A DNA stretch of 64,000 nt from Rhizobiales bacterium 62-17. GTDB taxonomy: Bacteria > Pseudomonadota > Alphaproteobacteria > Rhizobiales > Beijerinckiaceae. Shown in pieces: positions 1 through 64,000 of this stretch; the first letter of the stretch is position 1, and every line of letters starts with the position of its first letter. The stretch spans positions 681,440 to 745,439 of the forward strand of contig MKVW01000003.1 in assembly GCA_001898965.1 (NCBI GenBank). The letters run 5' to 3'. The translations under genes and the position numbers were made by a program. The notes beneath the pieces are model-generated. The model worked only from the letters and a program-made list of their open reading frames with translations. It ran no database searches and was not told where the DNA came from.

Positions 1-858
1 CCGTCCTACTACGTCGGCCTTACCACCAAGATCCTGATCTTCGCGCTCTTTGCCATGAGCCTCGATCTTCTGATCGGCTATACCGGCCTGGCCTCGCTTG
101 GCCATGCGGCCTTCTTCGGCATCAGCGCCTATACGATCGCCGTTCTGTCGGTGAAGCTGCGGATGTCGGAATGGATCGCCTTTCCCGCCGGCCTCACAAT
201 GGCGATCGCATTGGGTGCGGTGTTCGCGCTTCTCGCCCTGCGGGCACGCGGCAGTTATTTACTAATGATCACGCTGGCTTTGGCGCAGGTGGTGTGGGGG
301 ATCGCCTTTGGTTGGCGGACGATGACGGGCGGTGACGACGGCCTGCCGGGCCTGCGCCGGCCGGCTTTCGTGTCCGACGAGACCTCGTTCTATTTCCTGG
401 TGCTGGGTCTGGTCGCCGCCTCGACGGTCGTGCTGGTGGCGCTTATCCGTTCCCCCTTCGGCCTGGCCTTGCAGGGCATTCGCGAAAGCGAAAGCCGTAT
501 GCAGGCCTTGGGCTTCAATGTCTGGCGGCATCAATTCGTGGCTTTCGTCATCGCAGCCGCCTTCGCCGGCCTCGCAGGCGCCCTCTATGTCTATTACAAC
601 CGCTTCGTCAGCCCCGACTTCCTGCACGTGGTGCGCTCGGCCGAAGTGCTGATCATGGTCATCATCGGTGGCGTCGGCACGCTGCTTGGCCCGGCCATTG
701 GTGCTGCGGCGATCATCCTGCTCGAAGACATCATCTCCTCGCAGACGCAGCACTGGCTGCTGGCGCTCGGCATCATCTACGTGGCGACCACTTTGTTCGC
801 ACCGCGTGGTCTGATCGGGCTCTACCGCGAGCGCTTCATGGCGAGGCGTAAACCATGA
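1..858 (+). CDS. livM: Branched-chain amino acid ABC transporter permease LivM (5' end outside window)
   Basis: The reading frame is open from base 1, so the start lies outside the window; an internal ATG at 55 is not the start because the residues before it already fit a LivM transmembrane segment. LivM is one of two inner-membrane permeases of the high-affinity Leu/Ile/Val (or urea/amide) ABC importer. Visible features are repeated hydrophobic segments, the family-typical opening SLDLLIGYTGLASLGHAAFFG, and a cytoplasmic coupling loop around RESESRMQALGFNV. The stop overlaps the start of livG by 4 bp (ATGA), indicating translational coupling in a liv operon. Substrate cannot be told from the permease alone. 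Confidence 0.93.
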   Translation, partial: PSYYVGLTTKILIFALFAMSLDLLIGYTGLASLGHAAFFGISAYTIAVLSVKLRMSEWIAFPAGLTMAIALGAVFALLALRARGSYLLMITLALAQVVWGIAFGWRTMTGGDDGLPGLRRPAFVSDETSFYFLVLGLVAASTVVLVALIRSPFGLALQGIRESESRMQALGFNVWRHQFVAFVIAAAFAGLAGALYVYYNRFVSPDFLHVVRSAEVLIMVIIGGVGTLLGPAIGAAAIILLEDIISSQTQHWLLALGIIYVATTLFAPRGLIGLYRERFMARRKP

Positions 859-1604
859 CGGCATACAAAGCTCTCGACGTGCAGAATGTCGCCAAGAATT
901 TCGGCGGCGTGCGCGCTCTTACCGATGTGACATTGGCCATGGCGCCGGGCGAACGGCTGGTGCTCCTTGGCCCCAATGGTGCCGGCAAGACGACGCTGTT
1001 TCATTCTATCTCCGGCAATATCATCGCTTCGGCCGGGCGCATCAGCCTGTTCGGCCAGGACATCACCCAACTGGCGCCGGATGCCCGGGCGCGCCTCGGT
1101 CTCGCCCGCACCTTTCAGATCACCAATCTGTTTCGGCAGCTCACCGTTTTTCAAAATCTCCAGCTCGCGGTCTGCGGCGCGCAGCAGGTGACGTTCAAAT
1201 TCATTCGCCCGATGACCCAGTATGCGGATGTGCGCGAGCGTGCCGAGGCCTTGCTGGCGGAATGGAATTTGGTCGATGTGGCCGACACCATCGTCCAGAA
1301 TCTGTCTTATGGCGAACAGCGCCAGATCGAAGTGGTGATGGCGCTGGCGGGTAATCCGAAAATCCTGCTGCTCGACGAGCCGACATCCGGCCTGTCGCCG
1401 GCCGAAACCCATCGCGTCGCCGCCATGGTGCGCGCTTTGCCGCGCGACATGACCATTCTGATGATCGAGCACGATATGGACGTCGCCTTCGAGATCGCCG
1501 ACCGTATCGCCGTGATGCATCAAGGCCGGATCATCGCCGAGGGCGACGAAGCCACCATTCGTGGCAACAAGCAGGTTAGCGACATTTATCTGGGCGTGGA
1601 GTGA
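855..1604 (+). CDS. livG: Branched-chain amino acid ABC transporter ATP-binding protein LivG
   Basis: A 249-residue ABC ATPase of the LivG type, which energises the LivHM permeases at the cytoplasmic face. Walker A is GPNGAGKTT at residues 39-47, the ABC signature LSYGEQRQIEV starts near residue 150, Walker B ILLLDEPTSGL lies near 170, and the switch histidine is in MIEHDMD. The C-terminal AEGDEATIRGNKQVSDIYLG is typical of LivG. It overlaps livM by 4 bp and is followed 3 bp later by livF, so all three are one transcript. Confidence 0.95.
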   Translation: MTAYKALDVQNVAKNFGGVRALTDVTLAMAPGERLVLLGPNGAGKTTLFHSISGNIIASAGRISLFGQDITQLAPDARARLGLARTFQITNLFRQLTVFQNLQLAVCGAQQVTFKFIRPMTQYADVRERAEALLAEWNLVDVADTIVQNLSYGEQRQIEVVMALAGNPKILLLDEPTSGLSPAETHRVAAMVRALPRDMTILMIEHDMDVAFEIADRIAVMHQGRIIAEGDEATIRGNKQVSDIYLGVE

Positions 1605-1607
1605 GCC

Positions 1608-2303
1608 ATGCTCAAAGTTGAGAACATCTACACCAATTACGGCTCGAGCCAGGTGCTGCAAGACCTGTCGCTGGAGGTGAAGCCCGGCGAGATCGTCGGC
1701 ATTCTCGGTCGCAATGGCGTCGGCAAGACGACCCTGATGCGCTCCATCATGGGGCTGACGCCGCCCCGCAGCGGCCGCATCTTGTTTGATGGCGCGGATA
1801 TCACGCGAATGGCGCCGCATCGCATCGCGCGGCTGGGATTGGGATATGTGCCCCAGGGCCGGCGCGTGTTTCCCTCTCTCTCCGTGCGCGAACATCTCCA
1901 GGTCACGGCGCGCGAGCGTGAAGCGAGCCCCTGGACTTTCGCCAAGATGATCGAACTCTTTCCCAATCTCGGTCAGAGGCTCGATCAGTCCGGCGCCAAA
2001 CTAAGCGGCGGCGAACAACAAATGCTGGCGGCAGGCCGCGCGCTCGTCGCCAATCCGACGCTGTTGCTGATGGACGAACCGACGGAAGGGCTGGCGCCTT
2101 TGATGGTGCGCGAACTCGGCCGTCTCGTCGGCGCCTTGAAAGACAGCGGCACGGCGGTGTTGCTGGTCGAACAGCAATTGGCCTTCGTGCTGAAATATGC
2201 CGACCGCGTTTACATCGTCGCCAAGGGCCAGATTGTTCATCACTGCCTGCCGGCGGAGCTTGCCACCGACAGCGACGTCAAGGCGCGCTATCTCGGCGTG
2301 TAG
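1608..2303 (+). CDS. livF: Branched-chain amino acid ABC transporter ATP-binding protein LivF
   Basis: A 231-residue ABC ATPase, the usual length for LivF, the second ATPase subunit of the Liv importer. Walker A GRNGVGKTT is at about residues 36-44, signature LSGGEQQM near 133, Walker B LLLMDEPTEGLAP near 153, and VEQQ carries the switch glutamine typical of LivF where LivG has His. The C-terminus KARYLGV is the family ending. The start follows livG by 3 bp. It is the last gene of this operon in the window; a palindrome follows 20 bp downstream. Confidence 0.95.
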   Translation: MLKVENIYTNYGSSQVLQDLSLEVKPGEIVGILGRNGVGKTTLMRSIMGLTPPRSGRILFDGADITRMAPHRIARLGLGYVPQGRRVFPSLSVREHLQVTAREREASPWTFAKMIELFPNLGQRLDQSGAKLSGGEQQMLAAGRALVANPTLLLMDEPTEGLAPLMVRELGRLVGALKDSGTAVLLVEQQLAFVLKYADRVYIVAKGQIVHHCLPAELATDSDVKARYLGV

Positions 2304-2323
2304 AACAGGTCGGATTTCGATCG

Positions 2324-2341
2324 CGTTTGACTAATCAAACG
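2324..2341. promoter_or_regulatory. 18-bp palindrome between livF and the FAD monooxygenase gene
   Basis: CGTTTGA-CTAA-TCAAACG is a perfect inverted repeat with 7-bp arms and a 4-nt centre. There is no T-tract, so it looks more like a dimeric repressor operator for the downstream gene (start 2425) than a terminator for livF. No regulator gene lies beside it. The role is inference. Confidence 0.4.
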
Positions 2342-2424
2342 GGGCTCTGAGCGCTTTGCCTTGCAACGCCGCCTGACGTAACCTCGTACGTATTCGTATG
2401 ATGTTTCAAAGGTAAAACACGCTC

Positions 2425-3570
2425 ATGACGAAGATCGTCATTGTCGGCGGCGGGATCGCTGGCGCTTCTCTCGCCATCGCTCTCAAACGCCAATCGGTCG
2501 ATGTGGTTCTGGTGGAGAAGGATCCGCACTGGACGCCGTCGAGTTCCGGCATTTTTCTTTATGCCAATGGCTTGGAATCCGTCCGGACGCTTGGTGTGCT
2601 CGATGCGGTTTTGGAACGCGGTTGGGCCAGCGATGGCCGCAATGTCTATCTGACGGCGGACGGTAGTTTCATCACCGAAACACATTACCCGTCGCGCGAT
2701 CCCGCGCACGTCCCTCCGATCGTCGGCATCAAACGTTCCGATCTGCACCGGGCGCTCGCGGACGAAGTGCAACGGCTGGGCGTCGACATCAAGCTCGGTC
2801 TCACCGTCGACAGTTTCGAAGATCGAGGCCCGCAGGTGATCGCACGGCTTTCCGATGGCAGCGAGATCGCCTGCGACGGATTGATCGGCGCCGACGGCAT
2901 TCGCTCTTCGATCCGCGAACAGCTCTTTGGCAAGATGACGCCGGAATTTACGGGCTTTGGCACCTGGCGCAGCGTGCACAAGAAGCCGAAGGAGATCGAC
3001 GTCAAGATCATGATGATGGGCGTCGGCAAGCGCCTCGGCATCATGCCGATCAGCGACGATCAACTTTATATCTTTGCCACCACCAATGAGCCCTCGAAAC
3101 CGCTCTACGACACTACGCGAATGCATGAAATCATGCGCGAGAAGCTTGCCGAGTTCAAAGGCCCTGCGGCTGCTCTGCTCGACGGACTGATGTCACCCGA
3201 GGGCGTGCTCTATACGGCTGTCGAGGAAATGGCGCTGCCTCTGCCCTGGAACAAAGGCCGGGTTCTGATCATCGGTGACGGCGCTCATGCCTGCACACCT
3301 TATATGGGACAAGGCGGTGCCATGGCGCTGGAGGATTCTATCCTGCTGGCGCCGCAGATCGCCGCGTCAAGTGATCTCGCTGCGACCTTCACCGCTTTCG
3401 GTGCTTCACGACATGAGCGCTGCAGCTTTGTCCGCAAAGTCTCGCGACAGGTGGGCGATGCCGGCGGCAAGGAACTGCCTGACGACGTCGATGCGCGTAA
3501 CAAACGCTTGCAGACGCAGGGCCAGGCCGATGTCGACTCGTTTTACGCGCGCATGTTCGCGGGCACATGA
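2425..3570 (+). CDS. FAD-dependent monooxygenase (PHBH-like fold)
   Basis: A 381-residue single-component flavoprotein hydroxylase. The N-terminal Rossmann motif VGGGIAGASLA (from residue 7) binds the ADP part of FAD, LIGADGIRSSIR near residue 155 is the DG motif contacting FAD and NAD(P)H, and IGDGAHACTPYMGQGGAMALED near 280 is the GD motif closing the FAD site. Such enzymes hydroxylate aromatic or related rings using NAD(P)H and O2. The substrate is unknown. It stands alone between the liv operon and small exported proteins, with a hairpin terminator right after its stop. Confidence 0.85.
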   Translation: MTKIVIVGGGIAGASLAIALKRQSVDVVLVEKDPHWTPSSSGIFLYANGLESVRTLGVLDAVLERGWASDGRNVYLTADGSFITETHYPSRDPAHVPPIVGIKRSDLHRALADEVQRLGVDIKLGLTVDSFEDRGPQVIARLSDGSEIACDGLIGADGIRSSIREQLFGKMTPEFTGFGTWRSVHKKPKEIDVKIMMMGVGKRLGIMPISDDQLYIFATTNEPSKPLYDTTRMHEIMREKLAEFKGPAAALLDGLMSPEGVLYTAVEEMALPLPWNKGRVLIIGDGAHACTPYMGQGGAMALEDSILLAPQIAASSDLAATFTAFGASRHERCSFVRKVSRQVGDAGGKELPDDVDARNKRLQTQGQADVDSFYARMFAGT

Positions 3571-3573
3571 AAA

Positions 3574-3597
3574 CGCCGCGGATGCTTATCCGCGGCG
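3574..3597 (-). terminator. Hairpin terminator between convergent genes
   Basis: A perfect 10-bp stem, CGCCGCGGAT / ATCCGCGGCG, around a GCTT loop. Read on the minus strand it is followed by TTTTC, fitting intrinsic termination for the small gene at 3616-3879; on the plus strand it directly follows the monooxygenase stop, so it may act both ways. Confidence 0.75.
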
Positions 3598-3615
3598 CTT
3601 CGCTTTGAAAAGAGA

Positions 3616-3879
3616 TTAACGGCAGACGCGCACTTGCTTGACGACCACGCGGCCGAACGGACCACGCGTGCGGATCGTGTTGATGCGGCAAACCGGGCGA
3701 CGGACCGGACGCGCATGGCGATAGTGCGGATGGCCCGGACGATACTGCACGTGATCGATATTGATCTGCGCAGCCGCTGCCGGCATCTGCGACACGGGCA
3801 TCGCGCTTGCCGAGCCGATGGCGCCCAAGGTCACAGCGCCCAGAACCGAAGCTGCCAAAGTGAGTGCATGAAATTTCAT
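3616..3879 (-). CDS. Small exported basic protein, function unknown
   Basis: An 87-residue protein with a clear signal peptide (hydrophobic run LTLAASVLGAVTLGAIG ending ASAM near residues 24-26). The mature part is His/Arg/Tyr-rich (YRPGHPHYRHARPVRRP) and holds two cysteines, one near residue 63 and one at the penultimate position, which could form a disulphide in the periplasm. The start is set by AAGGAGA 8 nt before the ATG. Similar small RRPVCR-containing exported proteins of unknown role are common in Bradyrhizobium relatives; no function is claimed. Confidence 0.75.
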   Translation of the reverse strand: MKFHALTLAASVLGAVTLGAIGSASAMPVSQMPAAAAQINIDHVQYRPGHPHYRHARPVRRPVCRINTIRTRGPFGRVVVKQVRVCR

Positions 3880-4068
3880 TTTTGAATCTCCTTGGGTTGT
3901 TAGAACACGCTCTTCATGGCGCTTCGAACGTGAACAAATTCTGAATGCTCACATTACGATAAATTTAGAATCACTCTGCGGCACAATACGAAGATTTGAT
4001 GGCGAAATGTGAAGCGCATGGCTGCTTACGGCAAATCGTGCACCTTGGTCCGCACGCGACAAACAAAA

Positions 4069-4092
4069 ACTGCGCGAACGATGTCGCGCAGT
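4069..4092 (-). terminator. Intrinsic terminator downstream of the Gly/Trp-rich small gene
   Basis: A perfect 9-bp stem, ACTGCGCGA / TCGCGCAGT, with a 6-nt loop, followed on the minus strand by TTTTTG. It lies 31 bp past the stop at 4123 and in the right orientation for that gene. Confidence 0.75.
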
Positions 4093-4122
4093 GTCGTTTG
4101 TCGTCAAATCCAAGCGGTCGTT

Positions 4123-4377
4123 TTACCAGCCGCGCCGGCGATGCTTATACCAACCGCGCTTGCGACCACGCGTCGCCGCCCAAGCACTGTTGCCGCGTCC
4201 CCAGCCGCGCGCATGACCTGGAGGGCCCCAGCCGCCATGTCCGCCGCCCCACTTCTTCACTTCAATCGCGCCATCGGCCGGAAGATCTTCGATTTTCTCT
4301 GCAGCCATCGCTTGTGCTCCAACGAGCGTGGCGGTGGCCGATGCGAATGCAGCTAGGATCAGTTGGCGTCTATCCAT
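4123..4377 (-). CDS. Small exported Gly/Trp/Arg-rich protein, function unknown
   Basis: An 84-residue protein. The start at 4377 is preferred over an in-frame ATG at 4410 because GAAGGAGG lies just before it. The N-terminus MDRRQLILAAFASATATL resembles a Tat/Sec signal, with AMAAE as a probable cleavage region near residue 24. The mature part begins EKIEDLPADGAIEVKKWGGG and then becomes Gly/Trp/Arg-rich (WGGGHGGWGPPGHARGW, ending RRRGW). This composition suggests a surface or nucleic-acid/polyanion-binding role, but nothing firm can be said. Its own terminator follows. Confidence 0.7.
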   Translation of the reverse strand: MDRRQLILAAFASATATLVGAQAMAAEKIEDLPADGAIEVKKWGGGHGGWGPPGHARGWGRGNSAWAATRGRKRGWYKHRRRGW

Positions 4378-4396
4378 GAGAGCCTCCTTCAATAAG

Positions 4397-4417
4397 AACG
4401 CATGTCTCAAATGCGTT
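4397..4417 (-). terminator. Small hairpin after the KGG-repeat gene
   Basis: Arms AACGCAT / ATGCGTT (7 bp) around a 7-nt loop, starting 2 bp past the stop codon of the 4420-4695 gene, followed on the minus strand by CTTATT. The short stem and weak T-tract make it a modest terminator candidate. Confidence 0.45.
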
Positions 4418-4419
4418 AC

Positions 4420-4695
4420 TTAACTCTCAGGCGTCTCAGAAGTTGCAGGATTCGGACCAGCAAGCCCGCCTTTGCGCCCAGCGCTTGAAGCCAACGCTGG
4501 ATTACGAGAGAAGGCACGATTCTGCGGACTGACGGAGGAGCCACCTTTGCGGCCGGCTTTCACCGCCAGTTTCTTGTCTTTCGAGAAGGCACGATTTTCG
4601 GGTTTGACGGCCAAGCCACCTTTGCGCGCCACTTCCTGGCGCCGTTCCGGTGTCATGGATGCAAAGCCCCGTTTCGATTTTTCGACTGCTGTCAT
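4420..4695 (-). CDS. KGG-repeat stress-type protein (GsiB/YciG family)
   Basis: A 91-residue hydrophilic protein built of three copies of the KGG repeat: RQEVARKGGLAV, KLAVKAGRKGGSSV and ALASSAGRKGGLAG, separated by PENRAFSKD and PQNRAFSRN. Such repeats define the general-stress proteins GsiB and YciG and plant-LEA-like glucose-starvation proteins; a protective, desiccation-related role is established for some members but not shown here. It contains no signal peptide, so it is probably cytosolic. I looked for an EcfG promoter upstream and did not find one. Confidence 0.85.
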   Translation of the reverse strand: MTAVEKSKRGFASMTPERRQEVARKGGLAVKPENRAFSKDKKLAVKAGRKGGSSVSPQNRAFSRNPALASSAGRKGGLAGPNPATSETPES

Positions 4696-5152
4696 TGTTG
4701 TTGCCCCTCACCCAATTCGAGCTACGACCCAAACCGTCGATAGCCCCTCCCACTGCTGTCGTCACAGATGACAAAATCAATATTCGTTGCCGCAAATACT
4801 GCGTAAGCAAGAAATCATGGCAGGGAGCAAATATTGTCAAGGTGCAAGTGAGGGGCGCTATGCCTTTTTAAGACAGTCACTTCGTCAGCAAGTTATTGCA
4901 GCGGGCAGCCTCGCCATCATCATCATAATAGTATGAATACGTGCTATATACAGAGCAGGTATAGTACAAGGCTTTGGCAGCGCACGGAAAACCAGTATCG
5001 GAAGAATTGGGTCAACGCCGCCTGCGTGAGAACAGCCGCTCTTTCATATCTCAATAGATACATATATCTGTTTTGCAGAAAGGCCTGAGCGACAGGCACT
5101 TTGTGCGTGTCGTCCGTCGTGGAACTTAGGTCGAAGGCGGGTATCTAGCGAA
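4696..5152. other. 457-bp non-coding gap, locally AT-rich
   Basis: It lies between the start of the KGG gene and the stop of tamB. No credible open frame was found. Between about 4920 and 5070 the sequence is clearly more AT-rich than its surroundings and holds a CATCATCATCAT run (4915-4926). It presumably contains the promoter of the KGG gene; no recognisable -35/-10 pair stood out. Confidence 0.6.
5090..5112 (-). terminator. Imperfect hairpin downstream of tamB
   Basis: CGACAGGCAC / GTGCGTGTCG pair at 9 of 10 positions around a TTT loop, 40 bp past the tamB stop. There is no T-tract on the minus strand, so it may be a Rho-related or mRNA-end structure rather than an intrinsic terminator. 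Confidence 0.3.
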
Positions 5153-8100
5153 TCAATATTCCCACTCGACGCCGATGCCGACCGACGTGCGCCCGTCGGC
5201 GCCCACTTCGCCGACGCCGCGCACGCGCCGCGTGATATCGACGTTGACGCCGACGGCCGATTGCTCAGGCCTGGCACCTGCCCGCACGCCGATACTGACG
5301 TTGTCGGAGATGTAGCGTGATGCGCCGGCGCTGACGCCGCCGCTGGCATCCTCGCGAATGTCGAGCGAATCCACACCAAGTGATTTGCGCAGCTTCTCGA
5401 ACACATCGAGACCAGGGCCGGCGCCGGAGAATTGCGCCACCGATTGCGCCAGCATCACCGCCTGGAAAGCCGAGAGACTGCCGGACGGTTTGGCGAAGAG
5501 AATGCGCGACATCACTTCGTCGGTCGGCATCTGCGGCTGCGATCCGAAAGAGAACGAAGGCGATGCCGCCGGGCCGTCGACCTGAACCTGCAAGGTCGCG
5601 TCGCTGGACGTGGTCTCGGCGACGAAATTGATTTCCGGCGTCAGACCGCCCGTGAAAGTCAGGCGGCCCTGGGTGATGTCGATGCGCTTGCCGGCGATGC
5701 TGATACGGCCACGGCGCTGATCGAACTGGCCGATGATATTGGGCTTCTGCACGCTGCCGGTGATCCGCAGGTCGCCACCGAATTCCGCATCGATGCCGCG
5801 CCCGCGCACGAACAGACGGTTCGGCGCCGAGACGGCGATGTCGAGCATCGCGTCGAAAGCCGATTTCGCTTTGGCGCGGGCCTTGGCCTTTTTCTCCAGC
5901 GCCAGGATTTCGCGCACGAATGGGCCAGGGTCGATATGTTTGGCGTTGGGCAGCGGCCGCAGGTTGATCGGCAGCCGCTCCGGCACGGTCACGTCCATGG
6001 AGACGATGGTGATCTTGCCGGCAACTTTCGGACGCTGACCGAGCGTGCCGGTGATGTTGAGATCGAAATCGGCCGTGCTCGAAACCGTCTGCGTCGAACT
6101 CACCTGCGCGTTGCGGCCGGTGATGTGAATGGTGCCGGGGAAACCGGCGGTGGCGAGATTGATCTTGCCGGAGCCGCTGATCGTACCGCCATTCGGTGTC
6201 GTCGCCGACAGTTGCTCGATGTTGAGATCCCGGCCCGAGCCAAGCAGGCGCGCGTTGATGTTTTCCAGCCGCACGCCATTCAGCGGATCGGCGAAGGTGC
6301 CGCCGGCGAGCGTCGCGCTGCCGGAGACCTGCGGATCGGACGTCGAACCGGTGGCACGCAGATCGACATTGACCTTGCCGGTCACGCTCTGACCATTGGC
6401 GGCCAGCATGGTGTTGGCGGCACTGGCGTCGATGGCGCCACGGATGTTGAGGTCCATGCGGGCAGCGGCATCGATCGGCACGCGGCCGGTGACGTTGAGC
6501 GTACCTGCCCTGCCCGCATTGATCTGCGCATTGACCGAAGTCGACGTGCCTTCAAGCCGACCGTTGGCGGCGATGTCGATTGACGACAGACCGGAAGACC
6601 GCAGCGAGGGATCGGAGAGTTTGCCGATCTTCACGTTCCAGTCGCCGGCGAGCGAAGACGGCGTGCCGGAAATCCGCGCTTCGCCATCAATCGTACCGCT
6701 GGCATTGACGCCAGGCGAAACGAGATTGGCGATCGCCAACGGGATCGAGCGGGCGTTGATGGCGAGATTGAGTTGGCTTCCGGCCCGACCACTGGCCGTC
6801 AGACGGCCGCTGTCGGCCGCGATCGCCAATTGTTCGAACGACGCAATGCCGTTCTGCCAGAAGATCGTCGCCGGCGCGGTCAGGCTCAGTCGTCGGCCAT
6901 TGCTTCTGGCGTTGAGCGAGGTGAGATCGATGCGGGTGCGCTCGCCCGGCGCCACGGTCGCCTTGCCGTCAACGGTGATCCCACGCACTTCGCCGGAGAG
7001 ATCGAAATTGGTCTGGGACGGCGTGCCGCGTGCCACCACCTGGAAGCGCGGGATAGAGGTGCCGGCGGCCGTCGCGCCCTCCAGACGCGCCGTGGCGTCG
7101 ATGGAAGGTTTGCGTAGGAGGTCGAGGCCCTTGCCGCGCACATCAAGCAGCGACACGGCAATGTCACCGGCGCGGATGGCGCTGCCATTGGCGTTGATCT
7201 CGACCGATTGCGCGCCGTCCTTGCCGATGAGCGTGATATCGGCATTGAGCCGGCCCTGCATGTCGCGCAGCGCGAACGCCGACAGGTCTTCCAAGGATGG
7301 CGCGTTGATCTTGATGGTGCCATTGGCAAGGCCCGAGGGCGTGACCGTGGCGTTGCCTGTAATCGCGACGCGGCCGATGGTCAGATCCGATGGCGCGATG
7401 GTCCAGCCGGCATCAGCCTTCGACACCTGGACAGCGCCGCGCGCGGCGCGGTTGTCGACGTCGCCATCGAGTTTGAGCGCGACCCGCGCCTGGCCCAGCA
7501 CGTCCGTGCCATTGAGATCGAGCTGCAGATGCCGGATCGGCCGGCCGGCGGCCGTTGCTTTGTCGAGCGACAGCGTGCCTCTGACATTGGGGCTATTGAG
7601 ATCGCCGGTCACCTGCGCGTTCAGATTGGCGACACCCGTCAGGCGCTCATCGGCCTTAGAGAGATCGGACAGCGCGGCATCGATCGCCAGCGCAGGTTTC
7701 AGCGAGCTGCCGGTTGCCGTCAATTTGGCCGTTACATATTGTCCGGTAACCGCGAGCGCGCTGGCGCCAAAGCCGCGGCTCGAATATTCGAGCGGACCGG
7801 AAAGCGTCAGGCGTTCGCCGATCAGTTTGTCGAGCGCCGGCGTGCCGGTGACGAGCTTGTTCAGGCGCCCGTCGATCTTGGCGGCATAGGCATTGGCGTT
7901 GGGCCGGGCATCGACATCCATGGCTAGATCGGCGCTGCCGGCCAGATCGCGACCGGCCAGTTTGCTCAAGGGCGTCAGGCTCGGCAGGGCCAGTTGCAAC
8001 CGCCCCTTGATCTGATCGGTGGTGGCAAGGCCGGCATAAGCGATCGAAGCCGTATTGGTGGCGATGCGCAGATCGTCGAACGTCCAGGCGCTATCGGCGC

Positions 8101-9034
8101 CAATGCGTCCGCGTCCGCTGAGCTTCACCGGATCGGCCATAAGGCCGGCGAAACGTTCGGGCATCAAAGCGGTGACGCGGCCGTCACCATCGAGCGTGAA
8201 CTGGCGGCCGTCGCCGGACTTTTCCAAACGTGCTTTCGCCTGCGCGCCGATAGAAGGACCGGCCGTGAAGGTGAGCCCGGCGGAAAAATCATCGAGCTTG
8301 CCGTCGCCTTTCAGGTTGAGTTCGACGGGCGGGCTGTTGGGAATTTGCAGGGCACCGGCAACCATGCCGCCGGCCGGCTCGTTGGCTGTCACCGCGACCG
8401 ACAGCGCTGTCGTCTGCGGCTCGTAATTGAGTTTCGCGCTGATGGCGCCAGGCGCATCGAGGCGCTGGACATTGACTTCGCTGTCGAGCCCGGCCGAAGC
8501 GTCGCCGAGCTTGGCACGGCCGTTGATGGTGATGCGCGCCGCCTGCCCTACGATTTCTGGACCGAGATCGATTTCGTTGATGCGGAAGCCGCGGATGTCG
8601 ACGGCGACAGGCAGATCGGGCAGCAGCGACTTGGGATCGAACGGTTCGGTCTTGGCGGTTGCGGGCGTGGGTTCGCTCACCGGCTTGCGCAGCACTTCGA
8701 CCTTGCCGGCTTCAAGTCCGTCGACTTCGAGGCGGCCGCGCAGGAGTGCCAGCCGCCGCCAGACCAGGCGTGCCTGATCGAGCTTGAACCAGACGCCGTT
8801 GCGATCGGAGATCTCGACATTGCGGATGGTCGCATCCGACGACAGTGGCCCGTCGATCGCGCCGATGGAAATCTTCATGTCGGGCGAAGAGACCATGCGC
8901 GAGATGAACGAGGCGAGCATGCCCTTGTCTTCTTCGGCGCCGCTCAAGACCGTATAACCGGCCCAGAGGCCGCCGACCGTGAGTGTCACCACGGAGACGA
9001 GAGCGATGGAACGTAGCGGGCGCAGTTTCATCAT
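5153..9034 (-). CDS. tamB: Translocation and assembly module inner-membrane protein TamB
   Basis: A 1293-residue AsmA/TamB-type protein. A single N-terminal membrane anchor (about residues 8-28) is followed by a very long periplasmic region of repeated beta-strand segments rich in Gly, Asp, Asn and Thr, ending in the conserved DUF490 (TamB_CTD) domain over roughly the last 350 residues (for example RLFVRGRGIDAEFGGDL and GRLTFTGGLTPEINFVAET). The C-terminus VGIGVEWEY resembles the family ending. TamB spans the periplasm and, with TamA, helps insert outer-membrane proteins; TamB-like proteins are also implicated in phospholipid transport to the outer membrane. Its ATG overlaps the tamA stop by one base, so they are co-transcribed. 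Confidence 0.93.
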   Translation of the reverse strand: MMKLRPLRSIALVSVVTLTVGGLWAGYTVLSGAEEDKGMLASFISRMVSSPDMKISIGAIDGPLSSDATIRNVEISDRNGVWFKLDQARLVWRRLALLRGRLEVDGLEAGKVEVLRKPVSEPTPATAKTEPFDPKSLLPDLPVAVDIRGFRINEIDLGPEIVGQAARITINGRAKLGDASAGLDSEVNVQRLDAPGAISAKLNYEPQTTALSVAVTANEPAGGMVAGALQIPNSPPVELNLKGDGKLDDFSAGLTFTAGPSIGAQAKARLEKSGDGRQFTLDGDGRVTALMPERFAGLMADPVKLSGRGRIGADSAWTFDDLRIATNTASIAYAGLATTDQIKGRLQLALPSLTPLSKLAGRDLAGSADLAMDVDARPNANAYAAKIDGRLNKLVTGTPALDKLIGERLTLSGPLEYSSRGFGASALAVTGQYVTAKLTATGSSLKPALAIDAALSDLSKADERLTGVANLNAQVTGDLNSPNVRGTLSLDKATAAGRPIRHLQLDLNGTDVLGQARVALKLDGDVDNRAARGAVQVSKADAGWTIAPSDLTIGRVAITGNATVTPSGLANGTIKINAPSLEDLSAFALRDMQGRLNADITLIGKDGAQSVEINANGSAIRAGDIAVSLLDVRGKGLDLLRKPSIDATARLEGATAAGTSIPRFQVVARGTPSQTNFDLSGEVRGITVDGKATVAPGERTRIDLTSLNARSNGRRLSLTAPATIFWQNGIASFEQLAIAADSGRLTASGRAGSQLNLAINARSIPLAIANLVSPGVNASGTIDGEARISGTPSSLAGDWNVKIGKLSDPSLRSSGLSSIDIAANGRLEGTSTSVNAQINAGRAGTLNVTGRVPIDAAARMDLNIRGAIDASAANTMLAANGQSVTGKVNVDLRATGSTSDPQVSGSATLAGGTFADPLNGVRLENINARLLGSGRDLNIEQLSATTPNGGTISGSGKINLATAGFPGTIHITGRNAQVSSTQTVSSTADFDLNITGTLGQRPKVAGKITIVSMDVTVPERLPINLRPLPNAKHIDPGPFVREILALEKKAKARAKAKSAFDAMLDIAVSAPNRLFVRGRGIDAEFGGDLRITGSVQKPNIIGQFDQRRGRISIAGKRIDITQGRLTFTGGLTPEINFVAETTSSDATLQVQVDGPAASPSFSFGSQPQMPTDEVMSRILFAKPSGSLSAFQAVMLAQSVAQFSGAGPGLDVFEKLRKSLGVDSLDIREDASGGVSAGASRYISDNVSIGVRAGARPEQSAVGVNVDITRRVRGVGEVGADGRTSVGIGVEWEY

Positions 9035-10980
9035 CAGAACGCCTGTCCCAACCCGACATAGACGCCGAAGCGCGGATCGTCGGGTTTCCGGTTGAGTGGC
9101 ATGGCGAAATCGATACGGACCGGGCCGATGGCCGTAAAATAGCGCAGACCGAGGCCGGCGGCGACCCGGATGCCGCCCTTGAAGTTGGGCAGCGGAGACG
9201 CGAAGGCATTACCGGCATCGACGAAGGGCACGACGCCGATCGTATCGGTGATCTTGATGCGCGCCTCGGCGGAGGCCTCGAACAGGCTACGGCCGCCGAT
9301 CGGCACGCCAAAGGGCCCAAGCGGGCTCAGATAGCGGTAGCGGAAACCGCGCACCGAGCCGCCGCCGCCGGCAAAGAAGCGACGATTGGCTGGAATATCC
9401 GTCAGATCGGACCCGGCGAGCGAGCCGACATTGACGCGGCCGGCGAGAATATAACGGGCGTCTTCATCGAGCGCGTAATAGGCGGTGGCCTGTACCTTCG
9501 ATTGCAGGAGATTGATGGTCGAACCGAAGGCCTTGGCATAGGGCGAGACAGAGGCGGTGACGCGAATGCCGCGTGTCGGGTTCAGGAGATCGTCGGTCGA
9601 GTCATAATTCGCCGCCGCCTGGAAGCCGACGAGCGTGTAATCGGTGGTGCCGAGAATGTCCTGGACGCGCCCGCGTTCCGCATCGATGCCCAGCTGCACG
9701 CTGGCGAATTCGGTGAAGCGATGGCGGATCGAAACGGTGCCGCCGGCGGTCATGCTCCAATAGGAATTGGTGCGCTCGCGCTGGATGCCGGTGTCGATCA
9801 AAAGATCATTGCGCGTGCCCCACAGCGCCGGCTTGATGAAACTGGCCTTCAGGCGGCCGACGAGATTTTGCGCATCGAAGGTCTGGATGCGACGGAACTG
9901 CCGCCCGCCTGTGGGCGCGGCGAAGCCAACTTCCGCATCGATGCGCAAACGCTCAGCGCCACCGAACAGATTGCGGTCCATCCACCAGGCGCGCAGCGAT
10001 GGTCCATCGAACGTGGAATAGGAGGCCGACGCACCGACCGCATGGCGCTTGCGCTCCGACACGGTGACATTGAGAGGCAGATTGCCCTCGGCATCGAGAT
10101 GATCGGCCTCGTCGATGCGCACGGAACCGATGGCGTCGATCTTGGAAATCGATTTACGCGTATCGCTGAGGCGGCGCGGATAATAGGGCTCGCCCGGCTG
10201 CAAATAGATGAAGGACTGCACGACGCTGGTTGGCACATTCTGCGTGCCTTCGACGGTCACCGGGCCTATGCCGGCCTTTTGCGAGGGATCGATGGTGATC
10301 GCGACGTCCATGACATTCTGGCGATGTTCGATGACCGGAGCGATCGACACCATTTTGGCCAGGGGCCGCGATTGCTCGCGCAGATAGTCGACCGCCGAAG
10401 CGGCGCCAGCGCGGATATTGCCGGCGGTCGCCTCATCGCCTGCCTTCAAAGGAAAGCCGCGACGATGGATCAGGTCAGCGGCCAACGGCTGATTGGTGCG
10501 CGCGTCGAAGACCCGGACTTCGCGCAGATGGAAGAGCGGGCCAAGCGTGACGGCAACGGTGAGAGGCACGAGCTGGCGGCCGCGTTGCGCATCGGCGGCT
10601 GCGGCCGCAGAACGATTGTCGCCGTCGACTGCCAGGTTGCGGCCGGCGACACTCATTCGGACATCAGCATTATAATAGCCCGCCGCCCACAGCGCTTCGG
10701 CCAGACGCGGATAGTCGGCAGCGGCGCGGCGCACCAGACCGTCGCCGGAGGGCGGCGGATCGCGACGCAAAGCCCAGGTGTTGGAGGCGTCTTTCAGGGT
10801 CTGAAGCAGGGTCTTGTCATCGACCCCGGTGATCTGCAGATCGTAAGGCAGGGTTTGCTGGGAGGGTTGCGGCAAGGGCTCCTCGCCCCCGAACAGGCCG
10901 AAAAAGTCAAACGCCCTTGCCTGCCCGAATGCTGCAGGTGTGACCAAAACCGCTAACGCCACCGCCCATACGAAACGCAA
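9034..10980 (-). CDS. tamA: Outer-membrane BamA/TamA-family protein TamA
   Basis: An Omp85-family protein of about 648 residues. After a signal peptide (WAVALAVLVTPAAFGQA) come about three POTRA domains, for example LPYDLQITGVDDKTLLQTL and VTVEGTQNVPTSVVQSFIYL, then a 16-strand-type beta-barrel with RFFAGGGGSVRGFRYR, the conserved lid-loop RGF motif, and a C-terminal aromatic residue (VYVGLGQAF). It partners TamB in outer-membrane protein insertion. No ATG is available: I chose the TTG at 10980, which has GGGAG 9 nt upstream and begins at the signal peptide; TTG codons at 10986 and 11013 are alternatives. Confidence 0.92.
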   Translation of the reverse strand: MRFVWAVALAVLVTPAAFGQARAFDFFGLFGGEEPLPQPSQQTLPYDLQITGVDDKTLLQTLKDASNTWALRRDPPPSGDGLVRRAAADYPRLAEALWAAGYYNADVRMSVAGRNLAVDGDNRSAAAAADAQRGRQLVPLTVAVTLGPLFHLREVRVFDARTNQPLAADLIHRRGFPLKAGDEATAGNIRAGAASAVDYLREQSRPLAKMVSIAPVIEHRQNVMDVAITIDPSQKAGIGPVTVEGTQNVPTSVVQSFIYLQPGEPYYPRRLSDTRKSISKIDAIGSVRIDEADHLDAEGNLPLNVTVSERKRHAVGASASYSTFDGPSLRAWWMDRNLFGGAERLRIDAEVGFAAPTGGRQFRRIQTFDAQNLVGRLKASFIKPALWGTRNDLLIDTGIQRERTNSYWSMTAGGTVSIRHRFTEFASVQLGIDAERGRVQDILGTTDYTLVGFQAAANYDSTDDLLNPTRGIRVTASVSPYAKAFGSTINLLQSKVQATAYYALDEDARYILAGRVNVGSLAGSDLTDIPANRRFFAGGGGSVRGFRYRYLSPLGPFGVPIGGRSLFEASAEARIKITDTIGVVPFVDAGNAFASPLPNFKGGIRVAAGLGLRYFTAIGPVRIDFAMPLNRKPDDPRFGVYVGLGQAF

Positions 10981-11332
10981 AACCAAAAACTCCCGGCTTC
11001 CCTCTGCCCCCAAAACAGAGGCTGCCGCAAAATCAATCGATCAAATAAATCGGTGCGTGCCCATCCTTACGTGTCACGACTAACAAATCAGAAATTTATC
11101 ACAATTGTTCCTGGATCGGACCCCAGTTCGGGCCAATAATCGGCCGCATCGTCTCCAAATTCTTCATTCATTTTCACGAGATAATACTTTAAATAACTGT
11201 TTTATATCTGAGTTTTTACATTCGTGATCGCGTATCGAATACGGCAGACGAGGGGAAATTTTACAGCGTCTCGGACGTGAAAAACGAACACGACAGCCCG
11301 CCAATCACCTGTTGAGCTCATGATTCCTCCCC
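10981..11332. other. Divergent intergenic region upstream of tamA and the 11.4 kb operon
   Basis: The 419-bp gap to the next start is non-coding. Around 11165-11220 it is AT-rich, which would suit promoters of either direction, but no convincing -35/-10 pair was identified. The strong operator-like palindromes at 11333-11372 are listed separately. Confidence 0.5.
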
Positions 11333-11372
11333 ATGAGTCCTCTACAGGACTCATTGACTCCTGTAGAGGACT
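11333..11372. promoter_or_regulatory. Paired palindromic operators upstream of the TctC/hydrolase operon
   Basis: Site 1 (11333-11354) is a perfect palindrome with 9-bp arms ATGAGTCCT / AGGACTCAT and a CTAC centre. Site 2 (11359-11370, TCCTGTAGAGGA) repeats its core in inverted orientation with centres 21 bp apart, two helical turns. The 14-bp arms AGTCCTCTACAGGA (11336-11349) and TCCTGTAGAGGACT (11359-11372) are also exact inverted repeats of each other. It ends 27 bp before the ATG at 11400, a position suited to repression. The GntR regulator at 15132-15872 is the natural candidate binder (inference). Confidence 0.7.
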
Positions 11373-11399
11373 GCCTATGGTCCGCGCCGGGAGGTGCCC

Positions 11400-12359
11400 A
11401 TGAAGCGATTTCTGTCGATTGCCGCCGCGTTCTTTGTCTCTTTCTCCGCCGCTTCGGCGCAGAGCTATCCCGATCGGGTGGTGCGTCTGGTCGTCCCCTT
11501 TCCGGCCGGTGGCAGTTATGACGTGATCGCCCGGCTGGTCGGTGCCGGACTGGGCGAACGCTGGGGCCATCAGGTCGTCATCGACAACAAGGGCGGCGCG
11601 GCCGGCGAGATCGGGGCGGCCGCCGTCGCGAGCGCGGCGCCCGACGGCTACACTCTGCTCCTCTTTGGCGACGGCATTCTTATCAACCAGGGCCTGATGA
11701 AGAACCGGGCCTTTCATCCGCTGAAGAATTTCACGCCTGTTACGCTTGTGGCGCGTTCACCTCAGGTGCTCGTCGCCAGCCGTGGTCTCAATGTCTCGAG
11801 CCTGGCGGAGCTGATCAAGCGCGGTAAGGACGGCAAGACCGATCTGCCGTTCGGCACGGCGGGATCGGGGACACCCGGGCATCTGGCCGCCGAACTCTTG
11901 GCTGCGAAGTCAGGCCTGCCGCTGCGTCATGTGCCTTATCGTGGCGGCGCGCCAGCGCTGGCTGATCTCATGGGCAATCACATCGGCCTCGTTGCGACGG
12001 GCCTCCCTGCCCTGATCAGCAGCATTCAGGCCGGCAGCATCGTCGCGCTGGCGGTCTCGTCGGAAAAGCGCTCGGCGATTCTGCCTAACGTGCCGACGAT
12101 GAGCGAGAGCGTGCCGGGTGTCTTCCTTGACACTTGGTACGGCATTCTCGCACCGGCCGGCCTCCCCGATCCCATCGCGCAAAAGATTCATGCCGACGTC
12201 AGCGCTGTCATGCGCGCGCCGGAGATGTCCACAAAACTCGCCGATCAGGGTTTTGAATTCGTCGGCGGCGGTCCGGATGAGCTGAAGGGCGTGATGGAGC
12301 GCGATCTGCCGCGTTGGCAGGAGGTCATCGACCTCGCCGGGATCAAGCCAGGACAATGA
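11400..12359 (+). CDS. TctC/Bug-family tripartite tricarboxylate transporter substrate-binding protein
   Basis: A 319-residue periplasmic binding protein with a signal peptide (MKRFLSIAAAFFVSFSAASAQ). YPDRVVRLVVPFPAGGSYDV and GQVVIDNKGGAAGEIG-like segments (here HQVVIDNKGGAAGEIG) are the hallmarks of the Bug/TctC family, which capture carboxylates and aromatic acids. The start at 11400 is chosen because GGGAGG lies 5 nt before it. No TctA/TctB membrane genes accompany it, which is common for Bug proteins. It leads an operon of hydrolases whose substrates it may import. It overlaps the next gene by 4 bp. Confidence 0.9.
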   Translation: MKRFLSIAAAFFVSFSAASAQSYPDRVVRLVVPFPAGGSYDVIARLVGAGLGERWGHQVVIDNKGGAAGEIGAAAVASAAPDGYTLLLFGDGILINQGLMKNRAFHPLKNFTPVTLVARSPQVLVASRGLNVSSLAELIKRGKDGKTDLPFGTAGSGTPGHLAAELLAAKSGLPLRHVPYRGGAPALADLMGNHIGLVATGLPALISSIQAGSIVALAVSSEKRSAILPNVPTMSESVPGVFLDTWYGILAPAGLPDPIAQKIHADVSAVMRAPEMSTKLADQGFEFVGGGPDELKGVMERDLPRWQEVIDLAGIKPGQ

Positions 12360-13192
12360 ATATGAAGCAGGTCTCTTCTCTTGCCGCCCGGCTGATGTCG
12401 GCGCGGGCGGCCGATGGCTGCGAAATCACTTTCGATCTCTATTCGTCTCCCGCACCGGACGCGCCACGCGTCGTTCTGATCCATGCGCTCGCCATGGCTG
12501 CACGCCAGTGGGACGAACTCGTGCAGGAATTGCGCGACACCTGTCATCTGTTGACCGTCGACTGCCGTGGGCACGGCCGATCTGAGAAGCGTCCTGGCCC
12601 TTACACCGGCGATCTGTTCGCTGATGATCTGGCTTGCGTTCTGGACGCGGCCGGCTGGTCGTCTGCCATTGTGGCCGGTTGTTCGATGGGCGGTTGCGTC
12701 GCGCAGGCTTTTGGTCTGCGTCATCCGCCGCGTACCGATGGCCTCGTTCTGATCGACACGACGGCATCTTACGGCGTCGCCGCCATGCCGAAATGGGCCG
12801 AGCGGGCGCAACGCGCCGCGACGCAAGGCATGGCAGCCCTGGTCGATTTCCAGCTCGACCGCTGGTTCACCGACGCTTTTCGAGCCGAGCAGCCCGCCGC
12901 CGTGCAGCGCTGCCTCGATATTTTTCTCGCCAATGATCCCGCCTGCTATGGCGCCACCTGCGATATGCTGGCAAAGGCCGATTTGCGCGCCCACCTCGAC
13001 ACCATCACCTGTCCGACGGCGGTGATCGTCGGTGAGGAGGATTACGCCACACCGATTGCGATGGCGCAGGATATCTCCGCGCGGATCGCCGGCGCGAAAC
13101 TCACGATCCTGCCGAAGGCCAGGCATTTCTCGCCGGTCGAGCGCCCCCACGCCATCGCCGACGAGGTGCTGTGGGTGGCTCAGCAACTTTAA
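12356..13192 (+). CDS. Alpha/beta hydrolase, 3-oxoadipate enol-lactonase-like
   Basis: A 278-residue cytosolic alpha/beta-hydrolase. The oxyanion-loop region is VVLIHALAMAARQW, the nucleophile elbow GCSMGG places the catalytic Ser near residue 102, an acidic residue follows VIVGEED near 226-228, and the catalytic His is in KARHFSPVE near 257. The layout is like PcaD/MhpC-type C-C and lactone hydrolases. The ATG at 12356 overlaps the preceding stop (ATGA) and has AGGA upstream, so I prefer it to an in-frame codon at 12314. Its operon suggests a ring-opened or lactone substrate; the exact one is unknown. Confidence 0.85.
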   Translation: MNMKQVSSLAARLMSARAADGCEITFDLYSSPAPDAPRVVLIHALAMAARQWDELVQELRDTCHLLTVDCRGHGRSEKRPGPYTGDLFADDLACVLDAAGWSSAIVAGCSMGGCVAQAFGLRHPPRTDGLVLIDTTASYGVAAMPKWAERAQRAATQGMAALVDFQLDRWFTDAFRAEQPAAVQRCLDIFLANDPACYGATCDMLAKADLRAHLDTITCPTAVIVGEEDYATPIAMAQDISARIAGAKLTILPKARHFSPVERPHAIADEVLWVAQQL

Positions 13193-13218
13193 GCATCGCA
13201 TTCTCAAGGGAGGACAGC

Positions 13219-14058
13219 ATGAATATGGATCGTCGCCGCTTTCTGGTCGGAGCGACTGCGCTCGCTACGTCCGCCATGTTACCGGCCCGCGCCGCCACGC
13301 GCCGGATATTCGACAGTCATTGCCACATCATCGATCACGCTTTCCCGATCGTTCCCAATCAGGGCTACACGCCACCGCATTTCCCGCTCGACGATTATCT
13401 CGGCCAGACGCGGCCGCTCGGTGTGGTCGCGGGCGCGATCGTCTCCGGCTCGTTCCATGGTTTCGATCAGTCCTATCTCAAGGCGACTTTACCGAAACTG
13501 GGGAAGTCATGGGTCGGCGTGACCCAGGTGCCCAATGACATTCCGGATGCCGAGATCGCCCAGCTCGCCGACATCGGCGTGCGCGCGCTGCGTTTCAACA
13601 TGTTCCGTGGCCGGATCGACAGCGTCGACGATCTGATGACGCTCGCGCAACGTGCCCATGCAGCCGGACGTTGGCACGCGGAAATCTATGCCGATGCCGC
13701 GGCCCTGCGTCCGCATGTCGATCGGCTGGCAAAACTGCCGCAGATCGTCATCGATCATCTCGGCATGACTGAAGCCGGCTTGCCCGTCGTGCTCGATCTC
13801 GTCGCCGCTGGCGCTAAAATCAAGGCGACGGGCTTCGGCCGGGTCAAAATGGACGTGCCGAAAGCGCTTGAACGTATCGCCGCGAAGAGCCCCGACGCGC
13901 TCGTCTTCGGCACCGACCTGCCTTCCACCCGCGCGCAACGGCCGTTCCAGCCCGACGACATTGCTTTGGTCGAACGCGTGCTGGGGCCAGAGCTGGCCCA
14001 GAAAGCGTTCTGGGATAATGGGCTGGCACTCTATCGCGTGCCCGTCACCGCCGGCTGA
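13219..14058 (+). CDS. Tat-exported amidohydrolase (amidohydrolase_2, LigI-like lactonase family)
   Basis: A 279-residue TIM-barrel metallohydrolase. The N-terminus MNMDRRRFLVGATALATSAM is a twin-arginine signal with cleavage near ARAA. The barrel begins IFDSHCHIIDH (HxH metal ligands) and runs YTPPHFPLDDYL, a run recalling 2-pyrone-4,6-dicarboxylate lactonase LigI; VIDHLGM carries another likely active-site His, and FGTDLPSTRAQRPF the conserved Asp of the last strand. AGGGAGGACAGC precedes the chosen ATG. LigI itself is cytosolic, so a Tat-exported relative is unusual. The reaction is probably lactone or carboxylate C-C/C-O hydrolysis in the periplasm (inference). Confidence 0.82.
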   Translation: MNMDRRRFLVGATALATSAMLPARAATRRIFDSHCHIIDHAFPIVPNQGYTPPHFPLDDYLGQTRPLGVVAGAIVSGSFHGFDQSYLKATLPKLGKSWVGVTQVPNDIPDAEIAQLADIGVRALRFNMFRGRIDSVDDLMTLAQRAHAAGRWHAEIYADAAALRPHVDRLAKLPQIVIDHLGMTEAGLPVVLDLVAAGAKIKATGFGRVKMDVPKALERIAAKSPDALVFGTDLPSTRAQRPFQPDDIALVERVLGPELAQKAFWDNGLALYRVPVTAG

Positions 14059-14082
14059 TTCTGACTGTGTTGGAGGGAACAC

Positions 14083-15135
14083 ATGATTTTCGACAAGAAG
14101 AGCATCTGCGCCGCGCTGATCGCGGCTTCCGTACCCTTGTTTTCGACGGGAGAACTGTCGGCTCAGGAGCCTCCACCGCTGGCGATCAAGGACTTTGGAT
14201 CGTTTCATATCGGCGGCCGGGTCGTTGAAATTGCCGGGAAGCCCGTCAAGGAAGTCGCGCTCACACCGCACGGCGCGCCGGCCGTCATCGATCCGAATGG
14301 TCGCTACCAGGTGGAGCAGATGTACGTTCAGCATTTCACGCCCGCTGATGAGCGCGGTCGCGTACCACTGTTGATGTGGCACGGTGGTGGCCTCACTGGC
14401 GTGACATGGGAAACGACGCCTGATGGACGGCCGGGCTGGCTGCAGGATTTCCTGCGTCGCGGATGGAAGGTTTACAATTCCGACGCAGTGGAACGTGGCC
14501 GCTCCGGATGGGCGTCGCCTGACATATTCAAAGGCGATCCGGTTTTCCTGACCGTCGCCAATCCATTCGAGCGCTTTCGTATCGGCGAAGGACCTGGAGC
14601 GTGGAACGACGATCCAAGCAAGCGTCGCGTCCATGCCGGCAGCCTGTTCCCTATGAAAGGCTATGAGAATTTTACGCGACAGGTTGTGCCGCGCTGGACG
14701 ACGACGGACGAGGCCATTTTGAATGCCTACCGCGAACTGGTCGATAAAGTGTGTCCCTGTGTCTTGGTGTTTCATTCCCAAGGCGGACAATTCGGCTTCA
14801 AGGTGGCGCAAGAAAAGCCCGACAAGATCAAGGCGCTTGTCGCGGTCGAACCGGCCTCGGTGGGTTACCTCGGTCAGGAAGCAAAGCTCAAAAACATTCC
14901 GGTGCTGATGGTCTTCGGCGACTACATTGAAGTGGATCCGCGCTGGAAACGTATGCGCGAGACAGCCGGCCGTTTCGGCGATGCGATTTCAGCCGCCGGT
15001 GGAAATGTCGATATCTACGATCTGCCAAAGAGGGGGATTTCCGGAAATTCCCATATGATGATGATGGATAGCAACAGCAGTCAGATCTCTGGCATGGTTG
15101 ACGCTTGGCTCGCGACCAAGCAACTCAAGCGTTAG
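14083..15135 (+). CDS. Exported alpha/beta hydrolase/esterase
   Basis: A 350-residue protein with a signal peptide (KKSICAALIAASVPLFSTGELSAQ). LLMWHGGGLTGVTWETTPDG carries the HGGG oxyanion motif, VFHSQGGQFGF is the nucleophile elbow with catalytic Ser near residue 229, and GISGNSHMMMMDSN carries the probable catalytic His near the C-terminus. Proteins of this type are annotated as periplasmic esterases of the alpha/beta fold. GGAGGGAACAC precedes the ATG. It closes the operon 11400-15135 and overlaps the stop of the convergent GntR gene by 4 bp. Confidence 0.82.
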   Translation: MIFDKKSICAALIAASVPLFSTGELSAQEPPPLAIKDFGSFHIGGRVVEIAGKPVKEVALTPHGAPAVIDPNGRYQVEQMYVQHFTPADERGRVPLLMWHGGGLTGVTWETTPDGRPGWLQDFLRRGWKVYNSDAVERGRSGWASPDIFKGDPVFLTVANPFERFRIGEGPGAWNDDPSKRRVHAGSLFPMKGYENFTRQVVPRWTTTDEAILNAYRELVDKVCPCVLVFHSQGGQFGFKVAQEKPDKIKALVAVEPASVGYLGQEAKLKNIPVLMVFGDYIEVDPRWKRMRETAGRFGDAISAAGGNVDIYDLPKRGISGNSHMMMMDSNSSQISGMVDAWLATKQLKR

Positions 15136-15872
15136 GTGAGACGAACGCGATAGCGGAAGCGGTCGGATCGGCCATAGGCGCGCCGCCAATCGATCGGCGT
15201 GCCGTTGGTACCGAAGGAGGTGCGCTCGACGACGATCAGCGGATCGCCGGTCTTAACTTCAAGCAGGCGTGCCTTCACCACATCGGCCTGCCCCAGCGAC
15301 AGCTCGTCTTCGACCGAAGTCACCACTTGGCCGAAGGCACGTTCATAGACCGGGTAAAGCAGCGGGCCGATTTCGTGTTCGTCCATGGTGACGAAGGGCT
15401 CGAACAGCGGATGCGGCAGATAGAGGTCTTCGCAGATCACCGGCTTGCCGGCCCAGAGCCGCAGACGCAGCACACGCACCACCTTGGCGCCCTCAGGCAG
15501 GCGCAACCCACTGGCGATTTCCGGTGTCGCGTCCATCACCTCGCGCTCGATCAGTCGGCTTTCGGGAACCGTGCGGCCTCCGCCCGTCGAGGCATCCTCG
15601 AAGTTGAACCAGCGGAACAGCGAACCGTCGAAGGACGGCCGGCGGACGAAGGTGCCGACCCCCTGCTTGCGCTCCAGCAGGCCTTCACGCACCAAATGTT
15701 CGATGGACTTGCGCATGGTGCTGGTGGAGACACCGTACGCTTTGGCAAGTTCCTGCTCGGACGGGATGGCCTCGCCAGAAGCCCATTCGAGGGCAGCGAT
15801 GCGGGATGCCAGCGCATCGCGCAGCCGGGCATGCATGGGAAGACGATCGTCACTGGGCGGCAGCACTCTCAA
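15132..15872 (-). CDS. GntR-family transcriptional regulator, HutC/FarR subfamily
   Basis: A 246-residue regulator. The N-terminal winged helix (residues about 13-80, with AIPSEQELAKAYGVSTSTMRK and EGLLERKQGVGTFV) is the GntR DNA-binding domain; the rest is a UTRA-type effector domain (VVRVLRLRLWAGKPVICEDLYLP, DPLIVVERTSF). HutC-type regulators bind small carboxylates or sugar phosphates. It faces the catabolic operon 11400-15135 and is the likely repressor acting at the palindromes 11333-11372, although no copy of that operator was found before its own start. Confidence 0.9.
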   Translation of the reverse strand: MRVLPPSDDRLPMHARLRDALASRIAALEWASGEAIPSEQELAKAYGVSTSTMRKSIEHLVREGLLERKQGVGTFVRRPSFDGSLFRWFNFEDASTGGGRTVPESRLIEREVMDATPEIASGLRLPEGAKVVRVLRLRLWAGKPVICEDLYLPHPLFEPFVTMDEHEIGPLLYPVYERAFGQVVTSVEDELSLGQADVVKARLLEVKTGDPLIVVERTSFGTNGTPIDWRRAYGRSDRFRYRVRLT

Positions 15873-16005
15873 CTCCAGATGCGCGGCTCCACGGCCGGCG
15901 GAATGTCATAACCTGTGGTAGTGCATAGGACTGGCGTAAGACAAGATCGGCTCGAACGGTCGCCGCACGGCTCAGGTTGCAGGTTCTCCTAACTGCGCTA
16001 TCGCA

Positions 16006-16053
16006 TGAATTAATCTATCTATCTTTTTGATATTTAAATATAATTTATAAATG
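16006..16053. other. Very AT-rich patch upstream of 16127
   Basis: This 48-bp stretch contains only 6 G or C bases, with TCTATCTATCT and repeated TATTTAAATATAA-like steps, in a region otherwise above 60% GC. It lies just upstream of an EcfG-like promoter and 0.4 kb from a MucR-like gene; MucR-type and H-NS-like proteins favour such T-A-rich tracts. A binding role is inference. Confidence 0.5.
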
Positions 16054-16066
16054 ACTGTCGTTTCGT

Positions 16067-16093
16067 GGAACGACGGGCGCCTTCTCTCATTGA
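16067..16093 (+). promoter_or_regulatory. Candidate EcfG-like promoter of the 16127 gene
   Basis: GGAAC at 16067-16071, 16-nt spacer, CATTGA at 16088-16093, ending 33 bp before the ATG. The -35 matches the alphaproteobacterial general-stress sigma EcfG; the -10 (CATT) differs at one base from the CGTT consensus. The same GGAAC-N16-CATTGA arrangement occurs before the 16812 gene, which raises confidence. Confidence 0.5.
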
Positions 16094-16126
16094 TCGGATG
16101 ACAGCAACACGATCGGGAGAGCGACC

Positions 16127-16435
16127 ATGACGACCAAGTCGAAGACCGCCCCTGCATCTAGCAAGGCCATTTCCAAACCAACGTCAGGTTGGGCCGTCAG
16201 CGTGACGTTTCAGCCCGTGGACGGCGACGGTCCCGTGACGGAGGAGACGTTTTACGCCGCGATTGTCGATCGCGAGGAGGCGGAGAAAGCCGTCGCGCAA
16301 TTGGCGGGCGCGGCCGACGATGCCACCGTCAAGGCGGACAAGCGCATCAGCGCCGCCGAATTCGAGGACATGGGCTGGCATGCCGGCCAGGTCGAACAAT
16401 GGGTCGGCCCCAGCCTGGAAGCTCCGGGTTCCTAG
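16127..16435 (+). CDS. Hypothetical small acidic cytosolic protein
   Basis: A 102-residue protein with a Lys/Ser/Thr/Ala-rich N-terminus and an acidic body (VSVTFQPVDGDGPVTEETFYAAIVDREEAEKAV then AAEFEDMGWHAGQVEQWV). It has no signal peptide or membrane segment. GGGAGAGCGACC lies before the ATG, supporting translation. I do not recognise the family. An EcfG-like promoter lies upstream, so it may be a general-stress gene. Confidence 0.7.
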   Translation: MTTKSKTAPASSKAISKPTSGWAVSVTFQPVDGDGPVTEETFYAAIVDREEAEKAVAQLAGAADDATVKADKRISAAEFEDMGWHAGQVEQWVGPSLEAPGS

Positions 16436-16452
16436 TCAGCAATCTAAGGACA

Positions 16453-16680
16453 TCACTTCTTAGGTTTGCGGCCTTGCCGAAAAGCTAGTTTTGGCTTTCG
16501 CCCCCGCTTCGCCCGCCGTGTTTCAGACGCGGCCGGCGGCGGAGAAATCTGACGCTCGATCGTTGCGTAGATATTCGCAATCAATCCGGGCAGCTCTGAT
16601 TTGGGGATGCGGTTGTGGCCGACATAAGCGCAGGCCACGTCTGTGGTGAGACGCAGCAGTCTGTTGCGATCGAGGGTCAT
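16453..16680 (-). CDS. MucR-like mini-protein with AT-hook-like basic tail and no zinc finger
   Basis: The segment LLRLTTDVACAYVGHNRIPKSELPGLIANIY matches the N-terminal oligomerisation region of MucR/Ros regulators (LTADIVSAYVSNNxVPxxDLPxLI). In MucR this is followed by a Cys2His2-like zinc finger with KFKSLKRHL; here the protein ends instead with a basic tail holding RGRKPK and QGRKPKK, both RGR/QGR cores like the minor-groove loops of H-NS and Lsr2. Downstream sequence encodes no missing finger. The short form (75 residues, ATG at 16680) starts where MucR homology starts and leaves room for the opposing promoter at 16747; a longer form from 16770 is possible. Role as a nucleoid or silencing factor is inference. 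Confidence 0.72.
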   Translation of the reverse strand: MTLDRNRLLRLTTDVACAYVGHNRIPKSELPGLIANIYATIERQISPPPAASETRRAKRGRKPKLAFRQGRKPKK

Positions 16681-16746
16681 ACCCCTCGTACGTTGGTAAT
16701 CGGTCAATGGATCACTTGCACGGTCCAGCATCGTGGCATCGACGCC

Positions 16747-16773
16747 GGAACAACTCTCCAAGACCTGCATTGA
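16747..16773 (+). promoter_or_regulatory. Candidate EcfG-like promoter of the 16812 gene
   Basis: GGAAC at 16747-16751, 16-nt spacer, CATTGA at 16768-16773, ending 38 bp before the ATG at 16812. It is identical in both boxes and spacing to the element at 16067-16093. Confidence 0.5.
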
Positions 16774-16811
16774 CCTGACATCAGGGCGGCGAATGTCAGC
16801 GGAGTCAGCTT

Positions 16812-17234
16812 ATGAAGATGCTCTTGGTTGCCACGATGCTCTTTGCAGCATCTGCATCGCATGCCCAAGGCCCCAAGCCGGATACCGCTCCCGGAGGTCC
16901 TGCGGCAGGATCGACGGGACAGTTCGGCGCGCCCAATTGGCAGCCAGGCAAAGGCGGAACGGAAGGTGGAACCGCCACGGGCGATTTGACCAATAAGTCG
17001 ACGTCGCGTCTGTCGAGTGATGATCAGAAAGCCTTGCGTGCGACCATAGCCGCGAAAAAAATTCCGAGCGTCACCCTGTCAGACGTGTTCGCGCGCGGGA
17101 AGGATCTGCCCAAAGACATTCAAACCCACGCGATTGATAGCGACGCGCGCTACGGGACACTGCGCTTCGCGCACGTCAACAACCAATTCCTGCTCATCAA
17201 TAACAGCGGTACCATTGTCGAGGTCATCGACTAG
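16812..17234 (+). CDS. Exported DUF1236-like small protein
   Basis: A 140-residue protein with a signal peptide (MKMLLVATMLFAASASHAQ), a Gly/Pro/Thr-rich linker (residues about 20-65) and a C-terminal module of about 70 residues (SSDDQKALRATIAAKKIPSVTL, ending LLINNSGTIVEVID). The last part follows the DUF1236 pattern, in which a strand with V/L-rich residues closes with IVEVI. DUF1236 proteins are small periplasmic proteins of unknown role abundant in Hyphomicrobiales. Probably EcfG-controlled, given the promoter 38 bp upstream. Confidence 0.75.
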   Translation: MKMLLVATMLFAASASHAQGPKPDTAPGGPAAGSTGQFGAPNWQPGKGGTEGGTATGDLTNKSTSRLSSDDQKALRATIAAKKIPSVTLSDVFARGKDLPKDIQTHAIDSDARYGTLRFAHVNNQFLLINNSGTIVEVID

Positions 17235-17268
17235 GTTTGCTTCTTGCGGTGATGTTCGCTGGGATAGA

Positions 17269-17343
17269 TGGTGGGCGATGCAGGGATCGAACCTGCGACC
17301 CCTCCCGTGTGAAGGGAGTGCTCTCCCGCTGAGCTAATCGCCC
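17269..17343 (-). tRNA. tRNA-Val (anticodon CAC)
   Basis: A full cloverleaf on the minus strand: acceptor GGGCGAT / ATCGCCC, D-arm GCTC...GAGC, anticodon stem CTCCC / GGGAG with loop TTCACAC giving anticodon CAC, T-arm GCAGG-TTCGATC-CCTGC. The 3' end ACCA is encoded, so CCA need not be added. It reads GUG valine codons. Confidence 0.96.
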
Positions 17344-17427
17344 GGCGCTTGGCCGAATGCGGGCTATATCCTCCGGGCCACCCGCCAGTGTCAAGGCGAT
17401 CGACAGGTGTTCCGAAGGCAAATTCAA

Positions 17428-18138
17428 TCAGCTCGCAGAAAATCTCAGGTTTGCCACCGCATCCCAGAGCTGATCGAAGCTGGAAATCACCACATTCGGC
17501 TCAAAAGTCTCCACCGGCTGGTCGGTGTAGCCGAAATTAACCGCGACGACGGGCATGCCGGCTGCCTGGGCGGTGCGGATATCGGTTTTCGAATCACCGA
17601 TCATCACCGCATGGGCGGGATTGCCCCCGGCCCGCTCGATGGTGGCGCGCAGCACGCGCGGATCGGGCTTCATCACCGCCTTGCCATCGATATAGACCGA
17701 GTCCTGACCGCAAATCGCCTTGAAACGGTCGGTGATATCGAGCGCTTTCAAGAGCTTCAGCGACGCGTGCTCGACCTTGTTGGTGCAGACCGCGAAGATC
17801 CAGCCAGCCGCTTCGAACCGGTCCAGCGCCGCGACCAGCCCGGGAAACAGGTGCGATTCCTGGGCGATGCGCTTCTCGTAGACCTTCAGATAGTCGGCAA
17901 ACAGCTTTTCCAGCCGGTCCGGATCGAGTTTCCCGCCGCCTGATGCCGCAAAACCATGCTGGAGCAGGACACGGCCGCCGGCACCGACCATTTCGCGGCC
18001 GGCCTTGAGGCTGACGGGCGCCATGCCCTCGCGCTCCAAAATGGTGTTGAGCGCGCCGATCAGGTCGCCGGCGGTTTCCGCCAGGGTGCCGTCGAGATCG
18101 AAAACGAGGATGGGAGGCTTGGAAGGGGAGCTGGACAT
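17428..18138 (-). CDS. gph: Phosphoglycolate phosphatase Gph (HAD family)
   Basis: A 236-residue haloacid-dehalogenase-fold phosphatase. Motif I FDLDGTLAET is at about residues 13-22 with the nucleophilic Asp, motif II is VCTNK, motif III Lys in VMKPDP, and motif IV IGDSKTDIRTAQAAGM. The four-helix cap (residues about 20-90) and the GADI/GVNFGYTD-like segment (AVNFGYTDQPVE) are typical of Gph, which dephosphorylates 2-phosphoglycolate made by DNA end repair or by Rubisco. Closely related HADs can act on other sugar phosphates. Confidence 0.88.
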   Translation of the reverse strand: MSSSPSKPPILVFDLDGTLAETAGDLIGALNTILEREGMAPVSLKAGREMVGAGGRVLLQHGFAASGGGKLDPDRLEKLFADYLKVYEKRIAQESHLFPGLVAALDRFEAAGWIFAVCTNKVEHASLKLLKALDITDRFKAICGQDSVYIDGKAVMKPDPRVLRATIERAGGNPAHAVMIGDSKTDIRTAQAAGMPVVAVNFGYTDQPVETFEPNVVISSFDQLWDAVANLRFSAS

Positions 18139-18288
18139 GCCTGCCGCCTACCATAGAGGCGCTGCCGACGAAACGCGCATTAAGCCGCGCCGAAAGCGGA
18201 CGCCTTTTCGGGCAATCGCGGTAAAATTGCCGGAACGATTCGTCGCGGCGGTCCCCTGGCCGCCAGTTAGCCAGTGCGGGATGTTCCT

Positions 18289-18663
18289 ATGGCCAGTTTC
18301 AAGCGATTTTCTGCGGTTTTGACCGGTATCGGCCTGTTCGGTGCCCTCGCCCTGCCCGCCGTCGCCGCCAACTATCAGTTCATGGCGTCGCCCGCGACCG
18401 GACTTAACCTCATGTATCGGCTGGATAAATTGACCGGCGAGATCGGCGCCTGCCAGTATGGCCTGAAGGAAGGCACGATCGGCACGACGCTCTGCTACCG
18501 CTCCGGTGAAGGCGCCGGTGCGCAGACGCCGTCCGAATATGCCCTCGCCGCCTCCCATCACGAGGGGGAAGCCGGCATTTTCCGGGTCGACCTGCGCAGT
18601 GGCACCATGTCGATCTGCTATTTGCTGAACGACGCCATCGTCTGCACGCCCCCCGGCAAATAA
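18289..18663 (+). CDS. Hypothetical exported protein
   Basis: A 124-residue protein with a signal peptide (MASFKRFSAVLTGIGLFGALALPAVAA). The mature part reads like a small beta-rich domain, NLMYRLDKLTGEIGACQYG ... RVDLRSGTMSICYLLNDAIVCTPP, with four cysteines that could form two disulphides. The ATG at 18289 is chosen because the signal peptide starts there; a GTG at 18274 is in frame. Family not recognised. Confidence 0.68.
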   Translation: MASFKRFSAVLTGIGLFGALALPAVAANYQFMASPATGLNLMYRLDKLTGEIGACQYGLKEGTIGTTLCYRSGEGAGAQTPSEYALAASHHEGEAGIFRVDLRSGTMSICYLLNDAIVCTPPGK

Positions 18664-18701
18664 GCCCATCCGCGACAAGCAATTGTGTCCACGGTCATCG
18701 C

Positions 18702-18733
18702 GGACTTGGGGTTGACCTTGTTCCCCCAAGTCC
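18702..18733. repeat. REP-like palindrome upstream of rpiA
   Basis: GGACTTGGGG and CCCCAAGTCC form a perfect 10-bp stem around a 12-nt loop; imperfect pairing extends outwards between GGTC (18694) and GACC (18740). No T-tract follows. Its form resembles the dispersed extragenic palindromes of Rhizobiales. Only one copy is visible in this window. Confidence 0.45.
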
Positions 18734-18784
18734 ATAACGACCGGACCTAGCAGTTTGCTTGTTTTCCAAGGTCGTCCGTTTCCC

Positions 18785-19492
18785 GTGTCTTCCCTCGATA
18801 AAGCCAAACGCCTCGCCGCCGAACGTGCCGCGGAATTCGTCCGCGATGGCATGCGGCTTGGCCTTGGCACTGGCTCGACCGCCGCCCATTTCGTCGACTG
18901 TATCGGCGAGAAAGTGGCGCAAGGCATGACATTCACCTGCGTGCCGACCTCCGAGGCGACACGCCGGCAGGCGGAAGCCCTGGGCATCACCCTGTCCACC
19001 CTCGACGAGACCCCCGAGCTCGATCTCACCGTTGATGGCGCCGACGAATTCGATCCGCAGTTGCGCCTGATCAAGGGCGGCGGCGGTGCGCTTCTGCGCG
19101 AGAAGATTGTTGCCTTCGCCTCGCAACGCATGATTGTCATCACCGACACCACCAAGAAAGTCGCGACGCTAGGGCGGTTTCCCCTGCCCGTCGAAGTCGT
19201 GCCTTTCGGCCTCGAGGCGACAAGACAGGCACTCGCCGACGTGCTTGCCGATCTGGGCCTCAAGGGCACGATCAGTCTGCGTAAGGCAAAGGACGGCCAT
19301 GTTTTCGTCACCGACGGAGCCCACAGCATCCTCGATTGTGCCCTGGGTTCCATCCCCGATCCGGAACGCTTGGCCGACCAACTCAAGACCATTCCTGGCG
19401 TGGTCGAACACGGGCTGTTCTTGGGCCTCGCCGATGCCGTGATCGTGGCTGGCGAAACCGGACTGGATATCATCGGAAATCCGGGGTCCTGA
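18785..19492 (+). CDS. rpiA: Ribose-5-phosphate isomerase A
   Basis: A 235-residue RpiA, interconverting ribose-5-phosphate and ribulose-5-phosphate in the pentose phosphate pathway. Signature segments in order are [14 protein letters not shown] (phosphate loop), [11 protein letters not shown] (catalytic Asp region), [14 protein letters not shown] (catalytic Lys/Glu), and VEHGLFLG near the C-terminus. No ATG is available; the GTG at 18785 begins where RpiA homology begins, while a TTG at 18755 would add ten residues. Next to gph and DUF2059/gor, as commonly seen in this order. Confidence 0.92.
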
Positions 19493-19523
19493 CAGCAACG
19501 ACCCCTTGCTGGAGTGAAACAAC

Positions 19524-20063
19524 GTGAAATCGATCCGCTCTTCTCTGTTCGTCGCTGCTTTGCTCGCAACCACGCTGGCGCCCGTCGCGCTGCAGGCGCA
19601 ACAGCCGGCCCCTGCCGCGCCGGCTGCCGCCGAGACCGACAGCTACACGCCGAGCCATCTCGCGCTGGCGCGCCAGGTCGTCCTCACGTCCGGCATCGCC
19701 AATACGTTCGACCTCGTCTATCCGCAGCTCGCCGACCAGACGATCGGCATCGTGACGCGCACACGCCCGGAACTGCGGAACGACCTCATCGCCGTACTGA
19801 AGCAACTGCAGCCGGAGTTCGAAGGCCGCAAGGAAGAGATCATCAAGGCCACGACCAATGCTTTCGCCGGCGCGATGAGCGAAAAGGATCTGAAGCCCGT
19901 CGCCGACTTCTTCGCCTCGGATGCCGGCAAGGCCTATGTTGCCATGCAGCCGAAGGTCATCAACCAGATGGTCGTCGCCATGGACGCCTGGAACCGCCAG
20001 CTCTCGACCGACATCATGGTGCGCGTGCGCGAAGAGATGAAGAAGAAGGGCCACCAGCTTTAA
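19524..20063 (+). CDS. Exported DUF2059-domain protein
   Basis: A 179-residue protein with a signal peptide (SLFVAALLATTLAPVALQAQ), a short Ala/Pro linker and an alpha-helical DUF2059 domain (LARQVVLTSGIANTFDLVYPQL ... EKDLKPVADFFASDAGKAYVAMQPKV). The helix-rich SEKDLKxxxxFFxSxxGKxY pattern is the family hallmark. Function is unknown; periplasmic location follows from the signal. The start is GTG with GGAG about 9 nt upstream. It lies 31 bp after rpiA and 10 bp before gor, suggesting one operon. Confidence 0.82.
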   Translation: MKSIRSSLFVAALLATTLAPVALQAQQPAPAAPAAAETDSYTPSHLALARQVVLTSGIANTFDLVYPQLADQTIGIVTRTRPELRNDLIAVLKQLQPEFEGRKEEIIKATTNAFAGAMSEKDLKPVADFFASDAGKAYVAMQPKVINQMVVAMDAWNRQLSTDIMVRVREEMKKKGHQL

Positions 20064-20073
20064 GGAGCACGCC

Positions 20074-21453
20074 GTGGCGCAGTTCGACGTCGATCTTTTC
20101 GTCATCGGTGCAGGTTCGGGTGGCGTGCGCGCGTCGCGCATCGCCGGCGGGCATGGTGCCAAGGTTCTGGTGGCGGAAGAGTTCCGTATCGGCGGCACCT
20201 GCGTCATTCGCGGCTGTATCCCGAAGAAGCTCTATGTCTATGCGAGCCGCTTCGTCGACGACTATGAAGACGCCGTCGGCTATGGCTGGAGCTTTCCGCA
20301 GAAACCGTCCTTTGACTGGACCAAGCTGGTCGCGGCCAAGGAAAAGGAAATCACCCGCCTCTCGGGCCTTTATCAAAAGGGCGTCGAGGGCGTGGGCGGC
20401 AGCATCGTGCAGAGCCGCGCCGAGATCGAGGATGAACACACCGTTCGTCTGTTGAACGACGGCCGGAAGATCACCGCCAAATATATTCTGGTCGCCACCG
20501 GCGGGGCGCCGACCTTGGTGCCGGAGATCCCCGGCATCGAGCATGCGATTTCCTCGAACGAGGTGTTCGATCTGAAGCATCTGCCGGCGAGCATGCTGAT
20601 CGTCGGTGGCGGCTTTATCGCCGTCGAATTCGCCAGCGTCTTCACGCGGCTTGGCACCAAGGTGACGCAGGTGATGCGTGCCGATAATGTGCTGCGCGGC
20701 TTCGACGAAGACCTGCGCACCGGCCTGCACGAAGGTCTCAATCATGCCGGCGTGACGACACGCTTCGGCGTGCTGCCGAGCAAGATCGGCAAACAGCCGA
20801 ACGGCCTTCTGTCCGTGACGTTCAGCGACGGCAGCACCGGCGAATTCGAACAGGTGCTGGTAGCCACCGGGCGTCATCCGCATACCAAGGGGCTTGGCCT
20901 CGAAAAAGCTGGCGTGCAGCTCGACAAGGTCGGCGCGGTGAAGGTCGATGACTATTCGCGCACCAATATTCCCTCGATCTACGCGGTGGGCGACGTCACC
21001 AACCGCATCAATCTGACGCCGGTGGCGGTGCGCGAAGGCCATGCCTTCGCCGACACGGTGTTCGGCGGCAAGGACGTCAAGGTCGATCACAGCAATGTTG
21101 CCAGCGCCGTTTTCTCGACGCCGGAAATCGGTACGGTCGGTCTCACGGAAGCGCAGGCGCGCGAAACCTTCGACGTGGTCGACATCTATCGTTCTGCTTT
21201 CCGTCCTCTGAAAGCGACCCTCTCCGGGCGCACCGAGCGCATGATGATGAAGATCGTCGTCGACGGCAAAAGCGATCGCGTGCTCGGCGTCCATATCCTC
21301 GGCCACGATGCCGGCGAGATGGCGCAACTGCTCGGCATCGCCGTCAAGATGCGCGCCACCAAGGCCGATTTCGATGCCACCATGGCGGTGCATCCGACGG
21401 CGGCGGAAGAACTGGTGACCATGCGCACTCGCACGGTCCGCTACGAAAAATAA
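20074..21453 (+). CDS. gor: Glutathione-disulfide reductase
   Basis: A 459-residue flavoprotein disulphide reductase that keeps glutathione reduced with NADPH. FAD-binding GAGSGGVRASRIA follows the N-terminus, the redox pair is in GGTCVIRGCIPKKLYVYASR, the NADPH Rossmann motif is VGGGFIAVEFASVF with ARG/Arg-type pocket further on, the FAD motif YAVGDVTNRINLTP is present, and the C-terminal HPTAAEE carries the catalytic His-Glu pair of the partner subunit. The VIRGC spacing separates it from lipoamide dehydrogenase. GTG start with AAGGAG upstream. Confidence 0.94.
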   Translation: MAQFDVDLFVIGAGSGGVRASRIAGGHGAKVLVAEEFRIGGTCVIRGCIPKKLYVYASRFVDDYEDAVGYGWSFPQKPSFDWTKLVAAKEKEITRLSGLYQKGVEGVGGSIVQSRAEIEDEHTVRLLNDGRKITAKYILVATGGAPTLVPEIPGIEHAISSNEVFDLKHLPASMLIVGGGFIAVEFASVFTRLGTKVTQVMRADNVLRGFDEDLRTGLHEGLNHAGVTTRFGVLPSKIGKQPNGLLSVTFSDGSTGEFEQVLVATGRHPHTKGLGLEKAGVQLDKVGAVKVDDYSRTNIPSIYAVGDVTNRINLTPVAVREGHAFADTVFGGKDVKVDHSNVASAVFSTPEIGTVGLTEAQARETFDVVDIYRSAFRPLKATLSGRTERMMMKIVVDGKSDRVLGVHILGHDAGEMAQLLGIAVKMRATKADFDATMAVHPTAAEELVTMRTRTVRYEK

Positions 21454-21469
21454 CGGGCGATGGAAGAGC

Positions 21470-22498
21470 CTAGGGTTCCTCCATCAGGTCCTGATTGATC
21501 TTGCGCGCCGCCGCGATCCGATCCGGCGGCGTCGCCATCAGTTTCTCCACATAGGCGGCAAGCTTCTCGCCCGACATCGGCGCCAGGGGCGTATTGCTCT
21601 TTTGCGCTTCCGCCAAAAACTCCTTGTCGACAATGGTCTTCTCGAAAGCCTCGCGCAGAACCTGAACGAACGGTTTTGGCACGCCTGGCGGAAAGGCCAA
21701 GGCCCGGCCGATGGTGCCGGTCGACGTGTAGATATCGAGGAAGGCCTTTTCATTGGCGTCGCGGCCGAACTCGGTCACCGTCGGCACATTGGGAAAATCG
21801 GGAATGCGGTTTTCGGCAATGGCGAAGATCGGCACCAGATCGCCGCTCTTCACGGCCGCCCCTTGCAGGGTCAGCGCGTTGGCTAATGTCACGGCGGCAC
21901 CGTCGACTTCGCCGCGCTGCATGGCGATGTGAATGTCGGCGGTCCCCTTATAGCCGGCGATGACCTTGAACTTGGTTCCAGCGAAACGGTTCAGCATCAG
22001 AGGGCCGAGCGCGAAGGCGGTGTCGCGTCCGGTGGACCCCATGGTGACCTGCTTCTGCCGGACTTCGTCGAGCGAGCGAACGCCGGACTGGCGGCTCATC
22101 AGGCCAATGGAATCGGCGTCCGCGAAGCGGCCGATATATTGAAAGTCGCGGGCGTTGAACTTCGACTCCGGCTTCATCAAGGTCTCGAACAGCACTTCGG
22201 CATGTACGAGATGGATCATCGAGCCGTCTTTCGGCGCGGCATTGGCGGAATAATTAAGAGCCACGATGCCGCCGGCACCGGGCATGGCCTGCAACACCAG
22301 AGGTGGCTGGCCGGGGATGTATTGGCGCATGTGCCGGGTGGCGAGCTGCGCATAAAGACCATAGGTCCCGCCTACGCCTGCACCGATTAGAACCTTGATA
22401 TCTTTGCCCTTATAGAAAGTCTCCGGCGTCTGCGCGGCGGCTGTGGCCGGCGCCAGCGCCGCCAAAGCCATGGCAAGAGCCACCCCTCTTACGACCAT
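21470..22498 (-). CDS. TctC/Bug-like substrate-binding protein (orphan)
   Basis: A 342-residue exported binding protein. The signal is VVRGVALAMALAALAPATAAAQ; the body begins ETFYKGKDIKVLIGAGVGGTYGLYAQ and includes PLVLQAMPGAGGIVALNYSANAAPKDG, the family pattern of tripartite tricarboxylate transporter receptors. The start at 22498 has GGGAGGAGCG just upstream; longer in-frame starts would place residues before the signal peptide. No TctA/TctB genes are nearby, and the neighbours are housekeeping, so the ligand is unknown. Confidence 0.85.
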   Translation of the reverse strand: MVVRGVALAMALAALAPATAAAQTPETFYKGKDIKVLIGAGVGGTYGLYAQLATRHMRQYIPGQPPLVLQAMPGAGGIVALNYSANAAPKDGSMIHLVHAEVLFETLMKPESKFNARDFQYIGRFADADSIGLMSRQSGVRSLDEVRQKQVTMGSTGRDTAFALGPLMLNRFAGTKFKVIAGYKGTADIHIAMQRGEVDGAAVTLANALTLQGAAVKSGDLVPIFAIAENRIPDFPNVPTVTEFGRDANEKAFLDIYTSTGTIGRALAFPPGVPKPFVQVLREAFEKTIVDKEFLAEAQKSNTPLAPMSGEKLAAYVEKLMATPPDRIAAARKINQDLMEEP

Positions 22499-22648
22499 TT
22501 TCGCTCCTCCCAGTGCGACGGGTTTTCGCCCGATTCCAGTAGTTTGGGATGGCGCGCCGCGCCCCGCAATGGTCGTATCCCGCCGGGCGCAAAATATCGC
22601 CAATCGGTCCGGCCTTGTGTATAAGTCTGACGGTACAGATATGCGCTA

Positions 22649-22678
22649 GGGCGGCGGGACGAGGGTCCCGGTCCGCCC
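22649..22678 (+). promoter_or_regulatory. GC-rich hairpin in the DAHP synthase leader
   Basis: GGGCGG and CGGGAC pair with GTCCCG and CCGCCC across a GAGG loop, with a 2-nt bulge, giving a 12-bp stem that ends 4 bp before the GGAG ribosome-binding site of the 22695 gene. It is followed by CTTT. It could modulate translation or act as an attenuator; no aromatic-rich leader peptide was found. Confidence 0.45.
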
Positions 22679-22694
22679 CTTTGGAGTCAGGCAG

Positions 22695-24080
22695 ATGAGT
22701 AGCGAACGCTGGAGCGTCGACAGCTGGAGATCAAAACCGATCCAGCAGGTCCCCGACTACCCGGACAAGACCGTCCTGGGTGACGTGGAGAAGCAGCTCG
22801 CCGGGTTTCCGCCGCTCGTTTTTGCAGGTGAGGCGCGCAAGCTCAAACGGGCGTTGAGCAAGGTCGCCAATGGCGAAGCGTTCCTCCTGCAAGGCGGCGA
22901 TTGCGCCGAGAGCTTTGCCGAACATTCGGCCGACAACATCCGCGACTTCTTCCGCGTCTTCCTGCAGATGGCCGTGGTGATGACCTTCGGCGCGGCCTCG
23001 CCCGTGGTCAAGATCGGCCGCGTTGCCGGCCAGTTCGCCAAGCCGCGTTCGGCGCCGACCGAGAAGCAGAACGGCATTGAACTGCCGAGCTATCGCGGCG
23101 ACATCATCAACGACATCGAGTTCACGACGGCGGGCCGCACGCCCGATCCGAAGCGCCTGCTCGAGGCCTATCGGCAGTCGGCGGCGACGCTCAACCTGCT
23201 GCGCGCCTTCGCGACCGGCGGCTACGCCAATCTGGAGAACGCGCATCGCTGGATGCTGGGCTTCATCAAGGACAGCCCGCAGTCGGGCCGCTATCAGGAG
23301 TTGGCGGATCGGATCACCGAAACGCTTGGCTTCATGCGCGCCATCGGCCTCGACGCCGAAGCGCATCCGGAGCTGCGTCAGACCGATTTCTACACCTCGC
23401 ATGAGGCGCTGCTGCTCGGCTTCGAACAGGCGCTGACCCGTGTCGACTCGACCACCGGCGACCCCTATGCCACGTCGGGCCACATGCTGTGGATCGGCGA
23501 CCGCACGCGCCAGCTCGACCATGCGCATGTGGAATTCTGCCGCGGCGTGAAGAATCCGATCGGCCTGAAATGCGGCCCATCGCTGAAGAGCGACGACCTG
23601 TTGCGCCTGATCAAGGTTCTCAACCCCGAGAACGAGGCCGGCCGGTTGACCCTGATCTGTCGCTTCGGCTCGGACAAGATCGCTGATCACCTGCCCCAGC
23701 TCATCCGCGCCGTGCAGCGCGAGGGCGCCAAGGTGGTCTGGTCCTGCGATCCGATGCACGGCAATACGATCTCGGCTGGCGGCTACAAGACCCGTCCGTT
23801 CGAGCGCATCATGGGCGAGATTCGCTCGTTCTTCGCGGCGCATCAGGCCGAAGGCACCTATGCCGGCGGCATCCATCTGGAGATGACTGGCAAGAACGTC
23901 ACCGAATGCACCGGTGGCGCGCGCATGATCTCGGAGGCCGAGCTGCACGATCGCTATCACACCCATTGCGATCCGCGCCTCAATGCCGAACAGGCTATCG
24001 AGGTTGCCTTCCTGGTGGCCGAGCTGCTGAAAGCGGAACGTGCCGCCTTTCCGCTGCCGCAGGTCAGCGCGGCCGAATAA
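22695..24080 (+). CDS. 3-deoxy-7-phosphoheptulonate synthase, class II (DAHP synthase)
   Basis: A 461-residue plant-type (class II) DAHP synthase, joining PEP and erythrose-4-phosphate in the first step of the shikimate pathway. Landmarks are [19 protein letters not shown] at the start, [12 protein letters not shown] (metal-binding Cys), [29 protein letters not shown], and [12 protein letters not shown] with [15 protein letters not shown] near the end. GGAG lies upstream of the ATG. Followed by dgkA 22 bp later. Confidence 0.95.
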
Positions 24081-24102
24081 CCGGCCGTAGACGGGGGGCA
24101 TT

Positions 24103-24456
24103 GTGCAGCGGATCATCGCCGCGTTCTGGAACTCGTGCGCGGGGCTTAAATATGCCCTGCGCACCGAGCGGGCCGTGCAGCAGGAAACCCTGCTGCTGGT
24201 GCTGGCCATTCCGCTGTCGCTCGTCGTCGGCGTGGGCCTTTGGCAACGGCTGCTGCTCGTCGGCATCGTGCTCGCGATGATCGGCGCCGAACTGCTCAAC
24301 ACCTGTATCGAGAAACTCTGCGATCATGTGACGCCGCAGCTTCACCCGCAGATCAAAGCGGTTAAAGACATGGGATCGGCCGGTGTCTTTTGCTTTCAAA
24401 TTCTGGCCGGGCTCGTCTGGCTCGCGGCGATCGCCGAACGCCTCAGCTTGATTTAG
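24103..24456 (+). CDS. dgkA: Diacylglycerol kinase DgkA
   Basis: A 117-residue integral membrane kinase that phosphorylates diacylglycerol to phosphatidate. Three membrane helices are visible (about residues 28-45, 49-63, 90-110), and the family catalytic segment is AELLNTCIEKLCDHV with the downstream KAVKDMGSAGVFC. GTG start. The length matches E. coli DgkA. Lies between DAHP synthase and panD, all on the same strand. Confidence 0.92.
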   Translation: MQRIIAAFWNSCAGLKYALRTERAVQQETLLLVLAIPLSLVVGVGLWQRLLLVGIVLAMIGAELLNTCIEKLCDHVTPQLHPQIKAVKDMGSAGVFCFQILAGLVWLAAIAERLSLI

Positions 24457-24495
24457 ACCAGCCTCATTCAACACAACGACAAACGGGACATTCCG

Positions 24496-24843
24496 ATGCA
24501 AGTGACCTTGATGAAGGGTAAGATTCATCGTGCGCGCGTGACCGATGCCGACCTGCACTATGAAGGCTCGATCTCGATCGACAAGAACCTGATCGAAGCG
24601 GCCGGCTTTCTCATCAACGAGCGCGTCGACATCTACAATATCGATACAGGCGCGCGCTTCTCCACCTATGTGATCGAAGGCCCGGCGGGCTCGGGCGTGA
24701 TCGGTCTTAATGGCGCCGCCGCGCGCCTCGCCATGAAGGGTGACAAGGTCATCATCGTCGCTTATGCGCAGTTTGAAGAGACCGAGGCGCAGACATTCAA
24801 GCCGCGTGTCGTGCTGGTCGACGATCAGAATCGCCAGATTTAA
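24496..24843 (+). CDS. panD: Aspartate 1-decarboxylase
   Basis: A 115-residue pyruvoyl enzyme precursor making beta-alanine for pantothenate and coenzyme A. The self-cleavage site is the Gly-Ser bond in HYEGSISID (Ser at residue 25), which yields the pyruvoyl-bearing alpha chain. [13 protein letters not shown]-like (here [13 protein letters not shown]), [14 protein letters not shown] and VIIVAYAQF follow family order. It ends 2 bp before the convergent AraC gene. Confidence 0.95.
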
Positions 24844-24845
24844 TC

Positions 24846-25862
24846 TTATCGACGCCTCACCTGCGCCTTGCGGCGCGTGTCCGACGGGTTCTCGCCATAA
24901 CGATGACGATAGGCCGCCGTGGCGCGGCCGTGATGCAGGAGGCCTGCGGTGAGAGCAAGATCGCCTGCGCCCTGCCCCTGATCGGGATCGCTCAACAGCG
25001 TACGCCAACGATTGAGGCGGGCGTCGAGGATGGCTTCGGTCAATGTCTTATTACGGAACTGGCGGAAGCCGGCTTGTAGGGTGCGCAGGCCGACGCCGGC
25101 CGCTGCCGCGATGTCGTCCGCGGAGAGCGGCCCGTCGGCGTGGGCTTCCAGATACTCCTCGGCTTTGCGCACATGCGCAGGCGCCGCGGCACTTGCCGGC
25201 CGAGCCAGGGCCTGGGCATGGTTATGCGGCTGCGCCGCCAACATCAGGCCGATCAGCGAATCCCGCAATTGGCGGTGCGCCAAGGACCAGCGCTCCGGCG
25301 AGCGGCCGGCGCGTTCGCTGAGCGATTGCATCAGCAGAGCCTGAGCTCGCATGGCCGCGCCGGCTGGCGTTTCCACGGCGACATCGACATCGAACTCAAC
25401 CCGATCGATCGCGCGATCCAGCAGCGCAGTCGCTTGCTGTTCGACCACGTGCCGGTCGATCAGTACGATGAGCTTTTGCGTGCCCTCGCGCCAACGCATC
25501 AAGGTCGGCAAGGTCGGCGACAAGAGCGAAGCATGGGTCAGCGACGCTTCCACCATGGATTGACCGCAGCGCACATCGGCACCGCCTATAAGAGGTATCT
25601 GCAAGAGAAAGAAACGATCGAGACGGCCGGGATCGATCTCTACGTCGGCGCCATAGGCGACATAGTTGATGGAGAAGCCGTCATGCTGTGCGTTGTTGTG
25701 AACGGCACGGAAGTATGGCGCACCACGCTTGGTGGGTGTCAGGCGATGGGCGCAGAAAATCCTGCCGACCTCGGCTTCGGCAGCGCCGGGATCCCTGGTG
25801 TCCACCCGCGTATAGCGGGCAAGCGGCACACCGGGAGAAAGATTGTGGCCGACAGCAGCCAT
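24846..25862 (-). CDS. AraC-family transcriptional regulator
   Basis: A 338-residue regulator. The C-terminal 100 residues hold the double helix-turn-helix (LSADDIAAAAGVGLRTLQAGFRQFRN and AGLLHHGRATAAYRHRYGENPSDTRR). The N-terminal 200 residues resemble the AraC_binding_2 domain of OxyR-unrelated aromatic regulators such as FeaR/NdsR-like proteins (YVAYGADVEIDPGRLDRFFLLQIPLIGGADVRCG). The target is unclear; the cupin/flavin monooxygenase pair starting at 26078 is divergent from it and is the obvious candidate. Confidence 0.88.
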   Translation of the reverse strand: MAAVGHNLSPGVPLARYTRVDTRDPGAAEAEVGRIFCAHRLTPTKRGAPYFRAVHNNAQHDGFSINYVAYGADVEIDPGRLDRFFLLQIPLIGGADVRCGQSMVEASLTHASLLSPTLPTLMRWREGTQKLIVLIDRHVVEQQATALLDRAIDRVEFDVDVAVETPAGAAMRAQALLMQSLSERAGRSPERWSLAHRQLRDSLIGLMLAAQPHNHAQALARPASAAAPAHVRKAEEYLEAHADGPLSADDIAAAAGVGLRTLQAGFRQFRNKTLTEAILDARLNRWRTLLSDPDQGQGAGDLALTAGLLHHGRATAAYRHRYGENPSDTRRKAQVRRR

Positions 25863-26077
25863 GGCCGGTCCGGTCGTCAGCGGGCCTCCCGCCCGCGCTC
25901 CTTGAGGCTAATGGAAGCCCCAAGGCCAGGCAAGCAAGGCTCATAGGCAATCCTGCTCAAGATTTCGGCGCGAGATGGACAAAGCTTTCGCCAAATGGAT
26001 AAAGCGCCCAGCCCAAGCCCTTGCCGAACCGCCTCGCCGGTTCTGTAATCCCTGCATCAGATATGGAGGAGGTTGCG

Positions 26078-26524
26078 ATGAGTCTGGAGAAGGGTATCAC
26101 CCGCGACGGCGAAGGTTTCGCCAACAAGCAGTGGAACATCCTGGGGCAGACCTATTTCCCCAAGGCCTCCTGCGAATCCACCTTCGCCTTCGAGACCAAT
26201 AGCGAACCTGGGCAATTCGTGCCGGTCCATATCCATCCGACGCAGGAAGAATTCATCCTGGTGCAGGAAGGCGTCCTCAGCCTGAAGCTTGACGGTGTTT
26301 GGCTCGATGCCAAGGCCGGCGATCTGGTGCGCATGCCGCGCGGGGTGCCGCATGGCTATTTCAACAAATCGGATAAGCCGGCCCGCGCCATGTTCTGGGT
26401 GTCGCCGGCGCGCAGCCTCGAAGCTTTGTTCGAGAAGCTGCATAATCTCACCGATCCGAATGAAGTGGTGAAGATATCGGCGCAGCACGAAGTCAACTTC
26501 CTGCCGCCGGAAGCCAACGACTGA
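26078..26524 (+). CDS. Single-domain cupin protein
   Basis: A 148-residue cupin. Motif 1 is VPVHIHPTQEEFILVQEGVLSL (metal-ligand His, His, Glu) and motif 2 is GDLVRMPRGVPHGYFN (fourth ligand His), so the metal site is intact. GGAGGAGG lies just before the chosen ATG at 26078, ruling out an upstream in-frame codon at 26021. It precedes a flavin monooxygenase by 63 bp and may act in the same pathway as a dioxygenase, isomerase or sugar-type epimerase; no specific reaction can be assigned. Confidence 0.82.
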   Translation: MSLEKGITRDGEGFANKQWNILGQTYFPKASCESTFAFETNSEPGQFVPVHIHPTQEEFILVQEGVLSLKLDGVWLDAKAGDLVRMPRGVPHGYFNKSDKPARAMFWVSPARSLEALFEKLHNLTDPNEVVKISAQHEVNFLPPEAND

Positions 26525-26587
26525 CATCCGCGCGGCTTAGCAAAGCCACGCGCTCCCACTCCCTGATCCAAACACGGATGAACGACC

Positions 26588-28078
26588 ATGGTTCACCGAA
26601 AGCACGTGTGCGTCATCGGCGCTGGCGTCAGCGGTCTTGCGACCGCGAAAGTCTTCAAGTCACGCGGCCATGAGGTGACGATCCTCGAGCGCAGCGGCGA
26701 TCTCGGCGGTGTCTGGGAACCGGCCCGCTCCTACCCCGACGTGCAGACGCAAAGTCCGAAGGAGCTTTATCGCTATACCGATAAGGCCATGCCAGCCGAT
26801 TATCCGGAATGGCCGAAGGGACCACAGGTCCATGCCTATCTCGCAAGCTATGCCGACGACCATGGCCTGAAGCCGCTTATTCGCTATGGCACATCCGTGC
26901 AATCGATGGCGCGCCGCGCTTCGGGCGAGCCCGGCTGGACATTGGAGCTGAAAGGCGCCGACGGTACGACGAACCAGGAGGATTTCGATTTCGTCGCCGT
27001 CTGCACTGGCCAATTCAGCGAGAAGAAGAAGGCCAACTGGCCGGGGCAAGACGCGTTCTTACAGAATGGCGGCCAAATCCTTCACTCGTCCGACTATACA
27101 AATCCAGCTTCCGTCAAAGGCAAACGTGTCGTCGTGCTTGGCGCCTCGAAGTCGGCAACCGATATCGCTGTCAATGCGGTCAATGCCGGCGCTGCGTCCG
27201 TGCATTTCGTTTATCGCGAGCCGATGTGGCGCATCCCCTATTTCATCGGCGGCCTGATCAATTTCAAACGCATCCTCTATATCCGCGCGCAAGAGGAAAT
27301 GTTCCGCGGCTGGAATTTGAGCGGCATGTCGAAGATCAATCATGCCATCGCCAGGCCCTTCATCTGGGCCAATTGGCGGGCGCTCGAGTCGCTACTAAAA
27401 ATGCAATTGCGGCTGAAGGCTTGCAACATGGTTCCTAGCGAACGGATCGAGGACGGCGTCAATTGTTCGGTGCCGATAGCCACGCCCGGCTTCCATCCGA
27501 TGGTGGCGGACGGACGGATCAAGGCGATCCGTGGGACGTTCGATCATTTCGAGAAAGATGCCGTCGTTATGACCGGCGGCGAGCGTGTGACCGCCGACAT
27601 GGCCATTCTGGCAATCGGCTGGGAGCTCGGCATTCCCTTCCTGCCCGACAGCTATCAGAAGAAGCTGGTCGATCCCGATGGCCAGTACCGGCTCTATCGG
27701 CTGATCGCCAATCCCGATCTGCCTGACATGGGCTTCGTCGGTTTCAACTCATCCTTCTGCACGGTGCTCAATGCGGAAATGGCGGCGAACTGGCTGGCCC
27801 GCTATGCCGATGGCCAGTTGGCGCGGCAGCCGAGCACGGAAGACATGCGCCGCAACATCGAGATGATGCTGCATTGGCGGCGCAACGAGCGGCCAGCCGC
27901 TGGCGTCTATGGCGGCTTGTGCGTTGCGCCCTTCCATTTCAAGCATTTCGACGAATTGCTTGATGACATGGGTGCGAAAGTCCGGCGGCGCGGTGCCCTC
28001 ACCGAGAAGTTCACGCCGCCCGATGCAGATGCCTTTGCGCGCTATCTCGCTTCGGTGCCGGATTATCGGGTCCAATAA
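26588..28078 (+). CDS. Flavin-containing monooxygenase (FMO/BVMO class)
   Basis: A 496-residue class B flavoprotein monooxygenase. FAD motif IGAGVSGLATAKVFKSRGH is at the N-terminus with GDLGGVWEPARSYPDVQTQSP, the NADPH motif is VVLGASKSATDIAVNA near residue 185, and GGQILHSSDYTNPASVKGK is the FMO-type fingerprint between them. ATG-based MAILAIGWELG fits the second-domain ATGY motif. Such enzymes oxygenate N or S atoms or insert oxygen next to carbonyls. Downstream of a cupin gene and divergent from an AraC regulator; substrate unknown. Confidence 0.87.
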   Translation: MVHRKHVCVIGAGVSGLATAKVFKSRGHEVTILERSGDLGGVWEPARSYPDVQTQSPKELYRYTDKAMPADYPEWPKGPQVHAYLASYADDHGLKPLIRYGTSVQSMARRASGEPGWTLELKGADGTTNQEDFDFVAVCTGQFSEKKKANWPGQDAFLQNGGQILHSSDYTNPASVKGKRVVVLGASKSATDIAVNAVNAGAASVHFVYREPMWRIPYFIGGLINFKRILYIRAQEEMFRGWNLSGMSKINHAIARPFIWANWRALESLLKMQLRLKACNMVPSERIEDGVNCSVPIATPGFHPMVADGRIKAIRGTFDHFEKDAVVMTGGERVTADMAILAIGWELGIPFLPDSYQKKLVDPDGQYRLYRLIANPDLPDMGFVGFNSSFCTVLNAEMAANWLARYADGQLARQPSTEDMRRNIEMMLHWRRNERPAAGVYGGLCVAPFHFKHFDELLDDMGAKVRRRGALTEKFTPPDADAFARYLASVPDYRVQ

Positions 28079-28083
28079 CGCCC

Positions 28084-28108
28084 GGAACCGTCGCTTGGTT
28101 CCTACGTT
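28084..28108 (+). promoter_or_regulatory. EcfG-type promoter (perfect consensus)
   Basis: GGAAC at 28084-28088, 16-nt spacer, CGTT at 28105-28108, an exact match to the alphaproteobacterial general-stress sigma factor consensus. It lies 45 bp upstream of the ATG at 28154 and just after the flavin monooxygenase stop. Confidence 0.65.
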
Positions 28109-28153
28109 CTCATAGCGATGCATCGCGGCCGCGATGCTCGATTTGAGGACGAC

Positions 28154-28699
28154 ATGATCGATTATTCCATTTTTGCACCGGCGCGACCGACCCTAGCGGC
28201 CCTTTTCATCGCCCTGTTCGCGAATCACGCGATAGCCGCTCCGGTCTGCAGCGTCTCGCAAGCGACGCAGGAGCGCATTCTCAAAACGTTGTGCAGCAAT
28301 CCCGGTGCGACGCCCAACCCCGCCTGCATCACGCACGATGCGGAAAGCAGCATCGTCGAGGCTATCGCCTATATCACTCTGTTCGAGCGTTGCGGCGACC
28401 GCGCTTTCGCCGATCAAGCTGCCCGCGGCCTCAGTCGCGTCTATGCGGCGACAGCGGCGTTGGCGAGTTGCGTCGGTGTCGATCTCGATTCGGAAGCGAT
28501 GATTGCTTACGGCCGCGCGCGGGCCAAAACCAATTCCAGCAATCTCACCTGCACGGCCAACAGCGAGACCGTACTCAAAGGCTTGCGGCCAAACATCGCC
28601 AAATATGCCGATGTCGCCGCCGATCCAAATTCCTTGCTAAGCCTGTACGAGGCGGCTGGTGTGAGCATCGATGCCGCCGGCAAGGTGACAGAGAAATAG
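28154..28699 (+). CDS. Hypothetical exported protein, probably stress-induced
   Basis: A 181-residue protein with a signal peptide (PTLAALFIALFANHAIAAP). The mature part is helical and has six cysteines (VCSVSQ, TLCSNP, ACITHD, RCGDR, SCVGVD, TCTAN), suggesting disulphides in the periplasm. GAGGACGAC precedes the chosen ATG; an in-frame ATG at 28118 would start close to the transcription start predicted from the EcfG promoter. No family was recognised. It ends 1 bp before the convergent FAD monooxygenase stop. Confidence 0.7.
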   Translation: MIDYSIFAPARPTLAALFIALFANHAIAAPVCSVSQATQERILKTLCSNPGATPNPACITHDAESSIVEAIAYITLFERCGDRAFADQAARGLSRVYAATAALASCVGVDLDSEAMIAYGRARAKTNSSNLTCTANSETVLKGLRPNIAKYADVAADPNSLLSLYEAAGVSIDAAGKVTEK

Positions 28700-28700
28700 G

Positions 28701-29843
28701 CTACGCCCGCAGCTTGTCTTGCGACAAGCTTTCGACGCGCGCCGCGAAGTCCGGGTCCTGGCGACGCAGGCGCTCGTGATCGACGCGGCCAGTGCGCATC
28801 ATATAGTCGTAAGCAAAAGCGACCGGTTCCAGATGCATGCGCTCGTCGACGCTCTCATACCAAAGAATGCTTTTCATCGCTGCGTCCTGGAAGGTTCCCG
28901 CGCCGCCGCGCCGCTCGCGTTCGAACTGTGCAAAGGTGGCTTGCACGTCTCGACTGTTGGCGCGCAGCGCTTTTGCCAACGCGATCGCGTCTTGCAGCGC
29001 GACACGGGTGCCCGAGCCTATCGATGGATGGACTGTCTTCAGCGCATCGCCGATCAGCACCACATTCTCGTGATGCCAATGTTTGCTGGTGACGAATTCC
29101 GGCGTGAACCAGAGCGAGCGATTGGAAATCAGGGATTCGCCGCCGAGAAAATCCTTGAAAACCGTCTCGCAAATCGCGCGGCTCTCCTCATCATTTGCCT
29201 TGTCGAGCCCGGCGGCACGCCAACTCGCCTCGCTGCATTCGATGACGCAGGTGCCATAGTCCGGCGCGTAACGATAAGCATGGGCGATAAATGTGCCATA
29301 GGGCGACGGCTGAAAAACCAGGTTGACGGAGTCGAGCCGCTTCGTCGTGCCGTACCAGATCCATTTGTTGAGCCGCGGTTCCTTGGTCGCCTGAAAGAAT
29401 TCGTTCAGCGACGTGCGCACCGCGCTGTTGACGCCATCGGCGCCGACGACGAGATCGTAATCGCCGCGTAGATCCGGCGTGGCGATGCGCTTTTCGAAGA
29501 TGAGCCGCACGCCCTCTTTCCGGGCATTCTCCTGCATCACCTGCAGCAGCTTCACGCGGCTGACGCCCATGAAGGCATTGCCGAGCAGCGGGATCGCCTC
29601 GCCTTTGTGGGTCAGGGTGATGTGCGTCTGAAACTCGGCATTCTCGGAAATCCGGCGGCGCAGATCGGAATCGACGTCATCGAGAATGTTGAGGGCGACA
29701 TCGGCCAGAACGACGCCGAAGCCATAGGTCGCGTGCGCCGGGTTCTGCTCATAAACATCAATTTCATGAGTGGAATCAGCCTGTTTCGCCAGTTTGGCGA
29801 AGAGCAGTCCTGCTGGTCCTCCGCCGACCACCGCGATGCGCAT
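28701..29843 (-). CDS. FAD-dependent aromatic monooxygenase, VioD/salicylyl-CoA 5-hydroxylase-like
   Basis: A 380-residue flavoprotein hydroxylase. MRIAVVGGGPAGLLFAKLAKQADSTHEIDVYEQN and YGFGVVLADVALNIL at the N-terminus, NKWIWYGTTKRLDSVNLVF in the middle, and VVLIGDALKTVHPSIGSGTRVALQDAIALAKAL resemble tryptophan hydroxylase VioD and the N-terminal part of salicylyl-CoA/anthraniloyl-CoA hydroxylases. The start at 29843 has GAGGAGAG upstream. Its promoter shares a 26-bp element with that of the aryl-acid ligase at 33144, suggesting the substrate may be the CoA ester made by that ligase (inference). Confidence 0.85.
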   Translation of the reverse strand: MRIAVVGGGPAGLLFAKLAKQADSTHEIDVYEQNPAHATYGFGVVLADVALNILDDVDSDLRRRISENAEFQTHITLTHKGEAIPLLGNAFMGVSRVKLLQVMQENARKEGVRLIFEKRIATPDLRGDYDLVVGADGVNSAVRTSLNEFFQATKEPRLNKWIWYGTTKRLDSVNLVFQPSPYGTFIAHAYRYAPDYGTCVIECSEASWRAAGLDKANDEESRAICETVFKDFLGGESLISNRSLWFTPEFVTSKHWHHENVVLIGDALKTVHPSIGSGTRVALQDAIALAKALRANSRDVQATFAQFERERRGGAGTFQDAAMKSILWYESVDERMHLEPVAFAYDYMMRTGRVDHERLRRQDPDFAARVESLSQDKLRA

Positions 29844-29871
29844 ATAGCTCTCCTCAACGCTTTCATCATCA

Positions 29872-29897
29872 GCGTTGATATATTTACATATGCGTTG
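29872..29897 (-). promoter_or_regulatory. Shared regulatory element upstream of the FAD monooxygenase
   Basis: On the minus strand: CAACGC, 4 nt, then GTAAATATATCAACGC. The last 16 bp and the AACGC half-site, with the same 4-nt gap, recur at 33048-33073 upstream of the aryl-acid ligase. It ends 28 bp before the start codon. A further GCGTTGA (29853 region) forms an inverted repeat with the distal TCAACGC. Confidence 0.65.
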
Positions 29898-29934
29898 AAA
29901 CAATGCAAGCGTCGTCGCTCAGCCGCCCTGGGGG

Positions 29935-30444
29935 CTACTTGAGAAACGTCGTCAGCACCGCGCCTTCATCATGGATCGTGACGGCGAGAACGGCGGCCGC
30001 CTGATCATAGCTGGGGTTTTCGAAGAACTGATGGGTCGTGCCCATGGGCTCGAAAAACACCTGCCCCATCGCATAATCGGCCACCGGCAGGCCGGCATGT
30101 TCCGAGCGCACATTTCCTTCCAGCACATAGGCCGTCACGTCGCCGCCGTGGAAATGTGGCGCGCTCAACGCACGCGGCGGCAAGCGGACGAGCTGGGTCG
30201 TCACCCACTTTCCCGGCGCGCCGGCCAATGGCTCCGTGCGCAAGGTCGTGACGACGGTCCGGGGCCGCGCCGCGTCCTGCGCCGACGTGCTGCACAGAAT
30301 GTCGGGCAAGGTGAAGCCGATGGTGTTGCTGGAGCGCCAACCCGCGATCAACAGAAGCATCGACAAAGCACCGGCAAGCAGGAGCGTCATGCTTCCCGTC
30401 GCCAGAGGCCGCGTTTCGGCCAGTTTGAGGCTGTCGGCCATCAT
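29935..30444 (-). CDS. Membrane-anchored cupin protein
   Basis: A 169-residue protein with an N-terminal membrane segment (SMTLLLAGALSMLLLIAGW, about residues 18-36) and a C-terminal cupin fold outside the cytoplasm. APHFHGGDVTAYVLEGNV gives the motif 1 His residues and GQVFFEPMGTTHQFFEN motif 2, so a metal site is likely. It is divergent from a MarR regulator across a double palindromic operator (30468-30505) and is therefore probably its main target. Function unknown; perhaps a detoxification or sensing role. Confidence 0.8.
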   Translation of the reverse strand: MMADSLKLAETRPLATGSMTLLLAGALSMLLLIAGWRSSNTIGFTLPDILCSTSAQDAARPRTVVTTLRTEPLAGAPGKWVTTQLVRLPPRALSAPHFHGGDVTAYVLEGNVRSEHAGLPVADYAMGQVFFEPMGTTHQFFENPSYDQAAAVLAVTIHDEGAVLTTFLK

Positions 30445-30467
30445 GCGAGATGCCTTTCTTTCCAGAT

Positions 30468-30505
30468 TATCAGAGCCCTGATATATACGTATCAGCGCTC
30501 TGATA
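30468..30505. promoter_or_regulatory. Two MarR-type operators between divergent cupin and MarR genes
   Basis: Site 1 (30468-30483) and site 2 (30490-30505) are both TATCAG-N4-CTGATA; read on opposite strands they differ at one of 16 bases. Their centres are 22 bp apart, two helical turns. Site 1 ends 24 bp before 30468 relative to the cupin start at 30444 and site 2 lies 30 bp before the MarR start, so both promoters would be covered. Confidence 0.8.
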
Positions 30506-30535
30506 TTGAGGCAAGGTCACGATGTGGATGGATCG

Positions 30536-31060
30536 ATGAGCAGGAAAGAAGCCAAAAGCCCTCGGAAAACGGCGCAAGAACACCCCGTGAAACGCGCTCT
30601 GCCGCGCGCCGGCGAGGGCAAACGCGGTGTTGACGGGCATCTGGCCTATCTGCTGCGGCAGGCACACGCCGCCGTACGCCAAGCGCTCGAAAAGGCACTG
30701 GCGGAGACGGGCATCACCCATCCGCAATTCGTCGTTCTAACTTTGGTGCGCGCCTATGGCGATCTGTCAGGCGCCGAGATCGCGCGGCTCGCCGTCATCA
30801 CGCCGCAAACCGCCAACACCATCACAACCAACCTTGTGCGCCTGGGGGCTCTGGCCCGCCATCCCGACCCTTCCCATGGCAAGGTGCTGCGTCTGTCCTT
30901 GACCGAGACAGGACGCAATCTGTTGGCGCGTGCGCGACCTCGCACCGAAGCGGTGGAGCGCGATCTCGCCGCCACTCTGCCCGCTGAATTCGAAGCGCCG
31001 CTGCGGCAATGGCTGGTGCGTGTGGCGACGGATCTGGGCGATCCGTCGCGCGACCGCTAG
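30536..31060 (+). CDS. MarR-family transcriptional regulator
   Basis: A 174-residue MarR protein. After a basic Lys/Arg-rich extension of about 30 residues comes the winged-helix domain: LAYLLRQAHAAVRQALEKAL, QFVVLTLVRAYGDLSGAEIARLAVITPQTANTITTNLVRLGALAR (recognition helix around TPQTANTI) and the wing HGKVLRLSLTETGRNLL. MarR dimers usually repress a divergent gene and themselves, with small phenolic or oxidant signals as inducers. Two palindromes directly upstream are the likely sites. It overlaps the convergent DUF3829 gene by 4 bp. Confidence 0.92.
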   Translation: MSRKEAKSPRKTAQEHPVKRALPRAGEGKRGVDGHLAYLLRQAHAAVRQALEKALAETGITHPQFVVLTLVRAYGDLSGAEIARLAVITPQTANTITTNLVRLGALARHPDPSHGKVLRLSLTETGRNLLARARPRTEAVERDLAATLPAEFEAPLRQWLVRVATDLGDPSRDR

Positions 31061-32001
31061 CGATCGTCGTACATACCGCTGTTACTCATCTGCACCAGCA
31101 TGTTGTACTGATTGACGATGCTCTGAAGGCCGTTGGACATACGGCGCGGATCACCCTTGGTGCGCGCCAACTGTTCGCGCAGCCCACGCAGATCGCCCAG
31201 CAACTGACTGGGCGTCGAAGCGAAACTCGAGAGCTTCCCCGGATTGCTGCCTGTGAAAGCCACCATGTCCTTGATGGCGCCGGCATAGTCGTTCAACGCC
31301 GCGTCGAAGGCAGACAGGTCGATGGCTTGCCGGCCGCTGCTTGGCAGAACGTCCATCACGCGTCGGATCTTCCACATCACATTGGTGCGCTGCCATTTCG
31401 CCAGGCGGCCTTCCTGCTTCTCGATCGCATCGAGCCGTTGCTGGTCGGCTTTGTCTTTCTCGACACGGAAAGCGGCTTCCATGCGTGCCCGCGCCGTCCC
31501 GTAGGTCTCGATCGCCGGCAGCAGCTTGGCATGCAGGTCCCTGCCTTGCTCCATCTTGTCGGCTAGATAATCCTTGCGCTGGTAATAGCCGGCTGCCTGG
31601 TTGAGCAATGGGCTGATCGCCGTGTTGGCGGCAATGAAGGCCTTCACCGCGGCATCGAGTTCCGGCATGGCCGGCTCGCGTCCGGCTGCGGCGGAAGCCT
31701 CAGTCGTCTCTCGCGTCGTGTCGTAGACTTCGTAGAGACCATAGTCGATATAGCGTTCCTTGCCGGTCGGGCCGGTCTTCATATTGACCCAGCTACGATA
31801 GCGATTGATCGAATCCTCGACTCGCAATGTCCGGTTCATTAGCGCCACATAGGCATTGAACTTGGAGGTTGCCGCATTCAAAAGCGCTGAAGGATCGGTC
31901 ACAGCGGCCGCTGTCGTCTGCGCAAGCGCCGGCGGGCCGCCGATAGCCGCAAGGCTGAGCGCGGCCAATAGAAACGCTGCGCCGGTCTGATGGACCTTCA
32001 T
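31057..32001 (-). CDS. Exported DUF3829 (YiiG-like) protein
   Basis: A 314-residue protein with a signal peptide (KVHQTGAAFLLAALSLAAIGGPPALAQ). The rest is alpha-helical, with KFNAYVALMNRTLRVEDSINRYRSWVNMKTGPTGKERYIDYGLY near the start and long Lys/Glu/Gln helices, fitting DUF3829, which includes E. coli lipoprotein YiiG; here there is no lipobox cysteine. GGAGTTTCCC precedes the ATG at 32001. Function unknown, probably periplasmic. Confidence 0.78.
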   Translation of the reverse strand: MKVHQTGAAFLLAALSLAAIGGPPALAQTTAAAVTDPSALLNAATSKFNAYVALMNRTLRVEDSINRYRSWVNMKTGPTGKERYIDYGLYEVYDTTRETTEASAAAGREPAMPELDAAVKAFIAANTAISPLLNQAAGYYQRKDYLADKMEQGRDLHAKLLPAIETYGTARARMEAAFRVEKDKADQQRLDAIEKQEGRLAKWQRTNVMWKIRRVMDVLPSSGRQAIDLSAFDAALNDYAGAIKDMVAFTGSNPGKLSSFASTPSQLLGDLRGLREQLARTKGDPRRMSNGLQSIVNQYNMLVQMSNSGMYDDR

Positions 32002-32140
32002 GGGAAACTCCAATGATTTCGTTCTGACAACACTGCATACCGCAAGCCGGGACCGACCGATACGGCTGCGTTCAAGCTTATGAAAAGACATAGAATTAAA
32101 CGACGTTCCGGCATGTGCGGCAGCGCACAGAACCGGGCGC

Positions 32141-32911
32141 TCAGTCCTTTTGCGCCAAGCGCTCGATCAGCGCGAGATTCTCGCGAATTTCCTGCGACAG
32201 CGCACCAACTGTCGCGGTCTTCTTCGCCGCCGTCGTGCGCCGCACAACCGTCATGGCATTCTCGGCCATCTGCACGGCGATCTCTTCGGGGCGCTGCTCG
32301 CGGCTGGGATAAAGCCACCAGGCCGTCCACATGGTCATGCCGATGATCGACAGTGCACTAACGCGACGATCAGTGGCACGGGCTTCGCCGGCCAGTTCCG
32401 CCTCTTCGATCAGCCGCATCATCTCGCGCAGGATATGGCGCTTGGCCTCCTTATGGGCGCCAGCCACGGCGTCTGGCAGTTCCGCCTCGCTGCGCTCGAC
32501 CAAACGAAAATGCGTGTGCGGATCGGACACCCATAACACCAAGCGGCGCACTACTTCGCCGATCTTGGTGAGGGGCGTCAGGTCCTCGCCGTCGACCTCC
32601 TGGAAGATCTGCGCCACCGGCAGAGTAACGCCCTGGATCAGCTCCTGCAGGAGCGCATCCTTGTTGGGATAGTAATAGTAGATCGACGAACGGTGCAGGC
32701 CAACGGCATCGGCGACGTCCTTCAGGCTCGTAGCGGCGAAACCCTGTTTGGCGAAGAGTGCCGCCGCCTTGTCGAGCACTTCGCTCGCCAGCAATTCACG
32801 CCGAGCCCCGCCAGCACCAGGATCAGCTTCGATCGGCACCTCAATGCCACGCGGCTTGGTGGTGCCCTTGGGGGCTTTGTCGGTTCGCGTACGGGCGACA
32901 GCCATGTCCAT
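32141..32911 (-). CDS. TetR-family transcriptional regulator
   Basis: A 256-residue regulator with a Lys/Pro-rich N-terminal extension of about 37 residues before the HTH: ELLASEVLDKAAALFAKQGFAATSLKDVADAVGLHRSSIYYYYPNKDALLQELI. The C-terminal ligand domain is a TetR_C-type helical bundle. It is divergent from the aryl-acid ligase gene, so it likely regulates it, and the shared 16-bp element at 33058-33073 is its best candidate operator. A second ATG at 32905 has a better-placed AGGGA and may be the true start. Confidence 0.9.
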   Translation of the reverse strand: MDMAVARTRTDKAPKGTTKPRGIEVPIEADPGAGGARRELLASEVLDKAAALFAKQGFAATSLKDVADAVGLHRSSIYYYYPNKDALLQELIQGVTLPVAQIFQEVDGEDLTPLTKIGEVVRRLVLWVSDPHTHFRLVERSEAELPDAVAGAHKEAKRHILREMMRLIEEAELAGEARATDRRVSALSIIGMTMWTAWWLYPSREQRPEEIAVQMAENAMTVVRRTTAAKKTATVGALSQEIRENLALIERLAQKD

Positions 32912-33047
32912 CCCTGTGGCTAGAATCGTAGATCACTTGGCATAGAGCGGAACCTGGGTCGAAACCACAAGCCCACTTTGCTCTTTGTTTTGACATGTCT
33001 AATCGGCGTTCAATGCCTTTAGCACCGAAACGCAACCCTCGATGATT

Positions 33048-33073
33048 TAACGCCGACGTAAATATATCAACGC
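33048..33073 (+). promoter_or_regulatory. Shared regulatory element upstream of the aryl-acid ligase
   Basis: TAACGC, 4 nt, GTAAATATATCAACGC, matching the element at 29872-29897 in the last 16 bp, in AACGC and in spacing. Its left part AACGCCGA (33049-33056) also forms an inverted repeat with TCGGCGTT at 33003-33010, nearer the TetR gene. It ends 70 bp before the ligase start. Confidence 0.65.
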
Positions 33074-33143
33074 AACAGTTGAATATCAGACATAAACGTT
33101 GTAAACAATCCCCAGAGACATCGATCCAAACGGGAGGACGCTG

Positions 33144-34856
33144 GTGGGTATCGAGCAAACGGCAGCAGCGGCGCAGGCCCATACGAGCCCTTTCGGTCCG
33201 CACTATCCCATGCCCGGTGTCACTTACCGCACACCGGAGGAAGCCAAGCGGCAGATCGCGGCCGGCCATTGGCTCGATTACAATATCGGCGACAGTCTGC
33301 GGCGCACGGCGAAGACAAGTCCCGACAAAACCGCCATCGTCGATGCCGAGAGTACGCGGACCTTTGCTGACATCGATGCGCGTTCGGAATCCGTTGCCGC
33401 GAGTCTGTTGGTTTTGGGGCTTCGACCGGGCGATTGCGCGCTCTTCCAGGTCGGCACCTGTAATGAATTCTTCGATGCGTTCTATGGCTGTCTGAAAGCC
33501 GGCATCGTGCCGGTCTGCACCCTGCCCCAGTATCGCATCGCCGAAATGCGCCACTTCGGCGAACGCGCCAACGCCAAGGCGATCTTCGTTCAAGCCGACG
33601 TCAATCCGAATTTCGATCAGGTGGCGTTCGCGCGCGAACTGGCCGAAGTGGTTCCCAGCATGACCCATGTCATCGTCGTGCGCGGTAGCGGCGGCACGCA
33701 GTCCCTTGCCGAGATGGCGACCGCTTTCGATATCGAAACCGCCCGCGCGAAGACGGCGCATGTCACGCCCGGCGTTCTCGATGTCGCCGTCTTCCAGCTC
33801 TCGGGCGGTTCGACCAATCTGCCAAAAATCATTCCCCGCATGCATGGCGAATATCTCGGCTCCGCCCGTCAGCTCGGCGAATGCTACGAGCTGACCGGCG
33901 ACGACGTGACCCTGTGGAGCCTGCCGCTGATCCACAACGCCGGCACGATTTTCGCTGTCTTGCCGGTCAGCGTCGATGGCCGCACGCTCATCATGCAGCC
34001 GCGTGTCGACATCCCCGAGATGTTGCGCCTGGTCGAACGCCATGGCGTCACCTTCACCGGCAGCATCGGCCCGATCGCGCCGAAACTGCTCGAGGTGAAG
34101 GACATCGACCGCAACGCCATTCGCTCGCTACGGCAGTTCTTCTCGCTGACCCGTGCCGAAGCGGTCGAGAACCATGTCGGACTGCCGGTCAGCCAGATGT
34201 TCGGTATGACGGAAGGCATGTTGTTTGGCGCCGCGCCTCATCTGTCGACGGCCATTCGTCACCGCACGGTCGGCTATCCGGTGTCGTCCGGCGATGAAGT
34301 GCGCTTGCTGGTGCCTGGTGAGGAAACCCAGGTCGCCTTCGGCGAGATCGGCGAACTTTGTTTCCGAGGCCCGACCACGCTCACCGGTTATGTCGGTGAT
34401 CCCGAAACCACCGCCGCCTCGTTCACGTCGGACGGTTTCTTTCGCACCGGCGATCTGCTGCGCGCGCACGAGATCGAGGGCCGCCTCTGCTATTCCTTCG
34501 AGGGCCGCATCAAGGACAATATCAACCGTGGCGGCGAGAAGATCGGCGCCGAAGAGGTCGAAGGCCTGGTCGTCCAGCATCCCGATATTTCCGACGTGCG
34601 CGTCGTCGCTATGCCGGATCCGATCTATGGCGAGAAAGTCTGCGCCTTCGTCATCATGCACGAAGGACGGCGCGCCCCTGACGTCGCGACACTTGGCCAG
34701 TTTCTCCTCACGCTCGGCGTCGCCAAATACAAGCTGCCGGAACGGGTCGAAATCATCGACGCCTTCCCGCTCACCAAAGTGGGCAAGGCCGACAAGGTGG
34801 CGATGCGTGCCATGATCGCCGAGATCGTGGCGCGGGAACAAAAGGCTAAAGGTTAA
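33144..34856 (+). CDS. Aryl-acid AMP/CoA ligase, 2,3-dihydroxybenzoate-AMP ligase-like
   Basis: A 570-residue ANL-superfamily adenylating enzyme. It shows the EntE/DhbE layout: YRTPEEAKRQIAAGHWLDYNIGDSLRR at the N-terminus, A3 motif FQLSGGSTNLPKIIPRMHGEY, A5 QMFGMTEGMLF, A7 FRTGDLLR, A8 GRIKDNINRGGEKIGAEEVE and the A10 lysine in PLTKVGKADK. EntE-like enzymes activate hydroxybenzoates as adenylates; some transfer them to CoA. No siderophore synthetase or carrier protein is nearby, so a catabolic ligase (salicylate- or dihydroxybenzoate-like substrate) is more likely. GTG start preceded by GGGAGG. Confidence 0.88.
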   Translation: MGIEQTAAAAQAHTSPFGPHYPMPGVTYRTPEEAKRQIAAGHWLDYNIGDSLRRTAKTSPDKTAIVDAESTRTFADIDARSESVAASLLVLGLRPGDCALFQVGTCNEFFDAFYGCLKAGIVPVCTLPQYRIAEMRHFGERANAKAIFVQADVNPNFDQVAFARELAEVVPSMTHVIVVRGSGGTQSLAEMATAFDIETARAKTAHVTPGVLDVAVFQLSGGSTNLPKIIPRMHGEYLGSARQLGECYELTGDDVTLWSLPLIHNAGTIFAVLPVSVDGRTLIMQPRVDIPEMLRLVERHGVTFTGSIGPIAPKLLEVKDIDRNAIRSLRQFFSLTRAEAVENHVGLPVSQMFGMTEGMLFGAAPHLSTAIRHRTVGYPVSSGDEVRLLVPGEETQVAFGEIGELCFRGPTTLTGYVGDPETTAASFTSDGFFRTGDLLRAHEIEGRLCYSFEGRIKDNINRGGEKIGAEEVEGLVVQHPDISDVRVVAMPDPIYGEKVCAFVIMHEGRRAPDVATLGQFLLTLGVAKYKLPERVEIIDAFPLTKVGKADKVAMRAMIAEIVAREQKAKG

Positions 34857-34934
34857 GCTCGCGGCATCGCGCCGTCTGGCCAAATCACGGCGGACATCCC
34901 ATATGATGGCTCAAATCCACTTGAGATCACGCCT

Positions 34935-35720
34935 ATGTACGACCGCATGCCCACCCTTTTCCTGTCGCACGGCTCGCCGATGACGGCGCTGCATCACAGC
35001 GCCGCGCGCGATTTTCTGGAGCATTACGCGCCGGAACTGCCGCGCCCGAAGGCCATTCTGATCGCCACCGCCCATTTCGAGGCGCGGCTGCCATTTCTGA
35101 CCGCCGACGAAAAGCCGGAGATGATCTACGACTTCGGTGGCTTTCCGCGGCCGCTCTTTGAAATGGTCTATCCGGCACCCGGCTCGCCCGATATCGCCGT
35201 GCGCGCCGCCGAACTGCTGCATGCGGCCGGCTATGACGCCAATCCGGTCACCGGCCGCGGCTTCGATCATGGCACCTGGGTGCCGCTTAAGCTGATGTAT
35301 CCCGATGCCGATATTCCGGTAGTGCAGATCTCGGTGCAGACACAGAAAGGCGCCGCCCATCATTTGGCACTGGGCGCCGCCTTGCAGCCGCTGCGCGATG
35401 AAGGCGTCCTTATCGTCGGTTCCGGCAGCCTCACGCACAATCTCTATGAACTGGCGCGGGGTGGCCGGCAGCTCGACGCACCGATCCAGGATTGGGTGAA
35501 GGACTTCGCCGAATGGATCGCGGCCAAGGTCGAAGCCGGCGATGCGCAAGCCATCGCTGATTATCGCACGACGGCGCCCTTCGCGCGCGAAAATCATCCC
35601 AGCGAAGAGCACTTCCTACCGCTGCCCTTCGCCATGGGCGCAGGTGGCGGCGCCGGCAAACGCATTCACTCAAGCTATGACTATGGCATTCTGTCGATGG
35701 ATGCGTATCGCTTCGACTGA
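34935..35720 (+). CDS. Extradiol ring-cleavage dioxygenase, 4,5-DOPA dioxygenase (YgiD/LigB) family
   Basis: A 261-residue class III extradiol dioxygenase. Metal-ligand candidates are His in LFLSHGSP (about residue 12), His in ATAHFE (about 47) and His in SLTHNLYEL, with NHPSEEHFLPLPFAMGA near residue 221. This is the LigB-like single-subunit group that opens catechol-type rings such as DOPA. Its location between the aryl-acid ligase and the TRAP importer suggests a catecholic intermediate of the same pathway, but the substrate is not proven; bacterial members often act on several catechols. Confidence 0.88.
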   Translation: MYDRMPTLFLSHGSPMTALHHSAARDFLEHYAPELPRPKAILIATAHFEARLPFLTADEKPEMIYDFGGFPRPLFEMVYPAPGSPDIAVRAAELLHAAGYDANPVTGRGFDHGTWVPLKLMYPDADIPVVQISVQTQKGAAHHLALGAALQPLRDEGVLIVGSGSLTHNLYELARGGRQLDAPIQDWVKDFAEWIAAKVEAGDAQAIADYRTTAPFARENHPSEEHFLPLPFAMGAGGGAGKRIHSSYDYGILSMDAYRFD

Positions 35721-35798
35721 TTGATGCAGTGCGATGCAGCTAGACTATTGCATGGTTTGAGGGATTCATACTTTGGTCTAGGAGCGACCGAAATACGA

Positions 35799-35858
35799 TC
35801 GGTGACCGTTTACGCGCGCGCCATCAATCGCCTAGCTTTTTCTCCGAGCGGTCACCGA
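35799..35858. promoter_or_regulatory. Long-spaced inverted repeat upstream of the TRAP operon
   Basis: TCGGTGACCG (35799-35808) and CGGTCACCGA (35849-35858) are perfect inverted repeats 40 nt apart, the right one ending 49 bp before the dctP-like start. Each arm is itself nearly palindromic (CGGTGACCG), so they may be two operator half-sites bridged by a looped regulator. Confidence 0.45.
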
Positions 35859-35907
35859 CCGCGCGATCGAATCCGGCTTCAAGACCGGAGTTTTCGGAGA
35901 GACAGGG

Positions 35908-37068
35908 ATGACAAGCAGCGACAATGCTTCTTCACGGGCTGATTCTTCTACAAAAATAGAAACACGCCGCCGCTTCCTAAAGGGAGCTGCCTTTGCCGGC
36001 GCGGGTGCCGTCGCCATGCCCAATGTGGTCAAGGCGCAAAGCGTCATCAATATGCGTTGGCAGAGCACTTGGCCGTCTAAGGATATCTTCCACGAATTCG
36101 CACTCGACTACGCCAAGAAGGTCAATGACATGACCGGTGGCGAGTTGAAGATCGAAGTCCTGCCCGCCGGTGCCGTCGTGCCGGCTTTCGGCTTGCTCGA
36201 CGCGGTTTCGAAAGGCACGCTCGACGGCGGCCATGGCGTGCTCGTCTATCACTATGGCAAGAGCACCGCTTTGGCGCTGTGGGGTTCTGGCCCGGCCTTC
36301 TCCATGGACGCCAACATGCTGCTCGCCTGGCATAAGTACGGTGGCGGCAAGGAGCTTCTCGAGAAACTCTACGCTTCGGTCGGCGGCAATGTCGTCTCGT
36401 TCCTCTATGGACCGATGCCGACGCAGCCGCTCGGCTGGTTCAAGAAGCCAGTGACCAAGTCCGACGATATCAAGGGCTTGAAATACCGCACCGTCGGCAT
36501 TTCGATTGACGTGTTCCAGGGCCTGGGCGCGGCGGTCAATGCGCTGCCCGGCGGCGAAATCGTCTCGGCCATGGATCGCGGCCTACTCGACGCGGCGGAG
36601 TTCAACAACGCCTCGTCGGACCGCGTGCTCGGTTTCCCCGATGTGTCCAAGGTCTGCATGCTGCAGAGCTATCACCAGAACGCCGAACAGTTCGAGGTGA
36701 TGTTCAACAAGACCAAATACGATGCCCTACCCGACAAGATGAAAGCCATCATCGCCAATGCGACCGATGCGGCCGGACAGGAAATGGCCTGGAAGGCCAT
36801 CGACCGCTATTCGCGCGACTATGAAGAGATGCAGTCGAAGGACAAGGTGCGTTTCTTCAAGACGCCGGACAGTGTTCTCCAGCGCCAGCTCGACATCTAC
36901 GACGATGTCATCACCAAGAAGGCGGCGGAAAATCCGCTGTTCAAGGAAATCCTTGAATCGCAATACGCCTTCGCGCGCCGCGCGACGCGCTGGGAACAGG
37001 ACACGGTGGTGAGCCGCCGCATGGCCTACAACCACTACTTTGGCGCCAAGGCGACGAAGAAGTTCTGA
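35908..37068 (+). CDS. TRAP transporter substrate-binding protein (DctP/TakP family), Tat-exported
   Basis: A 386-residue periplasmic receptor. ETRRRFLKGAAFAGAGAVAM is a twin-arginine signal, with cleavage near KAQS. NMRWQSTWPSKDIFHEFALDYAKKVNDMTGGELKIEVLPAG and GLKYRTVGISIDVFQGLGAAVNALPGGEIVSAMDRGLLDAAEFNN follow the TakP-type pattern for 2-oxo acids and related carboxylates; the Arg in KYRT is the conserved carboxylate-binding residue. It leads the TRAP operon 35908-39719. Confidence 0.92.
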   Translation: MTSSDNASSRADSSTKIETRRRFLKGAAFAGAGAVAMPNVVKAQSVINMRWQSTWPSKDIFHEFALDYAKKVNDMTGGELKIEVLPAGAVVPAFGLLDAVSKGTLDGGHGVLVYHYGKSTALALWGSGPAFSMDANMLLAWHKYGGGKELLEKLYASVGGNVVSFLYGPMPTQPLGWFKKPVTKSDDIKGLKYRTVGISIDVFQGLGAAVNALPGGEIVSAMDRGLLDAAEFNNASSDRVLGFPDVSKVCMLQSYHQNAEQFEVMFNKTKYDALPDKMKAIIANATDAAGQEMAWKAIDRYSRDYEEMQSKDKVRFFKTPDSVLQRQLDIYDDVITKKAAENPLFKEILESQYAFARRATRWEQDTVVSRRMAYNHYFGAKATKKF

Positions 37069-37087
37069 TCTTCACATCAAGGATGAT

Positions 37088-37113
37088 CCGTCCGGGGCCT
37101 GCGCCCCGGACGG
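37088..37113 (+). promoter_or_regulatory. Intercistronic hairpin between dctP- and dctQ-like genes
   Basis: CCGTCCGGGGC / GCCCCGGACGG, an 11-bp perfect stem with a CTGC loop, 20 bp after the receptor stop and with no T-tract. It probably protects or partly ends the receptor mRNA so that the binding protein is made in excess over the permeases, a common arrangement in solute importers (inference). Confidence 0.65.
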
Positions 37114-37176
37114 CGCGTCTTACGCTTCGTCAGGACGACGTTCAGCTCAAGACATTTGGCTCAAGATGCGGTGCCC

Positions 37177-37845
37177 ATGACCACACAACGTTTGCTTTAC
37201 GGTATCGACGCCATCAGCACCTGGGTCGGCAAGGCCGCCGCGTGGCTCATCATCGGATTGACGGCTCTCGTCTGCATCGAAGTGTTCAAACGCTATATCA
37301 TGAACATGCCGACGGCCTGGATTTTCGACGCCAGCAATATGTTTTATGGCACGCTGTTCATGATGTGCGGCGCCTATACGCTGGCGCAAAACGGCCATGT
37401 GCGCGGTGACTTTCTTTACAGTTCCATGCGGCCGCGCACGCAGGCGGCGCTCGATCTTCTCCTCTACTTCGTCTTCTTCCTCCCCGGCATCGCCGCTCTG
37501 CTTTATGCGGGCTGGGGCTATGCGGGGGATTCGTGGCGGATCGGCGAACATTCCAACACCACCGCCGACGGACCGCCGGTCTATCACTTCAAAACCATCA
37601 TTCCGATCGCTGGCACGCTGATCCTATTGCAGGGATTCGCCGAGATGATCCGTTGCGTCATTTGCCTGCGCACCGGTGCCTGGCCCGATCGCCTCAAGGA
37701 CGTGGCCGAGATCGACGTCGTCGAAGAGCAGCTCGCACACAGCGAATATGTCGACGAGGAGGCCAAGAAACAGGCGATCGCGCAAGCGCAATCCATTGAT
37801 GAGGCAGCGCGACAGCGCGGCATGGGTGGAAGGGAAACGCTATGA
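37177..37845 (+). CDS. TRAP transporter small permease (DctQ)
   Basis: A 222-residue inner-membrane protein with four hydrophobic helices, GKAAAWLIIGLTALVCIEVF, AWIFDASNMFYGTLFMMCGAYTL, LDLLLYFVFFLPGIAALLYAGW and IPIAGTLILLQGFAEMI. The QNGHVRGDF segment is typical of DctQ. A Glu/Gln-rich C-terminal tail of about 45 residues follows. The ATG at 37177 is preferred to TTG at 37156. It overlaps the large permease gene by 4 bp. Confidence 0.9.
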   Translation: MTTQRLLYGIDAISTWVGKAAAWLIIGLTALVCIEVFKRYIMNMPTAWIFDASNMFYGTLFMMCGAYTLAQNGHVRGDFLYSSMRPRTQAALDLLLYFVFFLPGIAALLYAGWGYAGDSWRIGEHSNTTADGPPVYHFKTIIPIAGTLILLQGFAEMIRCVICLRTGAWPDRLKDVAEIDVVEEQLAHSEYVDEEAKKQAIAQAQSIDEAARQRGMGGRETL

Positions 37846-39719
37846 TCAGCGATCCCGCCCTCGGCCTTTCCATGCTCGGCCTCATCGTGATCTTTATCCT
37901 GATGGGGTTTCCGACGGCCTTCACCTTGATGGGCCTCGGCATGTTCTTCGGCTTCTTCGCCTTTTACAATCCGGCGGAATCCTGGGCCGACAATCGCATC
38001 TTCGACCTCATGGTCCAACGCACCTATGGGGCGATGACCAATGATGTCCTGATCTCCATCCCGCTCTTCGTGCTGATGGGCTATGTGATGGAGCGCGGTG
38101 CGTTGGTTGATAAGATGTTTTATTCGATCCAGCTCGCCTTCCGCCGCATGCCGGCATCGCTCGCCGTGGCGACGCTGATCGTCTGTACATTCTGGGGCAT
38201 TGCCAGCGGCCTCGTCGGCGCCGTCGTGGTATTGATGGGCGTTATTGCTTTGCGGCCGATGATCAACGCCGGCTACGACACGCGGCTAGCGACGGGTGTC
38301 ATCACCGCCGGCGGCACGCTTGGCATTCTCATTCCGCCTTCGGTGATGATCATCGTCTATGCGGCGGTCGCCGGCCAATCGGTGGTGAAACTCTATGCCG
38401 CCGCGATGTTTCCCGGCTTCTTCCTAGCCCTGCTCTATCTCGTTTATATCGTCGGCTGGGCGCTGTGGAACCCGAAGATCGCGCCGCAACTGGACGAGGC
38501 GGAAAACCGCGTGCCGGTGCGCCCGTGGGTGAGCGCACTGCAAAGTGCCTATACGCCGAAAATCTTCCCTGCTCTTTTGCAAGCCCTGGTCAATCCCGGC
38601 CGGGCGCTGGCTATCGAGACCGGTGGCGAGAAGGTCACGTATCGCACGCTCATCGGCAGTCTCGGCTATGCGCTGGTGCCCATAGCTTTGGCGGTCGCCA
38701 CCATGTGGGGAACATGGTGGTATGTGGTCATCCACCAGCAGCCAGATGCGCCGCCCGCCGCCATCACCGAATTGAGCAAGCCGGCAACGCCCACCGCCAC
38801 GGTGGATGCGACGGAGGCCCAGCCGGCCGAGGAAATGCCGCAGGAACTCGGCGCGGGTGCGGAAGATCGCCAGGAGCAAAGCGAGCCGGAAGGCTTGCAG
38901 CAGATGGGCGACCCGGAACTGCGCAATCAGGCGCAAGTGGCCTACACCGGACCGTCGGCAAGTTTCTACAACTGGTTCTGGGGCACCTGCGCGGCGCTCG
39001 CCCTGCTACTGCTCTACTACTATTGGGGCATGGAGGCGGAGCGGTTCGAAGTGCTGCGCATGCTGACCTCGTCAGTCATGCCGCTCGGCCTTCTCACTGT
39101 CCTCGTTCTCGCCGTGATCCTGCTCGGCATCACGACGGCAACGGAATCAGCCGCCGTCGGTGCAGCAGGTGCCTTCCTGCTGGCGCTGCAAGCCCGCACG
39201 CTCGACTGGAAGCGCACGAAGGAAGCGGTGTTCCTCACCGCCAAGACGACATCGATGGTGTGCTGGCTGTTCGTCGGCTCGGCTTTGTTCTCGGCGGTGT
39301 TCGCCCTGCTCGGTGGCCAAGCGCTGCTCGAACAATGGGTGCTGTCGCTGAACCTGACGCCGGTTCAGTTCATGATCCTGTCGCAGGCGATCATCTTCCT
39401 GCTCGGCTGGCCGTTGGAATGGACCGAGATCATCGTCATCTTCGTGCCGATCTTCCTGCCGCTGTTGAAGCATTTCAACATCGACCCGCTGCTATGGGGC
39501 ACGTTGGTCTTCGTCAACCTGCAGGCGGCGTTCCTGTCGCCGCCCGTGGCCATGTCGGCCTTCTATCTGAAGGGCGTGTCGCCGCCGCATGTGACCTTGA
39601 ACCAGATCTTCGCGGGCATGATGCCTTACATGCTGATCGTGATCATCTGCATGGTCATCATGTACATCTGGCCGGGCATGACCTTGTGGCTGCCGAACTA
39701 TCTCTACGGCGGTGGCTGA
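37842..39719 (+). CDS. TRAP transporter large permease (DctM) with a large central insertion
   Basis: A 625-residue sodium-coupled permease; DctM proteins are usually about 430 residues. The first ~230 residues and last ~200 hold family segments (IPLFVLMGYVMERGALVDKMF, GTLGILIPPSVMIIVYAAVAGQSV, LGITTATESAAVGAAGAFLLA, LGWPLEWTEIIVIFVPIFLPLL). Between them, about residues 235-400 form an insertion with two extra hydrophobic helices (near 280-300 and 375-395) around a Pro/Glu/Gln/Ala-rich loop of about 70 residues. Related long forms exist in the mannitol/chloroaromatic DctM branch. ATGA overlap with the small permease. Confidence 0.9.
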   Translation: MISDPALGLSMLGLIVIFILMGFPTAFTLMGLGMFFGFFAFYNPAESWADNRIFDLMVQRTYGAMTNDVLISIPLFVLMGYVMERGALVDKMFYSIQLAFRRMPASLAVATLIVCTFWGIASGLVGAVVVLMGVIALRPMINAGYDTRLATGVITAGGTLGILIPPSVMIIVYAAVAGQSVVKLYAAAMFPGFFLALLYLVYIVGWALWNPKIAPQLDEAENRVPVRPWVSALQSAYTPKIFPALLQALVNPGRALAIETGGEKVTYRTLIGSLGYALVPIALAVATMWGTWWYVVIHQQPDAPPAAITELSKPATPTATVDATEAQPAEEMPQELGAGAEDRQEQSEPEGLQQMGDPELRNQAQVAYTGPSASFYNWFWGTCAALALLLLYYYWGMEAERFEVLRMLTSSVMPLGLLTVLVLAVILLGITTATESAAVGAAGAFLLALQARTLDWKRTKEAVFLTAKTTSMVCWLFVGSALFSAVFALLGGQALLEQWVLSLNLTPVQFMILSQAIIFLLGWPLEWTEIIVIFVPIFLPLLKHFNIDPLLWGTLVFVNLQAAFLSPPVAMSAFYLKGVSPPHVTLNQIFAGMMPYMLIVIICMVIMYIWPGMTLWLPNYLYGGG

Positions 39720-39738
39720 TCGAAGGATTGGCGCGCGA

Positions 39739-40722
39739 CTATTTGCCGTTGCGCGCCATCCGCGCCGCTTTCAGCTTGGCGAAATCTTCGCCGGCATGGT
39801 GCGAGGAGCGCGTCAGCGGCGTTGCCGAAACGAGCAGGAAGCCCTTCGTCGTGGCGATCGTGTCGTAAGACTTGAACTCGTCCGGCGTGACGAATTTCAC
39901 GACGCGATGATGCTTGCGGGTGGGCTGCAAATATTGGCCGATGGTGAGGAAGTCGACGTCGGCCGAGCGCAGGTCGTCCATCAGCTGCAACACTTCATGG
40001 CGTTCCTCGCCGAGGCCGACCATGATGCCTGACTTGGTGAAGATCGTCGGGTCGATTTCCTTCACCCGCTGCAACAGGCGGATCGAGTGGAAATAGCGCG
40101 CGCCGGGCCGCACCGAGAGATATTTCGACGGCACGGTTTCGAGATTGTGGTTGAACACGTCCGGCCGCGCCGCGACCACCACTTCGAGCGCGCCCGGTTT
40201 GCGCAGAAAGTCCGGGGTCAGGATTTCGATGGTCGTATTGGGCGAGCGCGCGCGGATCGCCTCGATGGTCAAAGCGAAATGCTTGGCGCCGCCGTCGGCG
40301 AGATCGTCACGGTCGACCGAGGTGATCACCACGTGGCTCAGGCCAAGCTTGGCGACGGAATCGGCGATATGCTCCGGCTCGAGCGGATCGAGCGCATTGG
40401 GCAGGCCGGTCTTGACGTTGCAGAAGGCGCAGGCGCGGGTGCAGGTGTCACCCATGATCATGAAAGTGGCGTGCTTCTTTTCCCAGCACTCGCCGATATT
40501 GGGGCAGCCCGCCTCCTCGCAGACGGTGACGAGGCCATGTTCCTTGACGATGGAACGGGTTTTGGCGAAGGCCGGCGACCCCGGCGCCTTGACCCGGATC
40601 CAGTCCGGCTTGCGCAAAACCTCGGTATCGGGCCGATGCGCCTTCTCCGGGTGGCGCGGGGCCGCGCCCTGCCCGGCCTTGCGACGGGGGTCGTTGTTGA
40701 GAAGGTCGAGGACGACGGCCAT
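39739..40722 (-). CDS. lipA: Lipoyl synthase
   Basis: A 327-residue radical-SAM enzyme inserting two sulphurs into octanoyl groups on lipoyl domains. The auxiliary cluster motif is [13 protein letters not shown] (Cys 68, 73, 79), the SAM cluster motif is CTRACAFC (Cys 94, 98, 101), and RSSHHAGE near the C-terminus carries the conserved Ser ligand. It lies beside the PDH genes whose E1-beta and E2 subunits carry lipoyl domains. It converges with the TRAP operon. Confidence 0.96.
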
Positions 40723-40867
40723 TCACTGCTCCGTGCGCCGGTCTGAAACAGCCGGCAGACGCTTCATTTAGGCCATGAAAGCGGCCACGCCAAGGTTGGC
40801 GGGGCCGATTGGAACTGCATGAATTGCAAGGCAGTTAAGCCCTGGCGAATATTTGGGACCGAAATCC

Positions 40868-41191
40868 TCAGATCTTGTCGATCGGGGTGCGGCCGGGCGG
40901 CAGTTGCGAGGGGGCGCTGCGGCCCCGCAGGGCCTGCCAGATGAACAGCAGGATGATCGCGCCGACGGCGGCGGTGATCAGGCGGCTGACGAAGCCCTGA
41001 ATGGGAATTTCGGCGATTTCGGCCAGACGCGTGCCGACGAAAGAGCCGGCGATGCCGACGATGATATTGGTCAGCAGACCATGGTTCGAACGGGTGACTT
41101 TTTCAGCGATCCAGCCAGCGATGGCGCCGATGATCAGCAGCGAGAAAAAGCCGACGCCCGGCGTTCCAAGAACGGGATAAACCTGATCCAT
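40868..41191 (-). CDS. GlsB/YeaQ/YmgE-family stress-response membrane protein
   Basis: A 107-residue protein with two or three hydrophobic helices (GFFSLLIIGAIAGWIAEKVTR and LITAAVGAIILLFIWQAL) and the glycine pattern NIIVGIAGSFVGTRLAE of the transglycosylase-associated/YeaQ family. These are small inner-membrane proteins induced by stress. The ATG at 41191 has GAGGAG upstream; a TTG at 41209 is possible. No EcfG promoter was seen. Confidence 0.85.
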   Translation of the reverse strand: MDQVYPVLGTPGVGFFSLLIIGAIAGWIAEKVTRSNHGLLTNIIVGIAGSFVGTRLAEIAEIPIQGFVSRLITAAVGAIILLFIWQALRGRSAPSQLPPGRTPIDKI

Positions 41192-41266
41192 CTGTAGACT
41201 CCTCGGCAAAGGCCCGCGCTATCGAAGCTAGTCATGCCCCTTAACCATGACAAGTCCAAGAAGCGC

Positions 41267-42058
41267 TCAGACCCCGTTCGTCCTCAACGAAAGCTCGCTG
41301 ATGCCACGCCAGACCAACAGGCCGCCGCCGAGAAAGACCATGGCTTCGATGATCAGATCGTGGATGCGCACCGGCATGCGTTCCGTCAGCCATTTGGCGA
41401 TGAAGGCGCCGGGCACGGCGATCAGACCGATCACCAGCGCCATGGCCCAGGCGGCCGGAGTCATCAGCCCGGTCGATTGGAACATCCCGGTCTTGGCCAG
41501 TCCCAGGACAAAGGTAATCGTCGCATCCGTGGCCACCACCGCCCGGCCGCTGAGACCGGCGGCCATCAGAATCGACAAAAGCACGATGCCGGAGCCCGCC
41601 GTGCCACCGACCAGCAGACCAAAGCCGGCGCTAGCAAAACCAAGCGAGGTCGAGCGCAGCCGCACGCCCGAGCGTTTGAGAAGGCGCTTGGCCGGCACCA
41701 GCAGCATCAGCATGGCGCCGATCAGGGTCGTCGCCCAGGGCCCCGAAAGCTGCGAATAGAAATAGGCGCCAGCCAGGCAGAACGGGAAGGAAATCAGGGT
41801 GATGAAGCCGACCAGCCGCCATTGGATCGCCTGGCGGAACACATAAAGACGACTGGCATTGTTGAGGATCGATGCGGCGCCAATCACCGGCACCGTCGCT
41901 TCGGCACCAATGGTCGGCACCAGAACCAATGGCAGGATGAGGCCGGTGCCGTATCCGGTGACGCCGCCCATAATGGCTGCCAGACCACCGACGGTGGCGA
42001 CCAGCAGGAGCTGGAACAGGGTGACGCCGATGATCGGCAAATCAGGATTGGGCGGCAT
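41267..42058 (-). CDS. TauE/SafE-family sulfite exporter-like permease
   Basis: A 263-residue membrane protein with about eight helices. The two TauE repeats begin GLAAIMGGVTGYGTGLILPLVL and GLLVGGTAGSGIVLLSILMAAGLSG, matching the family pattern GxxxGxxGxGGG-like with Gly-rich turns. Members export sulfite or sulphonates, but substrates of most are unknown. The ATG at 42058 is chosen as it begins just before the first helix; an in-frame start at 42091 adds a basic tail. Confidence 0.85.
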   Translation of the reverse strand: MPPNPDLPIIGVTLFQLLLVATVGGLAAIMGGVTGYGTGLILPLVLVPTIGAEATVPVIGAASILNNASRLYVFRQAIQWRLVGFITLISFPFCLAGAYFYSQLSGPWATTLIGAMLMLLVPAKRLLKRSGVRLRSTSLGFASAGFGLLVGGTAGSGIVLLSILMAAGLSGRAVVATDATITFVLGLAKTGMFQSTGLMTPAAWAMALVIGLIAVPGAFIAKWLTERMPVRIHDLIIEAMVFLGGGLLVWRGISELSLRTNGV

Positions 42059-42188
42059 CGCTGGCCGCCTTCTAGGCCTGAGCGACGGCAAAGACCAGTC
42101 CGCCAGCGCATTGCCGGTCTGCGCCTGCTCACGACCATGTGCGCGGCGGTGATTTGCCGGATCGCCGGCCGGGAGGCTAACGAAGCCT

Positions 42189-42947
42189 ATGTCTTCGCTG
42201 CCCCGCTTCTTCTCCGCACGCCGCTGGCGCCTCGCTTCAGGCTTGGTGCTGTTTGCCTATATTTCGGGGCATCTGATCAATCACACGCTCGGCTTGCTGT
42301 CGCTTGAGCGGGCCGAGGCCATGTTGCGGATGAGCATGGCGATCTGGCAGAGCCGGCCGGGCACGATCCTGCTCTATGGTTCGGCCCTGCTGCATTTCTC
42401 CCTCGCCTTGCGCTCGATCTACATCCGCCACGACTGGCGCTTTCCCTTTGTCGAGATCGTGCGGTTTTGGGCGGGCTTCAGCTTGCCGCTCCTGCTGATC
42501 GGCCATATCGCCGTCACGCGGCTGACCATGGCGCTCTATGACGTGAAGCCGGACTATGCCGGCATCGTCTCGTCGATCGTTGCCGGCGGATCGCAAGAAT
42601 GGCAGATCGCTTTGCTCGCACCCGGCTGGCTGCATGGCTGCCTTGGCCTGTGGATCAGCCTGCGCCATTTCGCGCTGATGCGGCGGCTGCAACCACTTCT
42701 GATCGCCGGCATGGTCGTGTTGCCGATCCTATCGGCAGCGGGCTTCCTGGCGATGAGCCGCGAGGTCGAGGCGATGGGGCTCGTCTCAGCTTTGCGTGAT
42801 GGGGCACAGGAAGCATTCGCCGTCGAGCGACGCGCTGAACTGACGGCTTGGAAACGCGACATGACGATCGGCTATCTCGCCATCGTCACTCTGGCCCTGC
42901 TGCTCGGGCCAATCCGGCGCGGCGTCCTGCGAAGCCGCGCCGTATAG
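42189..42947 (+). CDS. Stand-alone six-helix, diheme cytochrome-b-like membrane protein (cyclase-anchor type)
   Basis: A 252-residue protein with six hydrophobic helices. Histidines sit inside four of them: SGHLINHTLG (helix 1), ALLHFSLALRS (helix 2), LLLIGHIAVTRL (helix 3) and PGWLHGCLGLWISL (helix 4), a layout like the haem-ligating anchors of succinate dehydrogenase. The segment resembles the membrane anchor of Sinorhizobium CyaC-type adenylate cyclases (diheme anchor plus cyclase), yet no ferredoxin or cyclase domain follows: the gene stops 4 bp before the convergent lpd gene. It may be a free haem/quinone sensor subunit or a truncated cyclase. Confidence 0.7.
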   Translation: MSSLPRFFSARRWRLASGLVLFAYISGHLINHTLGLLSLERAEAMLRMSMAIWQSRPGTILLYGSALLHFSLALRSIYIRHDWRFPFVEIVRFWAGFSLPLLLIGHIAVTRLTMALYDVKPDYAGIVSSIVAGGSQEWQIALLAPGWLHGCLGLWISLRHFALMRRLQPLLIAGMVVLPILSAAGFLAMSREVEAMGLVSALRDGAQEAFAVERRAELTAWKRDMTIGYLAIVTLALLLGPIRRGVLRSRAV

Positions 42948-42951
42948 ATGG

Positions 42952-44394
42952 CTACATGTGAATGACGCGGCCGTAGGCGTCGAGCACGCTCTCGTGCATC
43001 ATTTCCGACAGGGTCGGATGCGGGAAGACCGTGTGCATCAGCTCTTCCTCGGTCGTCTCGCAGTTCATGGCAATGACGAAGCCTTGGATGAGTTCGGTGA
43101 CTTCTGCGCCGATCATGTGCGCGCCGAGCAGCTTACCGGTCTTGGCGTCGAAAATGGTCTTGACCAGACCTTCCGGTTCGCCCAGCGCAATGGCCTTGCC
43201 GTTGCCGATGAAGGGGAAGCGGCCGACCTTGACCGACAGCCCCTGCTCTTTCGCCTTGGCTTCGGTGAGGCCGACGCTCGCCACCTGCGGATGGCAATAA
43301 GTACAGCCCGGAATCATCGCCTTGTCCATCGCGTGGACGTGCAGGCCCTTGATGGCTTCGACGCAAAGCGAGCCTTCATGCTCGGCCTTGTGCGCCAACA
43401 TCGGCGGACCGGCGACGTCGCCGATGGCATAGATGCCGGCAACATTCGTCTTGCCGAGACCGTCGGTGACGACACAGCCGCGCTCGATCTTCACGCCAAG
43501 CTTTTCGAGACCAAGATTTTCGACATTGCCGACGACGCCAACGGCGGAGATGAGCCGCTCGGCCTTGATCGTCTGTTTGTTGCCCTTCTCGTCCTCGACG
43601 GTGCAGGTAACGTCGTTGGCACCCTTCTCGACCTTGGTGACCTTGGTCGAGGTCATGATCTTGATGCCCTGCTTCTCGAAGCGCTTGCGCGCCAGCGCCG
43701 AAATCTCGGCATCCTCGACCGGGAGGATCTGCGGCAGCACTTCGACCACCGTCACATCGACGCCGAAGGTGCGATAGAAGCTGGCGAATTCGATGCCGAT
43801 GGCGCCCGAGCCCATGACCACGATCGACTTCGGCATGGCCGGCGGCACCATGGCCTCGAAATAGGTCCAGATCAGCTTGCCGTCGGGCTCGATACCGGGC
43901 AGCGCGCGCGGACGTGCGCCCGTGGCGACGATGATGTGCTTGGCCTGATACGTACCTTCGCCCAGCGTGCCCTTCGGCGGCGGGACCTGCGGCTGCATCG
44001 CCGGCTTCTTGGTCGCTGCGACAGAGACTTCGCCGACCTTGGAAATGTTTGCTTCGCCCCAGATGACATCGATCTTGTTCTTCTTCATCAAGAAGCCGAT
44101 GCCGTTGTTGAGCTGGGTCGAGACGCCGCGCGAGCGCTTGACGATGGCGGAGGGATCGTAAGTCACCTTGCCATCGATGCTCAAGCCATAGTCCTTGGCA
44201 TGGGTGGCGTAGTGATAGATCTCGGCCGAACGCAGCAGAGCCTTGGTCGGAATACAGCCCCAATTGAGGCAGATGCCGCCGAGATGTTCGCGCTCGACGA
44301 TGGCCGTCTTGAAGCCGAGCTGCGCGGCGCGAATGGCGGTGACATAGCCGCCGGGGCCGGAGCCGATCACGATGATGTCGTAGGAATTAGCCAT
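42952..44394 (-). CDS. lpdA: Dihydrolipoyl dehydrogenase (E3 of PDH complex)
   Basis: A 480-residue flavoprotein reoxidising lipoamide with NAD+. FAD motif IGSGPGGYVTAIRAAQLG, redox pair in GGICLNWGCIPTKALLRSAE (Cys 42 and 47), NAD motif VMGSGAIGIEFASFYRTFG, YAIGDVAGPPMLAHKA and a C-terminal HPTLSEMMHE with the catalytic His are all present. It ends the lpd-E2-E1beta-E1alpha cluster, transcribed from 48.3 kb downwards. Confidence 0.95.
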   Translation of the reverse strand: MANSYDIIVIGSGPGGYVTAIRAAQLGFKTAIVEREHLGGICLNWGCIPTKALLRSAEIYHYATHAKDYGLSIDGKVTYDPSAIVKRSRGVSTQLNNGIGFLMKKNKIDVIWGEANISKVGEVSVAATKKPAMQPQVPPPKGTLGEGTYQAKHIIVATGARPRALPGIEPDGKLIWTYFEAMVPPAMPKSIVVMGSGAIGIEFASFYRTFGVDVTVVEVLPQILPVEDAEISALARKRFEKQGIKIMTSTKVTKVEKGANDVTCTVEDEKGNKQTIKAERLISAVGVVGNVENLGLEKLGVKIERGCVVTDGLGKTNVAGIYAIGDVAGPPMLAHKAEHEGSLCVEAIKGLHVHAMDKAMIPGCTYCHPQVASVGLTEAKAKEQGLSVKVGRFPFIGNGKAIALGEPEGLVKTIFDAKTGKLLGAHMIGAEVTELIQGFVIAMNCETTEEELMHTVFPHPTLSEMMHESVLDAYGRVIHM

Positions 44395-44461
44395 GAAATG
44401 TTTCCGTCTGCACGATTGAGCGCGTGTGAAGAGAAGAAGCCGGGGCGTACCCCGGCCGTCC

Positions 44462-45808
44462 TCACACCAGCATGCTTACCGGGTTCTCGATCAGATCCTT
44501 GAACGCCGAAATCAGTTCGGCGCCGAGCGCGCCGTCGACAGCGCGATGATCGGTGGAGAGCGTGACGCTCATCATCGTCGCAACCTTCATCTGACCCTTC
44601 TCGACGATCACCCGCTCCTCGCCCGTGCCGACCGCGAGGATCGTCGCATGGGGCGGATTGATGACGGCCGAGAAATTCTTGATGCCGAACATACCAAGAT
44701 TGGACACCGCCGAGGTGCCGCCCTGGTACTCTTCCGGCTTCAATTTGCGGGCACGGGCGCGAGCCGCATAGTCCTTCATCTCATTGGAGATGGCGGCGAG
44801 GCCCTTGGTCTGCACGTTGCGCACGACGGGCGTAATGAGACCACCAGGGATCGACACGGCGACGCCGATATCCGACGTCGTGTGCTTCAGCATGGTGTTT
44901 TCGGTGTAGGTGACATTGGCCTCGGGCACGCGCTGCAATGCCATGCCGAGCGCCTTGATGACGAAGTCATTCACCGACACTTTATAGAGCGGCTGCTTCT
45001 CCTTGTTCTTCGGCGCAGCAGCATTGATCGCCTCACGCGCCGCCAGCAGCGCGGTCAGATTGCAATCGACCGACAGATAGAAATGCGGGATCGTCTGCTT
45101 GGCCTCGACGAGGCGCCGCGCGATGATCTTGCGCATGGAATCGTGCGGCACTTCTTCGAAGCTGCCAGGCGCATACATCTTCTTGATCGTCTCATCCGAC
45201 ATGCCGGGCGCCAACACCGGAGCACCGGGCTTGGCGGCCGCAGGCGCCACTTTGGCGCCGCCACCAGCCTGGGCCGCCTTCACGTCACGCTCGACGATGC
45301 GGCCATGCGGGCCTGTGCCGGCGATGGAAGCAAGGTCGAGACCGGCTTCCTTGGCGAGACGCTTAGCAAGCGGCGAAGCGAAGACTTTTTCGCCGGCCGG
45401 CTTCGCTGCGGGTGCTGGCGCCGGAGCAGCAGGCGCTGGAGCTGCGGCGGGAGCCGCGGCCGGCTGAGCCATCGGCGCTTCGGGCGCAGCGGCTGGCGCG
45501 GGCGCGGCCGCCTTGGGTGCGGGAGCGGCAGCGCCGCCGCTGGCGGCCACGGCCTTCGCATCTTCGCCTTCACCGGCGACGATGGCGATGAGCTGGTTGA
45601 CCGGCACGTCCTGGGTGCCTTCCGGCACGAGGATCTTGGCGATGACGCCTTCGTCGATCGCCTCGACCTCCATGGTCGCCTTATCGGTTTCGATCTCGGC
45701 GATCACGTCGCCGGATTTGATCTTGTCGCCTTCCTTCTTGACCCAGCGGGCGAGGTTGCCCTTTTCCATGGTCGGCGAAAGGGCGGGCATGAGGATGTTG
45801 ATCGGCAT
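44462..45808 (-). CDS. pdhC: Dihydrolipoamide acetyltransferase (PDH E2)
   Basis: A 448-residue E2. The N-terminal lipoyl domain (residues 1-80) has the modified Lys in [13 protein letters not shown]; an Ala/Pro-rich flexible linker follows (about 90-140), then the peripheral subunit-binding domain ([34 protein letters not shown], about 142-176) and the catalytic core ending [27 protein letters not shown] with His/Asp active-site residues. The order of genes and 12-bp gap to E1-beta show one operon. Confidence 0.95.
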
Positions 45809-45820
45809 GGCGCGGGCTCC

Positions 45821-47200
45821 TCAGCGATACAGAACGGCTTTGGCCGCCTGCACGACCTCGGCGACGCTGGGCAGCGCCAGCTTTTCCAGATTGGCCGCGT
45901 AAGGCATCGGCACGTCCTTGCCCGTGATACGCACGACCGGCGCATCGAGATAATCGAACGCTTCTTCCATCAGGCGCGCGGCGATTTCGGAACCGACCGA
46001 GCTCTGGCGATAGCCTTCCTCGATGGTGATGCAGCGGCCGGTCTTCTTCACAGAAGCTGCCACCGTTTCCATGTCCATCGGGCGGATGGTGCGCAGGTCG
46101 ACGATCTCGACGTCGATGCCTTCCTTCTCCAGTTCGGCGGCGGCCTTGAGCGCATAGACCATGCCCATCGACCAAGCGACGATGGTCACATCCTTGCCCG
46201 GACGCGCGACGCGCGCCTTGCCGATCGGCACGAGATAATCGTCGATCTGCGGCACGTCGAAGCTGTGGCCGTAAAGCAATTCGTTCTCAAGGAAGATCAC
46301 CGGATTGGGATCGCGGATGGCGCTCTTGAGCAGGCCCTTGGCATCGGCCGCCGTATAAGGCGCGACGACCTTGAGGCCCGGAATGTGCGAATACCAGGAG
46401 GCATAGTCCTGGCTGTGCTGAGCAGCGACGCGCGCGGCGGCGCCATTCGGGCCACGGAACACGATCGGCGTGCCCATCTGACCGCCGGACATGTAGAGCG
46501 TCTTGGCGGCGGAATTGACGATCTGGTCGATCGCCTGCATGGCGAAGTTGAACGTCATGAATTCGACGATCGGTTTCAGGCCCGAGTAAGCCGCACCGAC
46601 GGCAAGGCCGGCGAAACCGTGTTCGGTGATCGGCGTGTCGACGACGCGCTTGGCGCCGAATTCCTGCAACAGGCCCTGGGTGACCTTATAGGCGCCCTGA
46701 TATTCGGCGACTTCTTCGCCCATCACGAAGACATCGCCGTCGCGGCGCATTTCTTCCGCCATGGCATCGCGCAAGGCTTCGCGCACAGTCATGGTCGTCA
46801 TTGCCGTGCCGGCCGGCACTTCCGGCTCCGGCTGAACGATGGCAGGCGCTGCAACTGGCGCAGCCGCAGGCGCTTCGGCCTTTTTCTCGGCGGCCGGTTC
46901 AGCCGCTTTCGGTGCGGGCGCAGGTGCCGTTTTCGGCGCGGCGGCCGAGGCATCCTCGCCTTCGCCTGCGATCACGCCGATCGGCGTGTTGACCGCGACA
47001 TTGTCGGTGCCATCGGGAACGAGAATCTTGGCGAGCACGCCCTCGTCCACCGCCTCGACCTCCATGGTCGCCTTGTCGGTCTCGATTTCGGCGAGCACAT
47101 CGCCGGACTTGATCTTGTCACCTTCTTTTTTGACCCAACGGGCGATCTTGCCCTGCTCCATCGTGGGCGACAGGGCCGGCATCAGAATATCGATCGGCAT
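45821..47200 (-). CDS. pdhB: Pyruvate dehydrogenase E1 beta with fused lipoyl domain
   Basis: A 459-residue protein: residues 1-80 are a complete lipoyl domain ([17 protein letters not shown]), an Ala/Pro/Glu linker spans about 85-130, and the rest is E1-beta ([42 protein letters not shown] ... [26 protein letters not shown]). This fusion is known in alphaproteobacteria such as Sinorhizobium and Zymomonas. The E1 alpha-beta heterotetramer decarboxylates pyruvate with thiamine diphosphate. Confidence 0.95.
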
Positions 47201-47259
47201 GTGTATCTCTCGGAGAAACGCGAACGCTTAAGGCGTGGCGAAAGGAAGAAAGGGGGAAA

Positions 47260-48306
47260 TCAGCGCAGGATATCGGTCCACAATTCCGACGGATCGGGCT
47301 CGGGATCGTTGGTGGCGAATTCCGCCGCCTCAGCGACGATGGCGCGGACGCTGGCGTCGAGCTTCTTGAGTTCGTCCTCGGTCGCCATGTTGGCCTTCAG
47401 GACGCGATTGCGGACCTGTTCGATCGGATCGAACTCGTCGCGCATCTTCTGCACTTCTTCCTTGCTGCGATACTTCGCCGGGTCGGACATGGAATGACCA
47501 CGATAGCGATAGGTCTGCATTTCGAGGATGTAGGGACCATTGCCGTCACGGCACCACTTGATCGCCTTGTCGGCGGCAGCCTTCACCGCGCGCACGTCCA
47601 TGCCATCGACCTGCTCGCCAGGGATGTTGAAGGAAATGCCGCGACGGGAGAAATCGGTTTGCGCCGAGGCGCGGGTGACCGCGGTGCCCATGGCATAGCG
47701 GTTGTTTTCGATGATGTAGACGACGGGCAGCTTCCACAGCTCCGCCATATTGAAGCTCTCGTAGACCTGGCCCTGGTTGGCGGCGCCGTCACCAAAATAG
47801 GTCAGCGAGACATTGTCATTGCCGCGATAGCGATTGGCGAACGCGAGGCCGGTGCCGAGCGGGACTTGCGCGGCGACAATGCCGTGGCCGCCGTAGAAAT
47901 GCTTCTCCTTGGAGAACATGTGCATGGAGCCGCCCTTGCCTTTCGACAAACCGCCACGGCGTCCGGTGAGTTCGGCCATCACGCCCTTCGGGTCCATGTC
48001 GCAGGCGAGCATGTGACCGTGATCGCGATAGCCGGTGATAATAGCGTCGCCCTCTTTCGACGACATCTGCACGCCGGTGACGACGGCTTCCTGGCCGATG
48101 TAGAGATGGCAGAAGCCACCGATCAATCCCATGCCGTACATCTGGCCCGCCTTCTCTTCGAAGCGGCGGATCAGCAGCATCATTCGGTACGCGTCCAATT
48201 CCTGCTGTCGGGTGAATTCGGCGATATTGCTACCGCTGAAGGCGGCGTCGGCGGCGGCAGGTTTACGGGCGGTTTTAGGCCGGGCGGACGATTGTACCGA
48301 TGCCAT
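47260..48306 (-). CDS. pdhA: Pyruvate dehydrogenase E1 alpha
   Basis: A 348-residue TPP enzyme subunit. SMHMFSKEKHFYGGHGIVAAQVPLGTGLAFANRYR and FGDGAANQGQVYESFNMAELWKLPVVYIIENNRYAMGT give the GDG-N TPP/Mg motif; TYRYRGHSMSDPAKYR holds the Arg/His/Ser phosphorylation-loop region. The start at 48306 has GAGGATCGCCC upstream and is preferred over an in-frame start at 48438 that would cover promoter sequence. First gene of the pdhA-pdhB-pdhC-lpd cluster, with paired palindromes about 160-200 bp upstream. Confidence 0.95.
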   Translation of the reverse strand: MASVQSSARPKTARKPAAADAAFSGSNIAEFTRQQELDAYRMMLLIRRFEEKAGQMYGMGLIGGFCHLYIGQEAVVTGVQMSSKEGDAIITGYRDHGHMLACDMDPKGVMAELTGRRGGLSKGKGGSMHMFSKEKHFYGGHGIVAAQVPLGTGLAFANRYRGNDNVSLTYFGDGAANQGQVYESFNMAELWKLPVVYIIENNRYAMGTAVTRASAQTDFSRRGISFNIPGEQVDGMDVRAVKAAADKAIKWCRDGNGPYILEMQTYRYRGHSMSDPAKYRSKEEVQKMRDEFDPIEQVRNRVLKANMATEDELKKLDASVRAIVAEAAEFATNDPEPDPSELWTDILR

Positions 48307-48464
48307 GGGCGATCCTCTGGTGCGTTCCCTTTGAGCGGTCGGCGCGTTTGAGCGCTGCACCGCGACTAAAGGCGAAGATAGCGGAGGGAGGATCAGAAAG
48401 CGAGGCCCTTCGGAATGAACCTCAATGTATACAATCAACTGATTTCTAGACTAGTTCTCGAATA

Positions 48465-48507
48465 AACTGAATATCAGTTAATTCGGAGAATAAACCGAAT
48501 TCCGGTT
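48465..48507. promoter_or_regulatory. Tandem 15-bp palindromes upstream of pdhA
   Basis: AACTGAATATCAGTT (48465-48479) and AACCGAATTCCGGTT (48493-48507) share the form AACYG-N5-CRGTT and are 28 bp apart start to start. They lie just past the FtsB-like stop and 159 bp or more upstream of the pdhA start. They look like binding sites for a dimeric regulator of the PDH operon; the identity of the regulator is unknown. Confidence 0.6.
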
Positions 48508-48509
48508 GA

Positions 48510-48845
48510 TCATTTAGCGTCCGGCTTGAGGAAAACCACCACGTCGTTCTTGTGAACGCGGCCCAACTGCACCCGCGCCTCTTCCTCGAGAATATCACGC
48601 TCGACCGCTTCCGCACGCATCATCGAAATGCGCCGTTCAAACTGTTCGCGCTCGGAGCGAAGGCCGGCGTTCTCCAGGATGAGATCCGCCATCACCTTGC
48701 GATATTCTTCCTTGGTCTTGAGACCGCGCTCGCCATTGACCGCATGCCAGATGAAATAGCTCGAGACGCTGCCCGACACGGCATAGAGCAGAAGCGGCAG
48801 GAGAATGGAGCGCAGGCGGCGGCGAATAACCATGGGCGGGATCAT
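48510..48845 (-). CDS. FtsB/DivIC-like septum formation initiator
   Basis: A 111-residue bitopic protein: a basic N-terminus, one membrane helix (ILLPLLLYAVSGSVSSYFIWHAV, about residues 14-36), then a coiled coil (KEEYRKVMADLILENAGLRSEREQFERRISMMR) and a short C-terminal segment (LEEEARVQLGRVHKNDVVVFLK). This is the FtsB layout, which links FtsL and FtsQ in the divisome. It sits upstream of pdhA, a familiar Rhizobiales arrangement. An ATG at 48833 is an alternative start. Confidence 0.88.
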   Translation of the reverse strand: MIPPMVIRRRLRSILLPLLLYAVSGSVSSYFIWHAVNGERGLKTKEEYRKVMADLILENAGLRSEREQFERRISMMRAEAVERDILEEEARVQLGRVHKNDVVVFLKPDAK

Positions 48846-48986
48846 GGCCTCGATACGGTTAGCGAAATCCTAACAGATCCGAAACGCATAGCGCTAAACT
48901 GGTGAAATCGCCTGGAATCGTGCAATGTCGCGGTCAAGTCGCGCGGCGAGTTCTGTGATCGACGCGTTTGCTGGGGAGGTTGGGTC

Positions 48987-50210
48987 ATGGACCGGGACAA
49001 ACTGCATCTTTATCTGCTCAACGCCGGCCACTTCCTCGACCATCTCACCACCCTGGTCTTCGCTACCATCGCCGCCGTGGCGCTGTCACGCGAATGGAAC
49101 ATGGGTTACGCCGAGCTCGTCGCCTATGCGACGCCGGGCTTCGTCGCCTTCGCCGTCTTCTCCTGGCCCGCCGGCTGGCTGGCCGACCGCTGGAGCCGCG
49201 AAGGCATGATGGCGGTCTATTTCATCGGCCTGGGCCTTGCCTCGATTCTCACGGGCTTTGCCTGGTCGCCGATCACTATTTCCGCCAGCCTGTTCATTCT
49301 CGGCATGTTCGCGGCCATCTACCATCCGGTCGGCCTGGCGCTACTGGTCCAGGGCCGGCAGCGCACCGGCATGCTGATCGCCGTCAACGGCGTGTGGGGC
49401 AACTTCGGGGTCGCCAGCGCCGCCCTCTTCGCCGGTTGGTTCATCGACCATGGCGGGTGGCGCTATGCCTTCTACGTGCCTGGGCTGGTGTCGATCGCGC
49501 TGGGCATCGTCTATTCGATCGTCATGCGCCGGGAGATCATGGCTCGCAACGCCGCCTCGAAGCCGCAGGCAACGGCCGCCGTGGCCGCGCCGCCGGCGAC
49601 GCCGGAAATGCGCGCCATCCTGCTGCGCCTCTCGGCCGTGATCTTCTTCACCGCCGCCTTCTCAAGCCTGATCTTCCAATCGACGACCTTCGCTCTGCCG
49701 AAGATTTTCGACGAACGGCTGAGCGCCATCATCGGCTCGGCCACCATGCTCGGCTGGCTGACCTTCCTGGTCTTTGCCATTGCCTCGTCGGCGCAACTGC
49801 TGACCGGCCTGGCGCTGGATCGCTTCAGCACGCGCAGTGTCTATCTCACCTCGGCCGTGGCGCAGACGCTGTTCTTCGCGCTCATGCCTGGCCTCATCGG
49901 CTGGCCGGCCTTGATCGTCGGTCTCGGCTTCACCTTCGCCGCCTTCGGCAGCATTCCGATCAACGACTTCCTCATTGGCCGGCTGGCGAAGAGCGAACTG
50001 CGGGCGCAGATTTATGGAGCCCGCTACGTGCTCAGTTTCTCCGTGATGTCGCTGTCCCTGCCGCTGATCGCCTGGGTTCATCTCAATTGGGGCTTCGACC
50101 GGCTGTTCCAAATCCTCGCGGTCTGCGCCGGCGCCATCCTGATCTCGGTCACTCTGTTGCCGCGGCAATTGCCGCAAGATGGGCAGAAGCCGGCGCTGGC
50201 TGGAGCCTGA
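48987..50210 (+). CDS. Major facilitator superfamily transporter
   Basis: A 407-residue MFS permease with twelve predicted helices in two halves around a cytoplasmic loop of Ala/Pro residues (RNAASKPQATAAVAAPPATPEMR, about 186-208). The loop 2-3 motif A is WPAGWLADRWSREGMM. HFLDHLTTLVFATIAAVAL and FAAIYHPVGLALLVQGRQRTGMLIAVNGVWGNFG are reminiscent of the fosmidomycin-resistance/FsrA-like branch. Substrate unknown. The next gene starts 1 bp after its stop. Confidence 0.85.
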   Translation: MDRDKLHLYLLNAGHFLDHLTTLVFATIAAVALSREWNMGYAELVAYATPGFVAFAVFSWPAGWLADRWSREGMMAVYFIGLGLASILTGFAWSPITISASLFILGMFAAIYHPVGLALLVQGRQRTGMLIAVNGVWGNFGVASAALFAGWFIDHGGWRYAFYVPGLVSIALGIVYSIVMRREIMARNAASKPQATAAVAAPPATPEMRAILLRLSAVIFFTAAFSSLIFQSTTFALPKIFDERLSAIIGSATMLGWLTFLVFAIASSAQLLTGLALDRFSTRSVYLTSAVAQTLFFALMPGLIGWPALIVGLGFTFAAFGSIPINDFLIGRLAKSELRAQIYGARYVLSFSVMSLSLPLIAWVHLNWGFDRLFQILAVCAGAILISVTLLPRQLPQDGQKPALAGA

Positions 50211-50211
50211 G

Positions 50212-51072
50212 ATGACCGCAACCGTTCGTCGGCAGCGCCTGCGCGCGCTCCTTACTGGTGACCGCTGCTATTTTCCGGCCTCGGTCTTCGATGCCCTGTC
50301 GGCCCGGATCGCCGAGGATATCGGTTACGAATGCGGCATGTATGCCGGATCGGTCGCCTCCCTCGCGGTGCTTGGCGCCCCCGACATCATCCTGCTCACC
50401 TTGAGCGAATTCGCCGAACAGGCGCGCCGTTTCGGCCGCGCCAGCGCCCTGCCCGTCATCGCCGATGCCGATCATGGCTATGGCAATGCGCTCAACGTCA
50501 TGCGCACCGTCGAGGAACTGGAGCACGCCGGGCTCGCCGCCTTGACGATCGAAGACACGGATCTCCCGCGTCCCTTTGGTGCGCCCAAGCCCCGGCCGCT
50601 GCCGCTGGCTGAAGGCATCGGCAAGATGCGCGCAGCCGTGGCGGCGCGACGCGACAGCGCCTTGTGCATCCTTGCTCGCACCGGCGCTTTGGGAATGACC
50701 GGCCTCGAAGACGCGCTGGAACGCTTTCGCGCCTATCAAGACACCGGCGTCGATGGCGTTTTTCTAACGGGCGTTTCCTCGATGCAGGAAGTCGACGCTT
50801 TCGCCAAGGAAGCACGCCTGCCGATCTTGCTGGGCGGCCTGCCCGCCAAATTACAGGATCGGGAGGAGCTTGCCGCGCGGGGCGTGCGCATTGCTCTGCA
50901 AGGTCATCATCCGTTCATGGCCGCACTCTCGGCACTGCGGGCCACCATGCAGGCGCTACGCGACGGCGCACCGCTGCCCGACACATTGCCAAAGGCCGAT
51001 CTCGATCGTCTCAGTGGCGAGGCCCTATGGCAGGCACGCTCCGACGATTTTCTGGATCGTAAGGGTGACTAA
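50212..51072 (+). CDS. Isocitrate lyase/PEP mutase family enzyme (oxaloacetate decarboxylase-like)
   Basis: A 286-residue TIM-barrel enzyme. VFDALSARIAEDIGYECGMYAGSVASLAVLGAPD, PVIADADHGYGNALNVMRTVEELEHAGLAALTIED (the DxDxGYG Mg/substrate loop) and the GVSS barrel end match the oxaloacetate decarboxylase / 2-methylisocitrate lyase branch. The KKCGH catalytic motif of isocitrate lyase is absent (here RPFGAPKPRPLPLAEGIGK), which fits decarboxylase-type members. Coupled to the MFS transporter gene, suggesting uptake and processing of a 2-oxo acid. A strong terminator follows. Confidence 0.85.
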   Translation: MTATVRRQRLRALLTGDRCYFPASVFDALSARIAEDIGYECGMYAGSVASLAVLGAPDIILLTLSEFAEQARRFGRASALPVIADADHGYGNALNVMRTVEELEHAGLAALTIEDTDLPRPFGAPKPRPLPLAEGIGKMRAAVAARRDSALCILARTGALGMTGLEDALERFRAYQDTGVDGVFLTGVSSMQEVDAFAKEARLPILLGGLPAKLQDREELAARGVRIALQGHHPFMAALSALRATMQALRDGAPLPDTLPKADLDRLSGEALWQARSDDFLDRKGD

Positions 51073-51077
51073 AATCA

Positions 51078-51106
51078 AAAAGCCCGTCCAATTTGGACGG
51101 GCTTTT
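51078..51106 (+). terminator. Strong bidirectional terminator
   Basis: AAAAGCCCGTCCA / TGGACGGGCTTTT, a 13-bp stem with an ATT loop. The A-tract on the left and T-tract on the right serve both the 50212-51072 gene and the convergent Flp pilin gene at 51140-51307. Confidence 0.88.
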
Positions 51107-51139
51107 CCTTCGCGACATAAGTCGTTGCGATAGCTTTAG

Positions 51140-51307
51140 CTATTGAACGTTCAGATGGCCCGCGATCACGTTGAACTGCCTCTGGATCTGCGTGCCGGTT
51201 AACTGCAGCGCGCCGATGATCACGACGGCGATCAGGCCGGCGATCAGGCCGTATTCAATGGCGGTCGCACCAGATTCGTTGCGAACGAACTTCGAGATGA
51301 GTTTCAC
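51140..51307 (-). CDS. flp: Flp/Fap-type IVb pilin subunit
   Basis: A 55-residue protein. It begins MKLISKFVRNESGATAIEYGLIAGLIAVVIIGAL: a basic leader, the prepilin cut after Gly in SG/ATAIEYG with Glu at +5 and Tyr at +6, then the hydrophobic assembly helix, and a short polar tail ending GHLNVQ. The start is GTG with AAGGAG about 8 nt upstream. Flp subunits build tight-adherence pili; the tad assembly genes (cpaA-F, tadBC) are not in the window, so the locus of secretion is elsewhere or this is a solitary copy. Confidence 0.9.
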   Translation of the reverse strand: MKLISKFVRNESGATAIEYGLIAGLIAVVIIGALQLTGTQIQRQFNVIAGHLNVQ

Positions 51308-51654
51308 GTGGCAGCTCCTTAGAAAATAACTTCGCCGTGCCGCTCTATCAGCGTTGGGCGTAAGGCGAATATGAGCGCCACCTCTAAAAGGGGTATTAAT
51401 ACGATACCCTCAAACCGCTGCTATCTGACTTGTAAGGCTGTATAAACACAGGCTTTTCGCCCGCCAACATGGACAATAAATCGTTTACTCGGACACCCAA
51501 TCCACGAAGATCCATTTCCATCCCACTGCAATCTCAATTGAAATCCGCTGCTCTTGTCGAGCCGAAACAGCCAATTGCACGCCTCCCGCTTGGCGCAACG
51601 AAGCATTAACGACATTCGAACGCTTACCCGCAGCGACCGCATTCGCCTCCGGTT
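51308..51654. other. 347-bp gap between flp and aapP
   Basis: No credible gene. The part next to flp holds GGGGTATTAATACGATACCC-like near-palindromic sequence (around 51389-51408), which may belong to the flp promoter. Two short open frames here, plus strand 51469-51609 and minus strand 51421-51642, lack ribosome-binding sites and coding character. Confidence 0.5.
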
Positions 51655-52428
51655 TCATCGCAAAACCTGAGCAAGAAACGCCTTCGTGCGCTCCTGCACC
51701 GGATGGCTAAAGAATCGCTCCGGCACGTTCGCCTCAACGATTTCGCCGCGATCCATGAACACGATCCGGTCGGCGACCTCGCGAGCGAAATTCATTTCAT
51801 GGGTAACGCAGATCATCGTCATGCCATCCTTGGCGAGACCGATCATCGTATCTAAGACTTCTTTAACCATCTCCGGATCGAGCGCCGAGGTCGGCTCGTC
51901 GAACAGCATGATTTTCGGCGACATGCAGAGCGCGCGGGCGATGGCGACGCGCTGCTGCTGGCCACCAGAAAGCTGCAGGGGATATTTGGCGGCCTGTTCG
52001 GGAATACGCACCCGCGTCAGATAATGCATGGCGATTTCCTCCGCCTCGGCCTTTGGCATGTGCAGAGACCAGATTGGCGAGAGCGTGCAGTTCTCCAACA
52101 CGGTCAGATGAGGAAACAGATTGAACTGCTGAAACACCATGCCGACATCGCGGCGCACCGCATCGATACGCTTGATGTCGTCCGTCAGCTCGACGCCATC
52201 AACGACGATCTGTCCGCGCTGATGCGCTTCGAGCCGGTTGATGCAACGGATCAGGGTTGATTTGCCAGAACCCGACGGGCCGCAGACAACGATCTTCTCG
52301 CCCTGCCCGACATTTAAATTGATGTCCTTGAGTACGTGAAACGTGTCGTACCACTTGTGCACGCCAGACATCATGATGGCGTTGGCGTGGGTCACCTGGC
52401 GAGGCCGAAAGTTGGTCTTGGAGATCAT
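51655..52428 (-). CDS. aapP: General L-amino acid ABC transporter ATP-binding protein AapP
   Basis: A 257-residue polar-amino-acid ABC ATPase. Walker A is [19 protein letters not shown], the Q loop [17 protein letters not shown], signature [15 protein letters not shown], Walker [22 protein letters not shown] and H loop CVTHEM. The Rhizobium Aap system imports a broad range of L-amino acids. Last gene of aapJQMP, 12 bp after aapM. Tandem with the MhmA-like start [19 protein letters not shown], a typical N-terminus. Confidence 0.95.
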
Positions 52429-52440
52429 GATCTCGAACCT

Positions 52441-53808
52441 CTAGCGCTTGCGTCCAGCCGCGAGGCGCCGTTCCATCATCAAGGAATAGCGCGACATGGC
52501 GAAGCAGAAGATGAAATAAAAGGCGGCGGCGAAAACATAGCCGGTGGTGGAGATCGTTGGACCCGCCCAAGCTGGATCGAGCCGCTGCACATCGACCGCG
52601 CGCAGAAAATCAAAAATACCGACGACAGCGACAAGGGTCGTGTCCTTGAACAGAGCGATGAAGGAATTGACGATGCCGGGAATGACCGCCGTCAAGGCCT
52701 GCGGCAAGCTGACGAGCAGCATCATGTTGCGCCAATTTAACCCCAGCGCTTGCGCGGCCTCATACTGCCCGCGCGGCACGGCCTCCAGCCCGCCCCGCAC
52801 CACTTCCGCCATATAGACGGAAGCGAACAGGGCAACGCCGAGCAACGGACGCAACAAGCGATCCGGCGACCAGGCTTCCGGCACGAACAACGGCAACATG
52901 GTGTTGGCCATGAACAGAACGGTGATCAAAGGCACGCCGCGCACGACTTCTATCAGCAGGATCGACAGAAAGCGGATCACCGGCAGACGCGAGCGACGAC
53001 CGAGCGCCAGCAGCACGCCACATGGCAAGGAGAAGACAATGCCGACGGCGGCGACCAAAAGGCTGACGAAGATCCCGCCCCAGAGGTCCGTGCCGACCAA
53101 TGTCAGGCCAGTGGTCGGCCATAGAATGCCGAGAATCCACCATCCGACGAACAACAGCAGCGGCACCCCAAGCCGCGCGTGACGACTAAAAATGAACCCC
53201 AAACCAACCAGGAGAAGGATCGGTATGGCAACCGTCGTGCCGATCACCTGCCAGACATCGCCTTGAATCTGTACCGGCCCAAATCCGATCGTCCAGCCGA
53301 TCAACGTGCCGATGCTGGCAAGATCGGGAACGGGGAAAGGAAACAGCGTGCGGCCGGTGAGCAGACCAAAAGCCAGCAAGGGATAGACGACAAAGAACAG
53401 CACCGCCGCCGTCCCTTTGCCTTTGACGTTGGGCCACAACAGCCAAAGCGCCAGCAAAGCACCCGATCCCAAAACCAGATTGACGCGCCAGATCTGATCG
53501 CGCGGATAGGCGCCGTAAGTGAAGAACGACAGTTTGGCGCTGACGTAAGCCCAGCAGGCCCCCGCTCCCGGCTCCCGGCACAAGGCGCCATCGGGCGCTG
53601 TCCAGACCGCGTCGATGAACAGAAAGCGGATCAGTTCCGGCAGATACCAGGCGACGAAGGCGACGCTGGCGATGGTCAAAAATGCCGAGAGCGGCGACGA
53701 GAACAGATTGGCCCGCATCCAGCCCCAACCGCCACGCATGGAGGCTGGCGGCGGCAGATCAGGCGCGGGAACGAAGGGCCGCGATTGGCCGACGGCGGGT
53801 CCACCCAT
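52441..53808 (-). CDS. aapM: General L-amino acid ABC transporter permease AapM
   Basis: A 455-residue permease. The C-terminal half holds the ABC inner-membrane module, including the coupling EAA loop RGQYEAAQALGLNWRNMMLLVSLPQAL; the N-terminal half has the extra helices and large periplasmic segment (CREPGAGACWAYVSAK) characteristic of AapM/BztC. It is longer than Rhizobium AapM by roughly 70 residues, much of it in extra hydrophobic segments around residues 110-230. Lies 3 bp before aapQ's stop. Confidence 0.93.
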   Translation of the reverse strand: MGGPAVGQSRPFVPAPDLPPPASMRGGWGWMRANLFSSPLSAFLTIASVAFVAWYLPELIRFLFIDAVWTAPDGALCREPGAGACWAYVSAKLSFFTYGAYPRDQIWRVNLVLGSGALLALWLLWPNVKGKGTAAVLFFVVYPLLAFGLLTGRTLFPFPVPDLASIGTLIGWTIGFGPVQIQGDVWQVIGTTVAIPILLLVGLGFIFSRHARLGVPLLLFVGWWILGILWPTTGLTLVGTDLWGGIFVSLLVAAVGIVFSLPCGVLLALGRRSRLPVIRFLSILLIEVVRGVPLITVLFMANTMLPLFVPEAWSPDRLLRPLLGVALFASVYMAEVVRGGLEAVPRGQYEAAQALGLNWRNMMLLVSLPQALTAVIPGIVNSFIALFKDTTLVAVVGIFDFLRAVDVQRLDPAWAGPTISTTGYVFAAAFYFIFCFAMSRYSLMMERRLAAGRKR

Positions 53809-53811
53809 GGC

Positions 53812-54996
53812 TCATCGCTCCTGCAGCGCGATGCGCCGCGCATAGAGGTTCATGGCGAGCGAGGTCACCAGTGAAATCACCAGATAGACGGCCATCGTAA
53901 TGCTGACGATCTGCACCGCCGCGCCGGTCTGGTTCAGCACCGTCCCCATGAAAATCTGCACGAGATCGGGATAGCCGATGAAGACGCCGAGCGACGAATT
54001 CTTGATCAGATTGAGATATTGATTGGTCAGCGGCGGTACGATGATGCGTAGCGCTTGTGGAATGACCACGAGGCGCAGCACGTCCCCGCGCGACAGGCCG
54101 ATAGCCTCTCCCGCTTCGGTCTGGCCGCGCGGCACGGCCGTGACGCCAGCGCGAACGATTTCGGCGATGAAAGCCGCCGCGTAAAGCGACAGGCCCAGAA
54201 CCAAAGCAACGAATTCCGGAATAATGCGAGCGCCGGTAAAGTTGAACCCGCGCAGCTCCGGCAAGGTGAAGGTGACAGGCGTGCCTTGCGAAAAAATCGC
54301 GCCGCCCGTCAGCACGATCAGCATGCCGACGAGCACCGGCCACGCATGATAGCGCTGCCCCGTTGTCGCTTGCATGCGGCTGGCCCAGAACTTGAAAATC
54401 AGAGCACCGAGCAAAGCCAGAATGGCACCACCCGCCACCCATACAAATCCCGGAGCAAGCTGCGGCTCGGGCAGCACGAGACCGCGGTTGTTGAGAAAGA
54501 TGCCGCCGGGAAAGACGATGGACTCGCGCGGTCCCGGCAGCGTCTTCAAGACCGCGTTGTACCAGAACAGCAATTGCAGCAGCAGCGGCGTGTTGCGGAT
54601 GATCTCGACATAGACGCTGGCGAGGCGCGCGACGATCCAATTGTCCGACAGCCGGGCGATGCCGATCATGAAACCGATGATCGTCGCGACGACGATGCTG
54701 ATCGCCGCGACGACGAGCGTGTTCAACAAACCGACGAGAAAGGCGCGACCATAGGTCGAAGACGCCGATGAGAACGGCACCAGGGTCTGGCTGATGTCGA
54801 AGCCCGCCGGCTGGTTCCAGAACGAAAAATCGGTCGGAATATTGCGGGCGCGCATGTTGACGATCGCATTGTCAACCGCGTGCCAGGCGAGCCAGACAAT
54901 CAGGGCCAGGGTCAGAATTTGCCAGAGCGCGCCACGCCAGCGTGGATCGTTCCACGGCGCTGGCCGTGTCGGGGAGAGCTTATGCCCTTCCGCCAT
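53812..54996 (-). CDS. aapQ: General L-amino acid ABC transporter permease AapQ
   Basis: A 394-residue permease. PTDFSFWNQPAGFDISQTLVPFSSASSTYGRAFLVGLLNTL and EIIRNTPLLLQLLFWYNAVLK are AapQ/BztB-typical, and the coupling loop is RGQTEAGEAIGLSRGDVLRLVVIPQALRIIVPPLTNQYLNL. It forms the membrane channel with AapM. Separated from aapJ by 21 bp and from aapM by 3 bp. Confidence 0.94.
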   Translation of the reverse strand: MAEGHKLSPTRPAPWNDPRWRGALWQILTLALIVWLAWHAVDNAIVNMRARNIPTDFSFWNQPAGFDISQTLVPFSSASSTYGRAFLVGLLNTLVVAAISIVVATIIGFMIGIARLSDNWIVARLASVYVEIIRNTPLLLQLLFWYNAVLKTLPGPRESIVFPGGIFLNNRGLVLPEPQLAPGFVWVAGGAILALLGALIFKFWASRMQATTGQRYHAWPVLVGMLIVLTGGAIFSQGTPVTFTLPELRGFNFTGARIIPEFVALVLGLSLYAAAFIAEIVRAGVTAVPRGQTEAGEAIGLSRGDVLRLVVIPQALRIIVPPLTNQYLNLIKNSSLGVFIGYPDLVQIFMGTVLNQTGAAVQIVSITMAVYLVISLVTSLAMNLYARRIALQER

Positions 54997-55017
54997 ACGG
55001 AAAGCGCCTCGCCCGCG

Positions 55018-56055
55018 TCAGCGGATAGGAGGCGCGTATTGGATGCCGCCCTTGTTCCACAGCCGGTTGTAGCCACGCTCGATCTTCAGGCGCGAGTTTT
55101 CGCCGAGATTGCGCGAGAACACTTCTCCGTAGTTGCCGACATGCCGGATGATGCGCGCCGCCCAATCGCTCGACAAGCCCAGCGCCTTGCCGAAATCTCC
55201 TTCGGTGCCGAGCAGTCGTTTGATCTCCGGATTGTTGGATTTCGCGCGCTCGTCCACATTGGCTTTGGTGACGCCCAGTTCCTCCGCGTTGAGCATGGCG
55301 AAATTCGTCCACTTCACCAGATTGAACCATTGGTCATCGCCCTGGCGGACGGCGGGGCCAAGCGGTTCCTTCGAGATGATCTGCGGCAGCACCATATGCT
55401 CGTCCGCATTGGCCATTTTGAGCTTTTCGGCATAGAGGCCGGAGACGTCGGTGGTGAAGGCGTCGCAGCGGCCGGAGTCATAGGCCTTCACGGCTTCGTT
55501 CGACGTGGCGAAGGCGACGACTTCGTATTTCATATTGTTGGAGCGGAAGAAGTCGGCGAGGTTGAGCTCGGTCGTCGTGCCCTGCTGCACGCAGATCGAG
55601 GCACCGGAAAGTTCCAGCGCCGAATTGACGTTCAGCTTCTTGCGCACCAGAAAGCCCTGGCCGTCGTAATAGTTGACGCCGACCCAGAGCAGGCCCAGCT
55701 CCGCCTCGCGCGACAGCGTCCAGGTGCCATTGCGCGCCAGCACATCGACCTCGCCGGACTGCAACGCCGTAAACCGGTCCTTGGCGGTGAGCGGGACGAA
55801 CTTCACCTTTTCCGGATCGTTGAAAATCGCGGCGGCGATGCCACGGCAGAAATCGACGTCGAGCCCGGTCCACACCCCCTTGTCGTCGGGCATGGAAAAG
55901 CCGACGACACCTGGGCCGGTGCCGCAGGACAAGAAACCACGGGTCTTGACCTGTTCGAGTGTCTTGGAGCCCGGCACCTGGGCATGGGCAGCGCCGATCT
56001 GGGCGGCGAGCGCTGCACCGGCGGCGGCCGCAATCAGGATGGCACGGACAGACAT
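55018..56055 (-). CDS. aapJ: General L-amino acid ABC transporter substrate-binding protein AapJ
   Basis: A 345-residue periplasmic receptor with a signal peptide (SVRAILIAAAAGAALAAQIGAAHAQ). LEQVKTRGFLSCGTGPGVVGFSMPDDKGVWTGLDVDFCRGIAAAIFND and RNGTWTLSREAELGLLWVGVNYYDGQGFLVRK are family hallmarks. The start at 56055 has GAGGAGCCG upstream, and not the in-frame start at 56130. It heads the aapJQMP operon and is divergent from metC. Confidence 0.95.
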   Translation of the reverse strand: MSVRAILIAAAAGAALAAQIGAAHAQVPGSKTLEQVKTRGFLSCGTGPGVVGFSMPDDKGVWTGLDVDFCRGIAAAIFNDPEKVKFVPLTAKDRFTALQSGEVDVLARNGTWTLSREAELGLLWVGVNYYDGQGFLVRKKLNVNSALELSGASICVQQGTTTELNLADFFRSNNMKYEVVAFATSNEAVKAYDSGRCDAFTTDVSGLYAEKLKMANADEHMVLPQIISKEPLGPAVRQGDDQWFNLVKWTNFAMLNAEELGVTKANVDERAKSNNPEIKRLLGTEGDFGKALGLSSDWAARIIRHVGNYGEVFSRNLGENSRLKIERGYNRLWNKGGIQYAPPIR

Positions 56056-56130
56056 GGGACGGCTCCTCACCGATAAATGGTTCACTCGCTCAGACGGGAT
56101 CCCGCGACGCATGCGGCCGCAGTGCAACAT

Positions 56131-56200
56131 GCGGATATCTCATCCGCTTTTAGCAAGACGGGTCAAGCCTATTCTGGATATGTCGCCTGCTCGCTTGACC
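56131..56200 (+). promoter_or_regulatory. Hairpin and inverted repeat upstream of metC
   Basis: GCGGAT / ATCCGC with a 5-nt loop followed by TTTT (56131-56151) looks like a small plus-strand terminator; next, GGTCAAGC (56161-56168) and GCTTGACC (56193-56200) form an inverted repeat 24 nt apart. The second arm contains TTGACC, a possible -35 for metC. It does not fit a SAM riboswitch that I can recognise. Confidence 0.35.
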
Positions 56201-56268
56201 TTTCCGGCCTCGAAACGGCAAATGCAGTGGAAAACCATAACAATTTCCACCGTAGAAGAACGTTTGGC

Positions 56269-57456
56269 ATGAGCAAGATCAGCAAAGAGACAAAAGCCCG
56301 CCTTAAAGCCCGTACCAAACTCGTTTATGCCGGGCGCCAGCCTGAAGAACAGTTCGGTTTCGTCAACACACCGATCTACCGTGGTTCCACCGTGCTCTCG
56401 CCGACGGTCGAACATCTCGTCGATCCGAAGAAGCGTTTCAGCTACGGCACCAAAGGCAATCCAACGACGGAAGCGCTCGAAAACGCGTGGAGCGAACTCT
56501 CAGGCGCGCACGGCACGGTGCTGGCGCCGAGCGGGCTTGGCGCCATCGCGCTCGCCTTTTCAGCCGTGACAAAATCTGGCGACCACATTCTCGTCACCGA
56601 TTCCGCTTATCGGCCGACGCGCAATTTCTGCGAACGCTATCTGCGCCGCATGGGCGTCGAGACCACCTATTTCGATCCCTACATTGGCTCCGGCATCGCC
56701 GATCTGATCCGCCCCAACACGACGGCCATTCTGACCGAAGCACCGGGCTCGCAGAGCTTCGAGATGCAGGACATTCCGGCGATCTCGGCAATCGCAAAGA
56801 AGCGCGGCATCTGCGTCATCATGGACAACACCTGGGCGACGCCTCTGTTCTTTCCGCCGCATGAGCGTGGCGTCGATCTCGCCATTGAAGCTGGCACCAA
56901 ATATCTCGCCGGCCATTCCGATCTGCTGCTCGGCCTCGTTTCGTCCAATGCGGAATATTGGCCACGGCTGCGCGAGACATTCGACCTCTTCGCCAATTGC
57001 GCGGGACCGGAAGATGCCTTCCTGGCGCTGCGCGGCATGCGCACGATGGAACTGCGACTGAAGGAAGCCGAACGCCAGGGCCTCGCCATGGCGCATTGGC
57101 TGGCGGCGCGGCCGGAGGTGAAAGAAGTGCTGCATCCAGCGCTGCCGAGCCATCGCGGCCATGACATCTGGAAACGCGATTTCCTGGGCTCTAGCGGCCT
57201 GTTCTCGGTGATCCTGCATCCCCATTCCGACGCCGCCGTCGCCGCCATGCTCGATGGGCTCGAACTGTTCGGCATGGGCTATAGCTGGGGCGGCTTCGAG
57301 AGCCTGGTCATTCCCTTCGATTGTTCGCCCTATCGTTCGGCGACCCCGTGGAATCCAGGCGGCCCGGCGCTGCGCTTCCAGATCGGCCTCGAGGACGTTT
57401 CCGATCTACAGGCTGATCTGGATGCCGGCTTCAGCCGGCTGCGGAAAGCTTCTTAG
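56269..57456 (+). CDS. metC: Cystathionine beta-lyase (MetC-type PLP enzyme)
   Basis: A 395-residue Cys/Met-metabolism PLP-dependent enzyme. YAGRQPEEQFGFVNTPIYRGSTVL, FSYGTKGNPTTEALENAWSELSGAHG, MDNTWATPLFFPPHERGVDLAIEAGTKYLAGHSDLLLG (PLP Lys in TKYLAGH) and WNPGGPALRFQIGLEDVSDLQADL follow family order. It converts cystathionine to homocysteine, pyruvate and ammonia. The ATG at 56269 matches where homology begins; the open frame extends upstream to 56077. It overlaps the convergent PAP2 gene by 26 bp. Confidence 0.93.
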   Translation: MSKISKETKARLKARTKLVYAGRQPEEQFGFVNTPIYRGSTVLSPTVEHLVDPKKRFSYGTKGNPTTEALENAWSELSGAHGTVLAPSGLGAIALAFSAVTKSGDHILVTDSAYRPTRNFCERYLRRMGVETTYFDPYIGSGIADLIRPNTTAILTEAPGSQSFEMQDIPAISAIAKKRGICVIMDNTWATPLFFPPHERGVDLAIEAGTKYLAGHSDLLLGLVSSNAEYWPRLRETFDLFANCAGPEDAFLALRGMRTMELRLKEAERQGLAMAHWLAARPEVKEVLHPALPSHRGHDIWKRDFLGSSGLFSVILHPHSDAAVAAMLDGLELFGMGYSWGGFESLVIPFDCSPYRSATPWNPGGPALRFQIGLEDVSDLQADLDAGFSRLRKAS

Positions 57457-58231
57457 GCAAGAGACGGGGAACGATCCGGTTCCCCTCTGTTTCGAAAACG
57501 ATGCGCCGGCGCGCGAACAGCCGGCGCAGGATGAAGGCCGAGGCCAGGCCGATCAGCGCCCCGCCCATCGTGTCCGACAGATAGTGCGATCCGAGCACCA
57601 GGCGGGAGATCGCCACCAGCACGGCGACGATGAAAAGCGGCCAGCGCAAACGCGGCGCCAGGAAGCCGATCGCCGCCGCCATGGCGAAGACCGTGATCGT
57701 GTGGCCGGACGGGAAGCTGGCGAACTTCGCGTTGAACATGAAGGGATGGAACCCGAAGGGACCAAAGGTGTCGATCAGGAACGGCCGAGGCCGGCCGATC
57801 GGCAATTTCATGAGCTGCGATGCCAGCCCCGACACCGCGCAGACCGCGAACAGGTAGAAGGCGCGGCCGGCGACCAAACCGGCGCGGGCGCGGGCAAGGC
57901 CGTGTCGGCGTACGTAGAACACGAGCGCGCCGAGACAGGCCAGGATCGTCGTGGCGAACACATAGCCTGATGTGCCGATCCGTGTGATTTTCTCAAAAAT
58001 CACACGAACTATTGGCTCCAACCCATCCATATATCTGGCAATTTTCGCATCGAACAGCAACGCCACGGCAATCATGGCGACAATCCAAGCGGCCACCAGT
58101 CCGTACGCGACCGGCGGCACCGGAGCCAGAGGCTGTCGCGGGCCCTTCCATCGACCGATAAAGGCGCGGGCGGGCAATATCAGACTGCCGGGCTTCGTTC
58201 CTGGAGGGAGATCGAGGGGCGTCGCGGTCAT
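57431..58231 (-). CDS. PAP2-family membrane phosphatase
   Basis: A 266-residue membrane protein with about six helices. The three PAP2 catalytic motifs are KLPIGRPRP (K-x6-RP), FASFPSGHTITVFA (PSGH) and SRLVLGSHYLSDTMGG (SR-x5-H-x3-D). Such proteins dephosphorylate phosphatidate or undecaprenyl pyrophosphate at the membrane. Its stop lies inside the end of metC. Confidence 0.9.
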   Translation of the reverse strand: MTATPLDLPPGTKPGSLILPARAFIGRWKGPRQPLAPVPPVAYGLVAAWIVAMIAVALLFDAKIARYMDGLEPIVRVIFEKITRIGTSGYVFATTILACLGALVFYVRRHGLARARAGLVAGRAFYLFAVCAVSGLASQLMKLPIGRPRPFLIDTFGPFGFHPFMFNAKFASFPSGHTITVFAMAAAIGFLAPRLRWPLFIVAVLVAISRLVLGSHYLSDTMGGALIGLASAFILRRLFARRRIVFETEGNRIVPRLLPKKLSAAG

Positions 58232-58234
58232 CGG

Positions 58235-58615
58235 CTATTTTTCACCCGGACGGTCACGATCGAGCCCCTTGGCGGCGAGTTCGGCCTCATAGGCGGCGAA
58301 TTTGGCCGGCGCCTCCGCGCCAAGCTCGGCGAGATAAGCCCATGAAAATAAGCCGGTGTCGTGGCGATCGGAAAAGGTCAGCCGGATGGCGTAATTGCCG
58401 ACCGGATCGATCTTGGCGATCATCACCTCGCGCTTGCCACCCACCGTCTTGCGTTCGGCCTCGCTATGGCCGCGCACCTCCGCCGAGGGGCTACAGACCC
58501 GCAGCAGTTCGGCGCTGAGCGTATAGGAGGCGCCGTCTTCAAAACTCACGGTCAACGCCTTGCGGTCTTGCGACAGGCGGATTTCGGTCGGCCAGATGTC
58601 TTTTGCCGCGCTCAT
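58235..58615 (-). CDS. DUF971-domain protein
   Basis: A 126-residue protein with WPTEIRLSQDRKALTVSFEDGASYTLSAELLRVCSPSAEVRGH and NYAIRLTFSDRHDTGLFSWAYL, the DUF971 (GBBH-like N-terminal) fold, which is also the N-terminal domain of gamma-butyrobetaine hydroxylase. It is often linked with iron-sulfur or Moco genes. It overlaps tusA by 4 bp and sits next to mobB, matching that trend. Confidence 0.88.
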   Translation of the reverse strand: MSAAKDIWPTEIRLSQDRKALTVSFEDGASYTLSAELLRVCSPSAEVRGHSEAERKTVGGKREVMIAKIDPVGNYAIRLTFSDRHDTGLFSWAYLAELGAEAPAKFAAYEAELAAKGLDRDRPGEK

Positions 58616-58851
58616 GACTGCACCTGTTCGGCCTTGCGGATGCGGAAAACCAGGCTGGCGTCTCGTTGGATCGTCTCGAGCAATTCGTCTCCGGCCTCCC
58701 GAACCACATTCGGCACGTCGATCACCGCCAGCGGATCGGTGCACGTGACCTCGATTTCATGGCCCGGCATCAGGCGGCGCAACGCCTTGCGGGTGCGCAG
58801 CGCCGGCATCGGGCATTTCAGGCCGCTCAAATCAAGCAGATGCGGGTTCAT
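58612..58851 (-). CDS. TusA-family sulfurtransferase
   Basis: A 79-residue protein with the CPxP motif LDLSGLKCPMPALRTRKAL (catalytic Cys about residue 13). TusA-type proteins pass persulfide sulphur to tRNA thiolation, Moco or other sulphur pathways. The location between DUF971 and mobB suggests molybdenum cofactor sulphuration or assembly here. Confidence 0.92.
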   Translation of the reverse strand: MNPHLLDLSGLKCPMPALRTRKALRRLMPGHEIEVTCTDPLAVIDVPNVVREAGDELLETIQRDASLVFRIRKAEQVQS

Positions 58852-58887
58852 GCGGCTGACATGGCAGCGCCATGGGCGCCGGTCAAC

Positions 58888-59382
58888 TCAGACCTGTTTG
58901 GCGAAGCGCCGCACCAGATCGGCCACGGCGTCGGCATCATCCAGGTCCGCAACCGGCCGGCCGGCGGCCGGCAAAGGCACGTCGGCGGCGATGGCGACCA
59001 CGTCGGGATCGCTGGGATAGATCGCCGGCTTGCCGTTGGCGGCCCGATAGACCTCGATTTTTGGCCAGGGCGAGCCCTTAAACCCTTCAATCAACACCAG
59101 ATCGACCGGGCTCAGCCGTGCCAGAAGGTCGGCCAGAGGCACCTCCGGTCCGTCGCTTTCATGCAGGAGCGCCCAGCGCTTGCCGGTGGCAACCAGCACT
59201 TCCCCGGCTCCGGCCTGGCGATGGCGCCAGGAATCCTTGCCCGGCGTGTCGAGATCGACATCGTGATGGGCGTGTTTGATCGTCGAAACGGTGAGCCCCT
59301 TGGCCCGCAGAGCCGGAATCAGCCGCTCGATCAGCGTCGTCTTGCCCGCCCCGCTCCACCCGGCAAATGCGATTGCTTTCAT
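58888..59382 (-). CDS. mobB: Molybdopterin-guanine dinucleotide biosynthesis adaptor MobB
   Basis: A 164-residue GTP-binding protein. The P-loop is AFAGWSGAGKTTLIERL, followed by TIKHAHHDVDLDTPGKDSWRHRQAGA, and VDLVLIEGFKGSPWPKIEVYR near residue 110. MobB assists MobA in attaching GMP to molybdopterin. The ATG at 59382 is chosen; an open frame extends to 59439. mobA is at 62045 on the other strand. Confidence 0.93.
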   Translation of the reverse strand: MKAIAFAGWSGAGKTTLIERLIPALRAKGLTVSTIKHAHHDVDLDTPGKDSWRHRQAGAGEVLVATGKRWALLHESDGPEVPLADLLARLSPVDLVLIEGFKGSPWPKIEVYRAANGKPAIYPSDPDVVAIAADVPLPAAGRPVADLDDADAVADLVRRFAKQV

Positions 59383-59477
59383 AATGATGAGGTATCTGGG
59401 CACGAGGCGGACGGCAAGCGCACATTCACCCCAGCCCAAGCCCGGCGTCAGTAACGCATCGTTTCGTGGTGCTTGGA

Positions 59478-59804
59478 CTAGTTGGTTACGCTGCTCTGCG
59501 CGCCGGCTTGTTGCTTTTCGATCGCACTCGCCGGCGTCTCACCGCATCGCGCTTCAAGCATGCGGCTTTGGCTCGTGTTCTTGTAGCGATTGCCGCTTAA
59601 CGTCTTCGCATTCGCACCACTGACATGAATAGCGGCCGCCTGCTCCCACGTACCGTCCGGCAACTTATGAAATGCGGCGCAGGGAACATACTTCAAGCCG
59701 TCGGGCCAGGACAAAACGGAGAACTCCGTTGCGGCCTGTGAGACCGGTGCCATGACCAAGACGCTCGCTGCACAAGCGGCAGCGGCAAACATGCCTTTCA
59801 GCAT
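59478..59804 (-). CDS. Hypothetical exported protein
   Basis: A 108-residue protein with a signal peptide (KGMFAAAACAASVLVMAPVSQAA). The mature part has FSVLSWPDGLKYVPCAAFHKLPDGTWEQ and a second Cys in RMLEARCGE, perhaps a disulphide. GGAGAAGAAA precedes the ATG. Function unknown. Confidence 0.65.
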   Translation of the reverse strand: MLKGMFAAAACAASVLVMAPVSQAATEFSVLSWPDGLKYVPCAAFHKLPDGTWEQAAAIHVSGANAKTLSGNRYKNTSQSRMLEARCGETPASAIEKQQAGAQSSVTN

Positions 59805-59936
59805 TTTCTTCTCCAAGGGGGCCAGTCTGAGAGGCCAGGACGCGTGAGGGTGAGACGTGAGAACACCTTATTCATAGCGGTCAAATGCGCGGCAAATTTG
59901 GCGGACATCTTAATGAGTTCTTACCGAGCCAGGCAG

Positions 59937-60698
59937 TCAATTCTCTGACACAAGCTCCCAAGTCGCCGACATCGTGGCCTTCATGGCGACTTCTCCAGGC
60001 TGCAACGGGATCGGCACACCTAGCGGATTCGGCGCTGGTACCCGTCGCGGCAAATCGGCATATCCTTCGGGCTCGACCGGCGGCGCACCTTCGTAAACAG
60101 CAATCAGACGTCCTAACTTCACGTTCAAGGTCGCGGTATAGGACTCGGCCTGTGTCCGGGCTTTGCGCAGAGCTTCGTTGTTGAGGGCCAGTTGCCGCTC
60201 CTCTCGCTTCTCCAGAAGGAAGTCTGTGCCGTCGTATTCGTTCGCGCCTTTGTCGAGCGCCAGCCGCACGAGAGCGCCCGCCTTGTCGATCTCTCGGACC
60301 TGAATGCTGAAATGATGTTGCGCGACGAAGCCGCGCGGCTTGCGCGAGATTTCCCGCCGGTCCGGCCCGTATTCGATGTCATAGCTGCGTGCGACACTCG
60401 ACTGCGTCGTCCGGATGTCGGGATCGGCGATTCCCTGCCCACGCAGGGCCATGAGGACGGCGCTCGCTAGGCGCGAGGTTTCATCGGTCGCTTCTTTTGC
60501 GCTCTGACGTTCGATGCTGACGCCCAAACGAATGCGGGCGATATCGGGCTTCTCCCGCGCGATGGCTGTCCCTGTGATCGTGATTTGGGGAAACGTATCT
60601 TTCGAGACTGTTGCAATGGTTTGCGCCCTCACCGCGACGGATGTGCAGAACGAAGCCAGCAAGGCCGCCCCTAAAACAGAATGCCTGATCGATGTCAT
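59937..60698 (-). CDS. Exported SIMPL-domain (DUF541) protein
   Basis: A 253-residue periplasmic protein with a signal peptide (RHSVLGAALLASFCTSVAVRAQ). ITITGTAIAREKPDIARIRLGVSIERQSAKEATDETSRLASAVLMAL and ALRKARTQAESYTATLNVKLGRLIAVYE match the SIMPL family, named for a mouse signalling protein; bacterial members such as BP26 and YggE act in oxidative-stress tolerance or as channel-like oligomers. Start at 60698; ATG at 60713 is an alternative. Confidence 0.85.
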   Translation of the reverse strand: MTSIRHSVLGAALLASFCTSVAVRAQTIATVSKDTFPQITITGTAIAREKPDIARIRLGVSIERQSAKEATDETSRLASAVLMALRGQGIADPDIRTTQSSVARSYDIEYGPDRREISRKPRGFVAQHHFSIQVREIDKAGALVRLALDKGANEYDGTDFLLEKREERQLALNNEALRKARTQAESYTATLNVKLGRLIAVYEGAPPVEPEGYADLPRRVPAPNPLGVPIPLQPGEVAMKATMSATWELVSEN

Positions 60699-60926
60699 GT
60701 CTGAGGTTCCCATGAGACGATCCCCAATGTTCCGATCATTTGTGGCGGCATTCGCACCGTCCGTTCGAGTGGTTGCAAATGTTATCGCCGGTAAAAATCC
60801 TTCATTTTTGCGAGAGTTGACGGGAGGATAAAACCACCAGCAAAGTCCTTGCCCATTTGCAATCGCCCGTTCGTTCCTATTTAGGTCGGATCAAGACAAC
60901 GGCCGTTTCCGACTCTGGAGTCCATC

Positions 60927-62048
60927 TTGGCCATTACCGAAGCTGATATCCGCGCCGCCCTCGCCAAAGTGGCCCTGCCCGATGGCTCGCCGCTTTCCGC
61001 CTCCGACCGGCTGACCAATATCGTTGCCCGCGAGGGCAAGGTGATTTTCGCCATTTCCGTGTCGCCCGAGGAAGCCCGCGCTTTCGAGGACGTGCGCATG
61101 GCGGCCGAGCGGGCCGTCACGGCCCTGCCCGGTGTTTCCCAGGTGCTTGTCGGCCTCACCGCCGAGAAGGTGCCGGGCGCCCGGGCGCCCGGCGAGGAAA
61201 CGCGGTTGCGGCCCTCCAAACCGGCGCCGGCCGCCACGCGCGCCGCCGGCATTCCGGGCGTGCGCCACATCATTGCGGTGGCCTCCGGCAAGGGCGGCGT
61301 CGGCAAATCGACCACGGCCTGCAATCTGGCGCTGGGCCTCGCCAAAGGCGGGCTCAAGGTCGGCATGCTCGATGCCGATATCTACGGCCCGTCGCAGCCC
61401 AAACTCTTTGGCATCACCGGCAAGCCCGCCATCGACGGCAATCGCAAGATCATTCCGCACGAGAAGTTCGGCATCAAGGTGATGTCGATCGGCTTCCTGG
61501 TCGACGAGGCGCAGGCGATGATCTGGCGTGGCCCGATGGTCATGTCGGCCATCGGCCAGATGCTGCGCGATGTCGCCTGGGGCGAACTCGACGTTCTCGT
61601 CGTCGACATGCCGCCGGGCACCGGCGACGCACAGCTCACGCTCGCGCAACAGACGCCGCTCGCCGGCGCCGTCATCGTCTCGACACCGCAGGATCTCGCT
61701 CTGATCGATGCGCGGCGCGGCGTTGCCATGTTCGAGAAGGTCAATGTGCCGGTGCTCGGGGTGGTCGAGAACATGGCGACCTTCTGTTGTCCGAACTGCG
61801 GCCACGTCTCGCCGATCTTCGGCCATGGCGGCGCGCGGCGTGAGGCCGAGAAACTCGGCGTGCCGTTCCTCGGCGAAATCCCGCTGCATATGGATATTCG
61901 CGAAACGTCGGACGAAGGCCGACCGGTCGTCGCGACCGCGCCCGATGGGCCGCATGCGCAAGCCTATCTGGCGGTGGCGCAGGCCGTCGCCGGTGCGCTC
62001 ACCGGCAAGGCCGCCAATCGGACGGCACCACGCATCGTGATCGAATGA
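60927..62048 (+). CDS. mrp: Mrp/NBP35-type iron-sulfur carrier ATPase
   Basis: A 373-residue protein. Residues 1-80 form the MIP18/DUF59-like domain (ADIRAALAKVALPDGSPLSASDRLTNIVAREGKV), and the ATPase begins VASGKGGVGKSTTACNLALGLA (deviant Walker A, residues 121-129), with YGPSQPKLFG, VDMPPGTGDAQLTL and the CxxC motif CCPNCGH (about residues 287-291) for [4Fe-4S] transfer. It has no ATG; the TTG at 60927 precedes the domain. It overlaps mobA by 4 bp. Confidence 0.93.
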   Translation: MAITEADIRAALAKVALPDGSPLSASDRLTNIVAREGKVIFAISVSPEEARAFEDVRMAAERAVTALPGVSQVLVGLTAEKVPGARAPGEETRLRPSKPAPAATRAAGIPGVRHIIAVASGKGGVGKSTTACNLALGLAKGGLKVGMLDADIYGPSQPKLFGITGKPAIDGNRKIIPHEKFGIKVMSIGFLVDEAQAMIWRGPMVMSAIGQMLRDVAWGELDVLVVDMPPGTGDAQLTLAQQTPLAGAVIVSTPQDLALIDARRGVAMFEKVNVPVLGVVENMATFCCPNCGHVSPIFGHGGARREAEKLGVPFLGEIPLHMDIRETSDEGRPVVATAPDGPHAQAYLAVAQAVAGALTGKAANRTAPRIVIE

Positions 62049-62647
62049 GCCCGCCGCCGGTCTGCGCCATGGTGCTGGCCGGCGGACTGGCCCGCCGGAT
62101 GGGCGGCGAAAAGGCCTTCGCCAAACTGGCCGGCAAACCGCTCATCGCCCATGCGATCGCGCGGCTCACGCCGCAATGCGAGGCGCTGGCGATCAACAGC
62201 AATGACGATGCGACGTGGTTCGAGCCTTTTGGCTTGCCCGTTATCGCCGACACCGTGGCTGACTTTCCAGGCCCGCTCGCCGGTATTCTCGCCGCGATGG
62301 ACTGGTGCGCCACGAGCCATCCGGATACGGCCTATGTACTGACCGCGCCGGTCGATTGTCCTTTCCTGCCCGATGATCTGACCGCGCGGTTCTGGGACGT
62401 GCGCCAGGGCATGGACATTATCGTCGCCAACAGCGGCGAACGCCTGCATCCGACAGTGGCGCTGTGGCGCGTCGGCCTGCGCGAGGATTTGCGCGGCCAT
62501 CTAACGTCAGGCGGTTCGCGCAAGCTGGTGAATTGGATCGATCGTTACAAAAGCAAACGGATCGACTGGCTGGTTGAGCCCTTCGACCCGTTCTTCAATG
62601 TCAACACACCGGACGATCTGAACGACGCCATTCTGCGGCTGCGTTAG
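62045..62647 (+). CDS. mobA: Molybdenum cofactor guanylyltransferase MobA
   Basis: A 200-residue nucleotidyltransferase adding GMP to molybdopterin. AMVLAGGLARRMGGEKAFAKLAGKPLIAH is the nucleotide loop (LAGGxxxRMGGxKA), followed by VADFPGPLAGILAAMDW and VLTAPVDCPFLPDDL and NVNTPDDLN at the end. Coupled to mrp, which suggests shared Fe-S/Moco maturation. Confidence 0.94.
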   Translation: MSPPPVCAMVLAGGLARRMGGEKAFAKLAGKPLIAHAIARLTPQCEALAINSNDDATWFEPFGLPVIADTVADFPGPLAGILAAMDWCATSHPDTAYVLTAPVDCPFLPDDLTARFWDVRQGMDIIVANSGERLHPTVALWRVGLREDLRGHLTSGGSRKLVNWIDRYKSKRIDWLVEPFDPFFNVNTPDDLNDAILRLR

Positions 62648-62800
62648 CCGGGAAAACATCCCAGAAAATGCCCTTGCATGGGGTTGTTCCTCAAAATCCA
62701 GCGACACCCCCTCCCCGATAAGCTCCCCGGTACGCACGGCGAAGACTGCGCCGCGACAAACCGGGAGAAGATACCAAGCGAGGGCGGCGGAATTTTGATC

Positions 62801-63673
62801 TTAGCCCGTGCACGTGCGGATGAATTCGAGCGTGACCTTGGCGAAGTCGTCGTCCTTGCTGCCCATGCTGGCGACCGTCGAGAAATGGTTGTGGCCGTCG
62901 AAGCAGCGAACGCGCGGTCCCTTGCCATCGCGCAAAGTCAGCGCGCGCGCCATGTCATAGCCCGGCGTGATCAGATGCAGCGGATCGTATTCGGCGATGG
63001 AAACCGCGACCGGCACCTTGCTCTTGGCCACATAGTTGAGCGACGAACGGCGGTCGAACTGGCCCGTGTCGCTGCCGAAATAGGCCAGCACGTTGTCGCG
63101 GCTCTCGTCCTTGCGCACTTCATAAGGGCCGCTCGACAGCATGCCGCCGGCAACGATGTCGCCACCGTTGATGTCGGGATCGAACAGGAAGGTCGCCACA
63201 TGGGCGGCGCCGGCCGAGTGGCCCATGATGACGATCTTGTTCGGATCGCCGCCGAATTCAGCCGCGTGCGCCTTCACCCATTTGACCGCGCTTTCCACAT
63301 CCTTGGCGGCCAATGGCCATTTGGCTTCCGGCGCCAGGCGATAGTTGGCGACCACGCCGACCATGCCTTCACGCGCGACGCAGCCACCGACATTGCCGTA
63401 GAAGACGGGATCGGAACGCTTGTCGCCGCCGACGAAACCGCCGCCGGGAATATAGACGAAGACCGGCTTGCCGCTGCCGCCAGCTTTCCAATAGACGTCG
63501 AGCTTCTGGCGCTCGTGATCGCCATAGGGAACGTCGAGCTTCGTCTCGACGCCCTTCATCAAACCCTCGAGAAGCGGCGCATAGAGCTTGCGGATCGTCG
63601 CCGCGTTTTCCGGCGCGGCATTCTGCCCGAGCGGCGGAATGGCTTTGCGGATGTCATCAGGCATTGAAGTCAT
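62801..63673 (-). CDS. Alpha/beta hydrolase of the BD-FAE/HSL esterase group
   Basis: A 290-residue esterase. VFVYIPGGGFVGGDKRS is the oxyanion loop, with IPGGG in place of the usual HGGG; VVANYRLAPEAKWPLAAKDVESAVKWVK, then the nucleophile elbow IMGHSAGAAHVA (Ser about residue 152), and FDGHNHFSTV carrying the catalytic His. It sits upstream of a luciferase-like oxidoreductase on the minus strand and may form an operon with it. Substrate unknown. Confidence 0.86.
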   Translation of the reverse strand: MTSMPDDIRKAIPPLGQNAAPENAATIRKLYAPLLEGLMKGVETKLDVPYGDHERQKLDVYWKAGGSGKPVFVYIPGGGFVGGDKRSDPVFYGNVGGCVAREGMVGVVANYRLAPEAKWPLAAKDVESAVKWVKAHAAEFGGDPNKIVIMGHSAGAAHVATFLFDPDINGGDIVAGGMLSSGPYEVRKDESRDNVLAYFGSDTGQFDRRSSLNYVAKSKVPVAVSIAEYDPLHLITPGYDMARALTLRDGKGPRVRCFDGHNHFSTVASMGSKDDDFAKVTLEFIRTCTG

Positions 63674-63705
63674 AGACTGAACTCTCCTTGAAATTTTTCT
63701 CGGAA

Positions 63706-64000
63706 TTATTCGGCCGCCGCTTTGGTGGGCTGCGGCAGGCGATCCTTGAAATAGGGCAAGACTTCCTTGGCGATGGCGATCTGGTTTTCCTGCACCATCT
63801 GGTGCGGCATGGTGCCGAACTGCGTCTTGGTGAGGGAAATGCCGAAGCCGGCCATGTCCTGATATTGCGCGAGCTTTTCACGCACCGTGTTGGGGCTTCC
63901 GACAATGACGATGCCACGGGCGATCATGTCTTCGGCCGTCGAACGGCCGGCCATGAAGCTTTTCAGCGCCCGCATGCGCTTGATCGACTCGACGCTCGTA
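63706..64000 (-). CDS. LLM-class flavin-dependent oxidoreductase, C-terminal part
   Basis: The frame is open to the window edge, so the N-terminus is missing. The visible 97 residues hold MIARGIVIVGSPNTVREKLAQYQDMAGFGISLTKTQFGTMPHQM, typical of the C-terminal region of luciferase-like monooxygenases (F420- or FMN-dependent). It precedes the esterase gene on the same strand by 32 bp, suggesting an operon running from beyond the window into 62801. Confidence 0.8.
   Translation of the reverse strand, partial: TSVESIKRMRALKSFMAGRSTAEDMIARGIVIVGSPNTVREKLAQYQDMAGFGISLTKTQFGTMPHQMVQENQIAIAKEVLPYFKDRLPQPTKAAAE

Follow-up and report, generated by a model that had tools for sequence, protein, structure and literature searches.

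Within a 64,000-nucleotide stretch of the genome of Rhizobiales bacterium 62-17 (5.66 Mb in nine contigs), hereafter the window, we observed a short gene that encodes the N-terminal oligomerisation domain (NTD) of Ros/MucR proteins and a basic tail, and no zinc finger. We tentatively regard it as a genuine member of the Ros/MucR lineage without a finger, made up of a presumed ring-forming NTD and a flexible, strongly basic tail, whose product may join and alter MucR rings in the manner of H-NST; taken together, these statements have in our judgement a little less than an even chance of being right. The evidence of function is weaker for this gene than for a pair of related finger-less genes, L002 in the same genome (G000) and L005 in a sister species (G022), which are referred to below as the minis (Table 1).

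Table 1. Coordinates of the finger-less gene, its parts, its neighbours and the two minis (window positions unless a locus is given).
Feature	Coordinates	Strand	Basis or remark
Finger-less Ros/MucR protein gene, 75 codons + stop	16453..16680	-	frame; PF05443 26.5 bits; custom NTD profile 45.1 bits
NTD (oligomerisation domain), residues 1-46, helices 5-22 and 27-45	16543..16680	-	predicted model; residue mapping
Basic tail, residues 47-75, with RGRKPK and QGRKPKK; no structure predicted	16456..16542	-	
GntR/UTRA regulator	15132-15872	-	neighbour of the window gene
AT-rich island, located between the GntR gene and the 102-aa frame	15997..16067	.	one of the window's two islands that contain 48-mers with GC of at most 0.21
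Convergent 102-aa frame, weak DUF6912 match below cut-off	16127..16435	+	frame list; Pfam
Divergent 140-aa frame, DUF1236-like C-terminus below cut-off	16812..17234	+	frame list; Pfam
tRNA-Val (cac), edge of variable patch	17269..17343	-	
HAD hydrolase	17428-18138	-	neighbour of the window gene
L002 mini (G000:C4), 58 aa, finger-less MucR NTD	L002 1594-1770	-	paralogue in the same genome as the window gene
L005 mini (G022, sister species), 62 aa, finger-less MucR NTD	L005 1486-1674	-	counterpart of L002

The match of the window protein to PF05443 covers model positions 2-53 of 123 and leaves the finger part unmatched. It is borderline: against a cut-off of 25.4 bits, the 75-aa form scores 26.5 and the 105-aa form 25.3, so that the outcome depends on the start chosen, and a six-frame scan gives 24.0. 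Further in-frame ATGs lie upstream at 16731 and 16770, while in the alignment both minis start at the residue equivalent to the ATG at 16680. A custom profile of the NTD, for which 69 full-length MucR frames were used and the window protein and the minis left out, scored the protein at 45.1 bits, with an E-value of 7e-15 among the 24 translated frames searched. The zinc-finger-type DNA-binding domain (Cys-x2-Cys/Asp ... RHL) is absent from the protein, and a profile of the finger half found no match in any of the six frames of window positions 15000-18000 (best score -4.3 bits), so that no nearby frameshift conceals a finger. An earlier note, made from the sequence alone, had read this gene as a MucR NTD without its finger and had named a frameshift or sequencing error hiding the finger as what would overturn that reading; the reading holds, and a hidden finger is ruled out across these 3 kb. 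Searches with the window protein gave nothing among solved structures at E<=10 and nothing in NCBIfam at E<=1.

One may also consider that the frame arose by chance, or merely overlaps other sequence, and is no gene. In codon usage it scores a weak 0.02 bits per codon, a value undercut by 12 of 208 coding windows and equalled or exceeded by 276 of 1040 windows in a wrong frame, and no match to a sigma-70-like promoter was found in 16400-16900. However, the in-frame match to the NTD profile by itself largely refutes this explanation, and the NTD fold is predicted confidently, which makes a chance frame very improbable.

The fold was predicted with AlphaFold2 as a single chain, from an alignment of 40 sequences (the window protein, the two minis and 37 NTDs from full-length MucRs). 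The expected two-helix hairpin was obtained, with mean pLDDT per block of 83-95 across residues 1-50, followed by an unstructured tail (mean pLDDT per block of 64-70). This model agrees with the MucR NTD described in PMC11662661, where helices Asn3-Asn28 and Ala33-Glu55 are given within a ring of about 12 subunits, and where the NTD was modelled by the authors as enough for a 12-mer ring. According to our own motif alignment, five of the six Brucella MucR residues named in that paper have identical equivalents in the window protein (Y25, V26, L36, L39 and I40), the sixth, V22, being replaced by Ala. L36, L39 and I40, which are reported to be required for Brucella MucR oligomers (PMC6250670), are all three present. 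The window protein thus has the helical hairpin with hydrophobic oligomer residues that marks Ros/MucR proteins, and by homology its NTD would be ring-competent.

The tail had been viewed in the earlier note as an AT-hook-like module that replaced the finger, and only part of that view stands. The finger is indeed absent, and a basic tail carrying RGRKPK and QGRKPKK is present (net charge +11 over residues 47-75). AT-hook and Lsr2 RGR loops are likewise short motifs of the Arg-Gly-Arg type, although the window tail has no predicted structure and no match to PF02178 (AT-hook) at E<=1, a weak test given how short that model is. H-NS has a comparable AT-hook-like loop, QGRTPA (PMC5693944). Between the two copies of GRKPK every one of the five codons has a different third base, yet the amino acids are unchanged, which favours selection on the peptide or an independent gain and argues against a recent duplication of the DNA; when the last 28 residues were shuffled, any repeated 5-mer appeared in 662 of 200000 shuffles. 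No similar tail was found elsewhere in the genome (next-best E 1.6). Among 79 distinct full-length MucR frames, however, seven have a loose RGR-type tail after the finger, including L015 from the same genus and L066, L069 and L073 from elsewhere, though none of the seven has a double GRKPK, and in ordinary Ros/MucR proteins basic C-terminal residues already touch the minor groove (PMC11662661). The parts of the tail are therefore native to the MucR family and the finger is what is missing, so that loss of the finger is a better description than a swap of modules. More simply, the tail would be a kept or elaborated MucR tail left behind after the finger was lost.

The tract of 12.5% GC at 16006-16053, pointed out in the earlier note, is present as described. 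The sister genome G022 likewise has a tract of 12.5% GC upstream of GntR, and lacks the window gene there; hence the tract is not evidence for the window gene, and the idea that it is the protein's own target is unsupported. In G022 the interval between GntR and the HAD hydrolase holds other genes in place of the window gene, while the flanking proteins are 88-95% identical, and the window gene therefore sits in a variable patch. When window positions 15873-17427 are set beside L122 7064-10836, gene content differs between the two close species, whereas an AT-rich tract and a tRNA-Val are common to both; the tRNA-Val of the L122 interval lies in a different place and in opposite orientation. 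Insertion of an island at the tRNA-Val was considered and rejected, as the tRNA 3' end (22 bases, up to three mismatches) does not occur a second time in the window. A phage origin was rejected for want of a phage match, and a plasmid origin was likewise rejected, the single plasmid match being weak and to an annotated MucR. The L005 mini matches 16 plasmid records, and a full-length MucR frame was seen in all four of the 16 that were examined. Scans of genome contigs and viral contigs gave no confirmed relative.

These observations bear on the possibility that the window protein is a silencer that acts without full-length MucR. Its basic tail and its NTD, ring-competent by homology, fit this explanation, the avidity of some 12 tails could stand in for a folded DNA-binding domain, and the AT-rich tract is only 0.4 kb away. 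Nevertheless, some full-length MucRs carry a tail of this type as an addition, the two minis have no such tail, the AT-hook model does not match, and G022 keeps its tract upstream of GntR where the gene is missing. A silencer acting on its own is therefore improbable, though clearly less so than a chance frame.

The survey for other finger-less forms proposed in the earlier note was carried out with PF05443 and gave 63 matches in 51 genomes of the genus, 93 in 45 genomes of the family and 130 in 41 genomes belonging to the genus of G351. With G000, G005 and G351 counted once, this amounts to 279 matches in 134 genomes; one broken gene can yield two matches in this count, and an order-wide search (397 genomes) and the genus of G268 were kept apart from it. 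Matches to the NTD only, in a closed frame, were few: the window gene, L002 (G000:C4), L005 (G022) and, less clearly, L140 of another genus (G456:C4:26735-26830), for which Pfam gives 24.3 bits, below the cut-off, and the NTD profile 41.2 bits, and which has no finger in its 10 kb. Finger-less MucR forms are thus rare, and L002 and L005 lack the RGR tail. A counterpart of the window gene was looked for in the other 50 of the 51 genus genomes, and none was found; of the 51, 30 are near-complete. The remaining partial matches either belong to genes at the ends of contigs or close to them (G017, G451, G452 twice, and G502) or cover the finger half or C-terminal end only (G468, G507, G522, G527 and G456:C1), and broken mucR genes were seen in G534 and G513. 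In G534:C6:110229-110589 there are two matches, one to the NTD half and one to the finger half, which overlap and lie in different frames, as after a frameshift, and G456 has a C-terminal-only match (L142, G456:C1:2084206-2084337) apart from the NTD-only frame L140. In the order-wide search, at least 133 of 142 sampled genera match an NTD profile made from the minis. Two further observations concern the family at large: among the matches listed for the genus of G268 the PF05443 count per genome reaches 29, and in several full-length MucR copies of the family Ser replaces the first Cys of the finger.

Both L002 and L005 lie just downstream of an autotransporter gene on the same strand, with gaps of about 70 bp and 90 bp respectively, and the autotransporter and the mini are possibly on one transcript. 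The autotransporter was recognised by a Pfam match in L002, and the copy in L005 is 88% identical. Over 46 codons, L002 and L005 differ with dN 0.19 and dS 0.95, and 17 of 37 changes are nonsynonymous against 27 expected (binomial P 4e-4); since these are fewer than chance would give, it follows that two species have retained a MucR NTD protein that lacks the finger. The pair is under purifying selection, yet evolves faster than the adjoining autotransporter (dN 0.065, dS 0.69). Nonsynonymous changes between the window gene and each of the two minis are also under chance expectation (P 0.017 and 0.004), counts that do not date the constraint. Downstream of position 1597 of L002 (minus strand), the same frame read through a TAG and a TAA gives, by eye, a C-x2-C-x9-H-L string; the PF05443 match of L002 continues past the two stops to position 81, where the custom finger profile gives no score.

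A tree of NTDs, built on 45 columns and with unsettled bootstrap, groups L002 and L005 together with L069, a full-length protein (99/86); the window protein, on a very long branch (2.69), stays unplaced. Its starred branches require three changes of the mini label, a number that is unsure because long branches are involved; on that tree the finger was likely lost in separate events.

The main rival explanation is that the window frame is the non-functional leftover of a mucR paralogue that lost its finger by deletion or frameshift. That the gene is found in one genome, within a variable patch and on a long branch, would agree with decay, as would its weak codon usage, and broken mucR genes are known, both in the family (the G534:C6 and G456:C1 cases above) and in S. 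fredii, whose MucR2 is reported to have a frameshift (PMC8857273). On the other hand, a decaying copy does not readily account for the absence of any finger remnant from every frame of 3 kb, for the retained hydrophobic core of the NTD or for a GRKPK repeat that has changed only synonymously, and the L002/L005 pair is a second finger-less form that is maintained between species. We consider decay rather unlikely, while giving it more weight than a silencer that acts alone.

The best explanation that we can offer, still somewhat under an even chance, is that the window protein joins and alters MucR rings as an H-NST-like subunit, and it may thus be a natural modifier or antagonist of MucR. It is favoured by the NTD match, the two-helix model, the retention of L36, L39 and I40, the selection on the L002/L005 pair, the low nonsynonymous counts between the window gene and the minis, and the synonymously changed GRKPK repeat. 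According to PMC11662661, MucR silences through rings that carry numerous DNA-binding domains and by which AT-rich DNA is bridged. MucR paralogues can pair, as indicated by the MucR1/MucR2 heterodimers of Caulobacter cited in PMC5693944. The genome also encodes a full-length MucR (L001), so that, as with H-NST, an oligomerisation domain without a DNA-binding domain is found together with the full-length silencer. If expressed, the window protein would most likely enter mixed rings with L001, where finger-less subunits would leave fewer zinc-finger arms per ring, and MucR bridging and silencing might in consequence be weakened or redirected, with the (R/Q)GRKPK tail perhaps making loose contact with the minor groove; a mode of action of this kind has been proposed for H-NST on H-NS. 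H-NST itself consists of the H-NS oligomerisation domain alone and antagonises H-NS (PMC7074111), and it binds DNA aided by two C-terminal arginines (PMC3897749); similarly, silencing of the prophage by CgpS is relieved when a truncated N-terminal form of that protein is overexpressed (PMC7074111). Several points count against the mixed-ring explanation, namely the single genome, the weak codon usage, the long branch, the V22 to Ala change and the lack of a promoter match, and also that the best case for purifying selection is the L002/L005 pair, whose tails have no RGR motifs.

Compared with known Ros/MucR proteins (PF05443; Brucella MucR, S. meliloti MucR1 and M. loti Ml5), the window protein shares the NTD hairpin, the oligomer residues and a basic C-terminal arm, but has 75 aa rather than about 140 and no finger domain; M. 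loti Ml5 does without zinc but keeps the folded domain, which the window protein lacks altogether. H-NST, a short H-NS homologue from E. coli islands, likewise consists of nothing but the oligomerisation domain of a silencer and carries basic residues at its C-terminus, but it belongs to the H-NS lineage, the likeness seen being one of architecture, and antagonism has been tested for H-NST. The nearest case in the open-access literature is that of S. meliloti MucR2 and MucR3, atypical paralogues reported to bind DNA without bridging and suggested by the authors to modulate MucR1 (PMC13297338); these retain DNA binding while their ring is lost or weakened, whereas in the window protein the ring domain is retained and the finger is missing. 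In the open-access literature (PMC) we found neither a finger-less MucR nor a natural NTD-only MucR antagonist.

MucR is the H-NS-like silencer of Alphaproteobacteria. A more general, and more doubtful, proposition is that these bacteria have NTD-only MucR anti-silencers that poison or retune rings and that arose more than once in the family, as an RGR-less, autotransporter-coupled form kept in two species and as a double-GRKPK form that would work through finger-less minor-groove binding or mixed rings. If real, the window protein would be a ready dominant-negative tool against MucR, and a protein of this kind would show how acquired genes evade MucR silencing.
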